The notes under the pieces were generated by a model that had not been told where the DNA came from, did no database searches, and saw only the letters and a list, made by a program, of their open reading frames with translations. From assembly GCF_001647285.1 (NCBI RefSeq), contig NZ_LRML01000002.1:124001-188000 (forward strand): 64,000 bases of DNA, in the 5' to 3' direction. This DNA is from Rufibacter roseus. GTDB taxonomy: Bacteria; Bacteroidota; Bacteroidia; Cytophagales; Hymenobacteraceae. Shown in pieces: positions 1 to 64,000 of the stretch. Numbering within the stretch: the stretch's first letter is position 1; each line of letters starts with the position of its first letter. A program made the translations under genes and the position numbers.

Positions 1-861
1 TGATGCCCTTAACACAATCACTTTCTCTTTGGTATCTGAATTTAGCTTCAGCACATCATATTCCCCTGTCTCCAGAGCATCACTTGTACCATCAGTGTGC
101 ATCCGGAAAATTTTTATCTCACCGGTCTGTCCGTCTTTCTCTATTTTTATTTTATCCCTGATCAAGAAGGAATCAGCCTTCAATTGAACTGTGCTGTCTA
201 ACCGGAAGAACACTTTCATTCTCATTAAAGAATCTTTGCCTATTGAGTGCCGGAGCATCAGTTGTTGACCGTTGATATTTATAGCTTTGTTCTCCAGAGG
301 AGACATGCCCTCTACTGCCGCTCCTTTCACATAAAAGTGCCTGTCTCTGATTTTTGAAAAGAGAGAATCTGGTACAGAACTTCTCCACTTTACGGCTTTG
401 ACAGAGTCTGCGCCAAACGTCTTAAACAAAACGGTTCTGGCAGAGTCGGAGCCTAGATTGCGGAACAAAACTGCCCTTGCCGAATCTGGTCTAATACTTC
501 TGAACATGACTGCTCTGGCGGAATCAGTTACTTTGGAGGGCAATACCCTTATGAAATCAATGTCCCCCACTCCTTTTATTTCTGAAGGAACAAAGGGTTT
601 TGCCCCAAGCGCCTTCAGATCTTGCTCCTGCAGCTTCAACTGCTTCACGGCCGCTTCTACGCTTACTCCTTCTGCAAGCGTTAGGGTGGTATCAAGAAGC
701 ATGTATTCTCCATTTTCTTTTTGCAGAATTTTCACCTTTGCCTCTTTGGCGGAACCAGATTTAATGGTTTTAGCTTCTTGCGCAAAAGCAGCAGAATAAG
801 AGATTAGGCACAAGAATGCAATGGCCATGCCGCACGCGTTAATTTGTTGTTTCTTTATCAT
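1..861 (-). CDS. Secreted protein with 13-residue tandem repeats (C-terminus beyond left edge)
   Basis: The frame is open from an ATG at 861 to the left window edge, so only the first 287 residues are visible. Residues about 1-28 form a signal peptide (basic start, hydrophobic core, ...AAFAQE), so the product is exported. Residues 113-164 (525-370) contain four 13-residue units beginning DSARAVMF, DSARAVLF, DSARTVLF and DSVKAVKW, followed by a fifth DS; the DNA period is 39 bp. The rest is Lys/Asp/Ser-rich with beta-prone segments such as KVFFRLDSTVQLKAD. I do not recognise the family and assign no function. It is divergent from the histidine kinase at 1009 with 147 bp between starts, so it may be controlled by or co-sensed with that system; this is only inference from position. 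Confidence 0.8.
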   Translation of the reverse strand, partial: MIKKQQINACGMAIAFLCLISYSAAFAQEAKTIKSGSAKEAKVKILQKENGEYMLLDTTLTLAEGVSVEAAVKQLKLQEQDLKALGAKPFVPSEIKGVGDIDFIRVLPSKVTDSARAVMFRSIRPDSARAVLFRNLGSDSARTVLFKTFGADSVKAVKWRSSVPDSLFSKIRDRHFYVKGAAVEGMSPLENKAININGQQLMLRHSIGKDSLMRMKVFFRLDSTVQLKADSFLIRDKIKIEKDGQTGEIKIFRMHTDGTSDALETGEYDVLKLNSDTKEKVIVLRAS

Positions 862-996
862 AACAGTGGTACTTTAGAAGTGGCTATGTAACTGACTGCT
901 ACAATATTACTAGGTACTGCCTTGGGTGTGGGTTAAGGCTTAGTTAAAGTCTGTTAATGAAAAGTTAAAGTAAAAATTACCCCCGTCTTACTTCTT

Positions 997-1004
997 ATAT
1001 TTGT
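997..1004 (+). promoter_or_regulatory. -7 element (TATATTTG) of histidine kinase gene
   Basis: TATATTTG matches the Bacteroidota -7 consensus TAnnTTTG and lies only 4 nt before the ATG at 1009. Transcription would begin at or next to the start codon. No clear TTTG -33 element is visible about 20 nt upstream. Confidence 0.45.
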
Positions 1005-1008
1005 AGAG

Positions 1009-3171
1009 ATGAGAAAGAAAACATTGCTATTGGTCATTTTGTTGATGAGCCTCTCTCTTGTAGGTCTAATAGGCTTCCAGGCGTACTGGATTCAACATGC
1101 TGTGCAGATGGAAGAAGAAGTATTTGACCGAAACGTTAATGATGCCTTACACCAGGTTGTCCGGCGGCTAGAAACCAATGAGGCGGTGCTTTTTCTGAAG
1201 GAAGAGGCGCCACAACTAAGAGCCGCCGCGCTCACCACCGTAGCCGAGCCTGTTACAGTTCTGCCAGACCCAGCTGAAACACCTGCTCCTACTCCCCTTC
1301 CCACGCCCAAACCTGTTAAATCCTCAGTAGCAAAAATTGAGACCGTAGCACCTGTACAGGAACAAGTGTTGTTTGTACCCAGCAAAAAAGTGGAGCCATT
1401 GCGTGCCGCTGAAACGATAGTATTACGTAGAAACGCCCCATTTGAAATCATTACTTCAAGACCGGTTACCCACTCTACTGCCACTACTATTGTTTCAGAT
1501 AAAAGTGCCAAGGGTCGTGTTTACGCCAGGTCTTCCCGCCCTGACACTTCCAGAAGTACAGCAAGTAAAAACATTTTTGGCCATTCTAAGCTTGACTCTG
1601 TAGTCATCTGGAAAGTTTTGGCAGCCAACACTAAAATGGTTGATACCATAAAAGTTGCTGGTTTGTACAGGCAGAAGCGTGACTCTAATATGGTATTAAA
1701 GTATTCTTTTGACACGCTACAGTTGGTTCAGGGAGTTGATTTTATGCAACATTTACCTGTAAAGAACATCAGCAGTATAGATGTCAGAAAATCGAATAAC
1801 GGCAACTATATTAATATTTACACTGACAGCATTTTAAAGCAGTTGCCGCGCCAAGCCTTTCAATACGAAATAGATACTCTCCGGAGAAACATGCTCAGGG
1901 TGGCGGCTCCCATAAGCACCAGGGCTATTGTCAAAAGCCTGAATAAAGAAAATGAACCTACACCCGTAAAAGCCCCCTCGCCTAAACCACAGGTGTATGC
2001 TGCTGCCAAAAAGCTGGTAGCACAAGAGCAAACCAATAGACAAAAAGCCGCAGCCAAAGCACAGCACCTGAACCAGGTAATGGAAAAAATGGCCGCCGAA
2101 TATGTACGGAAGGAGAAACCTCTGAAGCAACGGTTAGATGAACTGGAATTAGAAAAGCTCCTGGCCACTGAACTCAAGAATCGTGACATCTGTACTCCGT
2201 ATGAGTTACAGATAGAAACTGGGGAAGAGGACAATTTTGTTTTTGCCAACAACAGACCGGAACTACCCTCGGCTGCCGGAGTATATCAAGTGAGGCTGTT
2301 TCCGAATGATGTGCTAACCTCTCCCAGTTACCTGCGGCTCAATTTTCCCGAGCGGCATACAGCGGTATGGCAGAGCATATTGGCACCTACGCTTATCTCG
2401 TACCTGTTCACATTTATCATTATTCTTACGTTCTACTTCACCCTCTCCACCATTCTTCGGCAAAAGAAGATTTCTGAGATCAAGAACGACTTCATCAATA
2501 ACATGACGCATGAGTTCAAGACACCCATTGCCACTATCTCGCTTGCTTTGGATGCCTTGGTTAACCCAAAAGTTCGCACTGACGAAGCAAGAGTAGACTA
2601 TTACGCCCGCATCATCAAAGATGAAAACCGACGCATGCACCACCAGGTGGAGAAAGTGCTGCAAACAGCACAAATGGAGCGGAACAGAATACAACTGGCT
2701 TTTGAACAAGTAGACGTTCACCAACTGATCAAAAAGGCGACAGAACCCTTTCAACTACATATTGAGCAAAGAAAAGGCGTATTGGATTTGAAACTTGATG
2801 CCTCTACACCTACCGTTTGGGCTGATCCTGGTCATTTAGCCAACATGATAGCTAATTTATTAGACAATGCAATCAAATACTCCCCCAACACCCCCAACAT
2901 TGTAGTGCAAACCTCTATGATTTCTAACGGAATGCATATTTCTGTAGAAGACCAGGGAGCGGGCATGTCAAGAGAGGCGCAGAAAAAGGTGTTTGAGAAA
3001 TTTTACCGGGTACCAACCGGCAATGTGCATAATGTAAAGGGGTTTGGCTTAGGCTTGAGCTATGTGAAAACCATGGCCGAAGCGCATTCTGGCAGTATAC
3101 ATGTCAGAAGCGAATTAGGGCGCGGAAGCAAATTTACCCTTTGGCTGCCCTCGCAGAACCCTCAATCTTAA
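1009..3171 (+). CDS. Sensor histidine kinase, RprX-like
   Basis: This is an inner-membrane sensor kinase that autophosphorylates on His and passes the phosphate to the regulator encoded 31 bp downstream. Transmembrane segments lie at about residues 5-25 and 457-482. Between them is a roughly 430-residue periplasmic sensor with a Pro-rich stretch (about 78-105) and an Ala/Lys-rich helical part (330-365). The cytoplasmic core has the H-box MTHEFKTPI with H501, N-box NLLDNAIKYS around N620, G1 EDQGAGM, F-box FEKFYRV and G2 GFGLGL (678-683), so it should be catalytically intact. There is no HAMP or PAS domain. The architecture resembles Bacteroides RprX. The signal is unknown. A TATATTTG element 4 nt before the ATG suggests a leaderless message. 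Confidence 0.93.
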   Translation: MRKKTLLLVILLMSLSLVGLIGFQAYWIQHAVQMEEEVFDRNVNDALHQVVRRLETNEAVLFLKEEAPQLRAAALTTVAEPVTVLPDPAETPAPTPLPTPKPVKSSVAKIETVAPVQEQVLFVPSKKVEPLRAAETIVLRRNAPFEIITSRPVTHSTATTIVSDKSAKGRVYARSSRPDTSRSTASKNIFGHSKLDSVVIWKVLAANTKMVDTIKVAGLYRQKRDSNMVLKYSFDTLQLVQGVDFMQHLPVKNISSIDVRKSNNGNYINIYTDSILKQLPRQAFQYEIDTLRRNMLRVAAPISTRAIVKSLNKENEPTPVKAPSPKPQVYAAAKKLVAQEQTNRQKAAAKAQHLNQVMEKMAAEYVRKEKPLKQRLDELELEKLLATELKNRDICTPYELQIETGEEDNFVFANNRPELPSAAGVYQVRLFPNDVLTSPSYLRLNFPERHTAVWQSILAPTLISYLFTFIIILTFYFTLSTILRQKKISEIKNDFINNMTHEFKTPIATISLALDALVNPKVRTDEARVDYYARIIKDENRRMHHQVEKVLQTAQMERNRIQLAFEQVDVHQLIKKATEPFQLHIEQRKGVLDLKLDASTPTVWADPGHLANMIANLLDNAIKYSPNTPNIVVQTSMISNGMHISVEDQGAGMSREAQKKVFEKFYRVPTGNVHNVKGFGLGLSYVKTMAEAHSGSIHVRSELGRGSKFTLWLPSQNPQS

Positions 3172-3202
3172 TTTATTCTTTGTCACAAAACTCCTTCTAG
3201 CC

Positions 3203-3928
3203 ATGACGTTGCAAACTACCACCCGCCTGCTTTTAGTAGAAGACGACCCAAACTTTGGGATGGTTTTAAAAGATTACCTGGAACTGCACGATTATGACGT
3301 GACCCTCTGCACCGATGGCCAGCAAGGTTTTAATATGTTTAAGAAAGAACACTTTGAGGCTTGTATTCTGGATGTGATGATGCCAATTAAAGACGGTTTT
3401 TCTTTGGCAACAGATATCAAAGGTATTGACCCTCACATGCCTGTTATTTTCTTAACCGCCAAGGCCATGAAAGCAGATATGTTGGAGGGCTTCCGGATTG
3501 GTGCTGATGATTACATTACCAAACCGTTTGATTCTGAAATTCTGCTCTGCAAGCTCAAAGCTATTTTACAAAGGCGCTTTGCGGCGGCTCCCGCAGAAAA
3601 AGAGCTAGTCTTTGAATACCAGTTGGGGCACTACCACTTTAACTTTAAAACGCGTTTGATTACCAGCGCCCAAGGTACCCAAAAACTTTCTCCCAAAGAG
3701 GCTGAACTGCTGCAGCTGCTGTGCCAGCACCTGAATGATGTGCTGCCGCGGGAGGTGGCGCTAAGCAAAATATGGAAAGATGACAACTACTTCACCGCCC
3801 GCAGCATGGATGTGTTTGTGACCAAGCTCCGTAAATACCTGAAAGGAGATCCTCAGGTAGAAATAGTGAATGTGCACGGTAACGGCTTCAGATTAATTGC
3901 TCCAGAGGTTGAACATCAATCTGCTTAA
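3203..3928 (+). CDS. OmpR-family response regulator, RprY-like
   Basis: Cytoplasmic transcription factor, partner of the preceding kinase. The receiver domain (about 8-125) carries the acidic pair E13/D14, phosphoacceptor D57 in LDVMMP, T85 and K107 (TKPF). A winged-helix DNA-binding domain occupies about 140-235, with the typical LSPKEAELLQLL and VFVTKLRKYL segments. The 241-residue length is normal for the family. The 31-bp gap to the kinase implies co-transcription. The Bacteroidota relative is RprY; its target genes cannot be read from this window. Confidence 0.93.
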   Translation: MTLQTTTRLLLVEDDPNFGMVLKDYLELHDYDVTLCTDGQQGFNMFKKEHFEACILDVMMPIKDGFSLATDIKGIDPHMPVIFLTAKAMKADMLEGFRIGADDYITKPFDSEILLCKLKAILQRRFAAAPAEKELVFEYQLGHYHFNFKTRLITSAQGTQKLSPKEAELLQLLCQHLNDVLPREVALSKIWKDDNYFTARSMDVFVTKLRKYLKGDPQVEIVNVHGNGFRLIAPEVEHQSA

Positions 3929-4011
3929 AAGTAATATCGAGCAGAGCCTTTTACTTTCAGTTAAGTTTATCTGAATCTTTTAAAAAACAGAATTAGCATC
4001 TGTACCAACTC

Positions 4012-4046
4012 TATTTTGGGCTTATTTTTCTAAAAACAGAGCTAAA
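4012..4046. repeat. TGTTTT-type intergenic palindrome (degenerate member)
   Basis: A degenerate copy of the palindrome family: left ATTTTGGGCT, central TATTTTTC, right AGAGCTAAAT. It lies between the response regulator and coaD. Confidence 0.5.
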
Positions 4047-4156
4047 TCACAAACTTAAGCTTTCTACAAAAACAGCAGAATGAGCAATACGATGCGGTGG
4101 AGACAAATAAATTGGCCATCTTCACGCTTCTAACCTACTACTACCTTCTACTGCAC

Positions 4157-4636
4157 ATGAAACGAGTAGCTATCTTCCCCGGCTCATTTGATCCTTTTAC
4201 CAAAGGCCACCATGATGTGGTACTACGTGGAGCAGAAATGTTTGACGAGCTAATTATTGCTATTGGCAACAATAGCAGCAAGAGCCGGTATTTTGGGGTA
4301 AACGAGATGGTGGAAGTAATGGAAAAACTCTTTCAGGAGAACCCAAAGGTAAAGGTGCAGTCGTTCAAAGGCCTCACCGCTGATTTTGCCAAAGAAGTAG
4401 GAGCCCAATTCTTACTAAGAGGACTGCGCAACACCACCGATTTTGAATACGAGAACACTATTGCACAAGCTAACCGGCTGGTGAACGCAGACTTGGAAAC
4501 GGTTTTCTTAATTACTTCCCCCCGACTGGCTTTTATCAGCTCTTCTATTATAAGAGAGATACACAAATTCGGGGGTAATGTACAGGATTTTATTCCGTTT
4601 CCGCTTTCCGAGCTTCCCGCAAGTACTCGCGGATAA
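4157..4636 (+). CDS. coaD: Pantetheine-phosphate adenylyltransferase (CoaD)
   Basis: Catalyses ATP + 4'-phosphopantetheine to dephospho-CoA, the penultimate step of coenzyme A synthesis. The start at 4157 (MKRVAIFPGSFDPFTKGH) is chosen because it gives the usual 159 residues and puts the nucleotidyltransferase GSFDPFTKGH motif right at the N-terminus; the frame is open 60 nt further upstream. The C-terminal ISSSIIREIHKFGG matches the family's ISSTxxR loop. The last 47 bp overlap the end of the NUDIX gene on the other strand. Confidence 0.95.
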   Translation: MKRVAIFPGSFDPFTKGHHDVVLRGAEMFDELIIAIGNNSSKSRYFGVNEMVEVMEKLFQENPKVKVQSFKGLTADFAKEVGAQFLLRGLRNTTDFEYENTIAQANRLVNADLETVFLITSPRLAFISSSIIREIHKFGGNVQDFIPFPLSELPASTRG

Positions 4637-5273
4637 CAAACTGAATAGACGCGTAAGATTCTGGCAATACCTCCAACACTTCGTTTGGTGTCATCCAGCG
4701 CACCTCTTCTATAAACTCCTCCGCTTGGGGTTTCATAAAAGTGTCATCAAGGCACTGCATGGTGTACCAACTCGTCTTTTTCAGAATTTTGTTGCCTTTG
4801 TAGGCATATGAGTGCCAGGTATTAGGCAATTCACCGGTAATGGCTACCTTGATATTGCATTCCTCCTCTACCTCGCGAAGTGCACCCAAACTGGTTTCTT
4901 CAGACTTTTTGATTTTGCCTTTAGGCAGATCCCACATTCCCAAGCGGTATATCATCAGAATCTTACCCTCTTTCAAGACCAAGCCACCGGCTGCCTTAAT
5001 GATTTTGAACTGATCTTTCAGGTGCTCCATCAGCTTGGCTTTCTTATCGGCCACCAAAGTCAGGGAGTCTAACTTTTTGAGTTTTTTTACCTCCATCAGG
5101 CGCACCAAACGGTCAATCATAGCTGAGTTGGCACTGCGTATAAGCACGTTGCCCACTAAGTCTTTAGAGGTAAACTGGTCGTCTTTATCTAACACCAAAT
5201 CATATTTGTGCTTAAAGATCTTATCACTGTTCTTTTTAATAATCAGTGGGATGTCGTTGATAAAGACATTCAT
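4590..5273 (-). CDS. NUDIX hydrolase with N-terminal extension
   Basis: Predicted to hydrolyse a nucleoside diphosphate linked to another moiety; the substrate is unknown. The NUDIX fold covers about residues 90-220. The box begins GKIKKSEET and ends REVEEECNI, matching GX5EX7REUXEEXGU except that the final Gly is Asn; the catalytic REUXEE core is intact. Residues 1-85 are an extension with no motif I recognise. The gene is convergent with coaD and shares 47 bp with it. It is divergent from pyrE with 114 bp between the starts. Confidence 0.88.
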   Translation of the reverse strand: MNVFINDIPLIIKKNSDKIFKHKYDLVLDKDDQFTSKDLVGNVLIRSANSAMIDRLVRLMEVKKLKKLDSLTLVADKKAKLMEHLKDQFKIIKAAGGLVLKEGKILMIYRLGMWDLPKGKIKKSEETSLGALREVEEECNIKVAITGELPNTWHSYAYKGNKILKKTSWYTMQCLDDTFMKPQAEEFIEEVRWMTPNEVLEVLPESYASIQFVIREYLREARKAETE

Positions 5274-5376
5274 GGGAAGTATTCGCTAATGTACGAAGCG
5301 TGACTGGTTACAAAATAAGAAAGAAAATTCAGAAGGCACAAGGCATTTTGTAGCGGAAAACATAATTGGTTTTGCG

Positions 5377-5384
5377 TATTTTCG
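5377..5384 (+). promoter_or_regulatory. -7-like element of pyrE
   Basis: TATTTTCG is one base off the TAnnTTTG consensus and ends 3 nt before the pyrE ATG, suggesting a leaderless or nearly leaderless transcript. No well-placed TTTG is seen upstream. Confidence 0.35.
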
Positions 5385-5387
5385 CCC

Positions 5388-6026
5388 ATGCCACATTCAG
5401 AAACCGCCGCCCAGATTGCGGCTTATCTCTTAGAGACCAAAGCTGTCCGCTTACGTCCGGACCAGCCATTCCAATGGAGCTCCGGCTGGAACTCCCCTAT
5501 TTACTGCGATAACCGGGTAACGTTGTCTTTTCCGGAAATTCGCACCTACATTAAAAACGCTCTGGCGCAAGCCGTAAAGGAGCAGTATCCACAGGTGCAG
5601 GCCATTGCAGGCGTTGCCACGGCTGGTATTGCCCAAGGCGCACTGGTAGCAGATGCGCTAAACCTTCCGTTTCTTTATGTAAGGCCTGAGCCAAAAAGCC
5701 ATGGCATGGGCAATCAGATAGAGGGAAGACTGGAAGCCGGTCAAAAAATAGTGTTGGTTGAAGACCTTATCTCAACCGGCGGAAGCTCTTTGAAAGCCGC
5801 CAAAGCCGTTACTGCCGCTGGGGCTGAGGTGATAGGCATGGCTGCTATTTTTACGTATGGTTTCCCGCAGGCCACCAAAAACTTTGAACAGGCACAAATT
5901 CCTCTTTTCTGCCTATCTGACTATGATTCCCTCATAAAAATAGCCGCCCAACAAAACTACGTCTCCCCTGACGCTTTAGAGACTCTTGGCCAATGGAGAC
6001 AGGCTCCTGAGCAGTGGGGAGTATAA
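5388..6026 (+). CDS. pyrE: Orotate phosphoribosyltransferase (PyrE)
   Basis: Transfers phosphoribose from PRPP to orotate to give OMP in de novo pyrimidine synthesis. The PRPP-binding motif VLVEDLISTGGSSLKAA is intact, and the flexible-loop segment RPEPKSHGMGNQIEG is present. The 212-residue length is normal. It stands alone here, followed by a large inverted repeat instead of another pyr gene; pyrG is about 2.8 kb downstream in a separate unit. Confidence 0.95.
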   Translation: MPHSETAAQIAAYLLETKAVRLRPDQPFQWSSGWNSPIYCDNRVTLSFPEIRTYIKNALAQAVKEQYPQVQAIAGVATAGIAQGALVADALNLPFLYVRPEPKSHGMGNQIEGRLEAGQKIVLVEDLISTGGSSLKAAKAVTAAGAEVIGMAAIFTYGFPQATKNFEQAQIPLFCLSDYDSLIKIAAQQNYVSPDALETLGQWRQAPEQWGV

Positions 6027-6032
6027 ATGAAC

Positions 6033-6181
6033 AATGAGTAATGAACAATGATTAATGATCAATCTTTAGGGGATACAATAACTATTCTTGAGTAGAAGTG
6101 TATTAATCTGTTTTAGGGCTGGTTTTCTAAAAATTGACCAAAAAAATTCTATTGATCATTAATCATTGTTCATTACTCATT
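6033..6181. repeat. Perfect 31-bp inverted repeat of A/T-rich words
   Basis: The left arm at 6033-6063 and right arm at 6151-6181 are exact reverse complements over 31 bp, built from variants of the words AATGA, ACAATGA and TTAATGA. The 87-bp centre has no gene and contains a degenerate TGTTTT-type palindrome (6108-6148). The structure fills the gap between pyrE and the phosphoesterase gene and would fold into a long hairpin if transcribed. Confidence 0.85.
6108..6148. repeat. TGTTTT-type palindrome, nested in inverted repeat
   Basis: Left half CTGTTTTAGGGCTGGTTTTC is a good family match; the right half is decayed. It sits in the centre of the 31-bp inverted repeat. Confidence 0.5.
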
Positions 6182-6189
6182 AAAAAAAA

Positions 6190-6687
6190 ATGAAAATAGG
6201 CCTTCTCTCAGACACTCACTCCTATCTTGATGACCGCATTCTGGCGCACCTGCAGGGCTGCGATGAGATTTGGCATGCGGGGGATTTCGGAACGGCGGCG
6301 GTGTCTGAGCGGCTGGCGGAGTTGGCGCCGGTGCGTGGAGTCTATGGAAATATTGATGCGGCTGATGTTCGGCACCTTCACCCCAAGAACCTGCGGTTTA
6401 CTTGTGAGGGCTTAGATGTACTCATGACACACATTGGCGGCTATCCGGGAAAATATGCTCCTGACGTTCGGGCGCTCATCAAAGAAAATCCACCAAAACT
6501 TTTTATCTGCGGCCACTCCCATATTCTGAAGGTGATGACAGATGCCAAGCACGGAAACTTACTGCACCTAAACCCAGGCGCGGCCGGTAAACATGGCTTT
6601 CATAAGATCCGGACTATGATGCGGTTTGAGATCAACGAAGGCAAAATTCAGAACCTGCAGGCCATTGAGCTAGGCAAAAGGGCATAA
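6190..6687 (+). CDS. YfcE/MJ0936-type metallophosphoesterase
   Basis: A small (165-residue) calcineurin-like phosphodiesterase, probably dimetal-dependent. Metal ligands are visible as D8/H10 (SDTH), D32 (GD), N54 (GNID), H81, and H109/H111 (GHSH). The closing LNPGAAGKHG is typical of the YfcE subfamily. The substrate is unknown. The start lies directly after the right arm of the 31-bp inverted repeat and an A-run; an intrinsic terminator follows. Confidence 0.9.
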   Translation: MKIGLLSDTHSYLDDRILAHLQGCDEIWHAGDFGTAAVSERLAELAPVRGVYGNIDAADVRHLHPKNLRFTCEGLDVLMTHIGGYPGKYAPDVRALIKENPPKLFICGHSHILKVMTDAKHGNLLHLNPGAAGKHGFHKIRTMMRFEINEGKIQNLQAIELGKRA

Positions 6688-6689
6688 AA

Positions 6690-6716
6690 AAAGTGTAGCC
6701 TTTGGGGCTACACTTT
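6690..6716. terminator. Bidirectional intrinsic terminator
   Basis: Perfect 11-bp stem AAAGTGTAGCC / GGCTACACTTT with a 5-nt loop and flanking A/T tracts. It serves the convergent phosphoesterase gene and the small gene at 6787. Confidence 0.8.
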
Positions 6717-6786
6717 CTATTATCTTCAGAATAAATGTAATCGCGGTTGTTTGCCGGAAGGCAGTAGGCGAACGAAAAAACGCAGA

Positions 6787-6960
6787 TTACTGAGCAGCTT
6801 CTGCCTTAGCAGCAGGTGCGTTGTTGAACTGAGCTTTCAGCGCTTCAACGTCTACATTCTTGATAACTGGGGTTGACAACAATTGCTTAATGATGCGTTG
6901 CTTGTTGTTCTGTCTAGCTTTATTCTTGCGATCTTTTCTTTTTAATCTAGTAACTGCCAT
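6787..6960 (-). CDS. Small basic conserved protein (57 aa)
   Basis: A 57-residue frame beginning MAVTRLKRKDRKNKARQNNK and ending APAAKAEAAQ. The very basic N-terminus followed by an amphipathic stretch and an Ala/Lys tail resembles small nucleic-acid- or ribosome-associated proteins. I recall this start as a recurring short Bacteroidota hypothetical, but no function is known to me. Support for a real gene is the near-ideal promoter (TTTG, 20 nt, TACTTTTG at 7016-6985) and a terminator just beyond its stop. Confidence 0.8.
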   Translation of the reverse strand: MAVTRLKRKDRKNKARQNNKQRIIKQLLSTPVIKNVDVEALKAQFNNAPAAKAEAAQ

Positions 6961-6984
6961 CGGTCAATATTTAAAATTGAATCG

Positions 6985-7016
6985 CAAAAGTATGTTATTA
7001 ATTTTACAATCTCAAA
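6985..7016 (-). promoter_or_regulatory. Bacteroidota-type promoter of the 57-aa gene
   Basis: On the minus strand, TTTG at 7016-7013 is separated by 20 nt from TACTTTTG at 6992-6985, an exact TTTG/TAnnTTTG pair. The predicted leader is about 20 nt. It overlaps the upstream region of the divergent aldolase gene. Confidence 0.75.
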
Positions 7017-7035
7017 TTTACCTCAATAAAAACTG

Positions 7036-8061
7036 ATGATTCCAATAGACCTCCGCAGCGATACTGTCACCAAACCTACCCCTGCCATGCTGGATGCCAT
7101 GTTCAGAGCCCCCGTAGGTGATGACGTGTACGGCGAAGACCCCACGGTGAATGAATTGCAAGCGTATGGTGCCAGTATGTTCGGAATGGAGGCAGGTCTC
7201 TTCTGCCCTTCCGGAACCATGACAAACCAAATCGCCATTAAACTGCACACCCAGCCGCTCTCTGAGGTTATCTGCGAGAAAAACAGCCATATATACTTGT
7301 ATGAAGCAGGAGGCATAGCATTCAACTCAAGCGCATCGGTCAAACTGCTGGATGGCATACGCGGCAAAATTACAGCAAAACAGGTAGAGGCCGCCATTAA
7401 CCCGGACAATGTTCATTACCCTGTAAGCAGTTTGGTGTCTCTGGAGAATACCTGCAACAAGGGCGGCGGCGCCTATTACACCTTAAAAGAAATTGCCGCT
7501 ATCTCCAAAGTATGTAAAAAGCACCGTTTGCCCTTGCACCTAGACGGCGCCCGTGTATTTAATGCCTTAGCCGCATCTGGTGAAGAAGCCAAAGATTATA
7601 GCAAGTACTTTAACACCATTTCAGTTTGTCTTTCAAAAGGGCTGGGCGCCCCGGTGGGCTCTCTGTTGCTAGGGCCAAAACGAATGATTGAGCAGGCCAA
7701 GCGGGTAAGAAAAGCTTTAGGCGGTGGGTGGCGCCAAGCGGGCTATTTGGCCGCTGCCGGATTGTACGCGCTGCACCACCACATTGATCGTCTGCAAGAA
7801 GACCATCAAAAAGCGGCTCTGATTGGTAAGGCTCTGGAAAAAGCAGCCTATGTAGCCGAAGTAATGCCCGTAGAAACCAACATTGTCATCTGTCGCCTGG
7901 CTGCACACGTGACTACAAAACAGTTTCTGGAGTACTTAGGTGAAAGAGGTATTCTGGCTTCTGACTTTGGGCCGCAGCTTATCCGGTTTGTCACGCATCT
8001 TGATTTAACCGATGAAGCCGTGGAAATACTTGTCCCAACCATTGCGGCTTATAAAGCTTAA
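7036..8061 (+). CDS. Low-specificity threonine aldolase-like PLP enzyme
   Basis: PLP fold-type I enzyme that cleaves L-threonine/allo-threonine to glycine and acetaldehyde, or a related beta-hydroxy amino acid. The family signature [14 protein letters not shown] opens the protein. H85 is placed to stack on [13 protein letters not shown] gives D170 and R173, and the Schiff-base lysine is K201 in [12 protein letters not shown]. At 341 residues it is full length. It is divergent from the 57-aa gene and followed after 6 bp by a TGTTTT-type palindrome. Confidence 0.9.
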
Positions 8062-8067
8062 CCTATA

Positions 8068-8101
8068 TTTTGTGGCTATTTTTAGAAAAACAGCCACAAA
8101 A
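8068..8101. repeat. TGTTTT-type intergenic palindrome
   Basis: TTTTGTGGCT and AGCCACAAAA are perfect arms around ATTTTTAGAAAAAC, which itself pairs, giving a nearly 15-bp stem. It begins 6 bp after the aldolase stop. Confidence 0.75.
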
Positions 8102-8132
8102 CAGCCAAATCTAAACCCAAAGAATCAATACC

Positions 8133-8498
8133 ATGAGCATAGAAAAAGTTAATCTTACAGAGAAGTTAGGTAAGTTCAATGACTACTGGAACCCAAGAAT
8201 AGCCGGTGAATTGAATGGGCAGCAGGTCAAACTGGCTAAATTCCAAGGCGATTTTATCTGGCACAAACATGACCATGAAGACGAGCTGTTTCTGGTCATT
8301 TCCGGCGAGATGAAAATGGAACTCCGAGATAAAACAGTGTATGTGAAACCTGGGGAGTTTATCATCATTCCCAGAGGAGTAGAGCACAGACCTGGAGCCG
8401 ATCAAGAGGCGCACGTACTGCTGTTTGAGCCAGCTAGTGTAGTGAACACCGGAGAAATCAAAAATGAGCTGACTAGGGAAAACCTAGAAAAAATTTAG
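8133..8498 (+). CDS. Single-domain cupin protein
   Basis: A 121-residue cupin_2 beta-barrel. Motif 1 (WHKHDHEDELFLVISG) supplies two or three His and a Glu, and motif 2 (PGEFIIIPRGVEHRP) supplies the last His, so a metal site is likely. No partner domain is present and the substrate is unknown; such proteins may be isomerases, dioxygenases or sensors. An intrinsic terminator follows directly. Confidence 0.85.
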   Translation: MSIEKVNLTEKLGKFNDYWNPRIAGELNGQQVKLAKFQGDFIWHKHDHEDELFLVISGEMKMELRDKTVYVKPGEFIIIPRGVEHRPGADQEAHVLLFEPASVVNTGEIKNELTRENLEKI

Positions 8499-8502
8499 TT
8501 TC

Positions 8503-8569
8503 AGGCTGCTCCCCTTGTCTGGCTTGAATTCATAAAAACTAAGCCAGAAACAAGGGGAGCAGCCTTTTT
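8503..8569 (+). terminator. Long intrinsic terminator after cupin gene
   Basis: Outer arms GGCTGCTCCCCTTGT / ACAAGGGGAGCAGCC (15 bp) and inner arms CTGGCTT / AAGCCAG, followed by TTTTTATT. The loop contains CATAAAAAC, like the loops of the TGTTTT-type palindromes. Confidence 0.85.
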
Positions 8570-8693
8570 ATTAAGAAGTTAACCAATATGCACAGAAGGC
8601 TTGCGCTTGTACTGGTATTGAACAGAACAATCATTATCTAAATGACATTAAGCCTGTTTACAAATCAACTACCCTTCTACGCCTAAACACTGC

Positions 8694-8735
8694 CGCGTTT
8701 TTAGCTTACTTTTTCAAAATCAGCCTGAAAACGCG
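8694..8735. repeat. TGTTTT-type palindrome variant
   Basis: Arms CGCGTTTTTAGC and (A)GCCTGAAAACGCG flank a TTACTTTTTCAAAATC centre. The layout is the same as the family, but the outer word is CGCG. Confidence 0.55.
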
Positions 8736-8797
8736 AATCCCCAGAACCTGCAGACTCTAAAACCCTGCTCATCTAAACATTTTCCCTGCCGTTCTAA

Positions 8798-10462
<1,665 letters not shown>

Positions 10463-10478
10463 CCTCTTATAATTACCT

Positions 10479-12314
10479 ATGGATAAGAACCAAGCAATAG
10501 GTTTAGGCCTGATTGCCGTGTTGATTATGGTCTACAGCATGTTCTTTATGGACAAGCCGCAGCCACAGCCTACTAAACCCGCTATCACCACTATTACCGA
10601 CACCGGTGCTGCAGATTCTTCTAACGCCGCGGCTACCCCTATCAATGACTCTCTGGCTCTTGCCCAGCAAGTATCCAGCTTAGGTGAGTTTGGTAACCTT
10701 GCTACTGGCCAGAGCCAGACAGCAGTATTGGAGAATGATGTTCTAAAAGTTTCATTAAACAGCAAAGGCGGTAAAATCTCTGAGGCTTTGCTGAAGCATT
10801 ACAAGACCTATGACCAAAAGCCGTTGGTGTTGTTTGATGAGAAAAGCAGCCAGCAGGTGTTTACCTTCCAAACCAAGTCTGGTCGCACTATTCGATTAAA
10901 TGATCTGTATTTCCAACCATCGGCTGTTAAAACCACTACTGTAGAAGGCCTGCCGGCGAAATCTATCACTTTCACGGCACAGGTAGCCCCAGGTCAGCAG
11001 ATTGAACAGGTGTACACTCTCCGCGAAAAGGCCTATCAGGTAGAGTATCAGCTTAATTTTCAGGGCATGGAGCCACTGGTGGCCCAGCAGCCAATTATGC
11101 TTACCTGGTCAGATGAGCTAAAGCGCCTGGAGCAGGACATAAAGCAAAACCGCGCCCACTCCACCATCAACTATTATACCGCTGACGGTGGTTTCGACTA
11201 CCTTTCTGCCAGCGCCACAGACCCTGAGACAGAGAAACTGGAGGAGCCAGTTAAATGGATAGCCAATAAGCAGAACTTCTTTACGGCAGCTATTATTGCC
11301 AATAATCTATTTGCCAGTGCCGAAGTACACAGTGAATTTAATGAAGCTGATACTACCCAGGTGAAGTTACTGCGTTCTACGGTTGCCATTCCGGTGCAAG
11401 ATGTTCTGACAAACAAAGGCCATTTCACCTATTACTTCGGCCCTAACGAATATGACATCCTGAAAAACGTTGCACCTGACTTTGACCGGAACCTAGAGCT
11501 AGGTTGGGGCATTTTTGCGTGGGTTAACAAACTGCTCATCCTGCCTGCGTTTGACTTCTTAGAAGACTATATCGGCAACTACGGCATCATCATCATTTTA
11601 CTTGTACTGTACATTAAATTGATTCTGAGCCCGCTTACCTACAAGTCATATATCTCTATGGCCAAGATGAAGGTGCTTAAGCCAGAGATTGACGCCATCA
11701 AAGAGAAGAATGACGGTGACATGCAGAAAACGCAGACGGAAACCATGGCGCTCTACTCTAAAATGGGCGTGAACCCTATGAGCGGCTGTATACCTATGCT
11801 GTTGCAGATCCCTATTCTGTTTGCCATGTTCAACTTCTTCCCGAACTCAATTGAACTGCGCCAGGAACCATTCCTGTGGGCACATGACCTGAGTACGTAC
11901 GATGTATTTGCACGCCTGCCGTTCACCATACCGTTTTATGGTAGCCACGTGAGTATGTTCACCTTGCTCATGACAGCCTCTACCATTCTGTATACATGGT
12001 CTAACAACCAGGTAAGCACCATTCAGGGGCCTATGAAATTCTACTCTTACCTGATGCCTGTGATTTTCATGTTCGTATTGAACAGCTTTCCGGCAGGTTT
12101 GAGCTTCTACTACTTTGTGTCAAACATCGTTACCTTCGGGCAGCAAGCCATTATCCGCCGTTTTGTAGATGATGACAAAATCCGGAAGAACCTGGAAGAG
12201 TATCAAGAGAAAAACAAAGGCAAAGAGCCCAAAGGTGGCTTTCAGAAACGTTTACAGGACGCCATGAAAATGGCGGCTGAAAAAGAAGCCGAGCGCAAGA
12301 AGCGCACTAAATAA
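10479..12314 (+). CDS. yidC: Membrane protein insertase YidC
   Basis: Inserts and folds inner-membrane proteins alone or with Sec. There is an N-terminal transmembrane segment (about 5-25) and a large periplasmic beta domain (about 60-350). The C-terminal insertase core holds YIGNYGIIIILLVLYIKLIL, MGVNPMSGCIPMLLQIPILFAMF and further hydrophobic segments. The tail (about 565-611) is strongly basic, as expected for ribosome contact. Its 611 residues are normal for a Gram-negative YidC. Two overlapping hairpins follow the stop. Confidence 0.95.
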   Translation: MDKNQAIGLGLIAVLIMVYSMFFMDKPQPQPTKPAITTITDTGAADSSNAAATPINDSLALAQQVSSLGEFGNLATGQSQTAVLENDVLKVSLNSKGGKISEALLKHYKTYDQKPLVLFDEKSSQQVFTFQTKSGRTIRLNDLYFQPSAVKTTTVEGLPAKSITFTAQVAPGQQIEQVYTLREKAYQVEYQLNFQGMEPLVAQQPIMLTWSDELKRLEQDIKQNRAHSTINYYTADGGFDYLSASATDPETEKLEEPVKWIANKQNFFTAAIIANNLFASAEVHSEFNEADTTQVKLLRSTVAIPVQDVLTNKGHFTYYFGPNEYDILKNVAPDFDRNLELGWGIFAWVNKLLILPAFDFLEDYIGNYGIIIILLVLYIKLILSPLTYKSYISMAKMKVLKPEIDAIKEKNDGDMQKTQTETMALYSKMGVNPMSGCIPMLLQIPILFAMFNFFPNSIELRQEPFLWAHDLSTYDVFARLPFTIPFYGSHVSMFTLLMTASTILYTWSNNQVSTIQGPMKFYSYLMPVIFMFVLNSFPAGLSFYYFVSNIVTFGQQAIIRRFVDDDKIRKNLEEYQEKNKGKEPKGGFQKRLQDAMKMAAEKEAERKKRTK

Positions 12315-12330
12315 TCTCGTTAGCAACCTA

Positions 12331-12370
12331 AAACAGAAAGCCCGCTCTAGATAGAGTGGGCTTTCTGTTT
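12331..12370. terminator. Bidirectional hairpin terminator after yidC
   Basis: 18-bp arms at 12331-12348 and 12353-12370 (AAACAGAAAGCCCGCTCT paired with AGAGTGGGCTTTCTGTTT, one G-T) with a 4-nt loop. The right arm merges into the next palindrome. Confidence 0.8.
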
Positions 12371-12404
12371 TAGGCCTGGTTTTATAAAAACATGGCCAAA
12401 ACAG
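12365..12404. repeat. TGTTTT-type intergenic palindrome
   Basis: CTGTTTTAGGCC and GGCCAAAACAG arms around TGGTTTTATAAAAACAT. It shares its first six bases with the preceding terminator arm. Confidence 0.8.
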
Positions 12405-12678
12405 ACTACATCTTGGTAGCTTCTGCAAAAGAAAAACAGCTTCTATACTAGGGCTTAGCATGAACACGTTTTACTATTGTTTGCTTCTACCTTACAATAG
12501 GGTAAAGCCGTGCCTTCTCTTTATGTTATTCTACCATTCAGCCCACACAAACATTTAATTTTTAAATCTTTACTTTCGCAGACACTGCATACAAATCTTA
12601 AAATACCTTTGGCAGAAATGGGGATAAATACCTTTAAAGTGTTGATAAATGGCGCTAAAAAGTGTATCTAAAAAGCGT

Positions 12679-12686
12679 TATCTTTG
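12679..12686 (+). promoter_or_regulatory. -7 element before UPF0173 / parAB operon
   Basis: TATCTTTG fits TAnnTTTG, 48 nt before the ATG at 12735. The -33 element is not clear. Confidence 0.4.
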
Positions 12687-12734
12687 TCAAAGTTTTTTAT
12701 AGAACTCAAACAAGTACCTTAAAAAGCGACAACT

Positions 12735-13415
12735 ATGGAAATCACATACTACGGTCAATCCTGCTTTCTTTTAGACCTAGGGGGCACAAAGGTTCTGTTT
12801 GATCCTTTCATCTCTCCGAATCCCCTGGCTTCAGCAATTGAGCTGGATTCCATTGAATGTGACTATATTCTGCTTTCGCACGGGCACCAGGACCACGTAG
12901 CGGATGCTGAATATTTTCTAAAGAAAACCGGCGCCACCTTGGTAGCTAATTTTGAGATTGTGAGCTGGTACCAGAACAAAGGCGTGGAAAACGGACACCC
13001 CATGAACATTGGGGGCAAGGTTCACCTGCCCTTCGGAACGGTAAAAATGGTAAACGCCATTCACTCCAATGCTTTGCCAGATGGTACCTACGGAGGCGCC
13101 GCAGCCGGTTTTGTGGTGGAAAGTGGTGAGAAAACCTTCTATTTCGCTGGTGACACCGCCCTTACCCTTGACATGAAATTAATTGGCGAGCGCTATCGTC
13201 TGGACTTCGCATTCCTGCCTATTGGCGATAATTTCACCATGGATGTGGAAGATGCCTTGGTTGCCGCCAACTACGTGAATGTGAAGAAAATAATCGGGAT
13301 GCATTATGACACCTTCCCGTACATTGAGATAGACCATGTAGAGGCGTTGGAGCTTGCCCGACGTCAGCAGAAGGAGTTGATTTTGATGGAGATTGGTCAA
13401 ACTGTTGAACTGTAA
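12735..13415 (+). CDS. UPF0173 metallo-beta-lactamase-fold hydrolase
   Basis: A 226-residue metal-dependent hydrolase of the UPF0173 group. The zinc-binding signature [11 protein letters not shown] is intact. Further ligands are probably H118-like in NAIHSNA, D149-like in FAGDTAL and the C-terminal MHYDTFP. The biological substrate is not known. It ends 8 bp before parA, so it is probably the first gene of the parAB-dapB-lepB transcript; this may be only positional. Confidence 0.88.
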
Positions 13416-13423
13416 CCTGTAGA

Positions 13424-14203
13424 ATGGGAAAAATAATTGCCGTTGCCAACCAAAAAGGCGGCGTGGGCAAAACCACGTCGGCCATTAACCTGGCAGCCAG
13501 CTTAGCCGCTTTAGAATTTAGAACCCTTTTGGTAGATGCTGACCCACAGGCCAACGCTACCTCGGGTATAGGGTTTGACCCGAACAATATTGAAAAAAGC
13601 ATTTACCAGTGCATGGTAGATGGCACTGGCGTAGATGAGATTATTCTTACCTCCCCCATTGATTACCTCGACCTTATTCCGTCACATATTGACCTTGTAG
13701 GCGCTGAGGTAGAAATGATCAACCTGCCAAACCGCGAGGAGAAAATGAAACAGGTGTTAGCGCCCCTAAAGGAGAAGTACGATTTCATCATTATTGACTG
13801 CTCTCCTTCTTTGGGATTGATTACGGTAAACTCCCTTACCGCCGCTGACTCTGTCATTATTCCGGTGCAGTGCGAGTATTTCGCTTTAGAGGGATTAGGC
13901 AAACTGCTGAACACTATCAAAATCATTCAGTCCCGCCTAAACCCTGACCTGGAGATTGAAGGCCTGCTGCTGACCATGTATGATGTGCGTCTTCGCCTTT
14001 CAAACCAGGTGGTGGAGGAAGTGAAAACACACTTTCAGCAAATGGTGTTCGACACCATCATTCCCCGTAACGTGAAGTTGAGTGAGTCGCCAAGTTTTGG
14101 GGTGCCGGCAATATTGCACGACGCCGAAAGCAAAGGAGCTATTAGCTACCTGAACCTGGCCAGAGAGATTGTAGAGAAAAACGGGGTGGCCGTTGCCCAA
14201 TAA
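13424..14203 (+). CDS. parA: Chromosome-partitioning ATPase ParA/Soj
   Basis: Deviant Walker-type ATPase that binds DNA non-specifically and moves ParB-parS complexes during chromosome segregation. [16 protein letters not shown] (9-24) is the deviant Walker [11 protein letters not shown] and IIDCSPSLG are the Walker A' and B regions. The 259 residues are typical of the chromosomal type without an N-terminal HTH. It is followed after 19 bp by parB. No canonical parS site was found by eye in the window. Confidence 0.95.
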
Positions 14204-14222
14204 TTTTAGAAAGAGAAATTAA

Positions 14223-15131
14223 ATGTCTGATAACTCAGCCAAGAAAAAAACCGGAGGCCTCGGCCGGGGCCTCAACGCCCTTATTACGGGCGGTTATGAA
14301 CCTAAAACTGATTCTTCCACCCTTCATGCCGTTAATACTATCGCCGATATAAAGCTTTCCCTAATTGAGACCAACCCGTTTCAGCCCCGTACCCACTTTG
14401 ACCAAGTGGCACTTGAGGAACTGGCGGAGTCTATTCGAGTGCAGGGCATTATTCAGCCTATCACGGTTCGGCAGCTTAGTGCTGATGCGTATCAATTAAT
14501 CTCAGGTGAACGTCGTTTCCAAGCTGCCAAATTAGCCGGTCTTGACACTATTCCGGCCTATATCCGGAAAGCCGATGACCAGCAGATGCTGGAAATGGCC
14601 CTGATTGAGAACATTCAGCGCGAGAACCTAAACGCCATTGAAATTGCCCTCTCCTATCAGCGCCTGCTGAGTGAGTGTAATTTGAAGCAGGAGGAATTAG
14701 GAGACCGCGTGGGTAAGAAAAGAACCACCGTTACGAACTACTTGCGCCTGCTTAAGCTTCCGCCAGACATTCAGATTGGTATCCGCGATAACCTCATCTC
14801 TATGGGTCATGCCCGCGCCGTGATCAACATAGATGATGTGGAGAAGCAGTTGGAGGTATACCGTAAAATTGTAGCCGAGGAGCTTTCTGTACGTAAGGTG
14901 GAAGAACTGGTACGGAACCTGAATGCTCAAAACAAAAAACCAGACCCACAGACCAAATTAGATTTACATCCGTTGGAGAATGAAGTGAGGCGGGTTGAAT
15001 CTAAATTATCTTCTTATTTCGGAACCCGTATTCATGTAAAGGCGTCGCCTGAGGGCAAAGGGGAAATCAAAATTCCTTTTGTGTCGGTTGATGAGCTAAA
15101 CAGAATATTAGAGATACTTAACTACGCGTAA
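14223..15131 (+). CDS. parB: Chromosome-partitioning protein ParB
   Basis: CTP-dependent parS-binding clamp protein. The N-terminal KKTGGLGRGLNALI is the ParA-stimulating segment. The nuclease-fold domain has the C-motif GERRFQAAK and the ENIQRENLN motif. The HTH lies around LKQEELGDRVGKKRTTVTNY, and a C-terminal dimerisation segment ends at 302. The stop and the start of the next gene are 1 bp apart, so they are translationally coupled. Confidence 0.95.
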   Translation: MSDNSAKKKTGGLGRGLNALITGGYEPKTDSSTLHAVNTIADIKLSLIETNPFQPRTHFDQVALEELAESIRVQGIIQPITVRQLSADAYQLISGERRFQAAKLAGLDTIPAYIRKADDQQMLEMALIENIQRENLNAIEIALSYQRLLSECNLKQEELGDRVGKKRTTVTNYLRLLKLPPDIQIGIRDNLISMGHARAVINIDDVEKQLEVYRKIVAEELSVRKVEELVRNLNAQNKKPDPQTKLDLHPLENEVRRVESKLSSYFGTRIHVKASPEGKGEIKIPFVSVDELNRILEILNYA

Positions 15132-15132
15132 C

Positions 15133-15777
15133 ATGCGGGTAAAAGAAGTAATGGCATTTCTTATTTGTGCCTTTGCCTTGGCCTTAGGGTCTGAGGTAAA
15201 GGCACAAGTCGTTACGGCTACACCTGATTCGGTGCTGATTCCGACTCCTGAGGTAGAAACGGTGGAACGGAAAAGGTTTTTAAAAGATTGGTCTCCGCCA
15301 GCCAAGGCTGCTTTTTACTCTGCTGTGCTTCCGGGACTAGGGCAAGCCTACAATAGAAGCTACTGGAAAATACCTCTGATATACGCTACCGGCGCCGTGA
15401 TAGGGTATTTTATTTACGACAACAACAAAAAGTATCAGGGATTTGCCAGGGCTCTGGAACTAAGAACAGATGGCGACCCAGAAACAGTTGATGCCTACGT
15501 CAATGACCCTAATTACGGGGTGGGGCTTTACCAGGACCACGGCACCAACAACCTTCGCCGCGGACGCGATTTTTTCCGGAAGTACCGCGACCTAGATATT
15601 ATTCTTGCCTTTTTGGCGTATGGGCTTAACATTATGGAGGCGCACGTTCACGCCCACCTGAAAGCGTTTGATGTGAATGATGATTTGTCGTTGGAATTAA
15701 AGCCCAACCTGATTCCAATAGCCGCCACCAACAGTTATTCCCCTGCCCTTACTCTCCAATTTAACTTAAAGCGATAA
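15133..15777 (+). CDS. DUF5683 membrane protein
   Basis: A 214-residue protein with an N-terminal signal peptide (about 1-24, ...GSEVKAQ). The DUF5683 signature is AAFYSAVLPGLGQAYNRSYWKIP, followed by a transmembrane segment (about 75-95). The C-terminal part ends in an amphipathic strand TLQFNLKR that resembles an outer-membrane beta signal; that last point is inference. This gene between parB and dapB is a recurring Bacteroidota arrangement. Its function is unknown. It overlaps dapB by 1 nt (TAATG). Confidence 0.85.
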   Translation: MRVKEVMAFLICAFALALGSEVKAQVVTATPDSVLIPTPEVETVERKRFLKDWSPPAKAAFYSAVLPGLGQAYNRSYWKIPLIYATGAVIGYFIYDNNKKYQGFARALELRTDGDPETVDAYVNDPNYGVGLYQDHGTNNLRRGRDFFRKYRDLDIILAFLAYGLNIMEAHVHAHLKAFDVNDDLSLELKPNLIPIAATNSYSPALTLQFNLKR

Positions 15778-16493
15778 TGCGAATTCTTTTGATAGGCTAT
15801 GGTAAAATGGGTCAGACCATTGAACGTTTGGCCAAAGCCAAAGGGCATGACATTGTAGGCACCCTAACAGTAGACGATGCCCACACGCTGTCTTCATATA
15901 CTTCTGAACAGGTAGATGTAGCTATTGAATTCACCAGCCCCGATGCGGCCGTGGAGAACATCATTACCTGCTTTAAAAACAACATACCGGTAGTATGCGG
16001 TACCACCGGTTGGCTGCAGCACTTACCCTTGGTGAAAGAAAAGTGCCAGGAACTGAAAGGCTCATTGCTTTATGCCTCCAACTTTAGCGTAGGCGTAAAT
16101 CTGTTCTTCCATTTCAATGAATATGTGGCCCAGAAAATGCAGCAACACCCAAATTATAACGTTGCGGTAAAGGAAATTCACCACGTGCATAAGCTAGACC
16201 AACCCAGTGGCACTGCCCTCTCTATTGCCGATGGCATTATAAAGCACTACCCCTCCAAGAAAGGCTGGATCAACGACAAAACCGAGGAACCTTCTATTTT
16301 AGGAGTAGAATCTGAGCGCGAGGGTGAAGTTGTAGGTACTCATATTGTGAAATACACCTCAGAAAACGATACCTTTGAGTTACACCATGTAGCACATACC
16401 AGAGAAGGCTTTGCCAGCGGCGCCATTTTGGCTGCCGAATGGATGCCTGGCCGACAAGGCGTCTTTGGCATGAATGATTTGCTACAACTTTAA
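15777..16493 (+). CDS. dapB: 4-hydroxy-tetrahydrodipicolinate reductase (DapB)
   Basis: NAD(P)H-dependent reduction in the lysine/diaminopimelate pathway, feeding peptidoglycan. The Rossmann motif GYGKMGQTIERLA is at 7-19 and VVCGTTGW near 82. The catalytic region VKEIHHVHKLDQPSGTAL has the His-His and Lys-x-x-x-Ser-Gly-Thr elements. At 238 residues it is shorter than E. coli DapB (273), as is usual in Bacteroidota. lepB follows after 10 bp. Confidence 0.95.
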   Translation: MRILLIGYGKMGQTIERLAKAKGHDIVGTLTVDDAHTLSSYTSEQVDVAIEFTSPDAAVENIITCFKNNIPVVCGTTGWLQHLPLVKEKCQELKGSLLYASNFSVGVNLFFHFNEYVAQKMQQHPNYNVAVKEIHHVHKLDQPSGTALSIADGIIKHYPSKKGWINDKTEEPSILGVESEREGEVVGTHIVKYTSENDTFELHHVAHTREGFASGAILAAEWMPGRQGVFGMNDLLQL

Positions 16494-16503
16494 TTGAGAT
16501 TAA

Positions 16504-17604
16504 ATGAGCATCCGATTCTGGACCAAAAAAGACGCCAAGCCAAAGCAAAAGAAAGGCTTCATGCGTGAATGGGGAGACGCCATTCTTTTTGCCGTGGTAG
16601 CAGCCACGCTCATCAGATGGGCAACTTTTGAGGCGTATACTATTCCCACTCCTTCCATGGAGAAATCATTGCTGGTGGGTGATTACCTTTTTGTGAGTAA
16701 GCTGCATTACGGGGCACGTACCCCCATTACACCACTGCAGGTTCCGCTTACGCACCAAACAATTTGGGGCACCAACATCCCTTCCTATTCTGATGCCATT
16801 CAGCTGAACTCCTACCGCCTTCCTGGTTTTTCTTCCGTGAAAAACAATGACGTGGTGGTATTCAATGTTCCGTTTGAAGACCAGCACCCCGCTGACCTGA
16901 AAACAAACTACATTAAACGCTGCATAGGCATTGCCGGAGACACCATCCGGATGATAGACATGCAGGTGTACATTGATGGGAAAGAGTTACCTGACCCAGA
17001 GAAGGTGCAGTATTCCTATACCCTCTTTGCCCAAACGCCTATAAACCCTAAGTTTTTCAAAGAGCACGACATCACTGATGTTCAGGATTATCATGGTGGT
17101 GCTTTATTTGTGATAAACACTACCCCAGAAACGGCTGAAAAACTTTCAGGCTATGATTTTCTGAAAGAAGTAAGAATAAACAAAGACAGCATAGGCGTGG
17201 CCGACCCCAAGGTTTTTCCTTTCAAGCCCTCTATGTATCCGTTTAATAAAGACAACTTTGGCCCCTTTGTCATACCAGCCGAAGGTATGACGGTACCCAT
17301 TAATGCCCAGACTATTCCTTTTTACAGCATGGCTATTGAGAAATACGAAGGCCTAGAAAACGTAGTCGTGACGGATTCAACAATTACCATTGACGGCAAG
17401 CAGATCACGGAGTATACCTTCACCCAAAACTATTACTGGATGATGGGCGACAACCGCCACGACTCCCTTGACTCCCGATTTTGGGGCTTTGTTCCAGAAA
17501 ACCATATTGTGGGTAAAGCAGTGTTGATCTGGATGTCAGCTGACCCTACCGAAGGTTTACTAGATAAAATCCGCTGGAGCCGTATTTTCAGAGGAATTAA
17601 CTAA
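16504..17604 (+). CDS. lepB: Signal peptidase I (LepB)
   Basis: Inner-membrane serine protease that removes signal peptides from exported proteins. One transmembrane segment lies at about 25-42. S51 in IPTPSMEKSL is the nucleophile and K138 in NYIKRCIGIAGD the general base. Box E is YYWMMGDNRHDSLDSRFWG. The 366-residue length includes a large central insertion (about 165-280), as in other Bacteroidota. A terminator follows. Confidence 0.95.
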   Translation: MSIRFWTKKDAKPKQKKGFMREWGDAILFAVVAATLIRWATFEAYTIPTPSMEKSLLVGDYLFVSKLHYGARTPITPLQVPLTHQTIWGTNIPSYSDAIQLNSYRLPGFSSVKNNDVVVFNVPFEDQHPADLKTNYIKRCIGIAGDTIRMIDMQVYIDGKELPDPEKVQYSYTLFAQTPINPKFFKEHDITDVQDYHGGALFVINTTPETAEKLSGYDFLKEVRINKDSIGVADPKVFPFKPSMYPFNKDNFGPFVIPAEGMTVPINAQTIPFYSMAIEKYEGLENVVVTDSTITIDGKQITEYTFTQNYYWMMGDNRHDSLDSRFWGFVPENHIVGKAVLIWMSADPTEGLLDKIRWSRIFRGIN

Positions 17605-17640
17605 ACAGTTGTTTTAAACAGGCCTAAAAAAGAATTTTTA

Positions 17641-17679
17641 TTCCCCCCTAAACTGTCGGTAACGTTGTTTAGGGGGGAA
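17641..17679. terminator. Intrinsic terminator after lepB
   Basis: 13-bp perfect arms TTCCCCCCTAAAC / GTTTAGGGGGGAA with a 13-nt loop, then TTCTTTTTAA. A fragment of a TGTTTT-type repeat (around 17609-17630) lies just upstream. Confidence 0.8.
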
Positions 17680-17732
17680 TTTCTTTTTAATAAAATTTAA
17701 GAAAAGTATCTTAGGGTATATAACCCGCTACT

Positions 17733-19559
17733 ATGAAAATTGCTTTACAATCTTTTACCCTACTGTTGTGTCTTTTGTCGTTTAAACTTCAGGCACAAGC
17801 TCCTACTCCCCAGGCATGGATTAGGGTGAATCAGTTAGGCTATTTACCCCATTCCGTGAAAGCTGCTGTTTGGGCGGGTAAAAAGAACGAAAAGATAAAG
17901 CACTTCACCCTACATGACGCTACAACTAACAAAGTTGTGTACAAAGGAAAGAGACCGCAGGATTATGGAGCATATGCTGCCTTTACCCAAACTTATCGCT
18001 TAGAGTTTAGCAGCTTTCAAAAGCCGGGTACCTACTATCTTCAGGCGGGCGGCACAAAATCTCCAGTCTTCAAGATTGAAGCCGAGGTGTATGATGGAAC
18101 AGCTGATTTTGTGCTTCACTACATGCGGCAGCAACGGTGCGGGTTTAATCCGTTCCTGAAAGACTCCTGCCATACCAAAGATGGATTTATGGTGTTTCAC
18201 CCCAATCCTTCGCTTGACTCTACCTATGTAAATGTGAAGGGTGGCTGGCACGATGCCTCTGATTACCTGCAGTATGTCACTACCTCGGCAAATGCCACGT
18301 TTCAATTGCTCTTTGCCTATGCTCAAAATCCGCAGGCTTTTAAAGACAACTACTTAGCTAATGGTTTGGAAGGCACAAATGGTATACCCGATATTCTAGA
18401 CGAGGCAAAATGGGGGCTTGATTGGCTTCTGAAAATGTACCCGGAGGCTGACCTGATGTTCAACCAAATAGCCGATGACCGTGACCATGCGGGTTACCGC
18501 CTCCCGAACCATGATAAAGTAGACTACGGCAAAGGGCCTGGTCAGGAACGACCAGTGTACGTGATTACCGGTAAACCTCAAGGTTCTTTCCAACACAAAA
18601 ACCGCTCTACCGGAGCAGCCTCTACGGCAGGCAAGTTTTCCTCTGCCTTTAGTTTAGGGGCTCAGCTGCTGAAACAATACTATCCGGCTTATGCCCAAGG
18701 ACTACGAACAAAGGCTCAACAGGCGTATGCCTACGGCGCGGCTAGACCTGGAGTGGCCCAAACGGCACCAGGCAAAGCCCCCTACTTTTATGAAGAAGAC
18801 AACTGGGTAGATGACATGGAGCTGGCTGCCGTGCAGCTGCATCAGTTAACTGGTGAAACAACCTATTTGCAGAAAGCAGCAGAATACGGCAGGCAAGAAC
18901 CCCTTACTCCTTGGTTAGGTAAAGATACAGCCCGCCATTACCAGTGGTACCCTTTTATTAATCTCGGTCATTATTATTTAGGAGCTTCTAAAGATGAATC
19001 TATTAAGCAAGAATTCATTAGCAACTTGAAAAATGGGTTAGAAGCTGTGTACAGCCGTGGGAATGGAAACGCCTTTTTGATGGGGGTTCCGTTTATTTGG
19101 TGTTCTAACAATTTGGTGGCTGGTCTGGCCACACAAGCAATACTTTACAGGCAACTCACAGGTGACACCCGCTACGCCCAAATGGAAGCTTCATTGCGGG
19201 ACTGGCTGTTTGGGGTGAATCCGTGGGGAACTAGCATGATCATAGGCCTGCCCTTCAGTAACGGTGATTACCCTGATAACCCGCATTCTTCTTTAGCATT
19301 ATTGCACGGTTACAAATTGAGCGGAGGCTTAGTAGACGGACCTGTGTACAACAGCATTTTCGGCAACTTAAAAGGATTAAAGCTAGACGCTGAAGACGAA
19401 TTTGCCCCTTTTCAGTCTGATTTGGTCGTTTACCACGATGACCACGGTGATTATTCCACCAATGAACCTACCATGGACGGTACCGCCAGTTTAAGCTTTT
19501 TGCTTTCTGCGCTTCAGATGGAGGGTAGCTCCACTTCTTCCGCTGTAAAAAAAAAGTAG
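17733..19559 (+). CDS. Glycoside hydrolase family 9 (endoglucanase-type)
   Basis: Exported beta-1,4-glucanase-type enzyme. A signal peptide covers about 1-22 (...LQAQAP). An N-terminal Ig-like CelD_N domain follows (about 28-115, opening WIRVNQLGYLPHS). The GH9 (alpha/alpha)6 barrel spans about 120-600. The acid/base region GGWHDASDY and the C-terminal YSTNEPTMDG, which carries the catalytic Glu, are both present. The frame ends ...SSAVKKK* inside an A9 run (19547-19555) followed at once by TAG. A -1 shift there joins it to the deacetylase frame for a predicted 841-residue protein. It may be a programmed frameshift, a mutation, or a one-base homopolymer error. Confidence 0.9.
   Translation: MKIALQSFTLLLCLLSFKLQAQAPTPQAWIRVNQLGYLPHSVKAAVWAGKKNEKIKHFTLHDATTNKVVYKGKRPQDYGAYAAFTQTYRLEFSSFQKPGTYYLQAGGTKSPVFKIEAEVYDGTADFVLHYMRQQRCGFNPFLKDSCHTKDGFMVFHPNPSLDSTYVNVKGGWHDASDYLQYVTTSANATFQLLFAYAQNPQAFKDNYLANGLEGTNGIPDILDEAKWGLDWLLKMYPEADLMFNQIADDRDHAGYRLPNHDKVDYGKGPGQERPVYVITGKPQGSFQHKNRSTGAASTAGKFSSAFSLGAQLLKQYYPAYAQGLRTKAQQAYAYGAARPGVAQTAPGKAPYFYEEDNWVDDMELAAVQLHQLTGETTYLQKAAEYGRQEPLTPWLGKDTARHYQWYPFINLGHYYLGASKDESIKQEFISNLKNGLEAVYSRGNGNAFLMGVPFIWCSNNLVAGLATQAILYRQLTGDTRYAQMEASLRDWLFGVNPWGTSMIIGLPFSNGDYPDNPHSSLALLHGYKLSGGLVDGPVYNSIFGNLKGLKLDAEDEFAPFQSDLVVYHDDHGDYSTNEPTMDGTASLSFLLSALQMEGSSTSSAVKKK
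19547..19559 (+). promoter_or_regulatory. A9 slippery sequence and stop at GH9/deacetylase junction
   Basis: In the GH9 frame the codons are GTA AAA AAA AAG TAG. The last seven bases before the stop read A AAA AAG, the heptamer used for -1 frameshifting in E. coli dnaX. After a -1 slip the frame continues GTA GAT ACT TTT into the deacetylase. I see no clear stimulatory pseudoknot. Confidence 0.5.
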
Positions 19560-19606
19560 ATACTTTTCAGGGAGCCATCATTAGAGGCAACACGTCACAG
19601 AAAGAA

Positions 19607-20257
19607 GTGGCGCTGATTTTTACTGGCCATGAGTTTGCCGATGGCTACGCCACCATTAGGAAGGTATTGCGAGAACACCAGGCAAAAGCATCCTTTTTCC
19701 TGACTGGAGACTTTTACCGAAACCCGGCTTTCAAAAAAGTAATTAAAGGGCTGAAGAAAGACGGGCATTATTTAGGCGCACATTCTGATAAACATCTGCT
19801 ATACGCAGATTGGGGCAATCGGGACTCATTGCTGGTTTCTAAAGGGCAGTTTGTAGTAGACCTTTACGCCAACTATGCTGAGATGGCTCGGTTTGGCATA
19901 ACCCAGCAAGATGCCCCATTTTTCTTGCCGCCTTATGAATGGTATAACTCTACCATTGCTGACTGGACAGAAGAATTGGGTTTTACTCTCATAAATTACT
20001 CGCCAGGCACCCTCTCCCACGCCGACTACACTTATCCTAGCCTTGGTAAACAATACCGCAGTAGCAATGAAATTTTAGAATCAATTTTAAATAGAGAAAA
20101 GAAAGATGCCAAGGGGCTCAACGGTTATCTGCTCCTCTTGCACCTGGGTACCGACCCCGCCCGCACTGACAAATTGTATCACCACTTATACACGCTAATG
20201 CGGGAGTTAGAATCTAGAGGGTATCGTTTTGTCTCTATTGCCGAAGCCTTGGATTAG
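19607..20257 (+). CDS. Polysaccharide deacetylase (NodB) domain, probably fused to GH9 by frameshift
   Basis: The frame from GTG 19607 gives 216 residues, but the domain really begins upstream. Read from 19556 it adds VDTFQGAIIRGNTSQKE, a natural lead-in with no start codon, so the part before 19607 makes sense only as a continuation of GH9. NodB features are LIFTGHEFADG (motif 1 region, modified from the usual TFDDG), FFLTGDF and HSDKH (the HxxxH metal site). The C-terminal LLLLHLGTDP and the final GYRFVSIAEAL are typical of the domain. It has no signal peptide of its own. It would deacetylate a polysaccharide outside the cytoplasm if made as the fusion. Confidence 0.75.
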   Translation: MALIFTGHEFADGYATIRKVLREHQAKASFFLTGDFYRNPAFKKVIKGLKKDGHYLGAHSDKHLLYADWGNRDSLLVSKGQFVVDLYANYAEMARFGITQQDAPFFLPPYEWYNSTIADWTEELGFTLINYSPGTLSHADYTYPSLGKQYRSSNEILESILNREKKDAKGLNGYLLLLHLGTDPARTDKLYHHLYTLMRELESRGYRFVSIAEALD

Positions 20258-20264
20258 ATTATCT

Positions 20265-20303
20265 TGTTTTAGGGCCAGTTTTCATAAAATAAGCCAAAAA
20301 CAG
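20265..20303. repeat. TGTTTT-type intergenic palindrome
   Basis: TGTTTTAGGGCC and AAGCCAAAAACA arms with loop AGTTTTCATAAAAT, starting about 8 bp after the deacetylase stop. Confidence 0.7.
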
Positions 20304-20388
20304 TGTCTAACATTTACTTTTCTAATGAAAATTGATACTTTACAGGCAGCATTCGCTACTCTAATTTCTTACCTTAAATGTTACGGCC

Positions 20389-21111
20389 ATGGCAATTCCT
20401 TTGTATGAAAAATCATCGATCAAAGAAATTGAGGAACGCTTTGATCAGGATGTAGAGAGATTTGCAAACCTGGAGACTGGACAGCTTTCTACCATTGACG
20501 CCCCACTTTGTTTAGAGCTGATCACAGAGGCCGCCCTCTATTCCACTCCACAGGCTCACCGTTTGCTGGACGTGGGCTGCGGCGCGGGAAACTTTACTTT
20601 GAAGATGCTCTCTAAAATACCAGATTTAGATTGCACGCTGCTCGATTTAAGCCAGCCAATGTTGGACAAAGCCAAAGAAAGGGTGCTGCCTAAAACCGCA
20701 GGAAAAGTAGGGACGCTGCGGGGAGATATCAGAGAGATCATATTTCCGGAGCACCAATATGACATTATTCTGGCTGGCGCTGTGCTACATCACCTTAGAG
20801 ACGAAGAAGACTGGGAGTTTGTGTTTCAGAAGCTTTACAACGCCCTGCGCGAAGGCGGATCGCTTTGGATTTCTGATTTAGTGGTGCATGATTCGCCGGA
20901 GATAAACAAGATGTTCTGGCAACGATATGCAGACTATTTAACCAGTGTAGGCGGACCAGAGTACACTGATCTTGTGCTGGCTTATATTGAGAAAGAAGAC
21001 TCGCCGCGGTCGGTGAGCTTTCAGCTGGAACTACTGCAGAAAGTTGGTTTCCGGCAAACGGAGCTATTACATAAAAATGGCTGTTTTGCCGCTTTCGGGG
21101 CTGTGAAATAA
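20389..21111 (+). CDS. Class I SAM-dependent methyltransferase
   Basis: A 240-residue Rossmann-fold methyltransferase. Motif I is LLDVGCGAGNFT (about 63-74), the acidic residue after beta-2 is in TLLDLS, and motif IV is around DIILAGAVLHHL. The substrate cannot be told from sequence. It is a single gene, convergent with ung across a strong palindrome. Confidence 0.87.
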   Translation: MAIPLYEKSSIKEIEERFDQDVERFANLETGQLSTIDAPLCLELITEAALYSTPQAHRLLDVGCGAGNFTLKMLSKIPDLDCTLLDLSQPMLDKAKERVLPKTAGKVGTLRGDIREIIFPEHQYDIILAGAVLHHLRDEEDWEFVFQKLYNALREGGSLWISDLVVHDSPEINKMFWQRYADYLTSVGGPEYTDLVLAYIEKEDSPRSVSFQLELLQKVGFRQTELLHKNGCFAAFGAVK

Positions 21112-21114
21112 TTC

Positions 21115-21157
21115 AGCTGTTTTGGGGCTGTTTTTTGAAAAACAGCCCAAAACAGCT
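21115..21157. repeat. TGTTTT-type palindrome, near-perfect
   Basis: 20-bp arms from AGCTGTTTT to AAAACAGCT with one bulged G and a 2-nt apex. It fills the 48-bp gap between the convergent methyltransferase and ung genes, starting 3 bp after the first stop. Confidence 0.85.
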
Positions 21158-21159
21158 CC

Positions 21160-21822
21160 TTACCATTCAACTTCTGGCTTTCCATGCTCGCGCAGGTAAG
21201 CATTGGTTTTGCTGAAGTGCCTAGTACCAAAGAATCCTTTATCCGCGGCAAACGGAGACGGATGAGCCGCTTTTAGCACCAAATGCTTTTTCTCGTCAAT
21301 AATCTGACCTTTCTTTTGGGCATAGGCTCCCCACAGCAAGAACACCACGTTTTCTTTTAAATCTGATACTTTCTGAATGACGGCATCGGTGAACTCTTCC
21401 CAGCCCTTTTTCTGGTGAGACCCTGCCTGATGCGCCCTAACCGTTAGCGTTGCGTTCAGCAGAAGTACCCCCTGCTCTGCCCATCTTTCCAAATTTCCAG
21501 AGCGAGGTATTGGCTTGCCCAAATCAGACTCTATCTCTTTAAATATGTTAAGTAGCGAAGGTGGTGTACGCAATCCCTCAGATACTGAAAATGCCAAACC
21601 ATTCGCTTGCCCTTTGCCATGGTAAGGGTCTTGCCCTAAGATTACTACCCGTACTTTATCAAAAGGACATTCTTCAAAGGCATGAAAGATCTGTTTCCCG
21701 GCCGGATATACTTCTGTGGTAGCATATTCTTCTTTAATGAATTGGACCAACTGCTTGAAATAGGGCTTCTCAAACTCCTCTTTCAGTACCTTTTGCCAAC
21801 TGTCTTCAATTTTTACCTGCAT
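21160..21822 (-). CDS. ung: Uracil-DNA glycosylase (Ung)
   Basis: Excises uracil from DNA to start base-excision repair. The catalytic-water motif GQDPYHGKGQANGLAFSV carries the Asp, and the C-terminal HPSPFAADKGFFGTRHFSKTN carries the catalytic His and DNA-intercalation loop. The 220 residues are normal for family 1. Monocistronic; only 2 bp separate its stop from the palindrome. Confidence 0.96.
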   Translation of the reverse strand: MQVKIEDSWQKVLKEEFEKPYFKQLVQFIKEEYATTEVYPAGKQIFHAFEECPFDKVRVVILGQDPYHGKGQANGLAFSVSEGLRTPPSLLNIFKEIESDLGKPIPRSGNLERWAEQGVLLLNATLTVRAHQAGSHQKKGWEEFTDAVIQKVSDLKENVVFLLWGAYAQKKGQIIDEKKHLVLKAAHPSPFAADKGFFGTRHFSKTNAYLREHGKPEVEW

Positions 21823-21930
21823 ATAAGATGTGCTTTTTTAAGATTTTAGCGTATTTTTAGGCAAGAATCCGGCTGGTTAAACTTATTTGCCAGATAGGCT
21901 GTTCCTCATATTACTTACATTAAGGTGCAC

Positions 21931-22317
21931 ATGGATACGAAAACAACACAAGGAGTAACCGTTCACGTAACGACGAACTACCTTCCGGACTATTCCAGCC
22001 CGGCCCAACAGCACTTTGTCTTCGCTTACAAGATTACCATTGAGAACAACAGCGAATTTACGGTAAAGTTATTACGCCGCCACTGGCATATATACGATTC
22101 TAATAACGAAGTACGAGAGGTAGAGGGAGAAGGTGTAGTTGGGCAGCAACCCGTTTTAGAACCTGGTGAAAGCCATCAGTACGTTTCTGGTTGTAATTTA
22201 AAGACCAGCATTGGCAAAATGGCTGGCTCTTACCTGATGGAACGCCTGGTAGATGGCAAACAGTTTAATGTGTCTATTCCGGAGTTTACGCTTATCATTC
22301 CTTACAAGCTTAATTAA
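21931..22317 (+). CDS. apaG: ApaG (DUF525) protein
   Basis: A 128-residue ApaG/DUF525 beta-sandwich. Family features are VTTNYLPDYSSP, HFVFAYKITIENNS, LLRRHWHIYDSN and the closing GSYLMERLVDGKQF. The biochemical role is unsettled; in enterobacteria it is associated with Co/Mg homeostasis. ATG 21931 is preferred over an in-frame GTG two codons earlier. The next gene starts 14 bp after the stop. Confidence 0.92.
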   Translation: MDTKTTQGVTVHVTTNYLPDYSSPAQQHFVFAYKITIENNSEFTVKLLRRHWHIYDSNNEVREVEGEGVVGQQPVLEPGESHQYVSGCNLKTSIGKMAGSYLMERLVDGKQFNVSIPEFTLIIPYKLN

Positions 22318-22331
22318 CCCAACCTCATTCT

Positions 22332-23117
22332 TTGCCGCCACTTGCTCTCTTTTACCGGTACGTTTCTTTCTGGATGCGCTCAGGGAACGCCCATGGCTTA
22401 CATTCTCCCTTCGTTTTTAACCTCTACTGCTTTATTATACACCATGATGGGTATTTCCCGGCCTATGATACGGTAGAAGTACTTAGAGATGAACTTCTAG
22501 AGGACAAGACGGTGCTGGAGGTCACAGACTTTGGAGCTGGATCACACACCGGTAAAACCAAAAAGCGGAAAGTGTCAGACATTGTCCGTACAGCCGCAAA
22601 ACCTCCTCGCCTAGGTAAGTTGCTCTTTAGGCTTGCGAATCATTTTAAACCGGCAACAATTCTTGAATTGGGCACTTCACTAGGCCTTACTACCAGCTAC
22701 TTAGCTTCAGCCCGTAAAACCGCACAGGTCTATACGCTAGAAGGCTGCCCAGCCATAGCTGCGCAGGCTCGTGCTAATTTTGAGAAGCTAAGGTTACAGA
22801 ATGTGCAACTGGTTGAAGGCAATATAAATACCACCTTGCCTCAGGTTTTGGAGAAAGTAGAGAGTTTAGATTTTGCTTTCTTTGACGGGAACCACAGATT
22901 AGAACCTACCCTCCGCTATTTTGAAGCTTGCCTCACGAAAGCGCATGAAGGCAGTGTTTTTATTTTTGACGATATCTATTGGTCTGGTGAAATGGTGGAG
23001 GCCTGGCAAAAAATAAAGCAGCACCCGCAGGTGCTGCTTACCGTTGATCTCTTCTATATAGGCCTTGTCTTCTTCAGAACAAATCAGCCCAAACAGCATT
23101 TCACGTTAAGATTTTAA
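22332..23117 (+). CDS. O-methyltransferase-like SAM-dependent methyltransferase
   Basis: A 261-residue protein with the N-terminal WMRSGNAHGLHSPFVFNLY segment that I associate with a Bacteroidota methyltransferase family. Motif I is ILELGTSLGLTTSYLA, followed by VYTLEG and DFAFFDGNHR as in catechol O-methyltransferase-like enzymes. The start is a TTG at 22332: there is no ATG upstream, and the first internal Met would remove conserved residues. Its substrate is unknown. It is probably cotranscribed with apaG. Confidence 0.8.
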   Translation: MPPLALFYRYVSFWMRSGNAHGLHSPFVFNLYCFIIHHDGYFPAYDTVEVLRDELLEDKTVLEVTDFGAGSHTGKTKKRKVSDIVRTAAKPPRLGKLLFRLANHFKPATILELGTSLGLTTSYLASARKTAQVYTLEGCPAIAAQARANFEKLRLQNVQLVEGNINTTLPQVLEKVESLDFAFFDGNHRLEPTLRYFEACLTKAHEGSVFIFDDIYWSGEMVEAWQKIKQHPQVLLTVDLFYIGLVFFRTNQPKQHFTLRF

Positions 23118-23119
23118 TC

Positions 23120-23175
23120 AATGATTAATGAACAATGAGTAATGACTAATGACTAATCATTGTTCATTAATCATT
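23120..23175. repeat. 19-bp perfect inverted repeat of A/T-rich words
   Basis: Arms 23120-23138 and 23157-23175 are exact reverse complements (AATGATTAATGAACAATGA), with an 18-bp spacer of GTAATGACTAATGACTAA. The vocabulary matches the 31-bp repeat at 6033-6181. It fills the gap between two convergent genes. Confidence 0.85.
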
Positions 23176-23180
23176 ACTCA

Positions 23181-23993
23181 TTAAAGTATTGCTTTTCTGA
23201 TTTTCAGCAGCCTTTCCAGCAGGCCTTCCAGGTTAGACAGTTGTAGCATGTTGGCTCCGTCTGACTTGGCCGTTTGTGGGGTTGGGTGAGTTTCAATAAA
23301 CAAACCATCCGCGCCCACGGCAATAGCGGCTTTGGCAATGGTTTCTATTAAGGCTGGCCTACCCCCGGTTACACCTGAAGATTGGTTTGGCTGCTGCAGT
23401 GAATGCGTTACATCCATTACCACAGGCACCTGGTTTTCGCGCATGGCTGGAATGTTTCGGAAGTCCACGACTAAATCTGAATAACCGAAGGAATTGCCCC
23501 TGTCAGTCAGAATAACATTGTTGTTCCCCGACTCCCGTATTTTCTCCACGGCAAACTTCATAGACTCACCAGACAAGAACTGTCCTTTCTTTACGTTCAC
23601 TACCTTGCCTGTTTGGGCGGCGGCAATCAACAAATCTGTTTGGCGGCAAAGAAAAGCAGGAATCTGAAGCACATCTACATATTCGGCAGCTAAGGCCGCC
23701 TCATGGGTTTCATGTATGTCGGTAACGGTGGGTATGTCAAAAGTCTGACTTACCTTGGCCAGTATTTTCAACGCCTTCTCATCACCAATGCCCGTAAAAG
23801 AATCAAGCTTTGAACGGTTTGCTTTCCGGTAAGACCCTTTAAAAATAAGCGGTATCTGCAGACGGTCAGAAATACGCACAAGTTCTTCGGCTATTTCCAA
23901 GGCCATTTCCTCGCCTTCAATGGCACAGGGTCCAGCCATCAAAAAAAAGTTACCGGATTCAGTATGTTTTAATTTAGGAATATGATAGGTCAT
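23181..23993 (-). CDS. kdsA: 3-deoxy-8-phosphooctulonate synthase (KdsA)
   Basis: Condenses PEP with arabinose 5-phosphate to KDO-8-phosphate for lipopolysaccharide. Visible motifs are AGPCAIEGEE, FKGSYRKANRS, TDIHET, QIPAFLCRQTDL, VKKGQFL and LTDRGNSFGY. C23 occupies the position that is Cys in metal-dependent (Aquifex-type) enzymes and Asn in E. coli KdsA, so the metal-dependent class is inferred. The 270 residues are normal. It confirms an LPS-bearing Gram-negative cell. Confidence 0.95.
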   Translation of the reverse strand: MTYHIPKLKHTESGNFFLMAGPCAIEGEEMALEIAEELVRISDRLQIPLIFKGSYRKANRSKLDSFTGIGDEKALKILAKVSQTFDIPTVTDIHETHEAALAAEYVDVLQIPAFLCRQTDLLIAAAQTGKVVNVKKGQFLSGESMKFAVEKIRESGNNNVILTDRGNSFGYSDLVVDFRNIPAMRENQVPVVMDVTHSLQQPNQSSGVTGGRPALIETIAKAAIAVGADGLFIETHPTPQTAKSDGANMLQLSNLEGLLERLLKIRKAIL

Positions 23994-24056
23994 GTTATGT
24001 ATCAGTAACAGTAGTCAATGGTCAGATTTCATACTTAAGATTTACAGTCCAGGCTG

Positions 24057-24095
24057 CTGTTTTGGCTTATTTTCATAAAAACGGAGCTAAAACAG
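24057..24095. repeat. TGTTTT-type intergenic palindrome
   Basis: CTGTTTTGGCT and AGCTAAAACAG arms around TATTTTCATAAAAACGG, between kdsA and the TPMT-like gene. Confidence 0.75.
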
Positions 24096-24167
24096 ACTTT
24101 ATTAAGAAGCATGAAGCCCCTACTTTTCCCCTAACCGTTGCTCAAAAGTAAGCAAAATACAGCAAGA

Positions 24168-24785
24168 CTACGCCATAAACTGCGGCCGCTCCTTTCTTTG
24201 CAATACCATAAAAATTTCTCTCCCCTGCCTAGGCTCAATAGAGTTATAACAGGGTTCAAAATGCCTGAAGTGAAAGTACGGCTCAAAGTATGCCTGATAT
24301 TCAAAGGCTGATCCCCCGAACGGTGGCCCTTGTCTGTCAAATTCGGTAGAAAACAATACTCCTGCTAATTTCCCATTGGGTTTTAGCACCTGAAAGACTT
24401 GTCGGGCATAATTAGACCTCCAACCGCGGGGCAAAGCACAAAAAAAAGTTTGTTCTAAAACCAGATCATACTGTTCATTTTCCATGTCAAAGAAATCTTT
24501 CTGCAGAAGATGTTCTTTTGGGAAATCTGGCACTCTGGAGGCAAAATTTTGCAAAGGCTCGGAGGCAAAATCTAAGAGATGCACCTTTGAAAAGCCGTTC
24601 CGGTGCAAATATTCTGCTTCGTAGCCGTTTCCACCACCAGGTATTAATATTTTAATCTCCTTGTCTTCCAGCTGGTCTATGTAGCTTTTTAAAGGAGTGG
24701 TTACAGCACCGGCATCCCAGCCAGTTTGTCCGGACTGGTAGCGCGCTGACCAATATTCTGAGGTTAAGTTTAGTTCTTCTTGCAT
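24168..24785 (-). CDS. TPMT-family S-methyltransferase
   Basis: A 205-residue thiopurine-methyltransferase-superfamily enzyme, probably acting on a small thiol, selenium or halide acceptor. Features are the N-terminal YWSARYQSGQTGWDAGAVT, SAM motif ILIPGGGNGYEAEYL, and LEQTFFCALPRGWRSNYA. The start is set at ATG 24785; a TTG four codons earlier is less likely. It is divergent from the coiled-coil gene at 24897. Confidence 0.85.
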   Translation of the reverse strand: MQEELNLTSEYWSARYQSGQTGWDAGAVTTPLKSYIDQLEDKEIKILIPGGGNGYEAEYLHRNGFSKVHLLDFASEPLQNFASRVPDFPKEHLLQKDFFDMENEQYDLVLEQTFFCALPRGWRSNYARQVFQVLKPNGKLAGVLFSTEFDRQGPPFGGSAFEYQAYFEPYFHFRHFEPCYNSIEPRQGREIFMVLQRKERPQFMA

Positions 24786-24896
24786 AGCTTCAAGCAAGTA
24801 TTTTATTCGGTTATTTGCAAAGGATAGATAGAACCGTATTTTTGTAAGAATACGTATTGCTGGAAAAACAATTAACTACCCCGCACAGACCACGCC

Positions 24897-25838
24897 ATGG
24901 CGACAGAGACAACAGAAAAGGATAGCAACCGCAAATTGTTAGTAGTAGGATTGATCATTGTGCTTTTAAGCATAAACGGCATCCTGATCTACATGCAGCA
25001 GCAAAAAACAAGAGAAAACGAGGAGCAGCAAGAAATCATAAAGGTGAAGAGCACAGAGCTTGAAAACCAAATTAAGGTTTACGAAGCTCTTAAAGCAGAC
25101 TATGAACGTCAGAGTGAGGAATTAAGATCTATGGGTCTTTCCAATGATTCTTTGCAAACACGCATTGCTGCCATTACCGCTGATCTGAACCAACTGCGTT
25201 CTTTTAGAAATAGCTCCTTTACCTTGGCAGACCAGCAACGCTTTAAGCAGCAAGCAGAAAATCTGCGCTTGGCGTTACAGCGGAAAGATGAGGAAATGGC
25301 CAAGCTGCAGGACGCCAATGAAGAGTTATTTTCTGAAGTTACAGGTCTTAAAACTACTCAGAACAGGCTTTCAGACTCCATTAACAAAATTACCAGCACC
25401 AACCAGGAGCTAGAGCAAAAAGTAGCGCTAGCCTCTAAACTGGAGGCGCAGAACATACAGGTTACAATCATCAACTCCAGAGGCAAAGAAAAAGAAGACT
25501 CTGACGAAGAGTACAAAGCCAAACGCGTAGACAAAATAAAAGTAGCTTTCAAGCTAGGCAAAAATGAAGTGGCCCCAAAAGGAAGCAAAGAAATAATGAT
25601 GCGTTTGATTGAACCAGACGGATCAGCTCTTTATAATCTGGCTACCGGCTCCGGTACCTTTGACTATGAAGGCAAAGAGCAGTTCTATACCGCTAAACGT
25701 GATATAGTATTTGATAACACACAGCAACAGGTTAGCTTTATCTATTCTAAAGGAGCTCCTTATAAACAAGGAAAACATACCATTGAACTATACTCAGATG
25801 GTTACCTCATAGGCACCTCTTCTTTTACATTGAAATAG
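24897..25838 (+). CDS. Membrane-anchored coiled-coil protein
   Basis: A 313-residue protein of unknown function. One N-terminal transmembrane helix (about 13-32) is followed by a long heptad-rich coiled coil (about 35-185). The C-terminal globular part (about 195-313) is beta-rich and contains KIKVAFKLGKNEVAPKGSKEI and YSKGAPYKQGKHTIELYSDG. The topology suggests a periplasmic C-terminus tethered to the inner membrane. A strong terminator follows. Confidence 0.82.
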   Translation: MATETTEKDSNRKLLVVGLIIVLLSINGILIYMQQQKTRENEEQQEIIKVKSTELENQIKVYEALKADYERQSEELRSMGLSNDSLQTRIAAITADLNQLRSFRNSSFTLADQQRFKQQAENLRLALQRKDEEMAKLQDANEELFSEVTGLKTTQNRLSDSINKITSTNQELEQKVALASKLEAQNIQVTIINSRGKEKEDSDEEYKAKRVDKIKVAFKLGKNEVAPKGSKEIMMRLIEPDGSALYNLATGSGTFDYEGKEQFYTAKRDIVFDNTQQQVSFIYSKGAPYKQGKHTIELYSDGYLIGTSSFTLK

Positions 25839-25858
25839 TTGTTTTAGAACTGTATTAC

Positions 25859-25900
25859 AAAAAAGAGCCCCAAAACGAAATCGTTTTGGGGCTCTTTTTT
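25859..25900. terminator. Perfect 20-bp-arm terminator
   Basis: Arms at 25859-25878 and 25881-25900 pair perfectly (core AAAGAGCCCCAAAACGA) with a 2-nt apex and a T-run. A decayed TGTTTT-type left half (GTTGTTTTAGAACTG) precedes it. Confidence 0.9.
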
Positions 25901-25901
25901 T

Positions 25902-26104
25902 GAAATGAGTGATTATGTGAAGGAATGAGTGAATGAATAATAGTTGTGGCTTTTAGTTAGAATTCGCAACAACGGAGAGAGTTTATGGCTTGTTCAGTAG
26001 GCGCTTAACCAAGTACCTGTTAACACAAGCGAATGCTTACACAAGAAGCTGTTCCTACCAAATTCATTCATAAATTCTCTCACCCACTCCTTCACTCATT
26101 CATC
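25902..26104. repeat. Imperfect inverted repeat of GAATGAGTGAA words
   Basis: Left arm 25902-25940 contains GTGAAGGA and GAATGAGTGAA. The right arm (about 26061-26104) contains their exact complements TCCTTCAC (26088-26095) and TTCACTCATTC (26091-26101) in rearranged order. The 120-bp centre has no gene. It lies between two convergent genes. Confidence 0.65.
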
Positions 26105-28733
26105 AGTCAAGCATTACTCTGCGGTCTTGAATTACTTTAAAGTTCTCAATCAGCTTAATGGCCTCCGTAATATCTTCAGAGAAAATAGTGATAAAGGAGT
26201 TTCTTTCAGCATGTTCCAGAGCATAAGCGATAGCACTCATTTCGCCACCTACTACTTTATAAGGTTTGTCTGGGTCTATTTGCTCAATTCCGCTGATCAC
26301 CAGGTTATCTATTTCATCGGCAGTTCGCCCCCTTAAGTCTTTGTCATGCCGAATGATAACTTCATCAAACATTTCAGCAGCCATACGGCCTAACTGTACC
26401 AGATCTTCGTCTCTACGGTCTCCCACCCCAGCTACAATCCCTACTTTTTTACGGGCGTCTACATTGGCTAAAAACTCACCTACCCCCTTCATGCCTGCTG
26501 GGTTATGTGCGTAGTCAACCAGCACCTCAAAAGCAGGGAATTTAAAGAGATTCATACGACCTGGTGTCTTGGTTGGAGACGGCACAAAGGTGCGGAGCGC
26601 AGTCTTGATCTCACTTATTTCAAAATGCGACACATAGCCGGCCAAGGTAGCCGCTAACACGTTTTCAATATTGAATCTTGCCCGCCCCCCAAAGGTCAAA
26701 GGTATATCAGCGACACGGTCAACTCTTATTTTATAAGTGTTCTTAAAGATGGAAATGAAACCGTTCTCAAATACTGCGGCAAGTCCGCCTTTGGCCACAT
26801 GTTTCAGAATGCGCGGGTTATTCTCGTCCATGCTGAAGAAGGCCACTTTTGAGTCTACGTCTTTGGCCATTTCATACACCAAGTCATCATCTGCGTTCAG
26901 AATGGAATAACCATCTTTTTTTACGCTGCGGGGTACTACTGCTTTTACTCGGGCCATGTCTTCCAAAGTGTAGATATCACGGAGACCTAAGTGATCCTCG
27001 GCCACGTTGGTGACTATGCCTACATCACACTGCTCAAAGCCCAGCCCTGAACGCAACATGCCGCCGCGTGCGCACTCTAACACCGCAAAGTTTACAGTAG
27101 GGTCACGTAATACAAATTCTGCGCTTCTGGCTCCGGTAGTATCTCCTTTTTCCAGCATCTTGTCCTGAATGTAAATACCATCGGTAGTGGTAAAACCTAC
27201 TTTATAGCCCTTCGACTTCACCATGTGAGCGATTAATCGTGAGGTAGTAGTTTTACCATTGGTTCCCGTAACTGCTATAATTGGAATTCTGGATGGGCAT
27301 CCGCGCGGGAACAGCATGTCTATAACAGGCTCCGCCACGTTACGGGGCAAACCTTCAGTGGGGGAAATGTGCATTCGGAAACCTGGTGCGGCGTTTACCT
27401 CTATAACAGCCCCACGGGCTTCTGGCAACGGAATGGCAATGTCAGAGGTAACCACATCAATGCCGCAAATGTCTAAACCAATTGTTCCGGCAATTCGCTC
27501 AGCCATTAAAATGTTGTAAGGGTCTACCAGATCGGTCACATCTGTGGCAGTACCTCCTGTAGACAAGTTAGCTGTGCTTTTCAGAAACAGCTCTTCTCCT
27601 TCTGCAATAACGGTTTTTAAATTGAACCCTTTCTTTTCTAATATGCCTTTTGTGTCTTTGTCTACGGTAATGCGGGTCAGCACTTTCTCGTGCCCTATAC
27701 CACGGCGCGGATCTGCGTTTACTTTGTCTATCAACTGCTGAATAGTAGATACACCATCACCAACTACCATGGCAGGCGTTCTTTTGGCGGCAGCCACAAA
27801 CTTTTTGTTGATGACCAGCATCCGGAAATCATGTCCTTCAATGAACTGCTCTACTATTACGGCATCAGAATATTTCTGAGCCATTTTAAAGCCCGCTATA
27901 GCCTCTGACAAAGATCTTAGGTTGATACCTGCTCCTTTGCCATGATTCCCGTCTAGAGGCTTGGTCACTACTGGAAAGCCTAAGAATTTGACTGCTTCCT
28001 TCAGTTCATCTACTGAGTACACAAGTTCACCTTCCGGTACTGGTACACCTGCTTCTCGCAGCATATCTTTTGTGGCGCTTTTATCACCGGCAATCTCAGT
28101 GGCGAAGGTGGCGGTACGGCAAGTCATGGTAGCCTGAATTCGCTTTTGGTGCACCCCATACCCTAATTGTATAAGAGAATTCTTGTTCAGACGTATATAG
28201 GGGATTCCTCTAGACACCGCTTCTGATACGATTGAGTACGTACTGGGGCCAATATGCTCATCTTCCCTAATTTCATGCAGTTCATGTACGTCTGGCTGTA
28301 TGTCATATTCTTGGTTGCTTGCCAAAGCATTGACTACTCTAAGGGCAGCGTGAGCAGCATATTCTCCTGCTTTTTCCTCTTGGTATGAGAAAACTACATA
28401 CTCAAAGCCTGCTTGTGGGGCCGGATAGGTTCTCCCGAAGCCTGACTCCATTCCTCCCAAAGTTTGTAACTCCAATGCCACATGCTCCACTACATTGCTG
28501 AGTGGCACGCCCACTTCCCGTACACGTTTCAAGTAACCGCCCTCCTGCCCTTCAGTGCTGCGGTGCTCTACCATGCCTGGAAACATTTTCTCCAGTCGGT
28601 CAGCAAAATCAGGAAGGTCAGTGGTTAATACTCCGGCGTGATTCGCCATGTCTAATTTGAGAACTACAATTTTCGGGTGAATAACAGACCAATAGTTTGG
28701 TCCGCGCATGATGCGTATTTCTGCAATTTTCAT
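26103..28733 (-). CDS. cphA: Cyanophycin synthetase (CphA)
   Basis: ATP-dependent polymerisation of aspartate and arginine to the storage polymer cyanophycin. The 876 residues match the CphA layout: an N-terminal domain (about 1-160), an ATP-grasp domain (about 200-480, with KPLDGNHGKGAGINL and VIEVNAAPGFRMH) and a Mur-ligase-like domain whose P-loop VTGTNGKTTTSRL lies near residue 488-500. DYAHNPAGM and GVGDRRDED are further Mur-ligase motifs. No large gap or missing catalytic segment is seen. The cyanophycinase gene is 39 bp upstream on the same strand. Confidence 0.95.
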   Translation of the reverse strand: MKIAEIRIMRGPNYWSVIHPKIVVLKLDMANHAGVLTTDLPDFADRLEKMFPGMVEHRSTEGQEGGYLKRVREVGVPLSNVVEHVALELQTLGGMESGFGRTYPAPQAGFEYVVFSYQEEKAGEYAAHAALRVVNALASNQEYDIQPDVHELHEIREDEHIGPSTYSIVSEAVSRGIPYIRLNKNSLIQLGYGVHQKRIQATMTCRTATFATEIAGDKSATKDMLREAGVPVPEGELVYSVDELKEAVKFLGFPVVTKPLDGNHGKGAGINLRSLSEAIAGFKMAQKYSDAVIVEQFIEGHDFRMLVINKKFVAAAKRTPAMVVGDGVSTIQQLIDKVNADPRRGIGHEKVLTRITVDKDTKGILEKKGFNLKTVIAEGEELFLKSTANLSTGGTATDVTDLVDPYNILMAERIAGTIGLDICGIDVVTSDIAIPLPEARGAVIEVNAAPGFRMHISPTEGLPRNVAEPVIDMLFPRGCPSRIPIIAVTGTNGKTTTSRLIAHMVKSKGYKVGFTTTDGIYIQDKMLEKGDTTGARSAEFVLRDPTVNFAVLECARGGMLRSGLGFEQCDVGIVTNVAEDHLGLRDIYTLEDMARVKAVVPRSVKKDGYSILNADDDLVYEMAKDVDSKVAFFSMDENNPRILKHVAKGGLAAVFENGFISIFKNTYKIRVDRVADIPLTFGGRARFNIENVLAATLAGYVSHFEISEIKTALRTFVPSPTKTPGRMNLFKFPAFEVLVDYAHNPAGMKGVGEFLANVDARKKVGIVAGVGDRRDEDLVQLGRMAAEMFDEVIIRHDKDLRGRTADEIDNLVISGIEQIDPDKPYKVVGGEMSAIAYALEHAERNSFITIFSEDITEAIKLIENFKVIQDRRVMLD

Positions 28734-28772
28734 AAGTCCATCATCCTTGGGGGATGAGATTTTGGAGTTAAT

Positions 28773-29660
28773 TTAAAAGATTTCTATGGTGTACGTATCT
28801 CCTTTGCCTAACAGGTGCACTTTCAAGTCTCTGATGGTAATCGGCACTCCCTCCTGTACTTTGTAAATGTTGGTTGACGTGCTGCTTCTGCCATCTACTA
28901 TCATGACCAAACCACTTCCAATCACTTCTATTTCCCTACCCTTTTTTACCACAATACCGGTGTCTTCCTCCAGCCCTATGCCTATGAATGTGGGATTGGT
29001 GGCAATCATTTGAGCCATACGTACAATTCGGCCTCTGGATATAAAATGCGTGTCAATAGCGGCATCATTCAAAAGTTCGAGGCCAGCGGTAATACTTACA
29101 GCTCCTTTTATGAAGCCTTCTTCGCTGCGACCTTGGTAGATCATTTGGGTAGACATAGCCGCAGCCCCGGCGCTAGTACCTGCTATCACCAGTTTTTCTT
29201 TGAAGTACCTTTCCTTGATAAGCCGCATAATATCAGTACCACCGAAAATGGAGGTTAACCGCAATTGATCGCCGCCGGTGAACATAATGCCGTTCGCCTT
29301 CTTGATTAGGTCAAGGTGCTCTTCTTTGCAAGAATCTTCCCTAGACTGGATATCAAGCACCTCCACATTCTTTACTTTTAGTTGGTGGAAAACCTTTACA
29401 TACGTTCGCCCTACCTCTTCCGGTATGGATGATGCCGTTGGAATTACCACAATGAGAGGATTCTTACCAGGTAGTTCATTAACAAAGCGTTCTAATATCT
29501 CATTCTTTACAAAGTTTAAGTTGTGACTATTACTGTCTTCTGCTGCCGGGTCATCTCCCTTGTTTTCACGCCCACCTATCGCGATCAGGGTACCGTTGGG
29601 CGTACGGTACTCAAAAGATGAATTAGACTTAGTTTTATGATCTGCTGGTTTTCCGCTCAT
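28773..29660 (-). CDS. cphB: Cyanophycinase (CphB)
   Basis: Serine peptidase of family S51 that cleaves cyanophycin to beta-Asp-Arg dipeptides. The nucleophile elbow GTSAGAAAM has its Ser at about residue 163. Other family blocks are VIPTASSIPEEVG, GIMFTGGDQLRL, DTHFISRGRIVRM and GIGLEEDTGIVV. There is no clear signal peptide, so it probably works in the cytoplasm on the polymer made by the downstream synthetase. First gene of the cphB-cphA pair. Confidence 0.94.
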   Translation of the reverse strand: MSGKPADHKTKSNSSFEYRTPNGTLIAIGGRENKGDDPAAEDSNSHNLNFVKNEILERFVNELPGKNPLIVVIPTASSIPEEVGRTYVKVFHQLKVKNVEVLDIQSREDSCKEEHLDLIKKANGIMFTGGDQLRLTSIFGGTDIMRLIKERYFKEKLVIAGTSAGAAAMSTQMIYQGRSEEGFIKGAVSITAGLELLNDAAIDTHFISRGRIVRMAQMIATNPTFIGIGLEEDTGIVVKKGREIEVIGSGLVMIVDGRSSTSTNIYKVQEGVPITIRDLKVHLLGKGDTYTIEIF

Positions 29661-29978
29661 GCAGTTCTACCTCTATATATGCTATTAATGGGAAAGCTCT
29701 TTCTGTTCTGTTAGCTAAATATTAATGAATTGTTAATTCCTTAGATGAAAGAATCTGGTTCATCAACACATTGGCAACAGATGTTCCCGTTACGTAGAAT
29801 TTTACTAAAAGATTAAGCAGATTTTATTTATGAGAGTACCCGCAAAAAAGCTTGCGTGAATTACGTATTAGCTTGTTTTTCAGGAGGAGCCAATACAATG
29901 AAAAGCAGAAAGATAGGTAAGATCTAAAAACTGGTAAGAAAGCTGACGATAACTCAAGCTGACCAGTTGATACATAAA
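29661..29978. other. Gene-free interval upstream of cphB
   Basis: About 318 bp, A/T-rich, with no convincing ORF on either strand and no exact TAnnTTTG element oriented toward cphB that I could find. It presumably contains the cphBA promoter. Confidence 0.5.
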
Positions 29979-30011
29979 AAAACCCGCTTAAGAATTATCT
30001 TAGCGGGTTTT
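29979..30011 (-). terminator. Terminator of tRNA-Cys
   Basis: Arms AAAACCCGCTTAAG / CTTAGCGGGTTTT with one bulge, located 13 bp beyond the tRNA 3' end. Confidence 0.75.
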
Positions 30012-30023
30012 GATTCCATTTTG

Positions 30024-30094
30024 AGGTAACGAGCGGATTCGAACCGCTGTACGAGCTTTTGCAGAGCTCTGCCTAGCCACTCGGCCACGTTACC
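30024..30094 (-). tRNA. tRNA-Cys (GCA)
   Basis: On the minus strand the 71-nt sequence folds as a cloverleaf. The acceptor stem GGTAACG pairs with CGTTACC. The anticodon arm GAGCT-CTGCAAA-AGCTC gives anticodon GCA, and the T arm is GCGGTTCGAATCCGC. CCA is not encoded. A TTG-N20-TATATTTG promoter lies just upstream and a terminator just downstream, so it is a single-gene unit. Confidence 0.95.
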
Positions 30095-30107
30095 GTGATT
30101 GGGAGTG

Positions 30108-30138
30108 CAAATATAGATAGTTTCTTCTATTATCACAA
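30108..30138 (-). promoter_or_regulatory. Promoter of tRNA-Cys
   Basis: On the minus strand TTG (30138-30136), 20 nt, then TATATTTG (30115-30108), ending 13 nt before the mature tRNA 5' end. Confidence 0.65.
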
Positions 30139-30171
30139 CGCAAAGCCACTTTTTTCGGCTTTAGATAAAAA

Positions 30172-30199
30172 AAAGAGCCCTGAAAAATCAGGGCTCTTT
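30172..30199 (-). terminator. Terminator of rpsA
   Basis: 12-bp perfect stem AAAGAGCCCTGA / TCAGGGCTCTTT with A-rich loop, and a T-tract in the minus-strand direction. Confidence 0.85.
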
Positions 30200-30229
30200 C
30201 TAAACTTCAGGCATTCACCCGTTTATAAA

Positions 30230-32155
30230 TTACTCAGCAGACTCAGTGTCAGTTGACTCGGTTTCTGCATCGGTAGCATCAGAATCAGAAGATTTGCTAG
30301 CACGAGCTTTGGCAGCGGCGGCTAATTTTTTCTCTCCTGCTTCTTTCTCATTCTCCATCATTTGGTCTTTCAAAGCAGAAAGAGCATCCAGGTCACCTAA
30401 GGTAGAACGAACTTCGTCTTTCTTAGGGGCAGCAGGAGCGGCAGCTTTAGCGGCACCTCCGGCTGGAGCTTCTTTCTTCTCGAATTTCTTACGCTTCGCA
30501 TCTTCTGGCTGGGCAGTGTGAACTGCCGTGTGCGACAAGATGATTTTGCGATCGTCTTTAGAGAACTCGGTTACTTTGAAGTCGATTTGCTCACCAGCTT
30601 CTACTTTAGAGCCATCTTCTTTGTCTAAACCTTTAGGGAAAGCGAAGCCTTCAATACCATAAGGTAACTCTAACGTAGCGCCGCGGTCAGATTTCTCTAA
30701 CACGGTTGCTTTGTGTACAGAACCTACAGTGAATACAGAGGCGAAAGTATCCCAAGGGTTTTCTTCCAGTTGCTTATGGCCTAAGGCTAAACGACGAGAA
30801 GCGGCATCAAGCTCCAGAACTACTACGTCTAAGTTGTCACCAACTTTCACGAACTCAGATGGGTGCTTGATTTTCTTAGTCCAAGACAGGTCAGAAACGT
30901 GAACCAGACCATCAACTCCTTCTTCCAGCTCGATGAACAGACCGAAGTTAGTCAAGTTACGAACCACACCAGTGTGGGTAGTACCTACGGCATACTTCGT
31001 CAATACATCTTCTTTGGTCCAAGGATCTTCGGTCAGCTGCTTAATGCCAAGTGACATTTTGCGCTCGTTGCGGTCCATTGTCAACACAACTGCCTCAATT
31101 TCGTCACCTTGTTTGATGAAGTCTTGAGGGTTGCGCAGGTGCTGAGACCATGACATTTCTGATACGTGGATCAAGCCTTCTACGCCTGGCATCAATTCTA
31201 AGAACGCACCGTAGTCGGCTACGTTCACGATCTTGCCGCTCACGCGTGAACCAACTTCTACTTCGGCAGGCAGAGCATCCCAAGGGTGAGCAGTCAATTG
31301 CTTCATACCCAAAGAGATACGCTTCTTGTCGTCGTCGAAATCTAATACTACCACGTTTACTTTCTGGTCTAGCTCCAACACCTCTTGCGGGTGGTTGATG
31401 CGGCCCCATGAAATATCGGTGATGTGCAACAGACCATCCACGCCACCAAGGTCGATAAACACACCGAAGTTGGTCATGTTCTTGATCACACCTTCCAACA
31501 CCTGTCCTTTTTCTAGGTTGTTGAGGATAGCGGCACGCTGCTGCTCCAGGTCTTTCTCGATCAAGACTTTGTGCGATACTACTACGTTGTCGAAAGCGGC
31601 GTTGATTTTCACAACTTTCACTTCCATTTTCTTACCCACGTACACATCGAAGTCGCGGATAGGCTTCACATCAATTTGTGAACCTGGTAAGAAGGCCTCT
31701 ACGCCGTACAGGTCAGTGATTAAACCACCTTTGGTTCTACGCTTAACCACACCTTCCAGAATGGTATCATTCTCAAGAGCGCCATAGATTCTTTCCCAGG
31801 CTTTAACGATTTTGGCTTTCTTACGGGACAGGATCAATTGACCATTAGGGTCTTCCTGGTCTTCGATGAATACCTCCACCTCGTCGCCTACTTTCAGATC
31901 CGGAAGATCACGGAATTCTGAAACCGGCACCAAACCATCAGATTTAAATCCGATGTTCAGGATTACATCGCGATCAGTGATACCAACAACGGTACCAGTA
32001 ATCACTTCCTCTTCCTGAACAGTGTTCAGGGTGTCGGCATACATTTGCTCCATTTCGGCACGCTCTTTTTCAGAGTAACCTCCACCGAAGCCCTGAGACT
32101 CAAACTTGCCCCAGTCAAAATCTTCTACATTTGCCATATTACTTAGCTGACTCAC
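30230..32155 (-). CDS. rpsA: 30S ribosomal protein S1
   Basis: RNA-binding ribosomal protein that helps load mRNA, important in a phylum that mostly lacks Shine-Dalgarno sites. Six S1 domains can be counted, starting at about residues 50, 137, 220, 305, 390 and 476. The best matches are EGVIKNMTNFGVFIDLGGVDGLLHITDISWG-like segments in repeats 3 to 5 (split here by residue limits). Residues 550-641 form a low-complexity Lys/Ala/Glu-rich tail. A TACCTTTG element about 100 nt before the start implies a long leader, which could allow autoregulation. Confidence 0.95.
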   Translation of the reverse strand: MSQLSNMANVEDFDWGKFESQGFGGGYSEKERAEMEQMYADTLNTVQEEEVITGTVVGITDRDVILNIGFKSDGLVPVSEFRDLPDLKVGDEVEVFIEDQEDPNGQLILSRKKAKIVKAWERIYGALENDTILEGVVKRRTKGGLITDLYGVEAFLPGSQIDVKPIRDFDVYVGKKMEVKVVKINAAFDNVVVSHKVLIEKDLEQQRAAILNNLEKGQVLEGVIKNMTNFGVFIDLGGVDGLLHITDISWGRINHPQEVLELDQKVNVVVLDFDDDKKRISLGMKQLTAHPWDALPAEVEVGSRVSGKIVNVADYGAFLELMPGVEGLIHVSEMSWSQHLRNPQDFIKQGDEIEAVVLTMDRNERKMSLGIKQLTEDPWTKEDVLTKYAVGTTHTGVVRNLTNFGLFIELEEGVDGLVHVSDLSWTKKIKHPSEFVKVGDNLDVVVLELDAASRRLALGHKQLEENPWDTFASVFTVGSVHKATVLEKSDRGATLELPYGIEGFAFPKGLDKEDGSKVEAGEQIDFKVTEFSKDDRKIILSHTAVHTAQPEDAKRKKFEKKEAPAGGAAKAAAPAAPKKDEVRSTLGDLDALSALKDQMMENEKEAGEKKLAAAAKARASKSSDSDATDAETESTDTESAE

Positions 32156-32256
32156 AAATTAACAACGCCCAGCCACAGAGTCACTTAGCCAAACGCCTTT
32201 CTTTTACATTAACCTGATCTAAAAATAATCCAGGTGCAACCACCTTGATTGCGGCG

Positions 32257-32264
32257 CAAAGGTA
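32257..32264 (-). promoter_or_regulatory. -7 element of rpsA
   Basis: Minus-strand TACCTTTG fits TAnnTTTG; the predicted leader to the rpsA ATG is about 95 nt. No TTTG is correctly spaced upstream. Confidence 0.4.
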
Positions 32265-32354
32265 CAAAATGTCTCCACAAAATCCTTGAGGCTCAGGCAA
32301 TTTTAATAGCGGGATCTTTAGAGGCTTTTCCTTTGGGAATTTTGAAGTAAACAA

Positions 32355-32404
32355 AAGAAGCGTTTTAAGCCTGATTTTCAGAAAGCAGGCTTAAAACGCT
32401 TCTT
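32355..32404. repeat. Palindrome with 19-bp perfect arms
   Basis: AAGAAGCGTTTTAAGCCTG (32355-32373) pairs perfectly with 32386-32404; the 12-nt loop is ATTTTCAGAAAG. It fits the TGTTTT family layout with GCGTTTTAAGCC as outer word, 22 bp beyond the stop at 32427. Confidence 0.8.
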
Positions 32405-32426
32405 ACTATAGTTGCGTTATTTAGTC

Positions 32427-32795
32427 TTACAGCCTTTTCCGCTTGGCATCCTGCATTATTCTCAGAACTTCTGGCTCATATTCTTTTGTAAAGGTAAGCA
32501 GCACCACACCAAACTCTCCTTTATCGCCATAATCTACAAGTGCTTTTTCACCCGTGATAGATTCAGCCAAAACAACCCATGAAAGGTCAATCTCTTCTAA
32601 AACTTTCAGATCAATTTCTATGGTTTTATCTTCCAGCTTAAGCATATAAATCGCATCTGGATGCACCATTAGCTTTGTTTTACCCAGCTTAACCTTTTTT
32701 GGTTTGGCACTATTGTCTTGGGCTGTGGCTTCAAAAGTTAGCAATACGCCCAGCATCAGGAAAAGGAAGAATACATTTTTCATTTTCTTTATCAA
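32427..32795 (-). CDS. Small exported protein of unknown function
   Basis: A 122-residue protein with a signal peptide ending near residue 25 (...TFEATAQD); the start may be the Met at position 5. The mature part is basic at its start (SAKPKKVKLGKTKL) and then mixed alpha/beta with SITGEKALVDYGDKGEFG. I do not recognise the family. It is flanked on both sides by palindromes of the TGTTTT type. Confidence 0.72.
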   Translation of the reverse strand: MIKKMKNVFFLFLMLGVLLTFEATAQDNSAKPKKVKLGKTKLMVHPDAIYMLKLEDKTIEIDLKVLEEIDLSWVVLAESITGEKALVDYGDKGEFGVVLLTFTKEYEPEVLRIMQDAKRKRL

Positions 32796-32827
32796 TTAAG
32801 GTTAGTAATCAAGCGCAAGTGGAAGGC

Positions 32828-32865
32828 CGTTTCTGACCTGTTTAAAAAAAAACAGACCAGAAACG
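32828..32865. repeat. TGTTTT-type palindrome variant
   Basis: CGTTTCTGACCTGTTT and AAACAGACCAGAAACG arms with two mismatches around an A-run. It lies between the small exported protein and the HNH gene. Confidence 0.6.
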
Positions 32866-33011
32866 TAAACTAATAAAGAAAGCTGGGTGCTGCTTAACTC
32901 CTGAAAAACGTCAGGAGTAACCGCATTGAGGGAAGAAAAACGCTAAGCTCTGATAAGTTTAAGATGATGAATGATTTATAAAAGCAACTGAATTAACTAA
33001 AAGGGGAAGGT

Positions 33012-33521
33012 TTATACTTTTACCCGCTCAGCTAAAAAAGGCATCCAGGCATGGTCAGTGTCTTTGATACTGTCTCTCAGAAAGGAAACAAGGCTTGGCT
33101 TATAAGGCTTCTGCTCTAACTTCAACTGCACTTCCTCTGGGGTACGGTCGCCTTTAAGGGAGTTACAGCGGGCACAGGCGGTAATGAGGTTGTACCAGGT
33201 ACTTTGCCCCCCACGGCTGCGCGGCAGCAAGTGGTCTAAAGTGAGGTTACGGGTAGAGCCGCAGTATTGGCAACGGTTGCGGTCGCGCCGCATAATGTTC
33301 TGCCGAGTGAGGGAAATACCTTTGTACGGAACACGCACATATCTGAGGAGCCTCACCACCAGTGGGTATGGGAAAACCTGGCTTACTGTTTTGATTCCGT
33401 GTAATTGGTCCTGAGCCAGCAGCTCTGCTTTTTGCAGATACAACAGCACCAACGCTTTTTGCACACTACAAGTGGCAATGGCCGAATAATCTTGGTTCAA
33501 TAACAGGACTTTCTCATTCAT
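33012..33521 (-). CDS. HNH endonuclease family protein
   Basis: A 169-residue HNH nuclease-fold protein. The zinc-binding CQYCG and ACARCNSLKG pairs frame the active-site LTLDHLLPRSRGG (residues about 95-135). The N-terminal NEKVLLLNQDYSAIATCSVQKALVLLYLQKAELL is typical of the free-standing HNH proteins common across Bacteroidota and cyanobacteria. Its target is unknown; there is no neighbouring restriction-modification gene. Confidence 0.88.
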   Translation of the reverse strand: MNEKVLLLNQDYSAIATCSVQKALVLLYLQKAELLAQDQLHGIKTVSQVFPYPLVVRLLRYVRVPYKGISLTRQNIMRRDRNRCQYCGSTRNLTLDHLLPRSRGGQSTWYNLITACARCNSLKGDRTPEEVQLKLEQKPYKPSLVSFLRDSIKDTDHAWMPFLAERVKV

Positions 33522-33616
33522 ACATTTTCCTGCACAGGTTTGGCATGTGTAAGATACGTAAAATTATTTACGTTGTCTATTACACCCTTAGCAGAAAGAA
33601 CTGTGAATGAGTAACC

Positions 33617-34393
33617 TTAGGTTAATATACGTTTTATAATGCGCAGTTTGTGGCTGTAGCGTTTGCGGTCACGGTTGTATATGCCGTGGTGGTCCAGATC
33701 GTCTATGCGCACTTCGCCGGAGGCATGAATGATTTTTTGGTCTTCCAGCACAATGCCCACGTGAGTAATACGCCCTTCCTCGTTGTCAAAAAAGGCTACA
33801 TCACCGGGGCGGGTTTGGCTTACGAAATGCACCTCCTGCCCGTGCACTACTTGCTGATAGGCATCACGCCAGAGCTGGTACCCGCACAGGCCGTATACCT
33901 GTTGCACAAAGCCGGAGCAGTCAATTCCGAACACAGACTTGCCTCCCCACACATAAGGTGCCTTCATGAACTGCATAGCTATCTTCTGCAGGAAATTCTC
34001 GCGGTACGGCAGGTTAGGGTTAGTAGCGCGGCCGTTATACAGCATCCACTCCTCTCCTACTTTAATATTCATTCCGTCAAAGAACGGTAACACGCTACCT
34101 AAGCCTATGGGAATAACACAACCTGAGCCGCTTACCGTCTGCACCACGTCCATGGAACGGGCATGCTTTGTCTCTTTCCATTCCTGAAAATATACGTCAG
34201 TTACAGAGGTGTGCTGCTTTATGTCCATCCAGCCCTCGTAATCGTCGGTGGCGTTCTTTATCTGCTGCCACTTCTCCTGTGTCTGCAGAACCTCGTAGCA
34301 CTCGCCAAACACCAGCTGCGAGATTTGCTCGCTTTTATCAGAGGGTTCTCGCCGCAAGGGCACCAGACTCAGTTTACAAATCCCGAAGTTCAC
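33617..34393 (-). CDS. NlpC/P60 (C40) peptidase with SH3-like N-terminus, YkfC-like
   Basis: A 258-residue cysteine peptidase with bacterial SH3-type domains (about 1-110) before the NlpC/P60 domain. Catalytic residues are C159 (GIDCSGF), H211 (THVGIVL) and probably H223. There is no signal peptide, so it should act in the cytoplasm. By family it would cut gamma-D-Glu-diamino acid bonds in recycled murein peptides, as YkfC does, releasing L-Ala-D-Glu. That dipeptide is the classical substrate of the epimerase family encoded at 38162; the link between the two is inference. Confidence 0.85.
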   Translation of the reverse strand: MNFGICKLSLVPLRREPSDKSEQISQLVFGECYEVLQTQEKWQQIKNATDDYEGWMDIKQHTSVTDVYFQEWKETKHARSMDVVQTVSGSGCVIPIGLGSVLPFFDGMNIKVGEEWMLYNGRATNPNLPYRENFLQKIAMQFMKAPYVWGGKSVFGIDCSGFVQQVYGLCGYQLWRDAYQQVVHGQEVHFVSQTRPGDVAFFDNEEGRITHVGIVLEDQKIIHASGEVRIDDLDHHGIYNRDRKRYSHKLRIIKRILT

Positions 34394-34400
34394 CGCTTTG

Positions 34401-34523
34401 TAATTAAAAATTAGAAATTATGAATTAGAAATTGACTTGGAATTAAAGAAAAGGGCACTGCTAAACCAGAAGCGTCTTTTATAAGACTGCAATTTCTAAT
34501 TTTTAATTCTTAATTTCTAATTA
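34401..34523. repeat. Imperfect inverted repeat of AATTAGAAATT words
   Basis: The left arm (34401-34434) and right arm (about 34490-34523) are made of permuted copies of AATTAGAAATTA, AATTAAAAATTAG and GAATTAG. AATTAGAAATTG is shared exactly in inverted orientation. The centre (about 55 bp) has no gene. It fills the gap between smpB and the peptidase gene. Confidence 0.65.
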
Positions 34524-34531
34524 ACGCTACG

Positions 34532-35005
34532 CTAGTAGCGTTCGCGGGCCATTTCACGCTTTATGTCGCGCTCTTTGATGTCTTCGCGCTTGTCGTAAAG
34601 TTTTTTACCCTTGGCCAGGGCTATATCTACTTTGGCGAAGCCGCGGTCAGAGATAAACAGCCGCGTGGGGATAAGGGTCACGCCTTGCTCCTGCATTTTG
34701 TCGCGGAGCTGCTTTAGCTCGCGCTTGTTCAGGAGCAGCTTCCGGTCGCGCGTGGGTTCGTGGTTGTAGTGGGTTCCTTCGGTATATTTGGAGATGGTAA
34801 CCTGGTGCAGGAACAGTTCATTGCCATGGAAGGTGCAATAGCCATCGGTGAGGTTTACGTTACCTTCCCTAATGGATTTGATCTCGGTGCCCCGCAGCAT
34901 AATGCCAGCGGTGTATTTTTCCAGAAACTGGTACTCGTAAGAAGCCCTCCGGTTACTTATGCTTACCGTTTTCTGCAGCCTGTCTTTGTCTTTTGGTTTC
35001 GCCAT
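34532..35005 (-). CDS. smpB: SsrA-binding protein SmpB
   Basis: Binds tmRNA and delivers it to stalled ribosomes. The beta-barrel contains SYEYQFLEKYTAGIMLRGTE, IREGNVNLTDGYCTF and KYTEGTHYNHEPTRDRKLLL. The basic C-terminal tail KKLYDKREDIKERDIKRE inserts in the mRNA channel. The 157 residues are normal. Its ATG abuts the stop of the upstream thioesterase gene (TAG then ATG), so the two are coupled. The tmRNA gene itself is not in the window. Confidence 0.96.
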   Translation of the reverse strand: MAKPKDKDRLQKTVSISNRRASYEYQFLEKYTAGIMLRGTEIKSIREGNVNLTDGYCTFHGNELFLHQVTISKYTEGTHYNHEPTRDRKLLLNKRELKQLRDKMQEQGVTLIPTRLFISDRGFAKVDIALAKGKKLYDKREDIKERDIKREMARERY

Positions 35006-35404
35006 CTATGATCCCCTACTGTTCGTCAAAAGTCGTTCTATCTTCTCTTTTTTCAAAATTTTTTGCCCTGTTTGCCCCGTAGCTACCAGCCGTTCTCCTG
35101 CTTTTACGGTAATATCGCACAGCAGGAAGTTGCCTTTCAGCTCTTTAAACTCCGCCCTAATTTCCAGCTCCTCGCCCTCAAGCGCAGGCCCTACATGGTC
35201 AATATGTAGCATTGTGCCTATGCCCTCTTCATCAGGATCTTTCATTTCCAGCACAAATAGCCTTGACGCCCACTCCATGGCCTGCCCTAACGCAAAGGTA
35301 GAACAAACCGGATGCACCAGCCCACTTTCAAAACGGGCGAAGTCAGACTCCGTTACCGTTTTACGGTAAACTTTTACACAGCCAGGCGAGAAAGAATTCT
35401 TCAT
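35006..35404 (-). CDS. Hotdog-fold thioesterase, FlK-like
   Basis: A 132-residue hotdog-fold protein like the fluoroacetyl-CoA thioesterase family. LVHPVCSTFALGQAMEWASR contains Thr and Glu in the positions of the FlK catalytic residues, and LHIDHVGPALEG contains the conserved His. The true acyl-CoA substrate is unknown. It is immediately upstream of smpB with no gap. Confidence 0.82.
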   Translation of the reverse strand: MKNSFSPGCVKVYRKTVTESDFARFESGLVHPVCSTFALGQAMEWASRLFVLEMKDPDEEGIGTMLHIDHVGPALEGEELEIRAEFKELKGNFLLCDITVKAGERLVATGQTGQKILKKEKIERLLTNSRGS

Positions 35405-35467
35405 TTCAGGATACTTAGAACAGGAGCATTACTGAACTGGTGTGATATTAGCAAATTGTAATGTATT

Positions 35468-35737
35468 ATGCGTTTACAACTATGCCAATCTTCGTACCTT
35501 CTATATAACGGCCCTACCCGCAAAGAGTGTATTCCGGAGAATATCCGCAACTTCAATAAGATTGGGCAAACATTCGGATGGCTCACCGACAACACCTACA
35601 TAGTTGAGTTTGAGAACAACATAGAAATCATGCTCACTGGTGTAGTGCATCTAAGTACTTTCAATACTCCTAGCTCCTGCCGTATAAACAAAAAGGCGAA
35701 GCACCTTATTTTTTGGGTGCTTCGCCTTTTTCTATAA
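35468..35737 (+). pseudogene. Remnant of a beta-lactamase-related serine hydrolase C-terminus
   Basis: The 89-codon frame contains IPENIRNFNKIGQTFGWLTD and NTYIVEFENNIEIMLTG. From memory this resembles the C-terminal region of large secreted serine hydrolases (beta-lactamase class C-like) in this phylum. There is no start region or SxxK active site, a stop codon lies just upstream in frame, and the last 18 codons are only the translated terminator hairpin. I therefore read it as a decayed fragment of about 60-70 residues, not a working gene. A genuine small protein is the alternative. Confidence 0.45.
35691..35730. terminator. Bidirectional terminator
   Basis: 15-bp arms AAAAGGCGAAGCACC / GGTGCTTCGCCTTTT with a T-rich loop, serving the minus-strand gene at 35748. 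Confidence 0.85.
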
Positions 35738-35747
35738 ATAGGAAGAA

Positions 35748-35990
35748 CTATCTGCTTCCGGTAGAGCTTCCGCTCACTTGTCCGCCATCTTCCACGCTAA
35801 TGTTGCCTTTGCGGCCTCCACCATGTGGAGTAACGGCAGGGTTCCCGCGCAAGCCTTCCGGATTATCATCCACATCTTCAGACAAAGGAAGTTTCCCTAC
35901 TGCCTTGGGGGTACGGCCCGGCTCTGCTTGGTTGCTAACGGTATTCTGTGAGTTTACAATGTTCTTATTTTTATCTTTTTCTTCAGCCAT
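35748..35990 (-). CDS. Small disordered hydrophilic protein
   Basis: An 80-residue protein rich in Gly, Ser, Asn, Glu and Lys with no hydrophobic core, no cysteines and no signal peptide (MAEEKDKNKNIVNSQN...GQVSGSSTGSR). Such sequences are usually intrinsically disordered. I do not recognise the family. Gene status is supported by the terminator directly after its stop. Confidence 0.65.
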   Translation of the reverse strand: MAEEKDKNKNIVNSQNTVSNQAEPGRTPKAVGKLPLSEDVDDNPEGLRGNPAVTPHGGGRKGNISVEDGGQVSGSSTGSR

Positions 35991-36074
35991 ATCAATATCA
36001 GGTTAAGTTAAACTTCTGCTTCTTGATACGGAAAAAATTCAGAAACGGATACTTTGAGTTTTGATAGCTTCCTG

Positions 36075-36112
36075 CTGTTTTGCCTGATTTCTTGAAAACA
36101 GGCCCAAAACAG
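36075..36112. repeat. TGTTTT-type intergenic palindrome
   Basis: CTGTTTTGCCTG and CAGGCCCAAAACAG arms around ATTTCTTGAAAA, 5 bp beyond the stop of the SpmAB-like gene. Confidence 0.8.
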
Positions 36113-36117
36113 AAACA

Positions 36118-37350
36118 CTAGGCAAAGAACAGGTAAGCCAGCAGAATAGCGGCAATCACACCGGCCAAGTCGGCTAGCAGACCGCAGGTAAGGGCATAGC
36201 GTGATTTGCGAACGCCCACCGAACCGAAGTATACGGCCAAAATATAGAACGTAGTTTCAGTTGAGCCCTGGATGGCAGAAGCCAGGCGGCCCACGAAAGA
36301 ATCTACACCATAGGTGTTGATGGCTTCCACCATTAAACCTCGGGAACCGCTGCCACTCAATGGCTTCATAAAGGCTACGGGCAGAGCTTTCACAAACTCG
36401 GTGTCTATGCCTGTCAGGGCAAATAAATATCCAAGTCCATCCACAATCATATCCAGCGCACCGGAAACCCGGAAAACGCCAATGGCCACCAAAATAGCAA
36501 CTAGGTAAGGAATAATGGTAATCGCCACTGAGAAGCCCTCTTTGGCCCCCTCAATAAATGCCTCGTACACGTTTACCTTTCTTACCAGCGCCAGCGCAAT
36601 AAAAGAGACAATGATGCTGAACAGAATCACATTGCTGGCCACCTGTGAGATCACGCTGATCTGGTCCTGTGGAATTGTGGTGAAGTAATAGATAAGCCCG
36701 CCTATCAAGAGCAGCATGGAGCCCAGATACGCTAGAATAACTGGGTTGAACAGGTTAATGCGTTGGTAGATAGAAACGGTGATTAAGCCTACTATGGTGG
36801 AGAAAAAAGTAGCCAGCAAAATAGGTATGAAAATATCAGAGGGATCCGCCGCGCCTAACTGCGCCCGGAACACCATAATGCTGATAGGAATAATGGTAAG
36901 GCCGGAGGTGTTGAGCACCAGAAACATGATCTGCGCATTGGAGGCCGTTTCCTTGTCAGGGTTCAGCTCCTGCATCTCTTTCATGGCCTTAAGCCCCAAC
37001 GGGGTAGCGGCGTTGTCCAGCCCCAGCATGTTGGCTGAGAAGTTCATGAGAATGGAACCGAACACCGGGTGGTTTTTCGGGATTTCAGGGAACAGGCGGT
37101 TAAAGAACGGCCCTACCAGCTTCGCGAAGATGGCAATTATGCCGCCCCGCTCCCCTACCCGCATCAGTCCCAGCCACAGCGTCATGACGCCAGTAAGGCC
37201 CAAGGAAATTTCGAAACCGGTCTTGGCGCTGTCAAAGGTGCTGGTGACCATTTTCTGAAAAATCTCCACATCCTGGAAAAAGACGAGCTTAAACAGAGCA
37301 ATGCAGAAGGCAATTAGGAAGAACGCCGCCCACAAATAATTTAAAACCAT
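36118..37350 (-). CDS. SpmA-SpmB fusion, nucleoside recognition (Gate) membrane protein
   Basis: A 410-residue polytopic membrane protein equivalent to SpmA and SpmB joined. Each half carries a nucleoside-recognition (Gate) domain, and about 8-10 hydrophobic helices are visible. SILMNFSANMLGLDNAATPLGLKAM is the SpmA signature. MKPLSGSGSRGLMVEA and SAIQGSTETTFYILAVYFGS are the SpmB signature. In Bacillus the separate proteins affect spore core dehydration; this organism is not expected to sporulate, so the role here is unknown, perhaps transport. Confidence 0.9.
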   Translation of the reverse strand: MVLNYLWAAFFLIAFCIALFKLVFFQDVEIFQKMVTSTFDSAKTGFEISLGLTGVMTLWLGLMRVGERGGIIAIFAKLVGPFFNRLFPEIPKNHPVFGSILMNFSANMLGLDNAATPLGLKAMKEMQELNPDKETASNAQIMFLVLNTSGLTIIPISIMVFRAQLGAADPSDIFIPILLATFFSTIVGLITVSIYQRINLFNPVILAYLGSMLLLIGGLIYYFTTIPQDQISVISQVASNVILFSIIVSFIALALVRKVNVYEAFIEGAKEGFSVAITIIPYLVAILVAIGVFRVSGALDMIVDGLGYLFALTGIDTEFVKALPVAFMKPLSGSGSRGLMVEAINTYGVDSFVGRLASAIQGSTETTFYILAVYFGSVGVRKSRYALTCGLLADLAGVIAAILLAYLFFA

Positions 37351-37536
37351 GAAGAAAAGGGTTTGTGTCGTTTGGAATAAGTTGGGAAGATAAGAAAGAC
37401 ATAAGACTTAAGACACAAGATTTAAGACTTTAAATTCATGTGGCTCAGGAATGGATTAGCAGCCAGAAACGTAAACAAACCATGTTGCAGTTTTCATCTT
37501 CCGCAAGATGTCTTTAAACACGAAAAAATTTAATTT

Positions 37537-38007
37537 TTAGCTCCTAAAAGGTGCGTAATACATTTTAATGTAGGGATTTTCTCTGCCGGAAAAATGATCT
37601 CTAACTACTTCTTCTACTCTTTCAGGTGCCCATGCGCCACCAACATATAGTCCGTAACATTCTTCTTTCCTACAACCATACTTCACATGCCCATTCTCAA
37701 TGATTTTAAATAAATCAGGGTTACCTATTTCTTCTATAAAGTATTTAGAGTTTTTTAAACTTTCTTCTAAAGGCACCACCTCCACAATTTGCCATCTTCC
37801 TCTTTTAACACCGCTATCGTTAACTACCCCTTTAAAAATAATAGGGAATTTGAGCAGCTCTTCAAATACAGTTAGTTCATCCTCTGCTAAGAAATCATAG
37901 ATTGCCACATCGCCATGATTCAATATCCTACCATACACAGATTGTCCACTCCCTAATCCAATTTGTATTATTCCACCGGGAATTTCTTTTTGCTTCGCCA
38001 TAATCAT
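37537..38007 (-). CDS. Imm26-like immunity-family protein
   Basis: A 156-residue cytoplasmic protein. IPGGIIQIGLGSGQSVYGRILNHG followed by VAIYDF resembles, from memory, the Imm26 family of polymorphic-toxin immunity proteins (split here: IPGGIIQIGLG / GQSVYGRILNHG). The later part has FPIIFKGVVND and RGRWQIVEVVPLEE. No toxin gene is adjacent. The gene lies alone between inverted word repeats and has its own terminator at 38067-38100 on the upstream side, suggesting it came in as a unit. ATG at 38007 or two codons later. Confidence 0.65.
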   Translation of the reverse strand: MIMAKQKEIPGGIIQIGLGSGQSVYGRILNHGDVAIYDFLAEDELTVFEELLKFPIIFKGVVNDSGVKRGRWQIVEVVPLEESLKNSKYFIEEIGNPDLFKIIENGHVKYGCRKEECYGLYVGGAWAPERVEEVVRDHFSGRENPYIKMYYAPFRS

Positions 38008-38066
38008 ATTTATACAACATCAATCTAATAATTATGAGCTAATATTAATAAAACGGCTCAAAAACA

Positions 38067-38100
38067 AAAACCTGTGAGTTTTAGTAACCTCACAGGTTTT
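38067..38100. terminator. Bidirectional hairpin terminator
   Basis: Perfect 12-bp arms AAAACCTGTGAG / CTCACAGGTTTT with a 10-nt loop. It lies beyond the stop of the epimerase gene (38162) and upstream of the Imm26-like gene. Confidence 0.8.
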
Positions 38101-38161
38101 GTAGTAATTGTTTATCTAATGTCTAAATCTTATGTCTTGCGTCTTGTGTCTTAATTCTAAC

Positions 38162-39241
38162 CTAAGCTAACTCTTTTATCCTCTCCACGCCCAGCCCAGC
38201 TTTGCCGTTGGGACGCATGATTCCGTTTTCAATGATGAATCCGCCGGAAACCACATCTTTAGCTAAGTCAAGGCTCCCGTCCAGGTCAATGTATTTGGTG
38301 TTGGCGCAGGAAAAAGCGGCGTGCAGGGCGGCAGTAATGCTCACGATGCTCTCGTCGTTGCAGCCCCACATCAGGTCTTGGCCGGCCATTTGCGCAATGG
38401 TGCCAATTTGTCGCCCGGCGTATACGCCCCCACACTTCATCAATTTAATGTTGAAGATCCCGCAGGCTCTGGGAGGTGAGGCCAGAATAAAAGCATCGTA
38501 AGGCGACAGCAAAGACTCATCTGCGGCCACCAGGTCTTTCACGCTGGCAGGCAGCTGGCGCAGGTCATCTACAATGCTTGCTTTCAGGGGTTGCTCAATC
38601 AGCTCTATGTTTAGGCTGGCCGAGCGGCGGCAGAACTCCTCCAGATCAGAGGCGGTGTAGCCCTGATTGGCGTCTATCCGGATGGCGATTTTATTCCCAT
38701 AGACCTCGCGCAGCTTAACCAGTCGCTCCAGATCCTGCTCCACGGTTTCTCCGGTTTTGACTTTCAGGTGCGTGAAGCCGCGTCCCACGTACTCCTCCGC
38801 CTCCTCCAGCGTCTCCTCCACCGACTTTATGCCAATGGTGATGGACGTAGGCATGGACTTAATTTTCTGTCCTAGAAACGTCACCAGCGGCACGTCCAGA
38901 TACTTGCTGAACAGGTCGTGCAGGGCAATGTCCAGAGCGGCGCGGGCGGCGGGATTTCTCGGGAGGCGCTGCGCTATTTCCTCGCACAGCAGTTGGAATT
39001 CCCTGATGTCACGGCCTTTGAGCCATTCCAGGTTCTCGGGTTGCAGGGCGGCCTGTGTATCAGCCAAGGCCTCGCCCACCACTTCCTTGCTGGGGTTGCC
39101 GGCGCCAATGCCGGTGAGGCCGTTTTCCGCTACCAGCTCCACCAGCACGTTCTCCACCGCGCTCACGGTTTTGAACGCAATGGTGTACGGTCGGGTCAGC
39201 TCCAGGTCGGCGGTCCAGACGTTGATTTCCTTTATCCTCAT
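38162..39241 (-). CDS. Dipeptide epimerase-like enolase-superfamily enzyme
   Basis: A 359-residue muconate-lactonizing-type enolase. The KxK catalytic motif is in THLKVKTG. Metal ligands are in IRIDANQGY, IELIEQPL and AADESLL, and the second general base is the Lys of FNIKLMKCGG. A DLDG motif near the C-terminus matches the DxD that L-Ala-D/L-Glu epimerases use to hold the dipeptide amino group. Its ATG overlaps the DUF1611 stop by 4 nt (ATGA), so the two work together. The alternative is N-acetyl-D-glutamate racemase (DgcA), which pairs with a DUF1611 enzyme in a D-glutamate pathway. Confidence 0.88.
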   Translation of the reverse strand: MRIKEINVWTADLELTRPYTIAFKTVSAVENVLVELVAENGLTGIGAGNPSKEVVGEALADTQAALQPENLEWLKGRDIREFQLLCEEIAQRLPRNPAARAALDIALHDLFSKYLDVPLVTFLGQKIKSMPTSITIGIKSVEETLEEAEEYVGRGFTHLKVKTGETVEQDLERLVKLREVYGNKIAIRIDANQGYTASDLEEFCRRSASLNIELIEQPLKASIVDDLRQLPASVKDLVAADESLLSPYDAFILASPPRACGIFNIKLMKCGGVYAGRQIGTIAQMAGQDLMWGCNDESIVSITAALHAAFSCANTKYIDLDGSLDLAKDVVSGGFIIENGIMRPNGKAGLGVERIKELA

Positions 39242-40314
39242 AGCGCCGCGCTTGCTTCTTTCTCCAGTACCTCTTTCACCAGATCAATGATCTGCCCTAC
39301 GCCGTCTTCCAACGGAAGAATAACCGGCAAGCCCAGCTCCTGCTGGTACTGCTGCTGGTAGGCCTTAGCTTCTTCCAGCGAAAGTCCGGCGGTGTTCAGG
39401 GTTACGGCCAGTACTTCGGCACCGTAAAGCTCAATCAGCTGTATCTCGGTGGAAATGGGAGGAATCTTGAAGCCGAGGTCCTCGTTGTCGTCGAAGTATA
39501 CGCGGGCGGGCGCATGCTGCAGCACCACGTATTTAATCTGGCCCGACACCAGGTACTCAGAGCCGCAGGGGCCACTGGGGTTGCGTAGAGCAGCCTGCCC
39601 CTCTACGAATATCACGTCGGGCTGGTGCTCCTCATAGCTGCTAACGATGGCGTGCTCTAGCTCTCCAGAAACGAAGTCGTTGTAGGTGGAGTCCAGAATG
39701 AAGCCTTTACCGCGTCCCTGCATCCAGCCGGTTTGGCCGGTGAAGATCATCTGCGCCTTCAGGCCGGCAGCCTCGGCGGCCTGGGTGAGCATGCGGGTGG
39801 TGGTACGCTTGCCCATGCGAACGTCGGTACCCAATACAGCCACGCGCGGGGCGGCAACGTCCAGAATACGGCCGGTCCAGAAATGCAGCTCGCTTTTTGG
39901 CTTGGGTTTGCGCACGTCCACGAGCTGCACATTATACTCATCCGCCAGTGAGGCCAGGTCAGGCATGTCGCTCAGGTACTCGTGCAGACCACTCACTATG
40001 TTTATTCCCTGTATAATAGCCTCTTTGATGGTTTTTTTCATGGCGGCAGGAAGTTTCCCCCCTTTCGGAGCTATTCCAACCAAACAGTAATCGGCCTTTT
40101 CCTCGCTGCTTTTCAGGAAGTCAGTCAGATCTGAATAGACTTTTATGCCGCGCGGCTTTCCGTCTACCACCTCGCCGGCGTCACTGCCCGCCGACACAGC
40201 GTCGATAACGCCTATAATATTGTACCGCTCAGTGCCCCTGATCAAGCCATGGGCAGTTTTTGCCGGATACTGGTTCAGCAGACCATCCGTGAGAATAATG
40301 GCATTTCCGTCCAT
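39238..40314 (-). CDS. DUF1611 P-loop protein (DgcN-like)
   Basis: A 358-residue DUF1611 protein with a Rossmann-like N-terminal domain and a P-loop domain. The nucleotide-binding loop is VLGTDVRMGKRTTTRML, and VIFVEGQAALRNPSG is a Walker-B-like segment. Some members (DgcN) are D-glutamate N-acetyltransferases acting before the epimerase-like DgcA. The 4-nt coupling to the epimerase gene supports a shared pathway. Which D-Glu compound is the substrate is unresolved. Confidence 0.85.
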   Translation of the reverse strand: MDGNAIILTDGLLNQYPAKTAHGLIRGTERYNIIGVIDAVSAGSDAGEVVDGKPRGIKVYSDLTDFLKSSEEKADYCLVGIAPKGGKLPAAMKKTIKEAIIQGINIVSGLHEYLSDMPDLASLADEYNVQLVDVRKPKPKSELHFWTGRILDVAAPRVAVLGTDVRMGKRTTTRMLTQAAEAAGLKAQMIFTGQTGWMQGRGKGFILDSTYNDFVSGELEHAIVSSYEEHQPDVIFVEGQAALRNPSGPCGSEYLVSGQIKYVVLQHAPARVYFDDNEDLGFKIPPISTEIQLIELYGAEVLAVTLNTAGLSLEEAKAYQQQYQQELGLPVILPLEDGVGQIIDLVKEVLEKEASAAL

Positions 40315-40355
40315 TTCAAATAAAAGTTAAGTTTGTTGTTTAGATATTCTGAGGC

Positions 40356-40392
40356 TGTTTTCGCCTGTTTTCTTTAAAACAGGCCGAAAACA
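40356..40392. repeat. TGTTTT-type palindrome
   Basis: TGTTTTCGCCTGTTTT and AAAACAGGCCGAAAACA are paired with one bulged base around a CTTT apex. It starts 11 bp beyond the stop of the M14 peptidase gene. Confidence 0.85.
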
Positions 40393-40403
40393 TATATTCA
40401 TTT

Positions 40404-41882
40404 CTACAGTACTACTCCATGCAGCAGAGATGGCTTTGCACCCTGCATATCATACACAAAACCGTTCACAATGGCGTAGCGCACTTTGCCATCTGCCGCG
40501 CGCAGAACAAAATTGGCGCCCCGGCCTAAACCTAAGGTGTGCGAGGCATTTCCATTTACCCTGATGATGTTCAGGGGAAGCTCCGTTGGATTTACCCCTG
40601 CTGAGAAATTCTCCAATCGAACAGTTGTGTAACCTTGCTGCAACAGGTCTTTTACCCGTTCTGGAGTTAGGTCGCGCAGCTGCTTTATAGGTTTATCCAA
40701 AATTTTGCCTGCCTCCAACGTAAGCCCTTCCCCGTTTACTTCTTCGTACCCATGGAACACGCTCATGTCACCTATCTCCTCAACCGTAGCTCTATGAAAA
40801 AAACCTTTAGGCGAGTTAATAGGAATTTCGCTTCTGTTCACGCCCACATCTAACAAAACAGGATGACCACTTTTGTCTTTGTGGTGAACCTTGCGAATTA
40901 CTAAGTCATAGAGGTAACGCTCGTTCTGCGGAATCTTCACATAGTCCTCCAGCTTGTAATTAGTGTACTCTTTTGTAGCTATGAGGTGCAGGGCCGAAGT
41001 AATGGTTGCGAAGTTCAATTTCCGAATTTCCTGCTTCTCCTGATCGCCATTATAACCACCTGATTCAATTAAAATCACGCTGGTGCCCCACTTCTGAATG
41101 TTATCGCCGAAGGCGCGGGGCTCATGGTCATCAGAGTACTTTGCCACCTGCCCTGGAATAAGCGTCTGCAAACCCTCATTCATACCCACAATTGTGTGCA
41201 TAGCGCGGCCACGCACTTCGTTTACTGTTTGGGCATAGTCAAAAGCCGGCGCCAGAAAAGAAATAGTAGCAGGCTTGTTGGTGGTACCCACGGTGTAAAG
41301 CCGGCTCTGGTCGTGTAGATTGAAGCCGAACTCTGGGTTCAGGCTATCGCGCAGGCTCTTGAGTAAGCGGGCTTCAGGGCTTTGCAGGCGCAGGGCGTCG
41401 CGGTTCAGGTCAATGTCGTAGGCATTGCGGCGTTTAAAAGCCTCCGCTCCGTCTGGGTTGAGCATGGGCACAAAGTAAAGCGTTGTGTTCTGCAAGATTT
41501 TTTTCTTTACTTCATCCAGCGCATCTGGCTTCTGCAAAAAGTTGAAGAAATCAAACAAAGCCATAGTAGCGGTTGACTCATCACCGTGCATTTGCGACCA
41601 CAGCATCACCTTCGTTTTGCCGGTACCCGCTTTTATTAAATAGATATCGCGCCCCTCTATGCTCTGCCCCACCGTCTTCACCTGAAACATTGGGTTCTTT
41701 TTAAGCTCCTCTATGAGCGGGACTATATCTCTGTGTTTGAAACGGCGGTTTTTAATTACCGGCTCCTTGTATTGGGCATGCAGGTCAAAGGCGGCCTTGG
41801 CAATATTAGCCGCAGGCTTGTTCTGGCACTGAGATTCCAGAATGGTCATGAAAAGAAGTATGATTAGTATAAGTGGTCGCAT
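40404..41882 (-). CDS. M14-family zinc carboxypeptidase, exported
   Basis: Start set at ATG 41882, which puts a signal sequence (MRPLILIILLFMTILES) first and gives 492 residues; the frame runs 25 codons further upstream. A Cys follows the hydrophobic core (SQCQN), but the lipobox is poor. Zinc ligands are in MHGDESTA (HxxE) and FNLHDQ; RRNAYDIDLNRD and LIESGG supply the substrate-binding and catalytic Glu. The last ~130 residues form an extra C-terminal domain. The neighbouring epimerase and DUF1611 genes recall E. coli ycjG/mpaA, where an M14 enzyme trims murein tripeptide; unlike MpaA this one appears to be exported. Confidence 0.87.
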   Translation of the reverse strand: MRPLILIILLFMTILESQCQNKPAANIAKAAFDLHAQYKEPVIKNRRFKHRDIVPLIEELKKNPMFQVKTVGQSIEGRDIYLIKAGTGKTKVMLWSQMHGDESTATMALFDFFNFLQKPDALDEVKKKILQNTTLYFVPMLNPDGAEAFKRRNAYDIDLNRDALRLQSPEARLLKSLRDSLNPEFGFNLHDQSRLYTVGTTNKPATISFLAPAFDYAQTVNEVRGRAMHTIVGMNEGLQTLIPGQVAKYSDDHEPRAFGDNIQKWGTSVILIESGGYNGDQEKQEIRKLNFATITSALHLIATKEYTNYKLEDYVKIPQNERYLYDLVIRKVHHKDKSGHPVLLDVGVNRSEIPINSPKGFFHRATVEEIGDMSVFHGYEEVNGEGLTLEAGKILDKPIKQLRDLTPERVKDLLQQGYTTVRLENFSAGVNPTELPLNIIRVNGNASHTLGLGRGANFVLRAADGKVRYAIVNGFVYDMQGAKPSLLHGVVL

Positions 41883-42131
41883 TAGAAAAGCAAAAAAATG
41901 TTTGAAGTACACCCGAACCCGGGTTCTATCAGAGCAGCTTTCTTGCCCCCTTTTCAATTGTGTGGTTAATGTAAGGACGAAATTCGGCTAACAAAAAAGA
42001 AATTAAAAAATTTAATGAAGTAGAGGAAATATTCCTCCTATTTCTGCTCTTAAGCATTGAAGGAAGTAAGATTTACTACCATAAAAACCATTTGCCGTGG
42101 ATGTCGTTGTTTGGATAAAAATGCAGCAATC

Positions 42132-43454
42132 ATGGTTCCGCTACCCGTAAAACTTCGGCATTACCCTTTAGTTGATGGGCTCGTCAACGAAACAAGCCAA
42201 GACATTTCTTCCCATGGCAAGCAGAAAAAGGCTTTAGCCATCCTGCTCATGGAGAAACTAAAGAATCCGGCACCGCAATCTCCGGCTCTGGTGTCTTCGG
42301 CACACGGCCCTATTTTACAAATGCTGTTGCTGGTACCAGAATACGCCATAAAAGATCCAGAAGAAAACCCGGTGTGGCAGCGCATGCGGCATTTATTGTC
42401 TGTACTGCCTCAACACACATTTTTCTCTCTCCTTTCTCACCAGCGCTCTGCCAGCTGTTTGAAAGCCGAAGTAGAGAAATTGAAGCTAACCCACCGTTGC
42501 CAGGTGCTGGAAGTAGAGGATATCATTGATTTTACTATTTGGGCGCAAGATCCGGTGGCAGTGGTGCAGGATAGAGCTTCCGGTGAAACTATGATAATTG
42601 AACCTCACTCTTTTCTTCGCAGCGGAGACGCTTACATGGCTGATATATTGGGCTCATTATTAGGGTTCAGACAAACGCAAGCTCCTCTTTACTTTGAAGG
42701 AGGTAACATATTGATTGCCGATGACTTCTTCTTTATGGGGCCTGACTACCCAATAGAGTCATTGCTGCACATTGGAGACATGATCCCGCTTGCCTCTGGC
42801 GAATCTCCGGTTGCGGCGGTCAGGAGGCTGTATCACCAAACCCTGGACCAGCACCGTGAACTGATCATGCTGGGCAGCACTGCACCGGTACCCGAACAAA
42901 ACAGCAGAAACTTTGAGCTAGATGGAGCAGAGTGGGTAGAACATTTTTATCTTAAAAATGAGGAAGGGTCAGTACAGCCCCTGTTCCACATAGACATGTT
43001 TGTGAGCTTAACGGGCCGAAACGCCGACGGCCAATACCAATTGCTGGTGGGTGACCCTAGGCTAGCCGCTCAGTTGTTGGATGAGGAAATTCATGATCAT
43101 GCTATGGTCTCAGTTTTTGACAACGTTGCCAGAAATCTGGCTAATGCTGGTTTCAAAGTTTACCGTAACCCTCTCCCCCTCACCTATGTAGATGACCCTG
43201 AGCAAAAAGAACGGAAATGGTATTTCGCCACTGCCAACAATGCCTTGGTTGAAATTATTGATGAGGAGCACAAGACGGTTTGGCTGCCTGCTTACGGTAT
43301 AGGTGCCTGGGAAAACCTAAAGATAACAGACCAGGCAAATAAAGGGGTCTGGGAATCGCTGGGGTTTAAAGTACACCTCTTACCGGACTTCCATATTTTT
43401 GCGGAAAACTCAGGAGCAGTACACTGTATCACCAAATACCTGAAACGCGGCTAG
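42132..43454 (+). CDS. Deiminase-fold (PAD/agmatine deiminase-like) enzyme
   Basis: A 440-residue member of the guanidine-modifying (arginine deiminase) superfamily. IWAQDPVAVVQD, LYFEGGNILIADD (the EGGN loop), FHIDMFVSL (catalytic HxD) and the C-terminal NSGAVHCITKYLKR with the nucleophilic Cys are all in the expected order. ATG 42132 is preferred; the frame also has a TTG at 42057. The exact substrate (agmatine, free or peptidyl arginine) cannot be told. No signal peptide is seen. With cyanophycin genes in the same window an arginine-related role is tempting but only inference. Confidence 0.78.
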   Translation: MVPLPVKLRHYPLVDGLVNETSQDISSHGKQKKALAILLMEKLKNPAPQSPALVSSAHGPILQMLLLVPEYAIKDPEENPVWQRMRHLLSVLPQHTFFSLLSHQRSASCLKAEVEKLKLTHRCQVLEVEDIIDFTIWAQDPVAVVQDRASGETMIIEPHSFLRSGDAYMADILGSLLGFRQTQAPLYFEGGNILIADDFFFMGPDYPIESLLHIGDMIPLASGESPVAAVRRLYHQTLDQHRELIMLGSTAPVPEQNSRNFELDGAEWVEHFYLKNEEGSVQPLFHIDMFVSLTGRNADGQYQLLVGDPRLAAQLLDEEIHDHAMVSVFDNVARNLANAGFKVYRNPLPLTYVDDPEQKERKWYFATANNALVEIIDEEHKTVWLPAYGIGAWENLKITDQANKGVWESLGFKVHLLPDFHIFAENSGAVHCITKYLKRG

Positions 43455-43455
43455 C

Positions 43456-43493
43456 TGTTTTAGGCTTGTTTTCTTAAAAACAAGCCTAAAACA
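43456..43493. repeat. TGTTTT-type palindrome, perfect
   Basis: 17-bp perfect arms TGTTTTAGGCTTGTTTT and AAAACAAGCCTAAAACA with loop CTTA, 1 bp after the deiminase stop and 14 bp before the tsaD stop. Best copy of the family in the window. Confidence 0.9.
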
Positions 43494-43507
43494 ACCTTTA
43501 GCAGGCA

Positions 43508-44515
43508 TTACATTATACGCAGCCGAGGATCAGGACTCACGTACTGGTCAGTGAACTTGCCTGCCAAATATTTATAGTGAGCCGCAATGGCAATCATGGC
43601 AGCATTGTCGGTGCAGTATTCGAAAGCCGGAATGTACACGTTCCAGTTATATTTCTTGGCTCCTTCCTGCAATGCTGCCCTCAGCCCAGAATTAGCAGAC
43701 ACTCCACCTGCAATAGCTATATCCTTTACACCCAGTTCTTTGGCTGCCAACACCAGCTTCTTCAAAAGAGTCTGAATCAAAACATGCTGAATACTGGCAC
43801 AAATGTCTGGTAAGTTATTCTTTACAAAATCAGGTTCAGCCGCTGTGTTTTTCTTTACAAAGTTCAGAATAGACGTTTTTATGCCACTAAAGGAGTAGTT
43901 ATAGCCAGGCATATCGGAGATAGGGAATTGGAACTTGGTAGGGTTACCTGTTTGGGCCATTTTATCCAGCAGCGGTCCACCCGGGTAAGGCAAGCCCAGT
44001 AGCTTGGCAGATTTGTCAAAAGCCTCCCCCACGGCATCGTCGGTGGTTTGGCCTAATACCTCCATTTCAAGATGGCTGCGCACCAAAACTATCTGGGTGT
44101 GCCCACCGCTGGCGGTAAGGCACAGAAACGGAAAGTTTGGTTTGGGTTCATCAATAAAGTGCGCCAGAATATGGGCCTCCATGTGGTTTACTTCTATCAG
44201 GGGCAAGTCTAAGCCCATGGCAAATGATTTGGCGAAGGCAGAGCCTACTAAAAGGGCTCCCAACAGCCCCGGCCCTTTGGTGAAGGCTACCGCATCTAAT
44301 TGAGTTTTTGCTATATTTGCTTTTTGCAGCGCCTGAGAAACTACGGGGATAATGTTCTGTTGGTGGGCCCTGGAGGCCAACTCCGGTACTACCCCGCCGT
44401 ATTGTTCATGAATTGCCTGGGTGGCCACAATGTTGGAAAGCACCTGACCGTTCTGAATAACAGAGGCTGAGGTTTCATCACAGGACGATTCAATTGCCAA
44501 AATAGTAGGGTTCAT
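43508..44515 (-). CDS. tsaD: tRNA N6-threonylcarbamoyltransferase (TsaD)
   Basis: Transfers threonylcarbamoyl to A37 of ANN-decoding tRNAs, working with TsaB and TsaE. Start is ATG 44515 (MNPTILAIESSCDETSASV); an in-frame start 8 codons earlier would run into the divergent gene. Iron-binding HMEAH (in EVNHMEAHILAHF), CLTASGGHTQIV, LLGLPYPGGPLLD and IAGGVSANSGLR are typical. 335 residues. Confidence 0.96.
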   Translation of the reverse strand: MNPTILAIESSCDETSASVIQNGQVLSNIVATQAIHEQYGGVVPELASRAHQQNIIPVVSQALQKANIAKTQLDAVAFTKGPGLLGALLVGSAFAKSFAMGLDLPLIEVNHMEAHILAHFIDEPKPNFPFLCLTASGGHTQIVLVRSHLEMEVLGQTTDDAVGEAFDKSAKLLGLPYPGGPLLDKMAQTGNPTKFQFPISDMPGYNYSFSGIKTSILNFVKKNTAAEPDFVKNNLPDICASIQHVLIQTLLKKLVLAAKELGVKDIAIAGGVSANSGLRAALQEGAKKYNWNVYIPAFEYCTDNAAMIAIAAHYKYLAGKFTDQYVSPDPRLRIM

Positions 44516-44521
44516 ATTCCG

Positions 44522-47500
44522 TTGGAGACGCAAAACCAAGAAGAGACGCAGGATAAAAAGAATAACAGACCCAAAGTTATAGTAAAAGCCTTTTTAAAAA
44601 TAATTCTGGGGCTGCTAATCTTTGTGGTGGTGCTGATGGGCGTCTTGATGATAGCCTTGCGGTTTCCTGCTGTCCAGACCAAGGTAGCTCAAAAAGCGGC
44701 GAAAATCATCTCTGAAACTGTTGACCATCAGGTTTCCATAGGCCGAGTTGACATTGAGTTCTTCAAAAATATGGTGCTCGAGGATGTTCGGGTATTAGAC
44801 CGCCAGGGCAACACCCTCTTTTACATAGGCAAAGCAGATGCCGAAATAGGTGTACTTAGCTTGTTTCAGACCAACCCAGCCTGGTTGCAGCTATGGCCCA
44901 CTAGCAAAGGAATCTTGCTTTTCAGCAAGTCAAAGCCCAGGCAGTTGCACATTAATTCGCTTACTCTCCAAAACCCTGAAGCAAACCTGATCAAGCCAAT
45001 TGATTCTGACACGTTGAACATGAGCGCATTCATTAGCTCACTGGCCAACCTCATCACCCAAGACACCACTTCCAAGCCTTTCAACTTCACAATAGATGAG
45101 GTAAATATTAAGAACGGACATTTCACCTACCACAACTACCATAGCGAACCTGTTGATTACCGTCTTGATTACCAGCACCTAGACCTACTCAACATAAACG
45201 GCAGCTTTTCAGAAATAGAAATCAAAGGTGATACCATTTACACGGTTGTTTCCAATCTTACCGCCCGAGACAGGCGCTCCGGCACGTTCCTTAAAAATCT
45301 GGATACACGCATGACCTATGCCCCCACTTTTTGGGAATGGGACAATCTGGATTTGCGCGTAAACGGCAGTCATGTAGCCAAATATGTTCGGTTTGACTAC
45401 GAGCACTTTTTCAATTTTGTAGACTTCAATGACAGCGTTCATGTAACTGCTGATTTTGACAGCACCTACGTGAGGTCAGATGATGTTGCCTTGTTTAGTG
45501 AAGTATTGAAAGATTGGGATGAGGAGGTATTGTTGAGTGGTAAGGCAAAGGGTTGGGTCAATGATTTTGATGCACAGGACGTAGATATTACCTACGGAGC
45601 AAACACACGCATAACTGGTGACTTTAGTGCCGAGGGACTGCCCGATTTCAGAAACACCTTCGCCACGCTGGAGTTAGGCCCCAGCAGCGTTAACGCCCGT
45701 GATCTTCAACGCTATATTCCGAAAGACATTTATGTAGTGGCCGCCCGAGCCGGAACCATAAAATTTGAAGGTGCTTTCACAGGCTTTTACAATGACTTTG
45801 TTGCCAACGGTAACTTTAACACTGCATTGGGAAAACTAGAGTCAGACATAAACCTGAAGTTTGACAAACAGAACGCAAACCACTCGTCTTACAGAGGTTA
45901 CCTTAAAACTACCAACTTTGATGTAGGCGGCTTAATTGGTGACAGAAGCGTTATCAAAACCATTACCATGAATGGCCGTGTGCAGGGCAGTGGTTTTTCG
46001 CTCTCGTCTGCTCGTTTGAACATGGATGCCACCGTGAACGCCATTCATGTAAATAACTATAACTACCGGAATATAGTCGTTGACGCTGATCTTAGCCGGG
46101 AAACATTTCAGGGCAACATCTCCATCAAAGATCCTAATCTGCAGCTTGACGCTACTGGCCAAATTAACCTGCAGAACAAACAACAGGTATTTGACCTCAC
46201 CACACAGGTGGAGCGGGCAGATTTAAAAGCCTTAGGCCTGACAGACCGGAACCTGGTACTGCAAACAGTTGCTGAAGTTGATTTTACCGGCATTCAATTA
46301 GACGAAATAAGCGGAACAGCTAATTTCAAGAACACCACCCTGTGGTATGACGGAAACCAGGTTGAAATAGACTCACTGAACATATTGTCTCATTTTCATG
46401 ACAACATACGGGAGCTGCATGTAGGGTCAGAGATTCTAGCTCTTCGGGCGGGAGGCAACTTTGAGTACAGCACCTTGTTTGAAGACCTGCAAACGCTTTA
46501 CCACGAATACGAGCTGAATTTAGAAAATGATCCCGCTGCCATAGAACGGTATTATAGCCGAAAGCCAAATACTCCACCCCAGCCCTATGAAATTGAGCTG
46601 GATGTTCATTTAAGGCATATTAATCCTGTTCTGCATGTTTTTGCCCCCAATGTCTCCGTTTCTGACTTTTCAAGAATGGAAGGTACTTTTAGAAACGGCC
46701 CTACCACTATTTTATCTTTGGTGGGTTACCTTGACACGGTGGTCATTGGCAAAAATCAGCTTTATAAAAACGAGTTCGAAATCACTTCTTCAAAGCTCTG
46801 GAATAGCCCTGATGTTCTGGCGAATACTGTTTACACTTCTGAGCGACAGAAACTCATTGGAGCCGGTGACACTGAAAACCTATACGTTGAGGGTGTATGG
46901 AGTGACCGCCTAATTCGGTTCTCGAGCAATATTGCCCAGACCGGCACCACAAACCGCGCCAACATTAGCGGAAACGTTCTTTTTGAGCAAGATGACATTA
47001 AGATTGTCTTCAACCAATCAGCTATCAACATATTAGACAGGGCCTGGACCATCTCGCCCAACAACACCATTGTCTTTGATGATGGCACTATTTACTTTGA
47101 CAACATTACGTTTTCTAATGGGCCACAGAGCATCAGCGTTTTTGGCCGCCTTTCTGAAAACCCGCAGGAAACCCTTACTGTAGACATATCTGATTTTCAG
47201 CTGGAGAACCTGAACCCGCTGTTAACAGACAAAATTGGAGGAAGATTAAATGCAGAGTTGCTGCTGCGCAATTTGTACAGTGAGGTAGCCCTATCTTCTA
47301 CTCTGGCTGTTGACTCTTTTACTGTAAGTAACCAATACATCGGAAACATTGCCGGCACCACCACCTGGGACAATGCTCAGGACCACATGAAGGTGGACTT
47401 GGGCATAAGTCGTAGCAACCAAAAGGTGCTTTCACTAACCGGTTCTTATGACCCCAACGCCGAGAACCAACAACTCAACTTGTTGGCGGTAATGGACAAT

Positions 47501-49195
47501 GCCCAACTGAAACTTGTTGAGCCGCTTGTAAAAGTAGTGATGACAGACCTAGGAGGAACCATGGACGGCAGAGTGAGAATTACTGGCAGGCTAACCGGTC
47601 CTATTTTACAAGGCTCTGTAATGGTGACCAATGGTTCTTTCGTGTTTGGCTATCTTAAAACCAAATACTCGTTCTCTGACCGTGTTTATTTCAATGAAGA
47701 CGGCATCTCGTTCCAGAATGTACGCTTACGCGACATTTATAACAACACGGCAATAGTGAACGGTGGCATCTACCACAACGGTTTTTCAAATATGGTACTG
47801 GATCTTAGAGCGCGGTTTACCCGCTTTATGGTCTTGAACACCACCCGTGAAGATAACCCAATGTATTACGGAACAGCCTTTGCCACCGGTGAGGCATCTG
47901 CATTGGGTGCTCCTTCTAACTTACAAGTAAATATTACAGCCCGAAGCGAGCCTAACACCAATATTGCCATTCCGTTTGACAATACCACGTCTCTGGAGCG
48001 AAGCAACTTTATTACGTTTGTGAACACCAACGTAAATGACAGCGTAGGCACTCCCACCCCAGTGGTAAAGATTGAAGAGCAACAAAGCGTGGACTTATCT
48101 GGCATCAGGCTCAACTTCAATTTTGACATAGATGAGAATGCTTACATAGAATTGATTTTTGATGAACGCACCGGTGACATCATTCGGGGGCGTGGGCAAG
48201 GCAACATCAGAATGGTAATAGATACCCGTGGTGAATTCTCTATGTACGGCACCTATGAAATTTTGCAGGGCCGTTACAATTTTACCATGCTGGGCATCAT
48301 TAACAAAGAATTCAACATTCGCCCTGGTGGTACGGTAACCTGGAACGGAGATCCTTTGGAAGGAATGCTGAATATTACGGCCGCCTATACCCAACGAGTG
48401 TCTTTGGCTCCAATTTTGGCTACCAGTGCGCTTTCTGAGCAACAGTTACAGTCTGCGGCTGCTCAAACAAGATATCCGGTTACTGCGGTAATGAAACTGG
48501 AGGGACCAATCATGACTCCTCAGATCAGTTTGAACATGGAGTTCAACGACACACCTAACCTGCTGCAAGATCAGATTACCGCCTACTTAAACAACATCAG
48601 AAATGATGAGCAGGAACTAAACAGGCAAGTGTTTTCGCTCTTGGCTTTTAAGCGCCTGTCAAACCAAAATGAAATACAGTTAGGCTTAGTTGGTGATTTG
48701 GGTAGCAGCGTAGGTGAACTGTTTTCTAACCAATTGAGCTATTGGTTATCACAAATAGATTCAAATTTAGAAGTAGACATAGGAGTAAGCGGCTACGGTG
48801 ACCAGGTTCTGGACGATGTACAGCTAAGACTCAGTTACACCTTTATGGAAGGGCGGTTACGGGTTACCCGCGAAGGGAGTGTCAATAATAACCGCTATGG
48901 CAATGGACGAGCCAACGCAGCCGGGGACTGGTCAATTGAATACTACTTAAGCAAAGACGGACAGCTTAGGCTGAGAGCCACGTATGAAACCACCCCGCGT
49001 GATTTTGAGGCAGTGGCCGCTACGTCAAGAACCAAGGTAAGTGTGTTACACCAAGCCAACTTCGACCGTATTGGAGAATTATTCCGCCGCCGCCGCTTAA
49101 GCCGCCGGGCCAGACGGGCTGCCCAAAGAGTAGAAAACACCCGCATAGTAGATGACACTCCTACTCCGCCCAATCAATTGAAAATAGAAGATTAG
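44522..49195 (+). CDS. TamB-like translocation/assembly module protein
   Basis: A 1557-residue envelope protein anchored by one N-terminal helix (about 22-48), followed by a very long beta-rich periplasmic bridge and a C-terminal DUF490/TamB domain (about 1150-1500; GRVRITGRLTGPILQGSVMV, GTYEILQGRYNFTM, WNGDPLEGMLNITA). Such proteins span the periplasm and serve outer-membrane lipid or protein assembly. The start is a TTG at 44522; no ATG is available before the membrane helix, and only 6 bp separate it from the divergent tsaD start, so its promoter must lie inside tsaD. The extreme C-terminus is Arg-rich (RRRRLSRRARRAAQR). Confidence 0.9.
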   Translation: METQNQEETQDKKNNRPKVIVKAFLKIILGLLIFVVVLMGVLMIALRFPAVQTKVAQKAAKIISETVDHQVSIGRVDIEFFKNMVLEDVRVLDRQGNTLFYIGKADAEIGVLSLFQTNPAWLQLWPTSKGILLFSKSKPRQLHINSLTLQNPEANLIKPIDSDTLNMSAFISSLANLITQDTTSKPFNFTIDEVNIKNGHFTYHNYHSEPVDYRLDYQHLDLLNINGSFSEIEIKGDTIYTVVSNLTARDRRSGTFLKNLDTRMTYAPTFWEWDNLDLRVNGSHVAKYVRFDYEHFFNFVDFNDSVHVTADFDSTYVRSDDVALFSEVLKDWDEEVLLSGKAKGWVNDFDAQDVDITYGANTRITGDFSAEGLPDFRNTFATLELGPSSVNARDLQRYIPKDIYVVAARAGTIKFEGAFTGFYNDFVANGNFNTALGKLESDINLKFDKQNANHSSYRGYLKTTNFDVGGLIGDRSVIKTITMNGRVQGSGFSLSSARLNMDATVNAIHVNNYNYRNIVVDADLSRETFQGNISIKDPNLQLDATGQINLQNKQQVFDLTTQVERADLKALGLTDRNLVLQTVAEVDFTGIQLDEISGTANFKNTTLWYDGNQVEIDSLNILSHFHDNIRELHVGSEILALRAGGNFEYSTLFEDLQTLYHEYELNLENDPAAIERYYSRKPNTPPQPYEIELDVHLRHINPVLHVFAPNVSVSDFSRMEGTFRNGPTTILSLVGYLDTVVIGKNQLYKNEFEITSSKLWNSPDVLANTVYTSERQKLIGAGDTENLYVEGVWSDRLIRFSSNIAQTGTTNRANISGNVLFEQDDIKIVFNQSAINILDRAWTISPNNTIVFDDGTIYFDNITFSNGPQSISVFGRLSENPQETLTVDISDFQLENLNPLLTDKIGGRLNAELLLRNLYSEVALSSTLAVDSFTVSNQYIGNIAGTTTWDNAQDHMKVDLGISRSNQKVLSLTGSYDPNAENQQLNLLAVMDNAQLKLVEPLVKVVMTDLGGTMDGRVRITGRLTGPILQGSVMVTNGSFVFGYLKTKYSFSDRVYFNEDGISFQNVRLRDIYNNTAIVNGGIYHNGFSNMVLDLRARFTRFMVLNTTREDNPMYYGTAFATGEASALGAPSNLQVNITARSEPNTNIAIPFDNTTSLERSNFITFVNTNVNDSVGTPTPVVKIEEQQSVDLSGIRLNFNFDIDENAYIELIFDERTGDIIRGRGQGNIRMVIDTRGEFSMYGTYEILQGRYNFTMLGIINKEFNIRPGGTVTWNGDPLEGMLNITAAYTQRVSLAPILATSALSEQQLQSAAAQTRYPVTAVMKLEGPIMTPQISLNMEFNDTPNLLQDQITAYLNNIRNDEQELNRQVFSLLAFKRLSNQNEIQLGLVGDLGSSVGELFSNQLSYWLSQIDSNLEVDIGVSGYGDQVLDDVQLRLSYTFMEGRLRVTREGSVNNNRYGNGRANAAGDWSIEYYLSKDGQLRLRATYETTPRDFEAVAATSRTKVSVLHQANFDRIGELFRRRRLSRRARRAAQRVENTRIVDDTPTPPNQLKIED
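44572..44579 (-). promoter_or_regulatory. -7-like element of tsaD inside tamB coding sequence
   Basis: Minus-strand TAACTTTG fits TAnnTTTG, 57 nt before the tsaD ATG and inside the first codons of the divergent gene. No clear -33 element. Confidence 0.35.
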
Positions 49196-49211
49196 ATCTT
49201 GTATTCGTTGT

Positions 49212-49251
49212 CTGTTTTAGGCCTATTTTTCTTAAAACAGCTTAAAAACAG
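49212..49251. repeat. TGTTTT-type intergenic palindrome
   Basis: CTGTTTTAGGCC at the left and CTTAAAAACAG at the right around TATTTTTCTTAAAACAG; the inner right arm is imperfect. Between tamB and ftsX. Confidence 0.65.
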
Positions 49252-49282
49252 AACAGCTGCCGTTCTTCTACTAAATAATTCT

Positions 49283-49290
49283 TATTTTTG
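49283..49290 (+). promoter_or_regulatory. -7 element of ftsX operon
   Basis: TATTTTTG fits TAnnTTTG and ends 15 nt before the ftsX ATG, giving a leader of about 10 nt. Confidence 0.45.
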
Positions 49291-49305
49291 CCTTGATACT
49301 CTTCT

Positions 49306-50205
49306 ATGGCTGCAAAACCAATAAAACATACCCGAAAGAAAAAGCTGGGCAATTACCCACATACCATGGTGATCTTTAGCATTACCATGGCACTTTTTGT
49401 CATTGGGCTGTTTGGGCTATTACTCATCCATGCCGGTAAGTTATCTAATCTGGTAAAGGAAAACATGGAGGTTCAGGTTTACCTGGAGCGGGAAATCTCG
49501 CCTATGGAGATAGAGAAATTGAACAAGACGTTAGGGCGCAAAGAATACATTGCCGTAACGGATGGCCAGCCTCAGGTAACCTTCTTGTCTAAAGAAGAAG
49601 GCGCACGTGAATTTATTCAGGAGACCGGAGAGGACTTTTTATCTTTTCTGGGGGAGAACCCATTACGTGATGCCTTTATACTACGCATCAATCCAGAGTT
49701 TGCCACGTCTGCCCAGCTGAAAAAGATTAAGCATGACCTGCAGACTACTACCGGTGTTTTTGAAGTGGAATATGTAGAAAGCCTGATAGACAACATTAAC
49801 CAGAACCTGAAACGCCTCAGCATATTGCTCATAAGCTTCGCTGGTATTTTAGTGTTGGTGGTGATGATTCTTATCAATAACACTATCAAGCTTGCTCTTT
49901 TCTCACAACGCTTTCTTATTAGAAGCATGCAGCTGGTAGGCGCTACTTCCTTTTTCATTCAGCGCCCTTTCCTTAACAGAGCTACCCTGCAGGGCTTGAT
50001 CAGCGGTATTTTGGCTTCCGCATTATTATTAGTGCTTCTGCAATATGCTTACTTTGAAATGAGTGAGCTGTACCTGCTTCGCGACGAAAAACAAATTATG
50101 ATTTTATTGCTGGCACTGCTGGTACTGGGTGGGGCTTTAGGGTTCTTCAGCTCATTGCGCTCTGTCAGAAAATATCTCAGGGCCTCTTTAGACGATTTAT
50201 ATTAA
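49306..50205 (+). CDS. ftsX: Cell-division membrane protein FtsX
   Basis: ABC-transporter-like permease that works with FtsE to control septal peptidoglycan hydrolases. A cytoplasmic N-terminus is followed by TM1 (about 23-47), a periplasmic domain (about 50-165) and three more helices around 175-195, 225-245 and 265-285. 299 residues. The ftsE gene is not next to it, as in other Bacteroidota. First gene of an operon with DUF3098, uppP, truB and ribF. Confidence 0.93.
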   Translation: MAAKPIKHTRKKKLGNYPHTMVIFSITMALFVIGLFGLLLIHAGKLSNLVKENMEVQVYLEREISPMEIEKLNKTLGRKEYIAVTDGQPQVTFLSKEEGAREFIQETGEDFLSFLGENPLRDAFILRINPEFATSAQLKKIKHDLQTTTGVFEVEYVESLIDNINQNLKRLSILLISFAGILVLVVMILINNTIKLALFSQRFLIRSMQLVGATSFFIQRPFLNRATLQGLISGILASALLLVLLQYAYFEMSELYLLRDEKQIMILLLALLVLGGALGFFSSLRSVRKYLRASLDDLY

Positions 50206-50212
50206 TCCTTTC

Positions 50213-50434
50213 ATGGAAAACAAAAACCGTAACGTATTCTCCTTCGGGCGTAGGAACTACCAAATCATGTTGTTGGGCCTGTTGGTCATGGCTATTGGGT
50301 TTATCATCATGTCGCTTGACACTCAGCCTTACGGATACGGCGTATTGGGCTTAACGGTAGGCCCAATTATTTTGCTGATTGGCTTCATCATTCAGTTTTT
50401 CGCCATTTTGGCTAAACCCCGAAAAGACGCATAA
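50213..50434 (+). CDS. DUF3098 small membrane protein
   Basis: A 73-residue protein with two transmembrane helices (about 18-36 and 45-66) separated by [10 protein letters not shown]. It matches the small DUF3098 family that regularly sits between ftsX and uppP in Bacteroidota. Function unknown. Its stop overlaps the uppP start by 1 nt (TAATG). Confidence 0.88.
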
Positions 50435-51276
50435 TGAGTATTTGGCAAGCCATAATACTGGCTATAGTAGAAGGTTTAACTGAGTTTCTACCCGTTTCCT
50501 CTACTGGGCATATGGTCATAGCTTCCAGTTTAATGGGCATCAGTGCTTTCGAGTTTACCAAGATGTTTACGGTTACCATTCAGTTTGGGGCTATTCTGAG
50601 CGTAGTGGTTTTATATTGGAAGCGTTTTATCAATTCCGTCAACTTCTACAAAAAGCTTTTTACGGCAGTAGTTCCAGCCTTGGCCATAGGCTTTGTGCTG
50701 AAAGATATGGTAGATGCCATGCTGGAGCGAGTGGAAGTAGTAGCCATTAGTTTACTACTAGGCGGCATTATCTTAATCTTCGTTGACCGCTGGTTTAAAG
50801 AAAAGGAGAATCCTGTGACTACGCCAAGCTACAAAAATGCCTTGGTGATTGGTTTTTTCCAGTGTCTGGCCATTATACCTGGGGTTTCACGCTCTGCTTC
50901 CACTATCATTGGGGGACTTACCCAAAAGATGACCCGCAAAGCCGCTGCTGAATTTTCATTTTTCATGGCAGTTCCAACCATGCTGGCAGCCGCTTCTTAC
51001 TCCGTGTTAACAGACCTGTTGCATCTTGAAATCTCTGATGTACTAAGTTTTAAACTGGATAAGATTGAAGCTGGTTTTGCCGCTATCACCGCCCAGGAAT
51101 GGCAGGCTTTGGCCATTGGTAATGTTGTGGCTTTTTTGGTGGCCATGGCCGCAATTAAGTTTTTTGTTGAGTTTTTGACCAAGTACGGCTTTAAGTTGTT
51201 TGGCTACTACCGTATTCTTGTGGGGCTGGTGCTCTTGATTTTATTAGCCATGGGCGTTGACTTACAAGTAGTATAA
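50434..51276 (+). CDS. uppP: Undecaprenyl-diphosphatase (UppP/BacA)
   Basis: Integral membrane enzyme that recycles undecaprenyl pyrophosphate to the monophosphate for cell-wall and polysaccharide synthesis; overproduction gives bacitracin resistance in other bacteria. Active-site motifs are [16 protein letters not shown] (about 12-27) and [13 protein letters not shown]. 280 residues, about eight helices. The stop overlaps the truB start by 1 nt. Confidence 0.95.
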
Positions 51277-51986
51277 TGCTAAAGCCTCCATACGATTTTG
51301 AAGCCGGAGCCATTCTGCTCATAGACAAACCCCTCACCTGGACCTCGTTTGACGTGGTCAAAAAAACCAAGTTTGCTCTGCGGATAAAGAAAATAGGCCA
51401 CGCCGGTACCCTAGACCCATTGGCTTCTGGCTTACTGATTCTTTGCACCGGTAAGTTCACCAAACGAATAGAGGAAATTCAGGCGCAGGAAAAGGAATAT
51501 ACTGGTCATTTTACCCTTGGCCATACAACTCATTCTTTTGACCTTGAAACTGAAATTGATAGTACCTCTCCTACAGATCATATTACAGAAAATATGATTA
51601 TAGCGGCGGCTCAATCTTTTGAAGGCGAGATTGAGCAGGTTCCGCCGATATACTCTGCAGTAAAGGTGAACGGTGAACGGGCTTATAAACTGGCACGTAA
51701 AGGACAAGACGCCGAAATCAAGGCAAAACGAATTACCATCAAGAAGTTTGAAATAACTGGTATTGAGGGAAACATAGTGTCTTTTAGAGTAGTATGCTCC
51801 AAAGGCACCTATATCCGCAGCTTAGCCCGCGATTTAGGAGAAAAGTTGGGTTGTGGCGCCTATCTTTCAAAACTGGTTCGCACCCGTATTGGAGATTACC
51901 ACCTTGATCAGGCCATGAGCCTTGACCAGATTCAGGAACTGCGCGAAAAAATAATGGCCCACCATGAAGGTAATTCGGGAGCTTAA
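51276..51986 (+). CDS. truB: tRNA pseudouridine(55) synthase (TruB)
   Basis: Makes pseudouridine 55 in the T arm of tRNAs. The catalytic Asp lies in GHAGTLDPLASGLL; IPPIYSAVKVNGERAY-like (here VPPIYSAVKVNGERAY) and CSKGTYIRSLARDLG are further motifs. The 236 residues are at the short end because the C-terminal PUA-like domain is missing. Its last 23 nt overlap ribF. Confidence 0.95.
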   Translation: MLKPPYDFEAGAILLIDKPLTWTSFDVVKKTKFALRIKKIGHAGTLDPLASGLLILCTGKFTKRIEEIQAQEKEYTGHFTLGHTTHSFDLETEIDSTSPTDHITENMIIAAAQSFEGEIEQVPPIYSAVKVNGERAYKLARKGQDAEIKAKRITIKKFEITGIEGNIVSFRVVCSKGTYIRSLARDLGEKLGCGAYLSKLVRTRIGDYHLDQAMSLDQIQELREKIMAHHEGNSGA

Positions 51987-52893
51987 TCAATTTCCTTCTC
52001 TTCCGCATGCGGTGGTCACTTCCGGCACCTTTGACGGTGTACACGTAGGGCACCAGCAGATCCTTTCACGCCTAACGGAGTCTGCCAGTCAAAACAATGG
52101 CCAGAGCGTTGTGATCACTTATTGGCCGCACCCGCGTACGGTACTTAATCCTGCTGATGATTCTCTGCGCCTGCTTTCTACCATAGAAGAACGCATTGAG
52201 GCGTTGGAGAAGTATGGTGTAGACTTTCTTCTCATACTTACTTTCACCAAAGAATTTGCCCAATGGAGCTCGGAGGACTATATTCAGAAGATTCTCATTG
52301 ACACGCTGCGTACCAAAAAATTAGTGATTGGCTACGACCACCGTTTTGGCAAAAACCGCGAGGGCGGCTTTGACTATCTACAACAGAACGCCAACCGCTA
52401 CGGATTTGAGGTGGAGGAAATTCCTCGGCAAGATGTAGATGCCGTGGGGGTTAGCTCCAGCAAAATAAGAACTGCTTTAGAAAACGGCGACTTAGAAACG
52501 GCTACCAAATACCTTGGCCGCCCCTACTCCCTTACCGGTACTGTAGTCAAAGGAAGACAGTTAGGCCGCACCATAGGCTTCCCGACTGCCAACATACAGG
52601 TAGCCGAAAAGCTGAAGCAGATTCCGGCACAGGGTGTGTACGCGGTACTGGTACAGACACCACAGGGGCAGCATAAAGGCATGCTGAACATAGGCACGAA
52701 TCCTACAGTGGTAGAAGGCGGGGCTCAAACCATAGAAGTATATCTTTTCAACTTCTCAGGAGACCTGTATGACAAAGAAATTATGGTACAGTTTATTTCT
52801 TACATGCGGCCAGAGCTCAAGTTCAACAAGCTGGAGGACATGGTCCAGCAACTGTACCTGGATAAAGAGAAAGCCTTACAGTTGTTAGGATAA
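51964..52893 (+). CDS. ribF: Bifunctional riboflavin kinase/FAD synthetase (RibF)
   Basis: Phosphorylates riboflavin to FMN and adenylylates FMN to FAD. The N-terminal adenylyltransferase has VTSGTFDGVHVGHQQIL with HVGH, and VGVSSSKIRTALENGD with the ISSTxxR-like loop. The C-terminal kinase domain (about 185-305) has GRTIGFPTANI and MLNIGTNPTV. 309 residues. The 23-nt overlap with truB suggests translational coupling; this is the last gene of the ftsX operon. Confidence 0.95.
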   Translation: MKVIRELNQFPSLPHAVVTSGTFDGVHVGHQQILSRLTESASQNNGQSVVITYWPHPRTVLNPADDSLRLLSTIEERIEALEKYGVDFLLILTFTKEFAQWSSEDYIQKILIDTLRTKKLVIGYDHRFGKNREGGFDYLQQNANRYGFEVEEIPRQDVDAVGVSSSKIRTALENGDLETATKYLGRPYSLTGTVVKGRQLGRTIGFPTANIQVAEKLKQIPAQGVYAVLVQTPQGQHKGMLNIGTNPTVVEGGAQTIEVYLFNFSGDLYDKEIMVQFISYMRPELKFNKLEDMVQQLYLDKEKALQLLG

Positions 52894-52990
52894 ATTACCG
52901 AAATCCGTAACTTCACAACGGGCTTTCACGATAGAGAGAGGGGAAAGACAGCCCATGTAGTAGGATTGTCTCTAACACAAACCTTTCTCT

Positions 52991-53395
52991 ATGTTCAAAA
53001 GCATACTTTCTGTTTTAGGTGGCATAGCCCTTGGGGTGTTCACCATTAGCATCGTGCAATTTTTGGGGCAGCTTTTATACCCCATGCCCGCTACTGTGAA
53101 CCCAGAAGATCCGCAGGCCTTGGCATCTTATATTACCAATGCTCCCGTTGGCGCCCTTCTACTGGTTTTACTTGCCTATGCTATTGGGGCTTTTTTAGGC
53201 GGCAACCTGGCTGCTCGCTACGCTCCTGCCAAACCGGTAATACACGCGCTTATTGTTGGCACCGTTCTGCTCATTTTTGGCATTGTCAATTTTTGGCAGT
53301 TTGAACACCCACTATGGTTTGTAGTAGTGGCTGTCTTGTTGTTTGTGCCGATGTCCTTCTTTGGCGGCAACATGTCTGCTCGCCGAATTCCTTAA
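52991..53395 (+). CDS. Small polytopic membrane protein
   Basis: A 134-residue protein with four predicted helices (about 5-28, 50-72, 82-100 and 105-125). A glycine-rich AIGAFLGGNLAAR segment and the closing FFGGNMSARRI look like an internal duplication. I do not recognise a functional family. Monocistronic, with a TGTTTT-type palindrome 2 bp after its stop. Confidence 0.78.
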   Translation: MFKSILSVLGGIALGVFTISIVQFLGQLLYPMPATVNPEDPQALASYITNAPVGALLLVLLAYAIGAFLGGNLAARYAPAKPVIHALIVGTVLLIFGIVNFWQFEHPLWFVVVAVLLFVPMSFFGGNMSARRIP

Positions 53396-53397
53396 TA

Positions 53398-53435
53398 CGT
53401 TTTAGGGCTGTTTTATGAAAAATAGAGCCAAAACG
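53398..53435. repeat. TGTTTT-type intergenic palindrome
   Basis: CGTTTTAGGGCT and AGAGCCAAAACG arms around GTTTTATGAAAAAT, 2 bp after a stop codon. Confidence 0.8.
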
Positions 53436-53469
53436 CCATTTAAACTACTACACTAACTACTCTTTATTT

Positions 53470-54162
53470 ATGATAAACAAAGTGGTGAAAGATGCGGCCG
53501 AGGCCTGCCATGACATTCCAGACGGTGCTACATTAATGCTTGGTGGTTTTGGATTGTGTGGCATACCAGAGAACGCCATCAATGAGCTCTTAAACAAAGG
53601 CATCAAAAACTTAACGTGTATTTCAAACAATGCCGGAGTAGATGATTTTGGCATTGGTTTACTGCTGCAAAAACGCCAGGTCAAGAAGATGATTTCCAGT
53701 TATGTGGGCGAAAATGCTGAGTTTGAACGTCAGCTGCTTTCTGGTGAATTGGAAGTAGAACTGATCCCGCAGGGAACTTTAGCTGAACGAATCAGGGCGG
53801 GCGGAGCTGGTATTCCGGCTTTTTTCACCCCTGCTGGTTATGGCACAGAAATAGGCGTAGGCAAAGAAAGCCGCGAGTTCAACGGGAAAATGTACCTGAT
53901 GGAGTCATGGTTGAAAGCAGATTTCGCCTTAGTAAAAGCTTGGAAGGGTGACACCGCTGGCAACCTTATCTACAAAGGCACCGCCCGCAATTTCAACCCC
54001 ATGATGGCCACCGCCGGAAAGATCACCATAGCCGAGGTAGAAGAGCTTGTTCCAGTTGGTGAACTAGACCCCAACATGATTCATACACCGGGTATTTATG
54101 TGCAGCGTATCTTCCAGGGCAAAGACTACGAGAAGCGCATTGAGCAGAGAACGGTTAGGTAA
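53470..54162 (+). CDS. scoA: 3-oxoacid CoA-transferase subunit A
   Basis: Alpha subunit of succinyl-CoA:acetoacetate (3-oxoacid) CoA-transferase, used for ketone-body or acetoacetate metabolism. [33 protein letters not shown] and [18 protein letters not shown] are family motifs. 230 residues, complete. In most genomes the beta subunit starts within a few bases; here it starts 448 bp later because a four-helix-bundle gene between inverted repeats has been placed exactly at the junction. Confidence 0.94.
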
Positions 54163-54611
54163 TGTGCTAATTCCTGAATGATTTTATGTGCTATTCTTTT
54201 TCTGCATGATTTAATTTATTAATGGAACAAGAGCCAATCAAAAAACAGAATGCCATAGTAGCTAAGTCTTTTGATTTTGCTCTAACCATTATTGTGTACT
54301 CAGAAACTTTAGAGCAGCAGCGTAAATATGTAGTAGCCAACCAACTTCTTAAAAGCGGAACTTCCATTGGAGCTAACGTTTGGGAAGCACAACACGCAGA
54401 AAGTAGAGCTGACTTTATCCATAAACTTAAGATCGCGGCCAAAGAAGCCATTGAGACAGAATATTGGCTTCTTTTGTGCAAGCACAGTAAACATTACACA
54501 AGCATAGATGACAAACTTGAGAAATTATTAGAACTGCAAAAACTGCTTTCCAAGATAATTTCATCTACAAAAAACAACTAACACATTAGCACATTTATAA
54601 TTAGCACATTA
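54160..54611. mobile_element. Putative mobile unit: four-helix-bundle gene between 13-bp inverted repeats
   Basis: TAATGTGCTAATT at 54160-54172 and its exact reverse complement AATTAGCACATTA at 54599-54611 bracket one gene. Additional partial copies (ATGTGCTAT at 54186-54194, ACATTAGCACATTT near 54583-54596) give the same word-repeat texture as the other A/T-word repeats. The left arm starts with the scoA stop codon and the right arm ends on the first base of the scoB start codon, so the unit interrupts the pair without damaging either gene. Transposition has not been shown. Confidence 0.6.
54222..54581 (+). CDS. Four-helix-bundle protein (23S rRNA intervening-sequence/S23 family)
   Basis: A 119-residue all-helical protein. 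FALTIIVYSETLEQQRKYVV, QLLKSGTSIGANVWEAQHAES and FIHKLKIAAKEAIETEYWL are the signature of the S23/IVS family, first seen inside 23S rRNA intervening sequences and related to the bAvd subunit of diversity-generating retroelements. It has no catalytic motif. It is wedged between the two CoA-transferase subunit genes and flanked by inverted word repeats, suggesting a mobile origin. Confidence 0.9.
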   Translation: MEQEPIKKQNAIVAKSFDFALTIIVYSETLEQQRKYVVANQLLKSGTSIGANVWEAQHAESRADFIHKLKIAAKEAIETEYWLLLCKHSKHYTSIDDKLEKLLELQKLLSKIISSTKNN

Positions 54612-55264
54612 TGCTCGATAAACATGGAATCGCGAAACGTATAGCTCAGGAATTACAGGATGGCTTTTATGTGAACTTGGGCATTGGAATACCTACCTTG
54701 GTGGCGAATTACATACCAGAGGGAATGGATGTGGTGCTGCAGAGTGAGAACGGTCTTTTAGGCATGGGCCCCTTCCCTACTGAGGCGGAGGTTGACCCTG
54801 ACCTGATTAATGCGGGTAAGCAAACCGTCACCACTCTGCCTGGCTCTTCCATTTTCAGCTCCGCCGAAAGCTTTGCCATGATACGCGGAGAACACGTGCA
54901 TCTTACCATTTTGGGTGCCATGGAGGTGTCTGAAAAAGGGGACATTGCCAACTGGAAAATCCCCGGCAAAATGGTCAAAGGCATGGGTGGCGCCATGGAT
55001 TTGGTGGCATCGGCCAAAAACATCATTGTGGCTATGCAACATACCTCCAAAGACGGTCAGTCAAAACTCCTCCCGCAGTGTACCTTGCCAATTACCGGTG
55101 TGCAGTGCGTTAAAAAAATTGTAACAGATTTGGCGGTGCTGGAAGTTACCGGTAATGGATTCAGACTATTGGAAAGAGCACCTGGAGTAAGTGTGGAGCA
55201 AATAAAGAATGCTACTGCCGGAAAGCTGATAATAGAGGGAGACGTACCAGAAATTGCGGTTTAA
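54611..55264 (+). CDS. scoB: 3-oxoacid CoA-transferase subunit B
   Basis: Beta subunit, carrying the catalytic glutamate in LQSENGLLGMGPFP that forms the glutamyl-CoA intermediate. GIGIPTLVANYIPEGMDVV, MGGAMDLV and the C-terminal TGNGFRLLERAPGVSVE are typical. 217 residues, complete. Its ATG begins on the last base of the right inverted-repeat arm of the inserted unit, so it depends on read-through from scoA or on a promoter brought by the insert. Confidence 0.94.
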   Translation: MLDKHGIAKRIAQELQDGFYVNLGIGIPTLVANYIPEGMDVVLQSENGLLGMGPFPTEAEVDPDLINAGKQTVTTLPGSSIFSSAESFAMIRGEHVHLTILGAMEVSEKGDIANWKIPGKMVKGMGGAMDLVASAKNIIVAMQHTSKDGQSKLLPQCTLPITGVQCVKKIVTDLAVLEVTGNGFRLLERAPGVSVEQIKNATAGKLIIEGDVPEIAV

Positions 55265-55303
55265 CAGAGGCTAGAACAAATGCTTTTTATAAATTAAGAC
55301 TTT

Positions 55304-55345
55304 CCTGTTTTAGGCCTTATTTTAGAAAAATGGACCTAAAACAGG
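55304..55345. repeat. TGTTTT-type intergenic palindrome
   Basis: CCTGTTTTAGG and CCTAAAACAGG perfect outer arms around CCTTATTTTAGAAAAATGGA. Between scoB and the nitrilase fusion gene. Confidence 0.85.
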
Positions 55346-55367
55346 CCTACCCATACTTCTGTATAAG

Positions 55368-55398
55368 TTGCGTTCTGGAACTCCCTTGCTTACTTTTG
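55368..55398 (+). promoter_or_regulatory. Promoter of GNAT-nitrilase gene
   Basis: TTG (55368-55370), 20 nt, TACTTTTG (55391-55398) fits the Bacteroidota -33/-7 pattern; the leader to the ATG at 55473 is about 70 nt. Confidence 0.6.
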
Positions 55399-55472
55399 AG
55401 TATAATATATAGTGGAAAAAGAATCCCTATATCCTTCATCTGAATTCCTCAGAGAAAAATCATTACAAACAC

Positions 55473-57026
55473 ATGTCTGAAAATACTGAACACAAATTAA
55501 TATTACGCCAACTCACCACTTCTGACTATAAAGAAGTGAAACAAATAATGGAGCTGGTATACACGAACTTAGGTGGCTCCTGGACACAGAAAGAATTTAA
55601 CTCACTGCTTAAGCGCTTCCCAGACGGCCAGCTTTGTATAGAAGACAAAGGAAAGGTGGTAGCGGCCGCTCTTAGCATTATTGTAAACTACGCCGAATAC
55701 GGAGACAAACACAACTACGAACAGATAACCGGCGGCGGTAAATTTGACACCCATGATTCTGATGGGGATACTCTTTATGGCGTTGACGTATTCGTGCACC
55801 CAGAATACCGGAACCTTCGCCTAGGTCGCCGTTTGTACGATGCCCGTAAAGAACTCTGCGAAAACCTGAACTTGAGAGGAATTATCTTGGGCGGGCGTAT
55901 ACCTGGCTACAAGGAGCATTCAGATAAAATGACGCCGGGCAAGTACATTGAGCAGGTTCGTAATAAAGAAATATACGACCCTATCCTTACTTTCCAGCTT
56001 AGCAACGGTTTTCACGTCCGTAAAATCATTAAGGCCTACATGCCCCAAGACAAAGACTCCAAGGCCTATGCTTCTTTGCTGGAGTGGATAAACGTTTATT
56101 ATGAAGAAAAAGAAACGCTGGTTGGGGGTACAAAAAAAGTAGTTCGTATTGGGGTCATTCAGTGGCAAATGCGCCAAATGAATTCACTGGAAGACTTTGA
56201 GCAGCAGATAGAATTCTTCATAGACACCGTTAGCTCATACAAAGCGGATATGGTCATGTTCCCAGAGTTCTTTAACGCTCCTCTGATGGCTCTTACAGAT
56301 GAACGCACTCCTTCTGCCGCCATCCGTAAACTGGCTGATTATACAGAGGGCATAAGAGAGCGACTGATTCACCTGGCGTTGTCTTACAACATCAACATCA
56401 TTGCGGGCAGTATGCCTGAGTACATTGATAACAAGCTACACAATGTGAGTTACCTGTGTAGACGCGATGGTACTTATGACAAACAATACAAACTACATGT
56501 TACGCCAGACGAAGCCCATTATTGGGGTATGCGTGGAGGGAACAAGCTAAGTGTTTTTGACACTGATTTCGGTAAAATAGGCATTCTGATCTGCTACGAT
56601 GTCGAGTTTCCGGAATTGGCCCGTATGCTTTCAGACCAAGACATGAAGGTATTGTTTGTGCCTTACCAAACTGATACCAAGAATGCCTATCTGCGCGTAC
56701 GACACTGTGCCCAAGCCCGAGCCATTGAAAACGAATGCTATGTGGCAATCACTGGCAGCGTGGGTAACTTGCCACGGGTAGAAAACATGGACATTCAATA
56801 CTCTCAGTCTGCTGTATTCTCTCCTTCTGACGTAGCTTTTCCGCATGATGCCATCATAGCCGAAGCTACACCTAACACTGAGATGACCCTGATTGCCGAC
56901 CTGGATTTAGATTTGCTCAAGGACCTTAATACTACCGGCAGCGTACGTAACTTACGTGACCGCCGGAAAGATTTATATAATCTGAGCTGGCTGCACCAGA
57001 AAGAGGATGATTTAACCGAGATTTAA
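55473..57026 (+). CDS. GNAT acetyltransferase-nitrilase (carbon-nitrogen hydrolase) fusion
   Basis: A 517-residue two-domain enzyme. Residues about 8-200 are a GNAT domain (VDVFVHPEYRNLRLGRRLYDARKEL is its acetyl-CoA region, split as VFVHPEYRNL / LGRRLYDARK). Residues about 225-505 are a nitrilase/amidase domain with the Glu-Lys-Cys triad in MFPEFFN, YKLHVTPDE and LICYDVEFPE. Both domains look intact. The fusion is a known but poorly characterised arrangement; substrates are unknown. It is followed 5 bp later by an exceptional 29-bp-arm hairpin. Confidence 0.92.
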   Translation: MSENTEHKLILRQLTTSDYKEVKQIMELVYTNLGGSWTQKEFNSLLKRFPDGQLCIEDKGKVVAAALSIIVNYAEYGDKHNYEQITGGGKFDTHDSDGDTLYGVDVFVHPEYRNLRLGRRLYDARKELCENLNLRGIILGGRIPGYKEHSDKMTPGKYIEQVRNKEIYDPILTFQLSNGFHVRKIIKAYMPQDKDSKAYASLLEWINVYYEEKETLVGGTKKVVRIGVIQWQMRQMNSLEDFEQQIEFFIDTVSSYKADMVMFPEFFNAPLMALTDERTPSAAIRKLADYTEGIRERLIHLALSYNINIIAGSMPEYIDNKLHNVSYLCRRDGTYDKQYKLHVTPDEAHYWGMRGGNKLSVFDTDFGKIGILICYDVEFPELARMLSDQDMKVLFVPYQTDTKNAYLRVRHCAQARAIENECYVAITGSVGNLPRVENMDIQYSQSAVFSPSDVAFPHDAIIAEATPNTEMTLIADLDLDLLKDLNTTGSVRNLRDRRKDLYNLSWLHQKEDDLTEI

Positions 57027-57031
57027 GAAAA

Positions 57032-57090
57032 ACAGCCGATAAACAGAAAAGGCAGGTGATTCACCTGCCTTTTCTGTTTATCGGCTGTTA
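57032..57090. terminator. 29-bp perfect-arm hairpin between convergent genes
   Basis: Arms at 57032-57060 and 57062-57090 are perfect reverse complements over 29 bp, with inner core GGCAGGTGA / TCACCTGCC and outer AACAGCCGAT / ATCGGCTGTT. The central T is the only unpaired base on paper. It separates the nitrilase-fusion gene from the convergent Wzz-like gene. Confidence 0.85.
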
Positions 57091-57107
57091 AAGAAATGAA
57101 GGTTAAA

Positions 57108-58028
57108 CTACGCAGCAGTATATTTTCTTGAGGCAGCAGTTGAAATTTCTTTTTTCTGCTCCATTGCAAATAAAATGCTTAAGCCTAGTAAATAAGTAAG
57201 TACGCCTCCAAAAAACATGTATTTTTTTAAACTAAGAGAGGCAGGCTTTAATCTATTGGTAAAACCAACCACCACTTGTATGTTATCCAGCTTTTTTAAC
57301 TCAGCCTCTAACATGGTTCTTCGTTCAAAAAGAGAAATACCTTCTTTATACAAGTTGGTAGGGTCTGTAGCCTCCCCGTAAATAAAACCATTTACTGGTC
57401 CTTTAGGGTTAACAACAACTGTTTTGATGGAGTCTATTGAAGCTATTTCTGTTTTCAACTTAGACAACAAGCTTAAAACCTGCTGTTCTCTTATAGATTT
57501 ATTTCTTGAGAAATAAGGGTTGTTCTCTAAATAATTGGCAAGAGCTGTTTCCATTTTAGAAAACAACTTGTTATCATAGAGTTTAAGTTCTATTCTGAAA
57601 GGAGAGCCTGTCAGCACACTGTCATTTTCAATTTTCTCCTCGTCAAGGTTAGCAAAACTCATCTCTTTTATTTGCTTCGCCTCTTCAACAGTAAAATCAA
57701 GGTTCTTTGCTATCTCCTCATAGTTCTCTTCTGAAACAAGCTCTGATAAGTTATGAAGATGGTCTTTTACAAAGTCATTCCGGATGTTAGACAACATCAT
57801 TACCATTGAAGACTTGTAATAGGGCTTTGTTACTTTGTAAGCTAAATAACCCAAACCCAACCCTACTAGTACAAACGGAACCAAAAAAAGCCACCTTCTT
57901 AGGGTAAGCTTTATTGCGGAAATAATAATATTTAAGATACTCTTAAAGAAGGCCCCAATTTTGTCAAAGACAGTTTTTAGGTCAATCTCATCCCCCACGC
58001 TAGACTTAGCAGACTTGAACTCATTCAT
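57108..58028 (-). CDS. Wzz/chain-length-determinant-like membrane protein
   Basis: A 306-residue protein with a cytoplasmic N-terminus, TM1 at about 45-65, a helical periplasmic region (about 70-265) and TM2 at about 270-288, the layout of polysaccharide co-polymerases that set O-antigen or exopolysaccharide chain length. VTKPYYKSSMVMML fits the Wzz N-terminal pattern. It lacks the C-terminal tyrosine-kinase domain. It opens the polysaccharide locus, divergent from the other genes. A TAGCTTTG element 4 nt before the ATG suggests leaderless transcription. Confidence 0.82.
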   Translation of the reverse strand: MNEFKSAKSSVGDEIDLKTVFDKIGAFFKSILNIIISAIKLTLRRWLFLVPFVLVGLGLGYLAYKVTKPYYKSSMVMMLSNIRNDFVKDHLHNLSELVSEENYEEIAKNLDFTVEEAKQIKEMSFANLDEEKIENDSVLTGSPFRIELKLYDNKLFSKMETALANYLENNPYFSRNKSIREQQVLSLLSKLKTEIASIDSIKTVVVNPKGPVNGFIYGEATDPTNLYKEGISLFERRTMLEAELKKLDNIQVVVGFTNRLKPASLSLKKYMFFGGVLTYLLGLSILFAMEQKKEISTAASRKYTAA

Positions 58029-58392
58029 ACAGCAAAGCTAAAAAAATTAAATAAACATTATAAATACTGTTTCTGTATATTTGGCGCTATAAATAGGCAT
58101 AACTGCCAATTTGCTATAAATTTATATATCCTTGACTTGGCTAGCTTTATTTAAAAATCTACTTTGGTAGGTTTTGCCCTTTCTACGCACCTGTTCTACT
58201 ACTTTATATATATAAACAACACAGTCTGCACTCTTTGCCTTTGCTTAAACCTGTAGATAACACTAAGCCTTAGTCTGAGCTTCTCCCCCAAGCTACCGGA
58301 CTCACGAACAGTAACTATTAATTTTAAATAAAATTGTTTGACTCAAAAGGAGTCATCAAAAAAACGAAAAATTCTTATATAGAAATAAATCA
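58029..58392. other. Gene-free divergent regulatory region of polysaccharide locus
   Basis: 364 bp, strongly A/T-rich (TATATATATAAA near 58204-58215), between the divergent Wzz-like and hydrolase genes. No ORF or tRNA was found. It holds the Wzz -7 element at 58040-58033. Confidence 0.6.
58033..58040 (-). promoter_or_regulatory. -7 element of Wzz-like gene
   Basis: Minus-strand TAGCTTTG fits TAnnTTTG and ends 4 nt before the ATG at 58028, the same spacing as at the histidine kinase gene. Confidence 0.45.
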
Positions 58393-60114
58393 ATGAAGAG
58401 CAGTATTATCAAAATTAAAATCCTTTTAATCTCTGCCACAGCCTTATTCTCCTTCTCTGCCTTGGCACAAGAAGTACACGATAGTGAGATTTTGAAGTAT
58501 GGTTTCAACTCTCCTCTAGTGAAAACCTTTGGTCTTATCAATAAGAAGGTTGAGACCATAGAAGAGCTTAGTGAACAAATGAAATCCTTCTACATTCCTG
58601 CTGAGAGCTTCTATGATGCTTATGATTCGCTTAAGCTAGTAAATCATGCACAAGTTAACGGCAACATCTTTAAGCTGACATATTCTTTGGCAGGCAAAGA
58701 GTATGATTCCTACTCTCTGACCAAATATTCTGAAGAAGCAAAATCATCTACCGCTATTTTAATTATACCAGGCTCAGGTGACAACCAAGCTACTGAGATA
58801 TTTAATGGCGAAGGCTACCACCGAGACATAGTGGAGCAAGTAAAAGAATTTGGAGATGTATTTATTACTGTAAAACCCAATGATGATTTCCTGGCCATTC
58901 ACAACGGCTGGAGTAAGCTAAACTATGCTTTTCTCACCCATTATCTTATCAACATGAATGGCTCCTATTCAGCGAGCTACCTTATTAATTCCATAGCAAC
59001 TGTAAAATTATTAAAAGAGCAATACAAAAGGGTTATCATTGTTGGCTTGTCTCAGGGTGGTTCCGCGGCCTTATTGAATTCTTTACAGTCTTCGCCAGAC
59101 GCCACCGTGGTTGCCTCTGGCTTTACCATAACCAGGGAAGATTTTGAATGGGCTTTTCAAGACCAGATTGTTATACCTGGGCTGGTTAGCAGGTATTCAA
59201 ATTCATTTCTGCACGAGCGAATTGGCAGCCAGGCAACAAATTATTTCTTTAGCTGGGCTACCAATGAAATAGGAATTTATAAAATGGAAGCCCATAATGG
59301 GTATACTAGAGATTTTTTCAAAGATCTAACCAATATAGAGTACCTGTCGCACAACCAAGGCCATAACTACCCGGTACCGCAAACAAACCAGTTCCTTTCA
59401 AAAATACCTTTGGCAGAATTACAGTTTAGAACAATATCTACTGATGATTGTAATGACGAGTTTTATCTCAAGACCATTAATTTGAAGCCTCAAGACGATC
59501 TGAGTTTCTCCTGGTTTAGAGAGGAGAATCCGGAAGAATCCTCCACAGACTCACTGTCTGTTCTTCAAGGAGGCAACTACAAAGTAGTTGCTACAAACCA
59601 ACATGGTAAAATATTTTCCAGATCGTTTGATATAGTTAATTCTAAGGTAACCAAATCTTTATCCTTTGCTCATAACACCTTGCATGCTCCCGATGGTTTT
59701 GAATACCAATGGGTGAAAGATGGCACATCTTTACCAGGTAGCTTTGCAAGTGAAATCTTAGTAGAACAACCTGGCGTATATTCAGTTTTTTTGAAAAATG
59801 AGCTTGGCTGTATTACTTCTGAAACCATCACCATTACTGACACTCAGCTTGCAAGCGTAGATAAATTAGCCGCTACAGTTTTACCCAACCCGAACAACGG
59901 GAAATTCAGCATCAGAATAGAGACTCCCTATAAAGAGCCCCTTCAAACTGAAATATATAACTCGGTTGGAGTGTTGGTATACCGTAAAACCGAAGGCATT
60001 CAAACTAATCAATCAGAAATAAAGGTAGAAGCAGAGCACTTGGCTCCAGGCTTTTATTATGTACATCTTTTTAACAGCCACAAAAAGGTAGTTAAAAAGA
60101 TCATAGTGCACTAA
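58393..60114 (+). CDS. T9SS-exported alpha/beta-hydrolase-like protein
   Basis: A 573-residue secreted protein. The signal peptide covers about 1-25 (...SALAQEV). The alpha/beta-hydrolase-like domain (about 115-355) has IIPGSGDN as oxyanion region, the nucleophile elbow VGLSQGGSAAL with S220 and a candidate His in YLSHNQGHNYP. A beta-sandwich region (about 365-490) contains Ig/PKD-like repeats. The C-terminal ~75 residues (VLPNPNNGKFSIRIE...HLAPGFYYVHLF...VKKIIVH) form a type A T9SS sorting domain, so it is secreted or surface-attached. Its place at the head of the polysaccharide cluster suggests action on the polymer or its acyl groups, but this is inference. Confidence 0.83.
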   Translation: MKSSIIKIKILLISATALFSFSALAQEVHDSEILKYGFNSPLVKTFGLINKKVETIEELSEQMKSFYIPAESFYDAYDSLKLVNHAQVNGNIFKLTYSLAGKEYDSYSLTKYSEEAKSSTAILIIPGSGDNQATEIFNGEGYHRDIVEQVKEFGDVFITVKPNDDFLAIHNGWSKLNYAFLTHYLINMNGSYSASYLINSIATVKLLKEQYKRVIIVGLSQGGSAALLNSLQSSPDATVVASGFTITREDFEWAFQDQIVIPGLVSRYSNSFLHERIGSQATNYFFSWATNEIGIYKMEAHNGYTRDFFKDLTNIEYLSHNQGHNYPVPQTNQFLSKIPLAELQFRTISTDDCNDEFYLKTINLKPQDDLSFSWFREENPEESSTDSLSVLQGGNYKVVATNQHGKIFSRSFDIVNSKVTKSLSFAHNTLHAPDGFEYQWVKDGTSLPGSFASEILVEQPGVYSVFLKNELGCITSETITITDTQLASVDKLAATVLPNPNNGKFSIRIETPYKEPLQTEIYNSVGVLVYRKTEGIQTNQSEIKVEAEHLAPGFYYVHLFNSHKKVVKKIIVH

Positions 60115-60129
60115 GGCTGAACTATTACT

Positions 60130-61419
60130 TTGAGCAATCTTTCCTCCATATTTAAAAATTCCCCTTTTTTAAGGTACTTTCTTACAGTTTTCTCAGGAAC
60201 TGCCTTGGCTCAAGCCATAACAGTAGCTGGTTCCCCCATACTATCCCGCCTTTATACTCCTGCAGATTTTGGCGATTTGACCCTTTTTATGGGCATTGTT
60301 TCTGTGGCAGCGGGCGTAGCGGCAGCTAAATTTGAAACGGCCATTGTGCTTCCAACCAAAAAGACCGATGCATTAGCGCTAGTCTTACTTGCTATGTACA
60401 TAGCCGCGGGCACCTCTGTGGCTATCGCTATAGCAGTCTTCTTTTTCTCAGATTTCAGCCAAGGCCACTTCACCAACAACAGTGTTATCTATTATGCTCC
60501 GGCAACTATACTACTGCTGACACTGGTAAACATTTTAATTTACTGGCATAACCGAAACAAAAACTTCGTATTACTTTCTAAAGCTAAGGTACTTCAGTCT
60601 TCCGTCCTGCTTCTGGCGCAAATCATACTCATTACCGCTTTTGAATGGCACCAAGGGCTAGTAGTAGCATTCTTTATCAGCCAAGTCTTTTTCTTTCTGG
60701 CTACTGTCAAAGGCGTGGTCACCCCCTACTGGCGTTTGATTAAAGCAATTGAGTTTAAACGCTTAAAATCTAATTTCAAGTCGTATAAGAACTTCTTAGT
60801 CTATTACACGCCCACCGCCCTTTTAGATAACCTTTCGCTTCAGGCACCAGTTTTTTTTATTACTGAAGCTTATTCTCAAGAAACCTTAGGTTTATTCGGG
60901 CTTACCTTCAGAATTATAAACTTGCCTTTTGTTTTAATAAGCCAAGCCTTTAGCCAAGTCTTTTACCAACATATTACAGAAATCAGAAACAATGGCGGTG
61001 ACGTGCACGCCTTCATCAGAAAGTGTCTAAAGAAACTGATCTATGTATCAATACCATTTACTGTTTTCTTTCTGGTGTTTAGCCCAAAAGTTTTTGGTTT
61101 TGTTTTCGGACAAGAATGGGATACATCTGGTGTCTATGCACAAATTTTGATTGTGCCATACGCCATACGTTTTATCACGTCACCTCTAAGCACGGCATTG
61201 ATGGTGAACAATAAATTGAAAGTTGTATCTCTATGGCAAGTACTATACTTTGCCTCCACAGTTACCGTTCTGTACATAGGGTCCCACTACTCAGTATATA
61301 CTTTATTATTGCTCTTTGGAGCCAATGACATACTCTTATATTTTATTTATCTTTACCTGATCTTAAAATACTCAAAAAACGATGTGTGGAATAGGGGGAA
61401 TAGTACAGTTAACGAATGA
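60130..61419 (+). CDS. Wzx-like polysaccharide flippase
   Basis: A 429-residue integral membrane protein with about 12 helices of the MOP/PST superfamily, predicted to flip lipid-linked repeat units across the inner membrane. The N-terminal SGTALAQAITVAGSPILSRLYTPADFG is typical. The start is a TTG at 60130; the next Met is about 48 residues in and would remove the first helix. Its 3' end overlaps asnB by 38 nt, indicating coupled translation. Confidence 0.87.
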   Translation: MSNLSSIFKNSPFLRYFLTVFSGTALAQAITVAGSPILSRLYTPADFGDLTLFMGIVSVAAGVAAAKFETAIVLPTKKTDALALVLLAMYIAAGTSVAIAIAVFFFSDFSQGHFTNNSVIYYAPATILLLTLVNILIYWHNRNKNFVLLSKAKVLQSSVLLLAQIILITAFEWHQGLVVAFFISQVFFFLATVKGVVTPYWRLIKAIEFKRLKSNFKSYKNFLVYYTPTALLDNLSLQAPVFFITEAYSQETLGLFGLTFRIINLPFVLISQAFSQVFYQHITEIRNNGGDVHAFIRKCLKKLIYVSIPFTVFFLVFSPKVFGFVFGQEWDTSGVYAQILIVPYAIRFITSPLSTALMVNNKLKVVSLWQVLYFASTVTVLYIGSHYSVYTLLLLFGANDILLYFIYLYLILKYSKNDVWNRGNSTVNE

Positions 61420-63241
61420 AGAAATAGACCCTGATTTAATTCAAAAGTATCATACTGTCATATCACATAGAGGGCCCGATAGCCACGGCACCTATTCTTA
61501 TCAACATTTAGCCTTACTTCACCGCCGGCTTTCCATTATAGATCTGTCACCAAATGGTCATCAGCCTATGCCTTATGGTGCTGATCTTTCTATTGTTTTT
61601 AATGGGGAAATATACAATTACCTTGAAATAAAGGAAGTTCTGATTAATGCAGGCTACACCTTCCATTCTGAATCTGACACCGAAGTTATCATGGCGGCCT
61701 ATCTGCATTGGGGTGAGGCCTGCGTAGAGCAGTTCAACGGTATGTGGGCTTTTGCCCTGCTAGATAAGGCTAACCAGAAGCTATTCTGCAGCAGAGATAG
61801 ATTTGGGGTTAAACCTTTTTACTACCGTCAGTCTAAAAGTTTCTTTGCCTTTGCTTCAGAAATAAAACAGTTTACTACCCTACCCGACTGGAAGGCAACC
61901 CTGCATCTGGAAAGAGCCATAGACTTTATAAACTACGGCATCTTTGATCACACTGATGAAACACTGTTCAAAGGGGTAAACCAACTAAAGCCCGGGAATA
62001 ATCTGGTCTTCAACTTAAAGGATAATTCCTTCATTATTCATGAATGGTATAACCTCAGAAAAAGAGTAAAAAAATATGAGGCCTCTTTTGATCAAGCTAA
62101 AGAGGAATTCTACACCCTTTTTACTGATGCCGTTAAGTTAAGGCTCAGATCAGATGTTAAAGTTGGATCATGTCTTTCTGGAGGTATTGATAGTACCTCT
62201 ATTGTATGCTCTATCAATCAGTTACTAAAGAAAGAAAACAAACAAGGAGTTCAAGAGACAGTTTCAGCTTGTTCAACTGTTAAAAAATATGATGAGCAGC
62301 AGTTTATTGATGCTGTCATTAAGAATACTGAAATAAAACCCCATAAGGTATACCCAAACCTTGATGGTCTTTTTGATTTGCTGGATGAGCTGATCTGGCA
62401 CCAAGATGAGCCTTTTACTTCTACCAGCACCCTAGCTCAATGGAGTGTTTTCGCTGAAGCAAAAAAGAATGATATTACTGTTATGCTTGATGGGCAGGGT
62501 GCCGATGAATCACTGGCAGGATATCTTCCCTTCCATGATGCACATTTGATAGGAATGCTCAAAGCTGCCAACATTGGGGGCATTCTCTCTGAGGTGGGTG
62601 CGTTAAAAAAATTAAAAGGATATCCTGCCAAAAAGGCGTGGCAGTTTTTATTCAAGTTTCTCCTTCCCTCCAGCATCAGCTTGAAATTGAGAAGCCATAC
62701 CTTACCCTTCCGGCTTAAAACGGATACAGAAAAGCAGTCTCTTTACAAACCACAGTTCTTTGGCAGTATTCAAGAAATGTCTTTTGACCAACTGCTTTGC
62801 TCCAATTTACCCATGCTTCTTCACTATGAAGACCGCAATTCTATGGCCCATTCTATAGAGTCTAGAGTTCCTTTTCTTGATTATAGATTGGTGGAATTTA
62901 TTGTTGGGCTACCAGACAGCTATAAAATAAGAGACGGCCAGACAAAATACATCTTGAGAGAGGCCTTGGCGCATGAAATACCAGCGGAGATAAAAAATAG
63001 GCATGACAAAATGGGGTTCTTAACCTCTGAAGCTGTCTGGATACAAGAGCATCAAGAAGAATTCAGGTCGCACCTCTTAAAAGCGGTTAAGGAAATGGAA
63101 TTTCTACTTGATCAGGAAGAAGTAATGGACTCTTTTGACAATCTTGTTTCTGGAGGAAAAGAAATTTCCATTGGTTCGGTTTATTTTAGAATTTTGACAC
63201 TTCACCGTTGGATGAGGGTTTTTCAAGTGAATCCCTCATAA
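61382..63241 (+). CDS. asnB: Asparagine synthase (glutamine-hydrolysing)-like protein
   Basis: A 619-residue class II glutamine amidotransferase. Cys2 of MCGIGGIV is the glutaminase nucleophile; HRGPDSHG, FNGEIYNYLE and SRDRFGVKPFYY follow. The synthetase domain (about 235-600) has the PP-loop SGGIDSTS and LDGQGADESLAGY. Copies inside polysaccharide clusters often amidate a sugar acid or other cell-surface precursor instead of making free asparagine; which applies here is not known. It starts inside the wzx gene and is followed after 9 bp by wecB. Confidence 0.92.
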   Translation: MCGIGGIVQLTNEEIDPDLIQKYHTVISHRGPDSHGTYSYQHLALLHRRLSIIDLSPNGHQPMPYGADLSIVFNGEIYNYLEIKEVLINAGYTFHSESDTEVIMAAYLHWGEACVEQFNGMWAFALLDKANQKLFCSRDRFGVKPFYYRQSKSFFAFASEIKQFTTLPDWKATLHLERAIDFINYGIFDHTDETLFKGVNQLKPGNNLVFNLKDNSFIIHEWYNLRKRVKKYEASFDQAKEEFYTLFTDAVKLRLRSDVKVGSCLSGGIDSTSIVCSINQLLKKENKQGVQETVSACSTVKKYDEQQFIDAVIKNTEIKPHKVYPNLDGLFDLLDELIWHQDEPFTSTSTLAQWSVFAEAKKNDITVMLDGQGADESLAGYLPFHDAHLIGMLKAANIGGILSEVGALKKLKGYPAKKAWQFLFKFLLPSSISLKLRSHTLPFRLKTDTEKQSLYKPQFFGSIQEMSFDQLLCSNLPMLLHYEDRNSMAHSIESRVPFLDYRLVEFIVGLPDSYKIRDGQTKYILREALAHEIPAEIKNRHDKMGFLTSEAVWIQEHQEEFRSHLLKAVKEMEFLLDQEEVMDSFDNLVSGGKEISIGSVYFRILTLHRWMRVFQVNPS

Positions 63242-63250
63242 GAAATTGGC

Positions 63251-64000
63251 ATGGTAAAAATTGTTACGATAGTAGGGGCTCGTCCCCAATTCATAAAAGC
63301 AGCAGCCGTAAGCAGGGCATTCTCCAAATCAGCAGAGATAACTGAAATTATAGTGCATACGGGGCAACACTTTGATGATAACATGTCAAAAGTGTTTTTT
63401 GATGAGCTAAACATACCCACTCCACATTATCACCTACACATTAATGGCGGCTCTCACGGAGCTATGACCGGTAAAATGCTGGAGAGCATTGAGGAAGTAC
63501 TATTAAAAGAGCAACCTCACTTCGTGCTGGTGTACGGTGACACCAATTCTACTCTAGCCGGTGCTTTAGCTGCAAAGAAACTGCACATTAAAGTAATTCA
63601 TGTAGAAGCCGGGTTGCGTAGCTTTAACATGAGAATGCCGGAAGAAGTAAATCGTATTCTAACAGATAGAATATCAGATCTCCTGTTCTGCCCTACTGAC
63701 ACTGCGGTAGCCAATCTACAAGCTGAAGGATTTGAAAACCTGCCAGTGAAGGTGATCAAAAACGGCGATGTGATGCAAGACGCCGCCCTTTACTATCAAA
63801 ACAAGCTAGCAGAAACAAACGGAGATAAGACTATACCAACAGCAGGATCCTATATATTAGCAACAATACACAGGGCTGAAAATACAGACAATCCGGATAA
63901 TTTACGCAGCATCATTGAAGCTTTCAATGAGATAAATACTACCACTCCAATTGTGCTGCCCTTGCACCCGCGCACCAGAAAGCTACTTCAGCAGCAGGGT
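63251..64000 (+). CDS. wecB: UDP-GlcNAc 2-epimerase, non-hydrolysing (WecB), 3' end off window
   Basis: The frame is open from ATG 63251 to the right edge; 250 of the usual ~370 residues are visible. It interconverts UDP-GlcNAc and UDP-ManNAc for surface polysaccharides. GARPQFIKAAAV, VYGDTNSTLAGALAA, VEAGLRSF, PEEVNRILTDRIS, TIHRAENTDN and LPLHPRT are family motifs. It is the fourth co-directional gene of the cluster, which evidently continues to the right. Confidence 0.94.
   Translation, partial: MVKIVTIVGARPQFIKAAAVSRAFSKSAEITEIIVHTGQHFDDNMSKVFFDELNIPTPHYHLHINGGSHGAMTGKMLESIEEVLLKEQPHFVLVYGDTNSTLAGALAAKKLHIKVIHVEAGLRSFNMRMPEEVNRILTDRISDLLFCPTDTAVANLQAEGFENLPVKVIKNGDVMQDAALYYQNKLAETNGDKTIPTAGSYILATIHRAENTDNPDNLRSIIEAFNEINTTTPIVLPLHPRTRKLLQQQG

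Follow-up and report, generated by a model that had tools for sequence, protein, structure and literature searches.

A 64,000-nucleotide stretch of the Rufibacter roseus genome, called the window in the following, contains a gene that would specify two secreted products, a GH9 glycoside hydrolase alone and a fusion of this enzyme to a polysaccharide deacetylase, the latter reached by a -1 shift on a run of A residues. The probability of this reading, which is derived from sequence comparisons, is estimated at about 90%. Most transcripts or ribosomes would end at the TAG stop codon, giving the complete GH9 glycoside hydrolase, and a fraction would shift at the A run into the -1 frame, resulting in a GH9-deacetylase fusion that uses the GH9 signal peptide. 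Programmed access to the -1 frame, yielding enzymes of 608 and 841 residues, had been proposed in a preliminary description of this DNA and is strongly supported by conservation at 39 loci. Production of the fusion, its proportion, the machine responsible, and the use of both forms are what we infer from these comparisons.

Organization of the junction

The GH9 frame of 608 codons ends with GTA AAA AAA AAG TAG and the deacetylase is located in the -1 frame, as had been described (Table 1). After the slip, GTA at 19556 is the first codon, and 233 sense codons are present up to the stop codon ending at 20257. The product lengths mentioned above agree with this arrangement (608 + 233 = 841). The exact junction sequence occurs once in the whole genome of 5.1 Mb, in which 71 nine-A positions were counted, overlapping ones included.

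Table 1. Features of the GH9-deacetylase locus; positions refer to the window
Feature	Position	Strand	Basis or remark
Signal peptidase I gene (lepB), upstream context	16504..17604	+	Adjoins the locus in 8/8 deacetylase-bearing Rufibacter loci and in G009
Complete gene for the GH9 glycoside hydrolase, 608 aa, zero frame	17733..19559	+	PF00759 and PF02927 profile matches
GGAGGG, Shine-Dalgarno-like, beyond stimulatory distance	19520..19525	+	25 nt from the end of GGAGG to the heptamer
Nine-A run, slippage-prone tract	19547..19555	+	Direct sequence reading
In-phase slippery heptamer A_AAA_AAG	19550..19556	+	Direct sequence reading
-1 frame CE4/NodB-fold polysaccharide deacetylase domain, predicted, 233 aa, without signal peptide of its own	19556..20257	+	PF01522, AlphaFold2, Foldseek
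Zero-frame stop TAG, immediately 3' of the heptamer	19557..19559	+	Direct sequence reading
GTG, sole ATG/GTG/TTG of the -1 frame ahead of the FTG motif	19607..19609	+	Frame reading
Class I methyltransferase gene, downstream context	20389..21111	+	3/8 deacetylase-bearing Rufibacter loci (window, L032, L035) and G009

The zero-frame product matches PF00759 over the entire profile (1-444 of 444; E 9.7e-72, 243 bits), which identifies it as a GH9 glycoside hydrolase with predicted enzyme activity. The CelD_N Ig-like domain (PF02927) was also matched in the profile search, residues 28-590 could be matched to the endoglucanase structure 3x17, and the N terminus, MKIALQSFTLLLCLLSFKLQAQA, was recognized by eye as an apparent signal peptide. 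Homologs with 57-78% identity are present at the frameshifted Hymenobacteraceae loci and in the genomes G003, G009, and G011.

For the -1 product, the profile search revealed a match to PF01522 (E 8.2e-12, 45.6 bits). The AlphaFold2 model of the domain has a pLDDT of 96.3, and its top Foldseek match is PdaA (1w17, E 3.9e-14). CE4/NodB enzymes are characterized by motif 1, TFDD, and motif 2, H(S/T)xxH. Motif 2 is present, with H76 and H80 being invariant in 52 sequences. TFDD is missing; FTG(H/D)E is found instead in the window and in most relatives inspected. According to profile and model, the -1 product is a protein of the CE4/NodB fold and a predicted deacetylase with an unusual motif 1.

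The deacetylase frame has neither a good start codon nor a leader. The 17 codons preceding GTG 19607 had been regarded as protein-like, and three observations agree: within the GAIIRG stretch, G6 and R10 show at least 90% conservation across 52 sequences, the alignment with PdaA, whose structure is known, begins at residue 7, and the stretch forms two strands in the confident model (block pLDDT 95-97).

Conservation of the proposed frameshift in relatives

At least six bacterial families contribute to a set of 39 distinct loci in which a deacetylase follows GH9 in the -1 frame. All share this direction and have an in-phase heptamer, A_AAA_AAG in 37 loci and A_AAA_AAA in two, followed immediately by a stop codon in 35. 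The downstream -1 frame retains coding constraint. A9 with TAG and a continuous fusion had been named as the arrangements to be looked for in relatives, and both types occur: 81 loci, belonging to other families, contain GH9 and deacetylase in a single continuous frame, and just two of these have an in-phase A_AAA_AAG close to the junction. That 81 loci encode both domains without a change of frame argues that the joined protein is real, and maintenance of the junction arrangement in 39 loci argues for more than chance. In a quick tree of 173 deacetylase domains, nine changes between frameshift and other arrangements were counted; many of its branches are weak, and the root is arbitrary.

The locus counts do not include L001-L030, L058-L061, L064, L138-L140, L142-L145, L148, L152, L153, L158, and L162, which are short or duplicate copies, a 16S stretch (L162), or a weak match of 32% (L030). 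Seven of the 173 rows duplicate others, and the count of continuous fusions perhaps includes some duplicates; no two of the 39 frameshifted rows are identical. The class without GH9 upstream takes in Chitinophaga proteins fused to another domain.

Stimulatory signals and length of the A run

Stimulatory Shine-Dalgarno sequences are located 9-14 nt from a -1 site (PMC5009743); here and below, statements on published systems refer to excerpts of the cited articles. No such stimulator was detected in the window, where the duplex energy is 0 at spacings of 5-14 nt; the genome contains a match to the 3' end of 16S rRNA, anti-Shine-Dalgarno sequence included. Among the relatives, a strong upstream Shine-Dalgarno sequence, usually at the 10 nt known from E. 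coli dnaX, accompanies 29 of 29 sites with A6-A7 and one of ten with A9-A10 (L167, A9), compared with 1.3% of 7800 positions drawn at random from these GH9 genes. In the linker of continuous fusions, a strong Shine-Dalgarno-like stretch is present somewhere in 9/80. A second genus shows A6 and an invariant GGAGGG in all 20 sequences, despite GGG making up 19% of the Gly codons in these genes. The relation of run length to Shine-Dalgarno sequence yields a Fisher p of 4.7e-8 if relatedness is ignored; on the tree, the independent changes are few, four in number, with only two pairs on well-supported branches, and a sign test is not significant.

Downstream RNA folds were predicted for single sequences and compared with control windows. 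The window shows no unusual downstream fold, being at the 0.695 quantile of the controls at each of three fixed offsets. Folds within the strongest 5% were obtained for 10, 9, and 4 of the 29 A6-A7 sites at offsets 3, 5, and 7, respectively, and for one of the ten long-run sites at each offset. Taking the best of the three offsets gives 11/29 and 1/10, a scoring that favors the site over single control windows. The hairpins vary among species, as judged by eye and from 20 aligned sequences of the second genus, and a downstream fold in the A6-A7 group is suggestive. The dnaX-type arrangement attributed to the junction holds for the heptamer and the adjacent stop; stimulators are missing in the window, and the fuller signal is found in the A6-A7 relatives.

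In these A6-A7 relatives, the shift is most likely ribosomal and would occur by tandem slippage on A_AAA_AAG, stimulated by the upstream Shine-Dalgarno-like sequence. For the window, A9 without a stimulator and without a downstream fold favors slippage of RNA polymerase, by which an A would be added to the message. Judged from these features, polymerase slippage of the Thermus dnaX type is no less likely than a ribosomal shift; it would most likely be the main route, to which ribosomal slippage would contribute.

A mainly ribosomal shift in the window would rely on two lysine tRNAs slipping into the -1 frame on A_AAA_AAG and make polymerase slippage unnecessary. The in-phase heptamer and adjacent stop, which match those of A6 relatives, are consistent with this possibility, as are the A6 run and Shine-Dalgarno sequence of the Rufibacter sister locus L031 and the uniform -1 direction, since orthologs using ribosomal shifting conserve direction (PMC3711429). 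However, neither a Shine-Dalgarno sequence at 5-14 nt nor an unusual downstream fold is available in the window, the best heptamers reach about 0.3% in E. coli without a stimulator (PMC4066793), and slippage on nine A's during transcription is strong, about 50% in Thermus dnaX (PMC5009743). With ribosomal stimulators absent, the shift might be very inefficient unless the polymerase slips. We therefore lean away from a mainly ribosomal shift in the window, while regarding it as the most serious of the competing explanations.

The locus within Rufibacter

Six Rufibacter loci are frameshifted. Five, the window and four others, have A9, and the sixth, L031, has A6. The position of L031, with its Shine-Dalgarno sequence, nested among A9 Rufibacter species suggests that the mechanism may have changed and the output was kept. 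In a broader version, to which we give an even chance, this family of secreted polysaccharide enzymes keeps its output of two products constant and the recoding machine has been exchanged: most lineages would use ribosomal shifting (A6 and Shine-Dalgarno sequence), others slippage of RNA polymerase (A9-A10, with the stimulator lost), and a switch would have taken place within a single genus.

Other Rufibacter genomes show different arrangements. In G009, the gene order is lepB-GH9-methyltransferase, the deacetylase is absent, and the end of the GH9 gene has no A run longer than four. A stand-alone deacetylase with its own leader, recognized by eye, is present at the locus in G003 and G011, where no GH9 gene is found. 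Two separate complete genes in relatives had been considered as evidence against a recoded fusion. The stand-alone deacetylases with their own signal peptide correspond in part to this expectation; there is no GH9 gene beside them, and the window lacks a leader, leaving the reading uncontradicted. Eight of 16 Rufibacter genomes have no match to the deacetylase, which indicates that it is dispensable in the genus. The signal peptidase I gene was not found beside the locus in the remaining loci of the neighborhood comparison.

Other explanations for the two frames

The length of A9 could change in the DNA, and cells would then switch between GH9 alone and the fusion by phase variation. Hypermutability of such runs during replication is likely (PMC1088944), but all ten long-run loci are in the -1 register, no run in the 81 in-frame fusions reaches nine before the deacetylase (the longest is eight, found once), and 29 of the 39 sites have just A6-A7. 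Phase variation is considered improbable.

Even less probable is translational coupling, in which the deacetylase would restart at its own start codon after the GH9 stop to yield a separate protein. A Shine-Dalgarno-like sequence shortly before the stop in A6-A7 loci and the GTG at 19607 in the window would fit such a restart. In 28 of the 39 frameshifted loci, however, there is no ATG, GTG, or TTG ahead of the FTG motif, the window being among the 11 with some in-frame start, and initiation at GTG 19607 would remove two strands of the deacetylase domain according to the AlphaFold2 model. A restarted protein would also be without a signal peptide: by a crude rule, Met with a hydrophobic stretch was detected in the -1 frame of 0/39 frameshifted loci versus 38/53 loci of the stand-alone class. 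L170, which is the one remaining -1 overlap, and the two +1 overlaps appear by eye to be ordinary gene pairs with a leader of their own.

A one-base error or a mutation had been raised as the alternative. Homopolymers are the usual place of sequencing errors, and changing one base would create a single frame such as the 81 continuous fusions have. A single-base error or recent inactivating mutation is nevertheless rejected for the whole set and practically negligible, given that all 39 distinct loci, which represent at least six families and include a one-contig assembly (G006) and a two-contig assembly (G014), have one direction and an in-phase heptamer, and given the coding constraint in the downstream frame.

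Relation to known systems

The E. coli dnaX frameshift yields a shorter product. The loci described here share A_AAA_AAG with that gene, and the A6-A7 relatives add the Shine-Dalgarno sequence and, in some cases, a strong downstream fold; unlike in E. coli, the shift would extend a secreted enzyme by an entire catalytic domain, and the window is without stimulators. With Thermus thermophilus dnaX, the window has in common nine A's in the sense strand and the lack of a ribosomal stimulator, but here the message with an added A would encode the longer product and the unslipped one the shorter, and slippage is predicted from sequence. In the two-ORF dnaX genes of Chlorobium relatives, a run of 7-10 A's, depending on the species, also joins two frames of a chromosomal gene; the gene is a different one, and polymerase slippage was proposed there, arguably for shorter runs too (PMC3711429). 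An archaeal alpha-L-fucosidase is likewise a glycoside hydrolase whose full product requires a -1 shift (PMC8037382). There, the shift makes the functional enzyme, whereas in the window the GH9 domain is complete in the zero frame and a second one would be gained by the shift. The continuous GH9-NodB fusions of Bacteroidota and Ignavibacteria contain both domains in this order and are homologous throughout, but they have one frame with the fusion as sole product.

In limited literature searches, nothing was found on recoding of GH9-deacetylase genes in the material covered. The terms 'cellulase', 'deacetylase', and 'glycosyl hydrolase' do not occur in the main text of PMC3711429, where 'hydrolase' appears once for another type of cluster and an unnamed cluster could be the GH9-deacetylase family, or in the first 300,000 of 475,107 characters of PMC5009743.

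Significance

For annotation, these loci call for caution, because an ORF caller begins the deacetylase half at GTG 19607 and thereby creates a leaderless protein short of two strands of the fold. Conserved recoding in chromosomal genes outside mobile elements is rare, the known number of ordinary genes being small (PMC5009743), and the GH9-deacetylase genes add a family that spans several bacterial families. Recoding would set the share of secreted carbohydrate-active enzyme molecules that bear a second catalytic module. A6 with Shine-Dalgarno sequence, A9 without it, the continuous fusion, and separated genes form a natural series, partly within one genus, which allows asking how polymerase and ribosomal slippage replace each other.

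Junction and encoded domains

The junction between a GH9 cellulase gene and a deacetylase domain in the -1 frame, as given in the preliminary description, proved correct for every coordinate checked. In an AlphaFold2 model, the -1 frame domain adopts a CE4 fold (mean pLDDT 96.3) with PdaA, a deacetylase of known structure, as the nearest match. Initiation at the earliest start codon of this frame, GTG 19607, would remove the strands of residues 2-4 and 7-10 in the model; the residues ahead of it, described before as protein-like, include these two strands. Nine or more consecutive A's occur at just two further places in the window, 6182-6190 and 32844-32852; neither lies inside an ORF of at least 150 aa, save that the first touches the start of an ORF at 6190.

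Features of the GH9-deacetylase junction in the window (genus Rufibacter, family Hymenobacteraceae)
Feature	Position	Remarks
GH9 gene, CelD_N domain, 608 codons		3' end GTA AAA AAA AAG TAG
A run	19547-19555	
Slippery heptamer A_AAA_AAG	19550-19556	
Zero-frame stop	19557-19559	
-1 frame deacetylase domain, 233 codons	from 19556	Pfam PF01522

Between Rufibacter species, differences per site at first, second and third codon positions amount to 0.357, 0.207 and 0.590 over the 20 codons immediately behind the slip site, and to 0.222, 0.153 and 0.532 in the following 200 codons. Third positions thus carry most of the differences, and the pattern is alike in g5, a second genus of the family, perhaps Pontibacter. 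CE4 enzymes usually have TFDD at motif 1. Unlike this textbook motif, the deacetylase family shows FTG(H/D)E (19619-19633 in the window, residues 22-26 of the -1 frame product P0002), and catalysis is therefore not to be taken for granted. HSxxH is retained; the active site may be divergent or altered.

Distribution of the -1 arrangement

Deacetylase matches were obtained in 8 of 16 Rufibacter genomes and were absent from the other eight. GH9 and deacetylase are in -1 relation in six genomes, with A9 in five and A6 in one (L031), while in the remaining two the deacetylase stands alone. In Hymenobacteraceae, 29 of 204 genomes matched, including the eight of Rufibacter; one weak match (L030) was dropped. 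Twenty of the 29 belong to g5, all with A6-G-TAR and all in -1 relation. In wider samples, which overlap, a match with E up to 1e-40 was present in 50 of 390 genomes of the order, 19 of 395 of the class, and 41 of 395 of the phylum. Contigs of named genomes were also scanned, and 80 of the 99 relatives found were kept.

The unified count, made after dropping rows, covered the window plus 173 loci, 174 sequences in all. The deacetylase overlaps GH9 in -1 relation in 40, or 39 after removal of L170, an ordinary TGA/ATG overlap whose deacetylase carries a leader of its own. No GH9 gene lies upstream in 49, and it is located farther upstream in two. Two +1 overlaps (L169, L198) were rejected as recoded, being by eye ordinary gene pairs with a leader on the deacetylase. 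Of the two arrangements envisaged for relatives, the -1 slip site is kept in 39 loci and continuous fusions account for 81, 36 of them open up to the locus edge. Signal peptides were judged throughout by visual inspection or a crude rule.

The 39 frameshifted loci derive from Rufibacter (6) and g5 (20), both in family f1, from f5 (2), f61 (5), f11, f97 and f102 (1 each), and from three named records, Daejeonella sp. JGW-45, a Chitinophagaceae MAG, and a Dysgonomonadaceae MAG. They span at least six families, a safe count because one or more of the six family codes may stand for the same families as the three named records. An in-phase heptamer is present in all 39, A_AAA_AAG in 37 and A_AAA_AAA in two (L194, L209); the zero-frame stop is adjacent to the heptamer in 35 and no more than 12 codons away in the remaining four. 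A_AAA_AAG occurs in phase close to the junction in just two of the 81 continuous fusions. A one-base error or mutation, the rival reading offered initially, is rejected because the same frame relation recurs with an in-phase heptamer across the genus, the family and wider relatives.

Other arrangements were also encountered. In six Chitinophaga loci (L080, L099, L109, L112, L115, L126), the deacetylase domain is in frame behind a non-GH9 protein of about 420 residues. In L119 (Chitinophaga sp. E66, complete genome), the reading frame of such a fusion is apparently interrupted immediately ahead of the deacetylase, near 5001, perhaps through decay, and there is no A run at that point. L197 (genome G860), a distant A10-TAG case with one TGA within the match, may be a decaying copy.

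Natural separations in Rufibacter

Nine Rufibacter genomes with GH9 were compared. Six have a slip site with the deacetylase following; the GH9 ends of G009, G003 and G011 have neither, and the slip site therefore tracks the presence of the deacetylase behind GH9. The gene order lepB-GH9-methyltransferase in G009 is that of the window minus the deacetylase, for which no match was detected in the genus genome search or over this locus, and no more than four A's stand in a row at the 3' end of GH9. Past the GH9 stop (L223), where the deacetylase is absent, seven A's are followed by G, possibly by chance or as a remnant. Separate genes in relatives, regarded earlier as evidence against recoding, occur in part: in G003 and G011 the deacetylase stands alone with an apparent signal peptide of its own behind dapB-lepB, the place of the GH9-deacetylase gene elsewhere, but a 60%-identical GH9, without in-phase heptamer, is on a different contig. 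The flanking methyltransferase gene is less constant, being found at three of eight Rufibacter deacetylase loci.

Two kinds of slip signal

Run lengths in the 39 frameshifted loci are A6 in 28, A7 in one, A9 in seven, and A10 in three. Shine-Dalgarno sequences were scored by duplex energy with the 16S anti-Shine-Dalgarno at a spacing of 5-14 nt. All 29 A6-A7 sites reach -9.3 or stronger, compared to one of ten A9-A10 sites (L167). As background, 1.3% of positions drawn at random from these GH9 genes (n=7800) reach -9.0, as do 3 of 80 continuous fusions at the matched place and 9 of 80 anywhere in the linker. The commonest spacing is 10 nt; L031 is exceptional with AGGAGGT at 5 nt. In g5, GGAGGG and AAAAAAGTA are unvarying in 20 of 20 loci, and the Gly codon at this place is GGG in 19 of 20, whereas GGG makes up 19% of the Gly codons across the genes concerned.

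At three fixed offsets, the downstream fold ranks among the strongest 5% of control windows at 10, 9 and 4 of the 29 A6-A7 sites and at one of ten long-run sites each time; that of the window is unremarkable (0.695 quantile). Hairpins of the GCCTC...GAGGC type, resembling a third dnaX-like element, lie directly 3' of the heptamer in L183, L186, and L065, and in L183 the zero-frame stop comes 12 codons past it.

On the tree of the 39 loci, the run class switches four times, and L031 (A6) is the sister of the window (A9) within an otherwise A9 group (support 95/88). Once corrected for kinship on this tree, the association of run length with Shine-Dalgarno is not significant, because it comprises just two well-supported independent pairs.

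Mechanism and standing of the frame change

In excerpts of PMC5009743, the stimulatory Shine-Dalgarno is located 9-14 nt from the -1 site and nine A's cause strong transcriptional slippage, about 50% in Thermus dnaX; an excerpt of PMC4066793 gives about 0.3% in E. coli for the best heptamers without stimulators. By these figures, the A6-A7 relatives resemble E. coli dnaX and the window Thermus dnaX. The dnaX-type reading first proposed holds for the heptamer and adjacent stop of the window, but the fuller likeness to E. coli dnaX belongs to the A6-A7 relatives. Ribosomal slippage, for which the window has this heptamer and stop, is the less likely candidate for its main route; polymerase slippage probably is that route (probability about 0.6), both estimates being inferred from comparative data and the literature yardstick.

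The kind of event is already known, and no earlier report for the GH9-deacetylase gene family was found in the literature searched. Judged by sequence comparison, the frame change in this chromosomal carbohydrate-enzyme gene is real and conserved, and it is very probably programmed.
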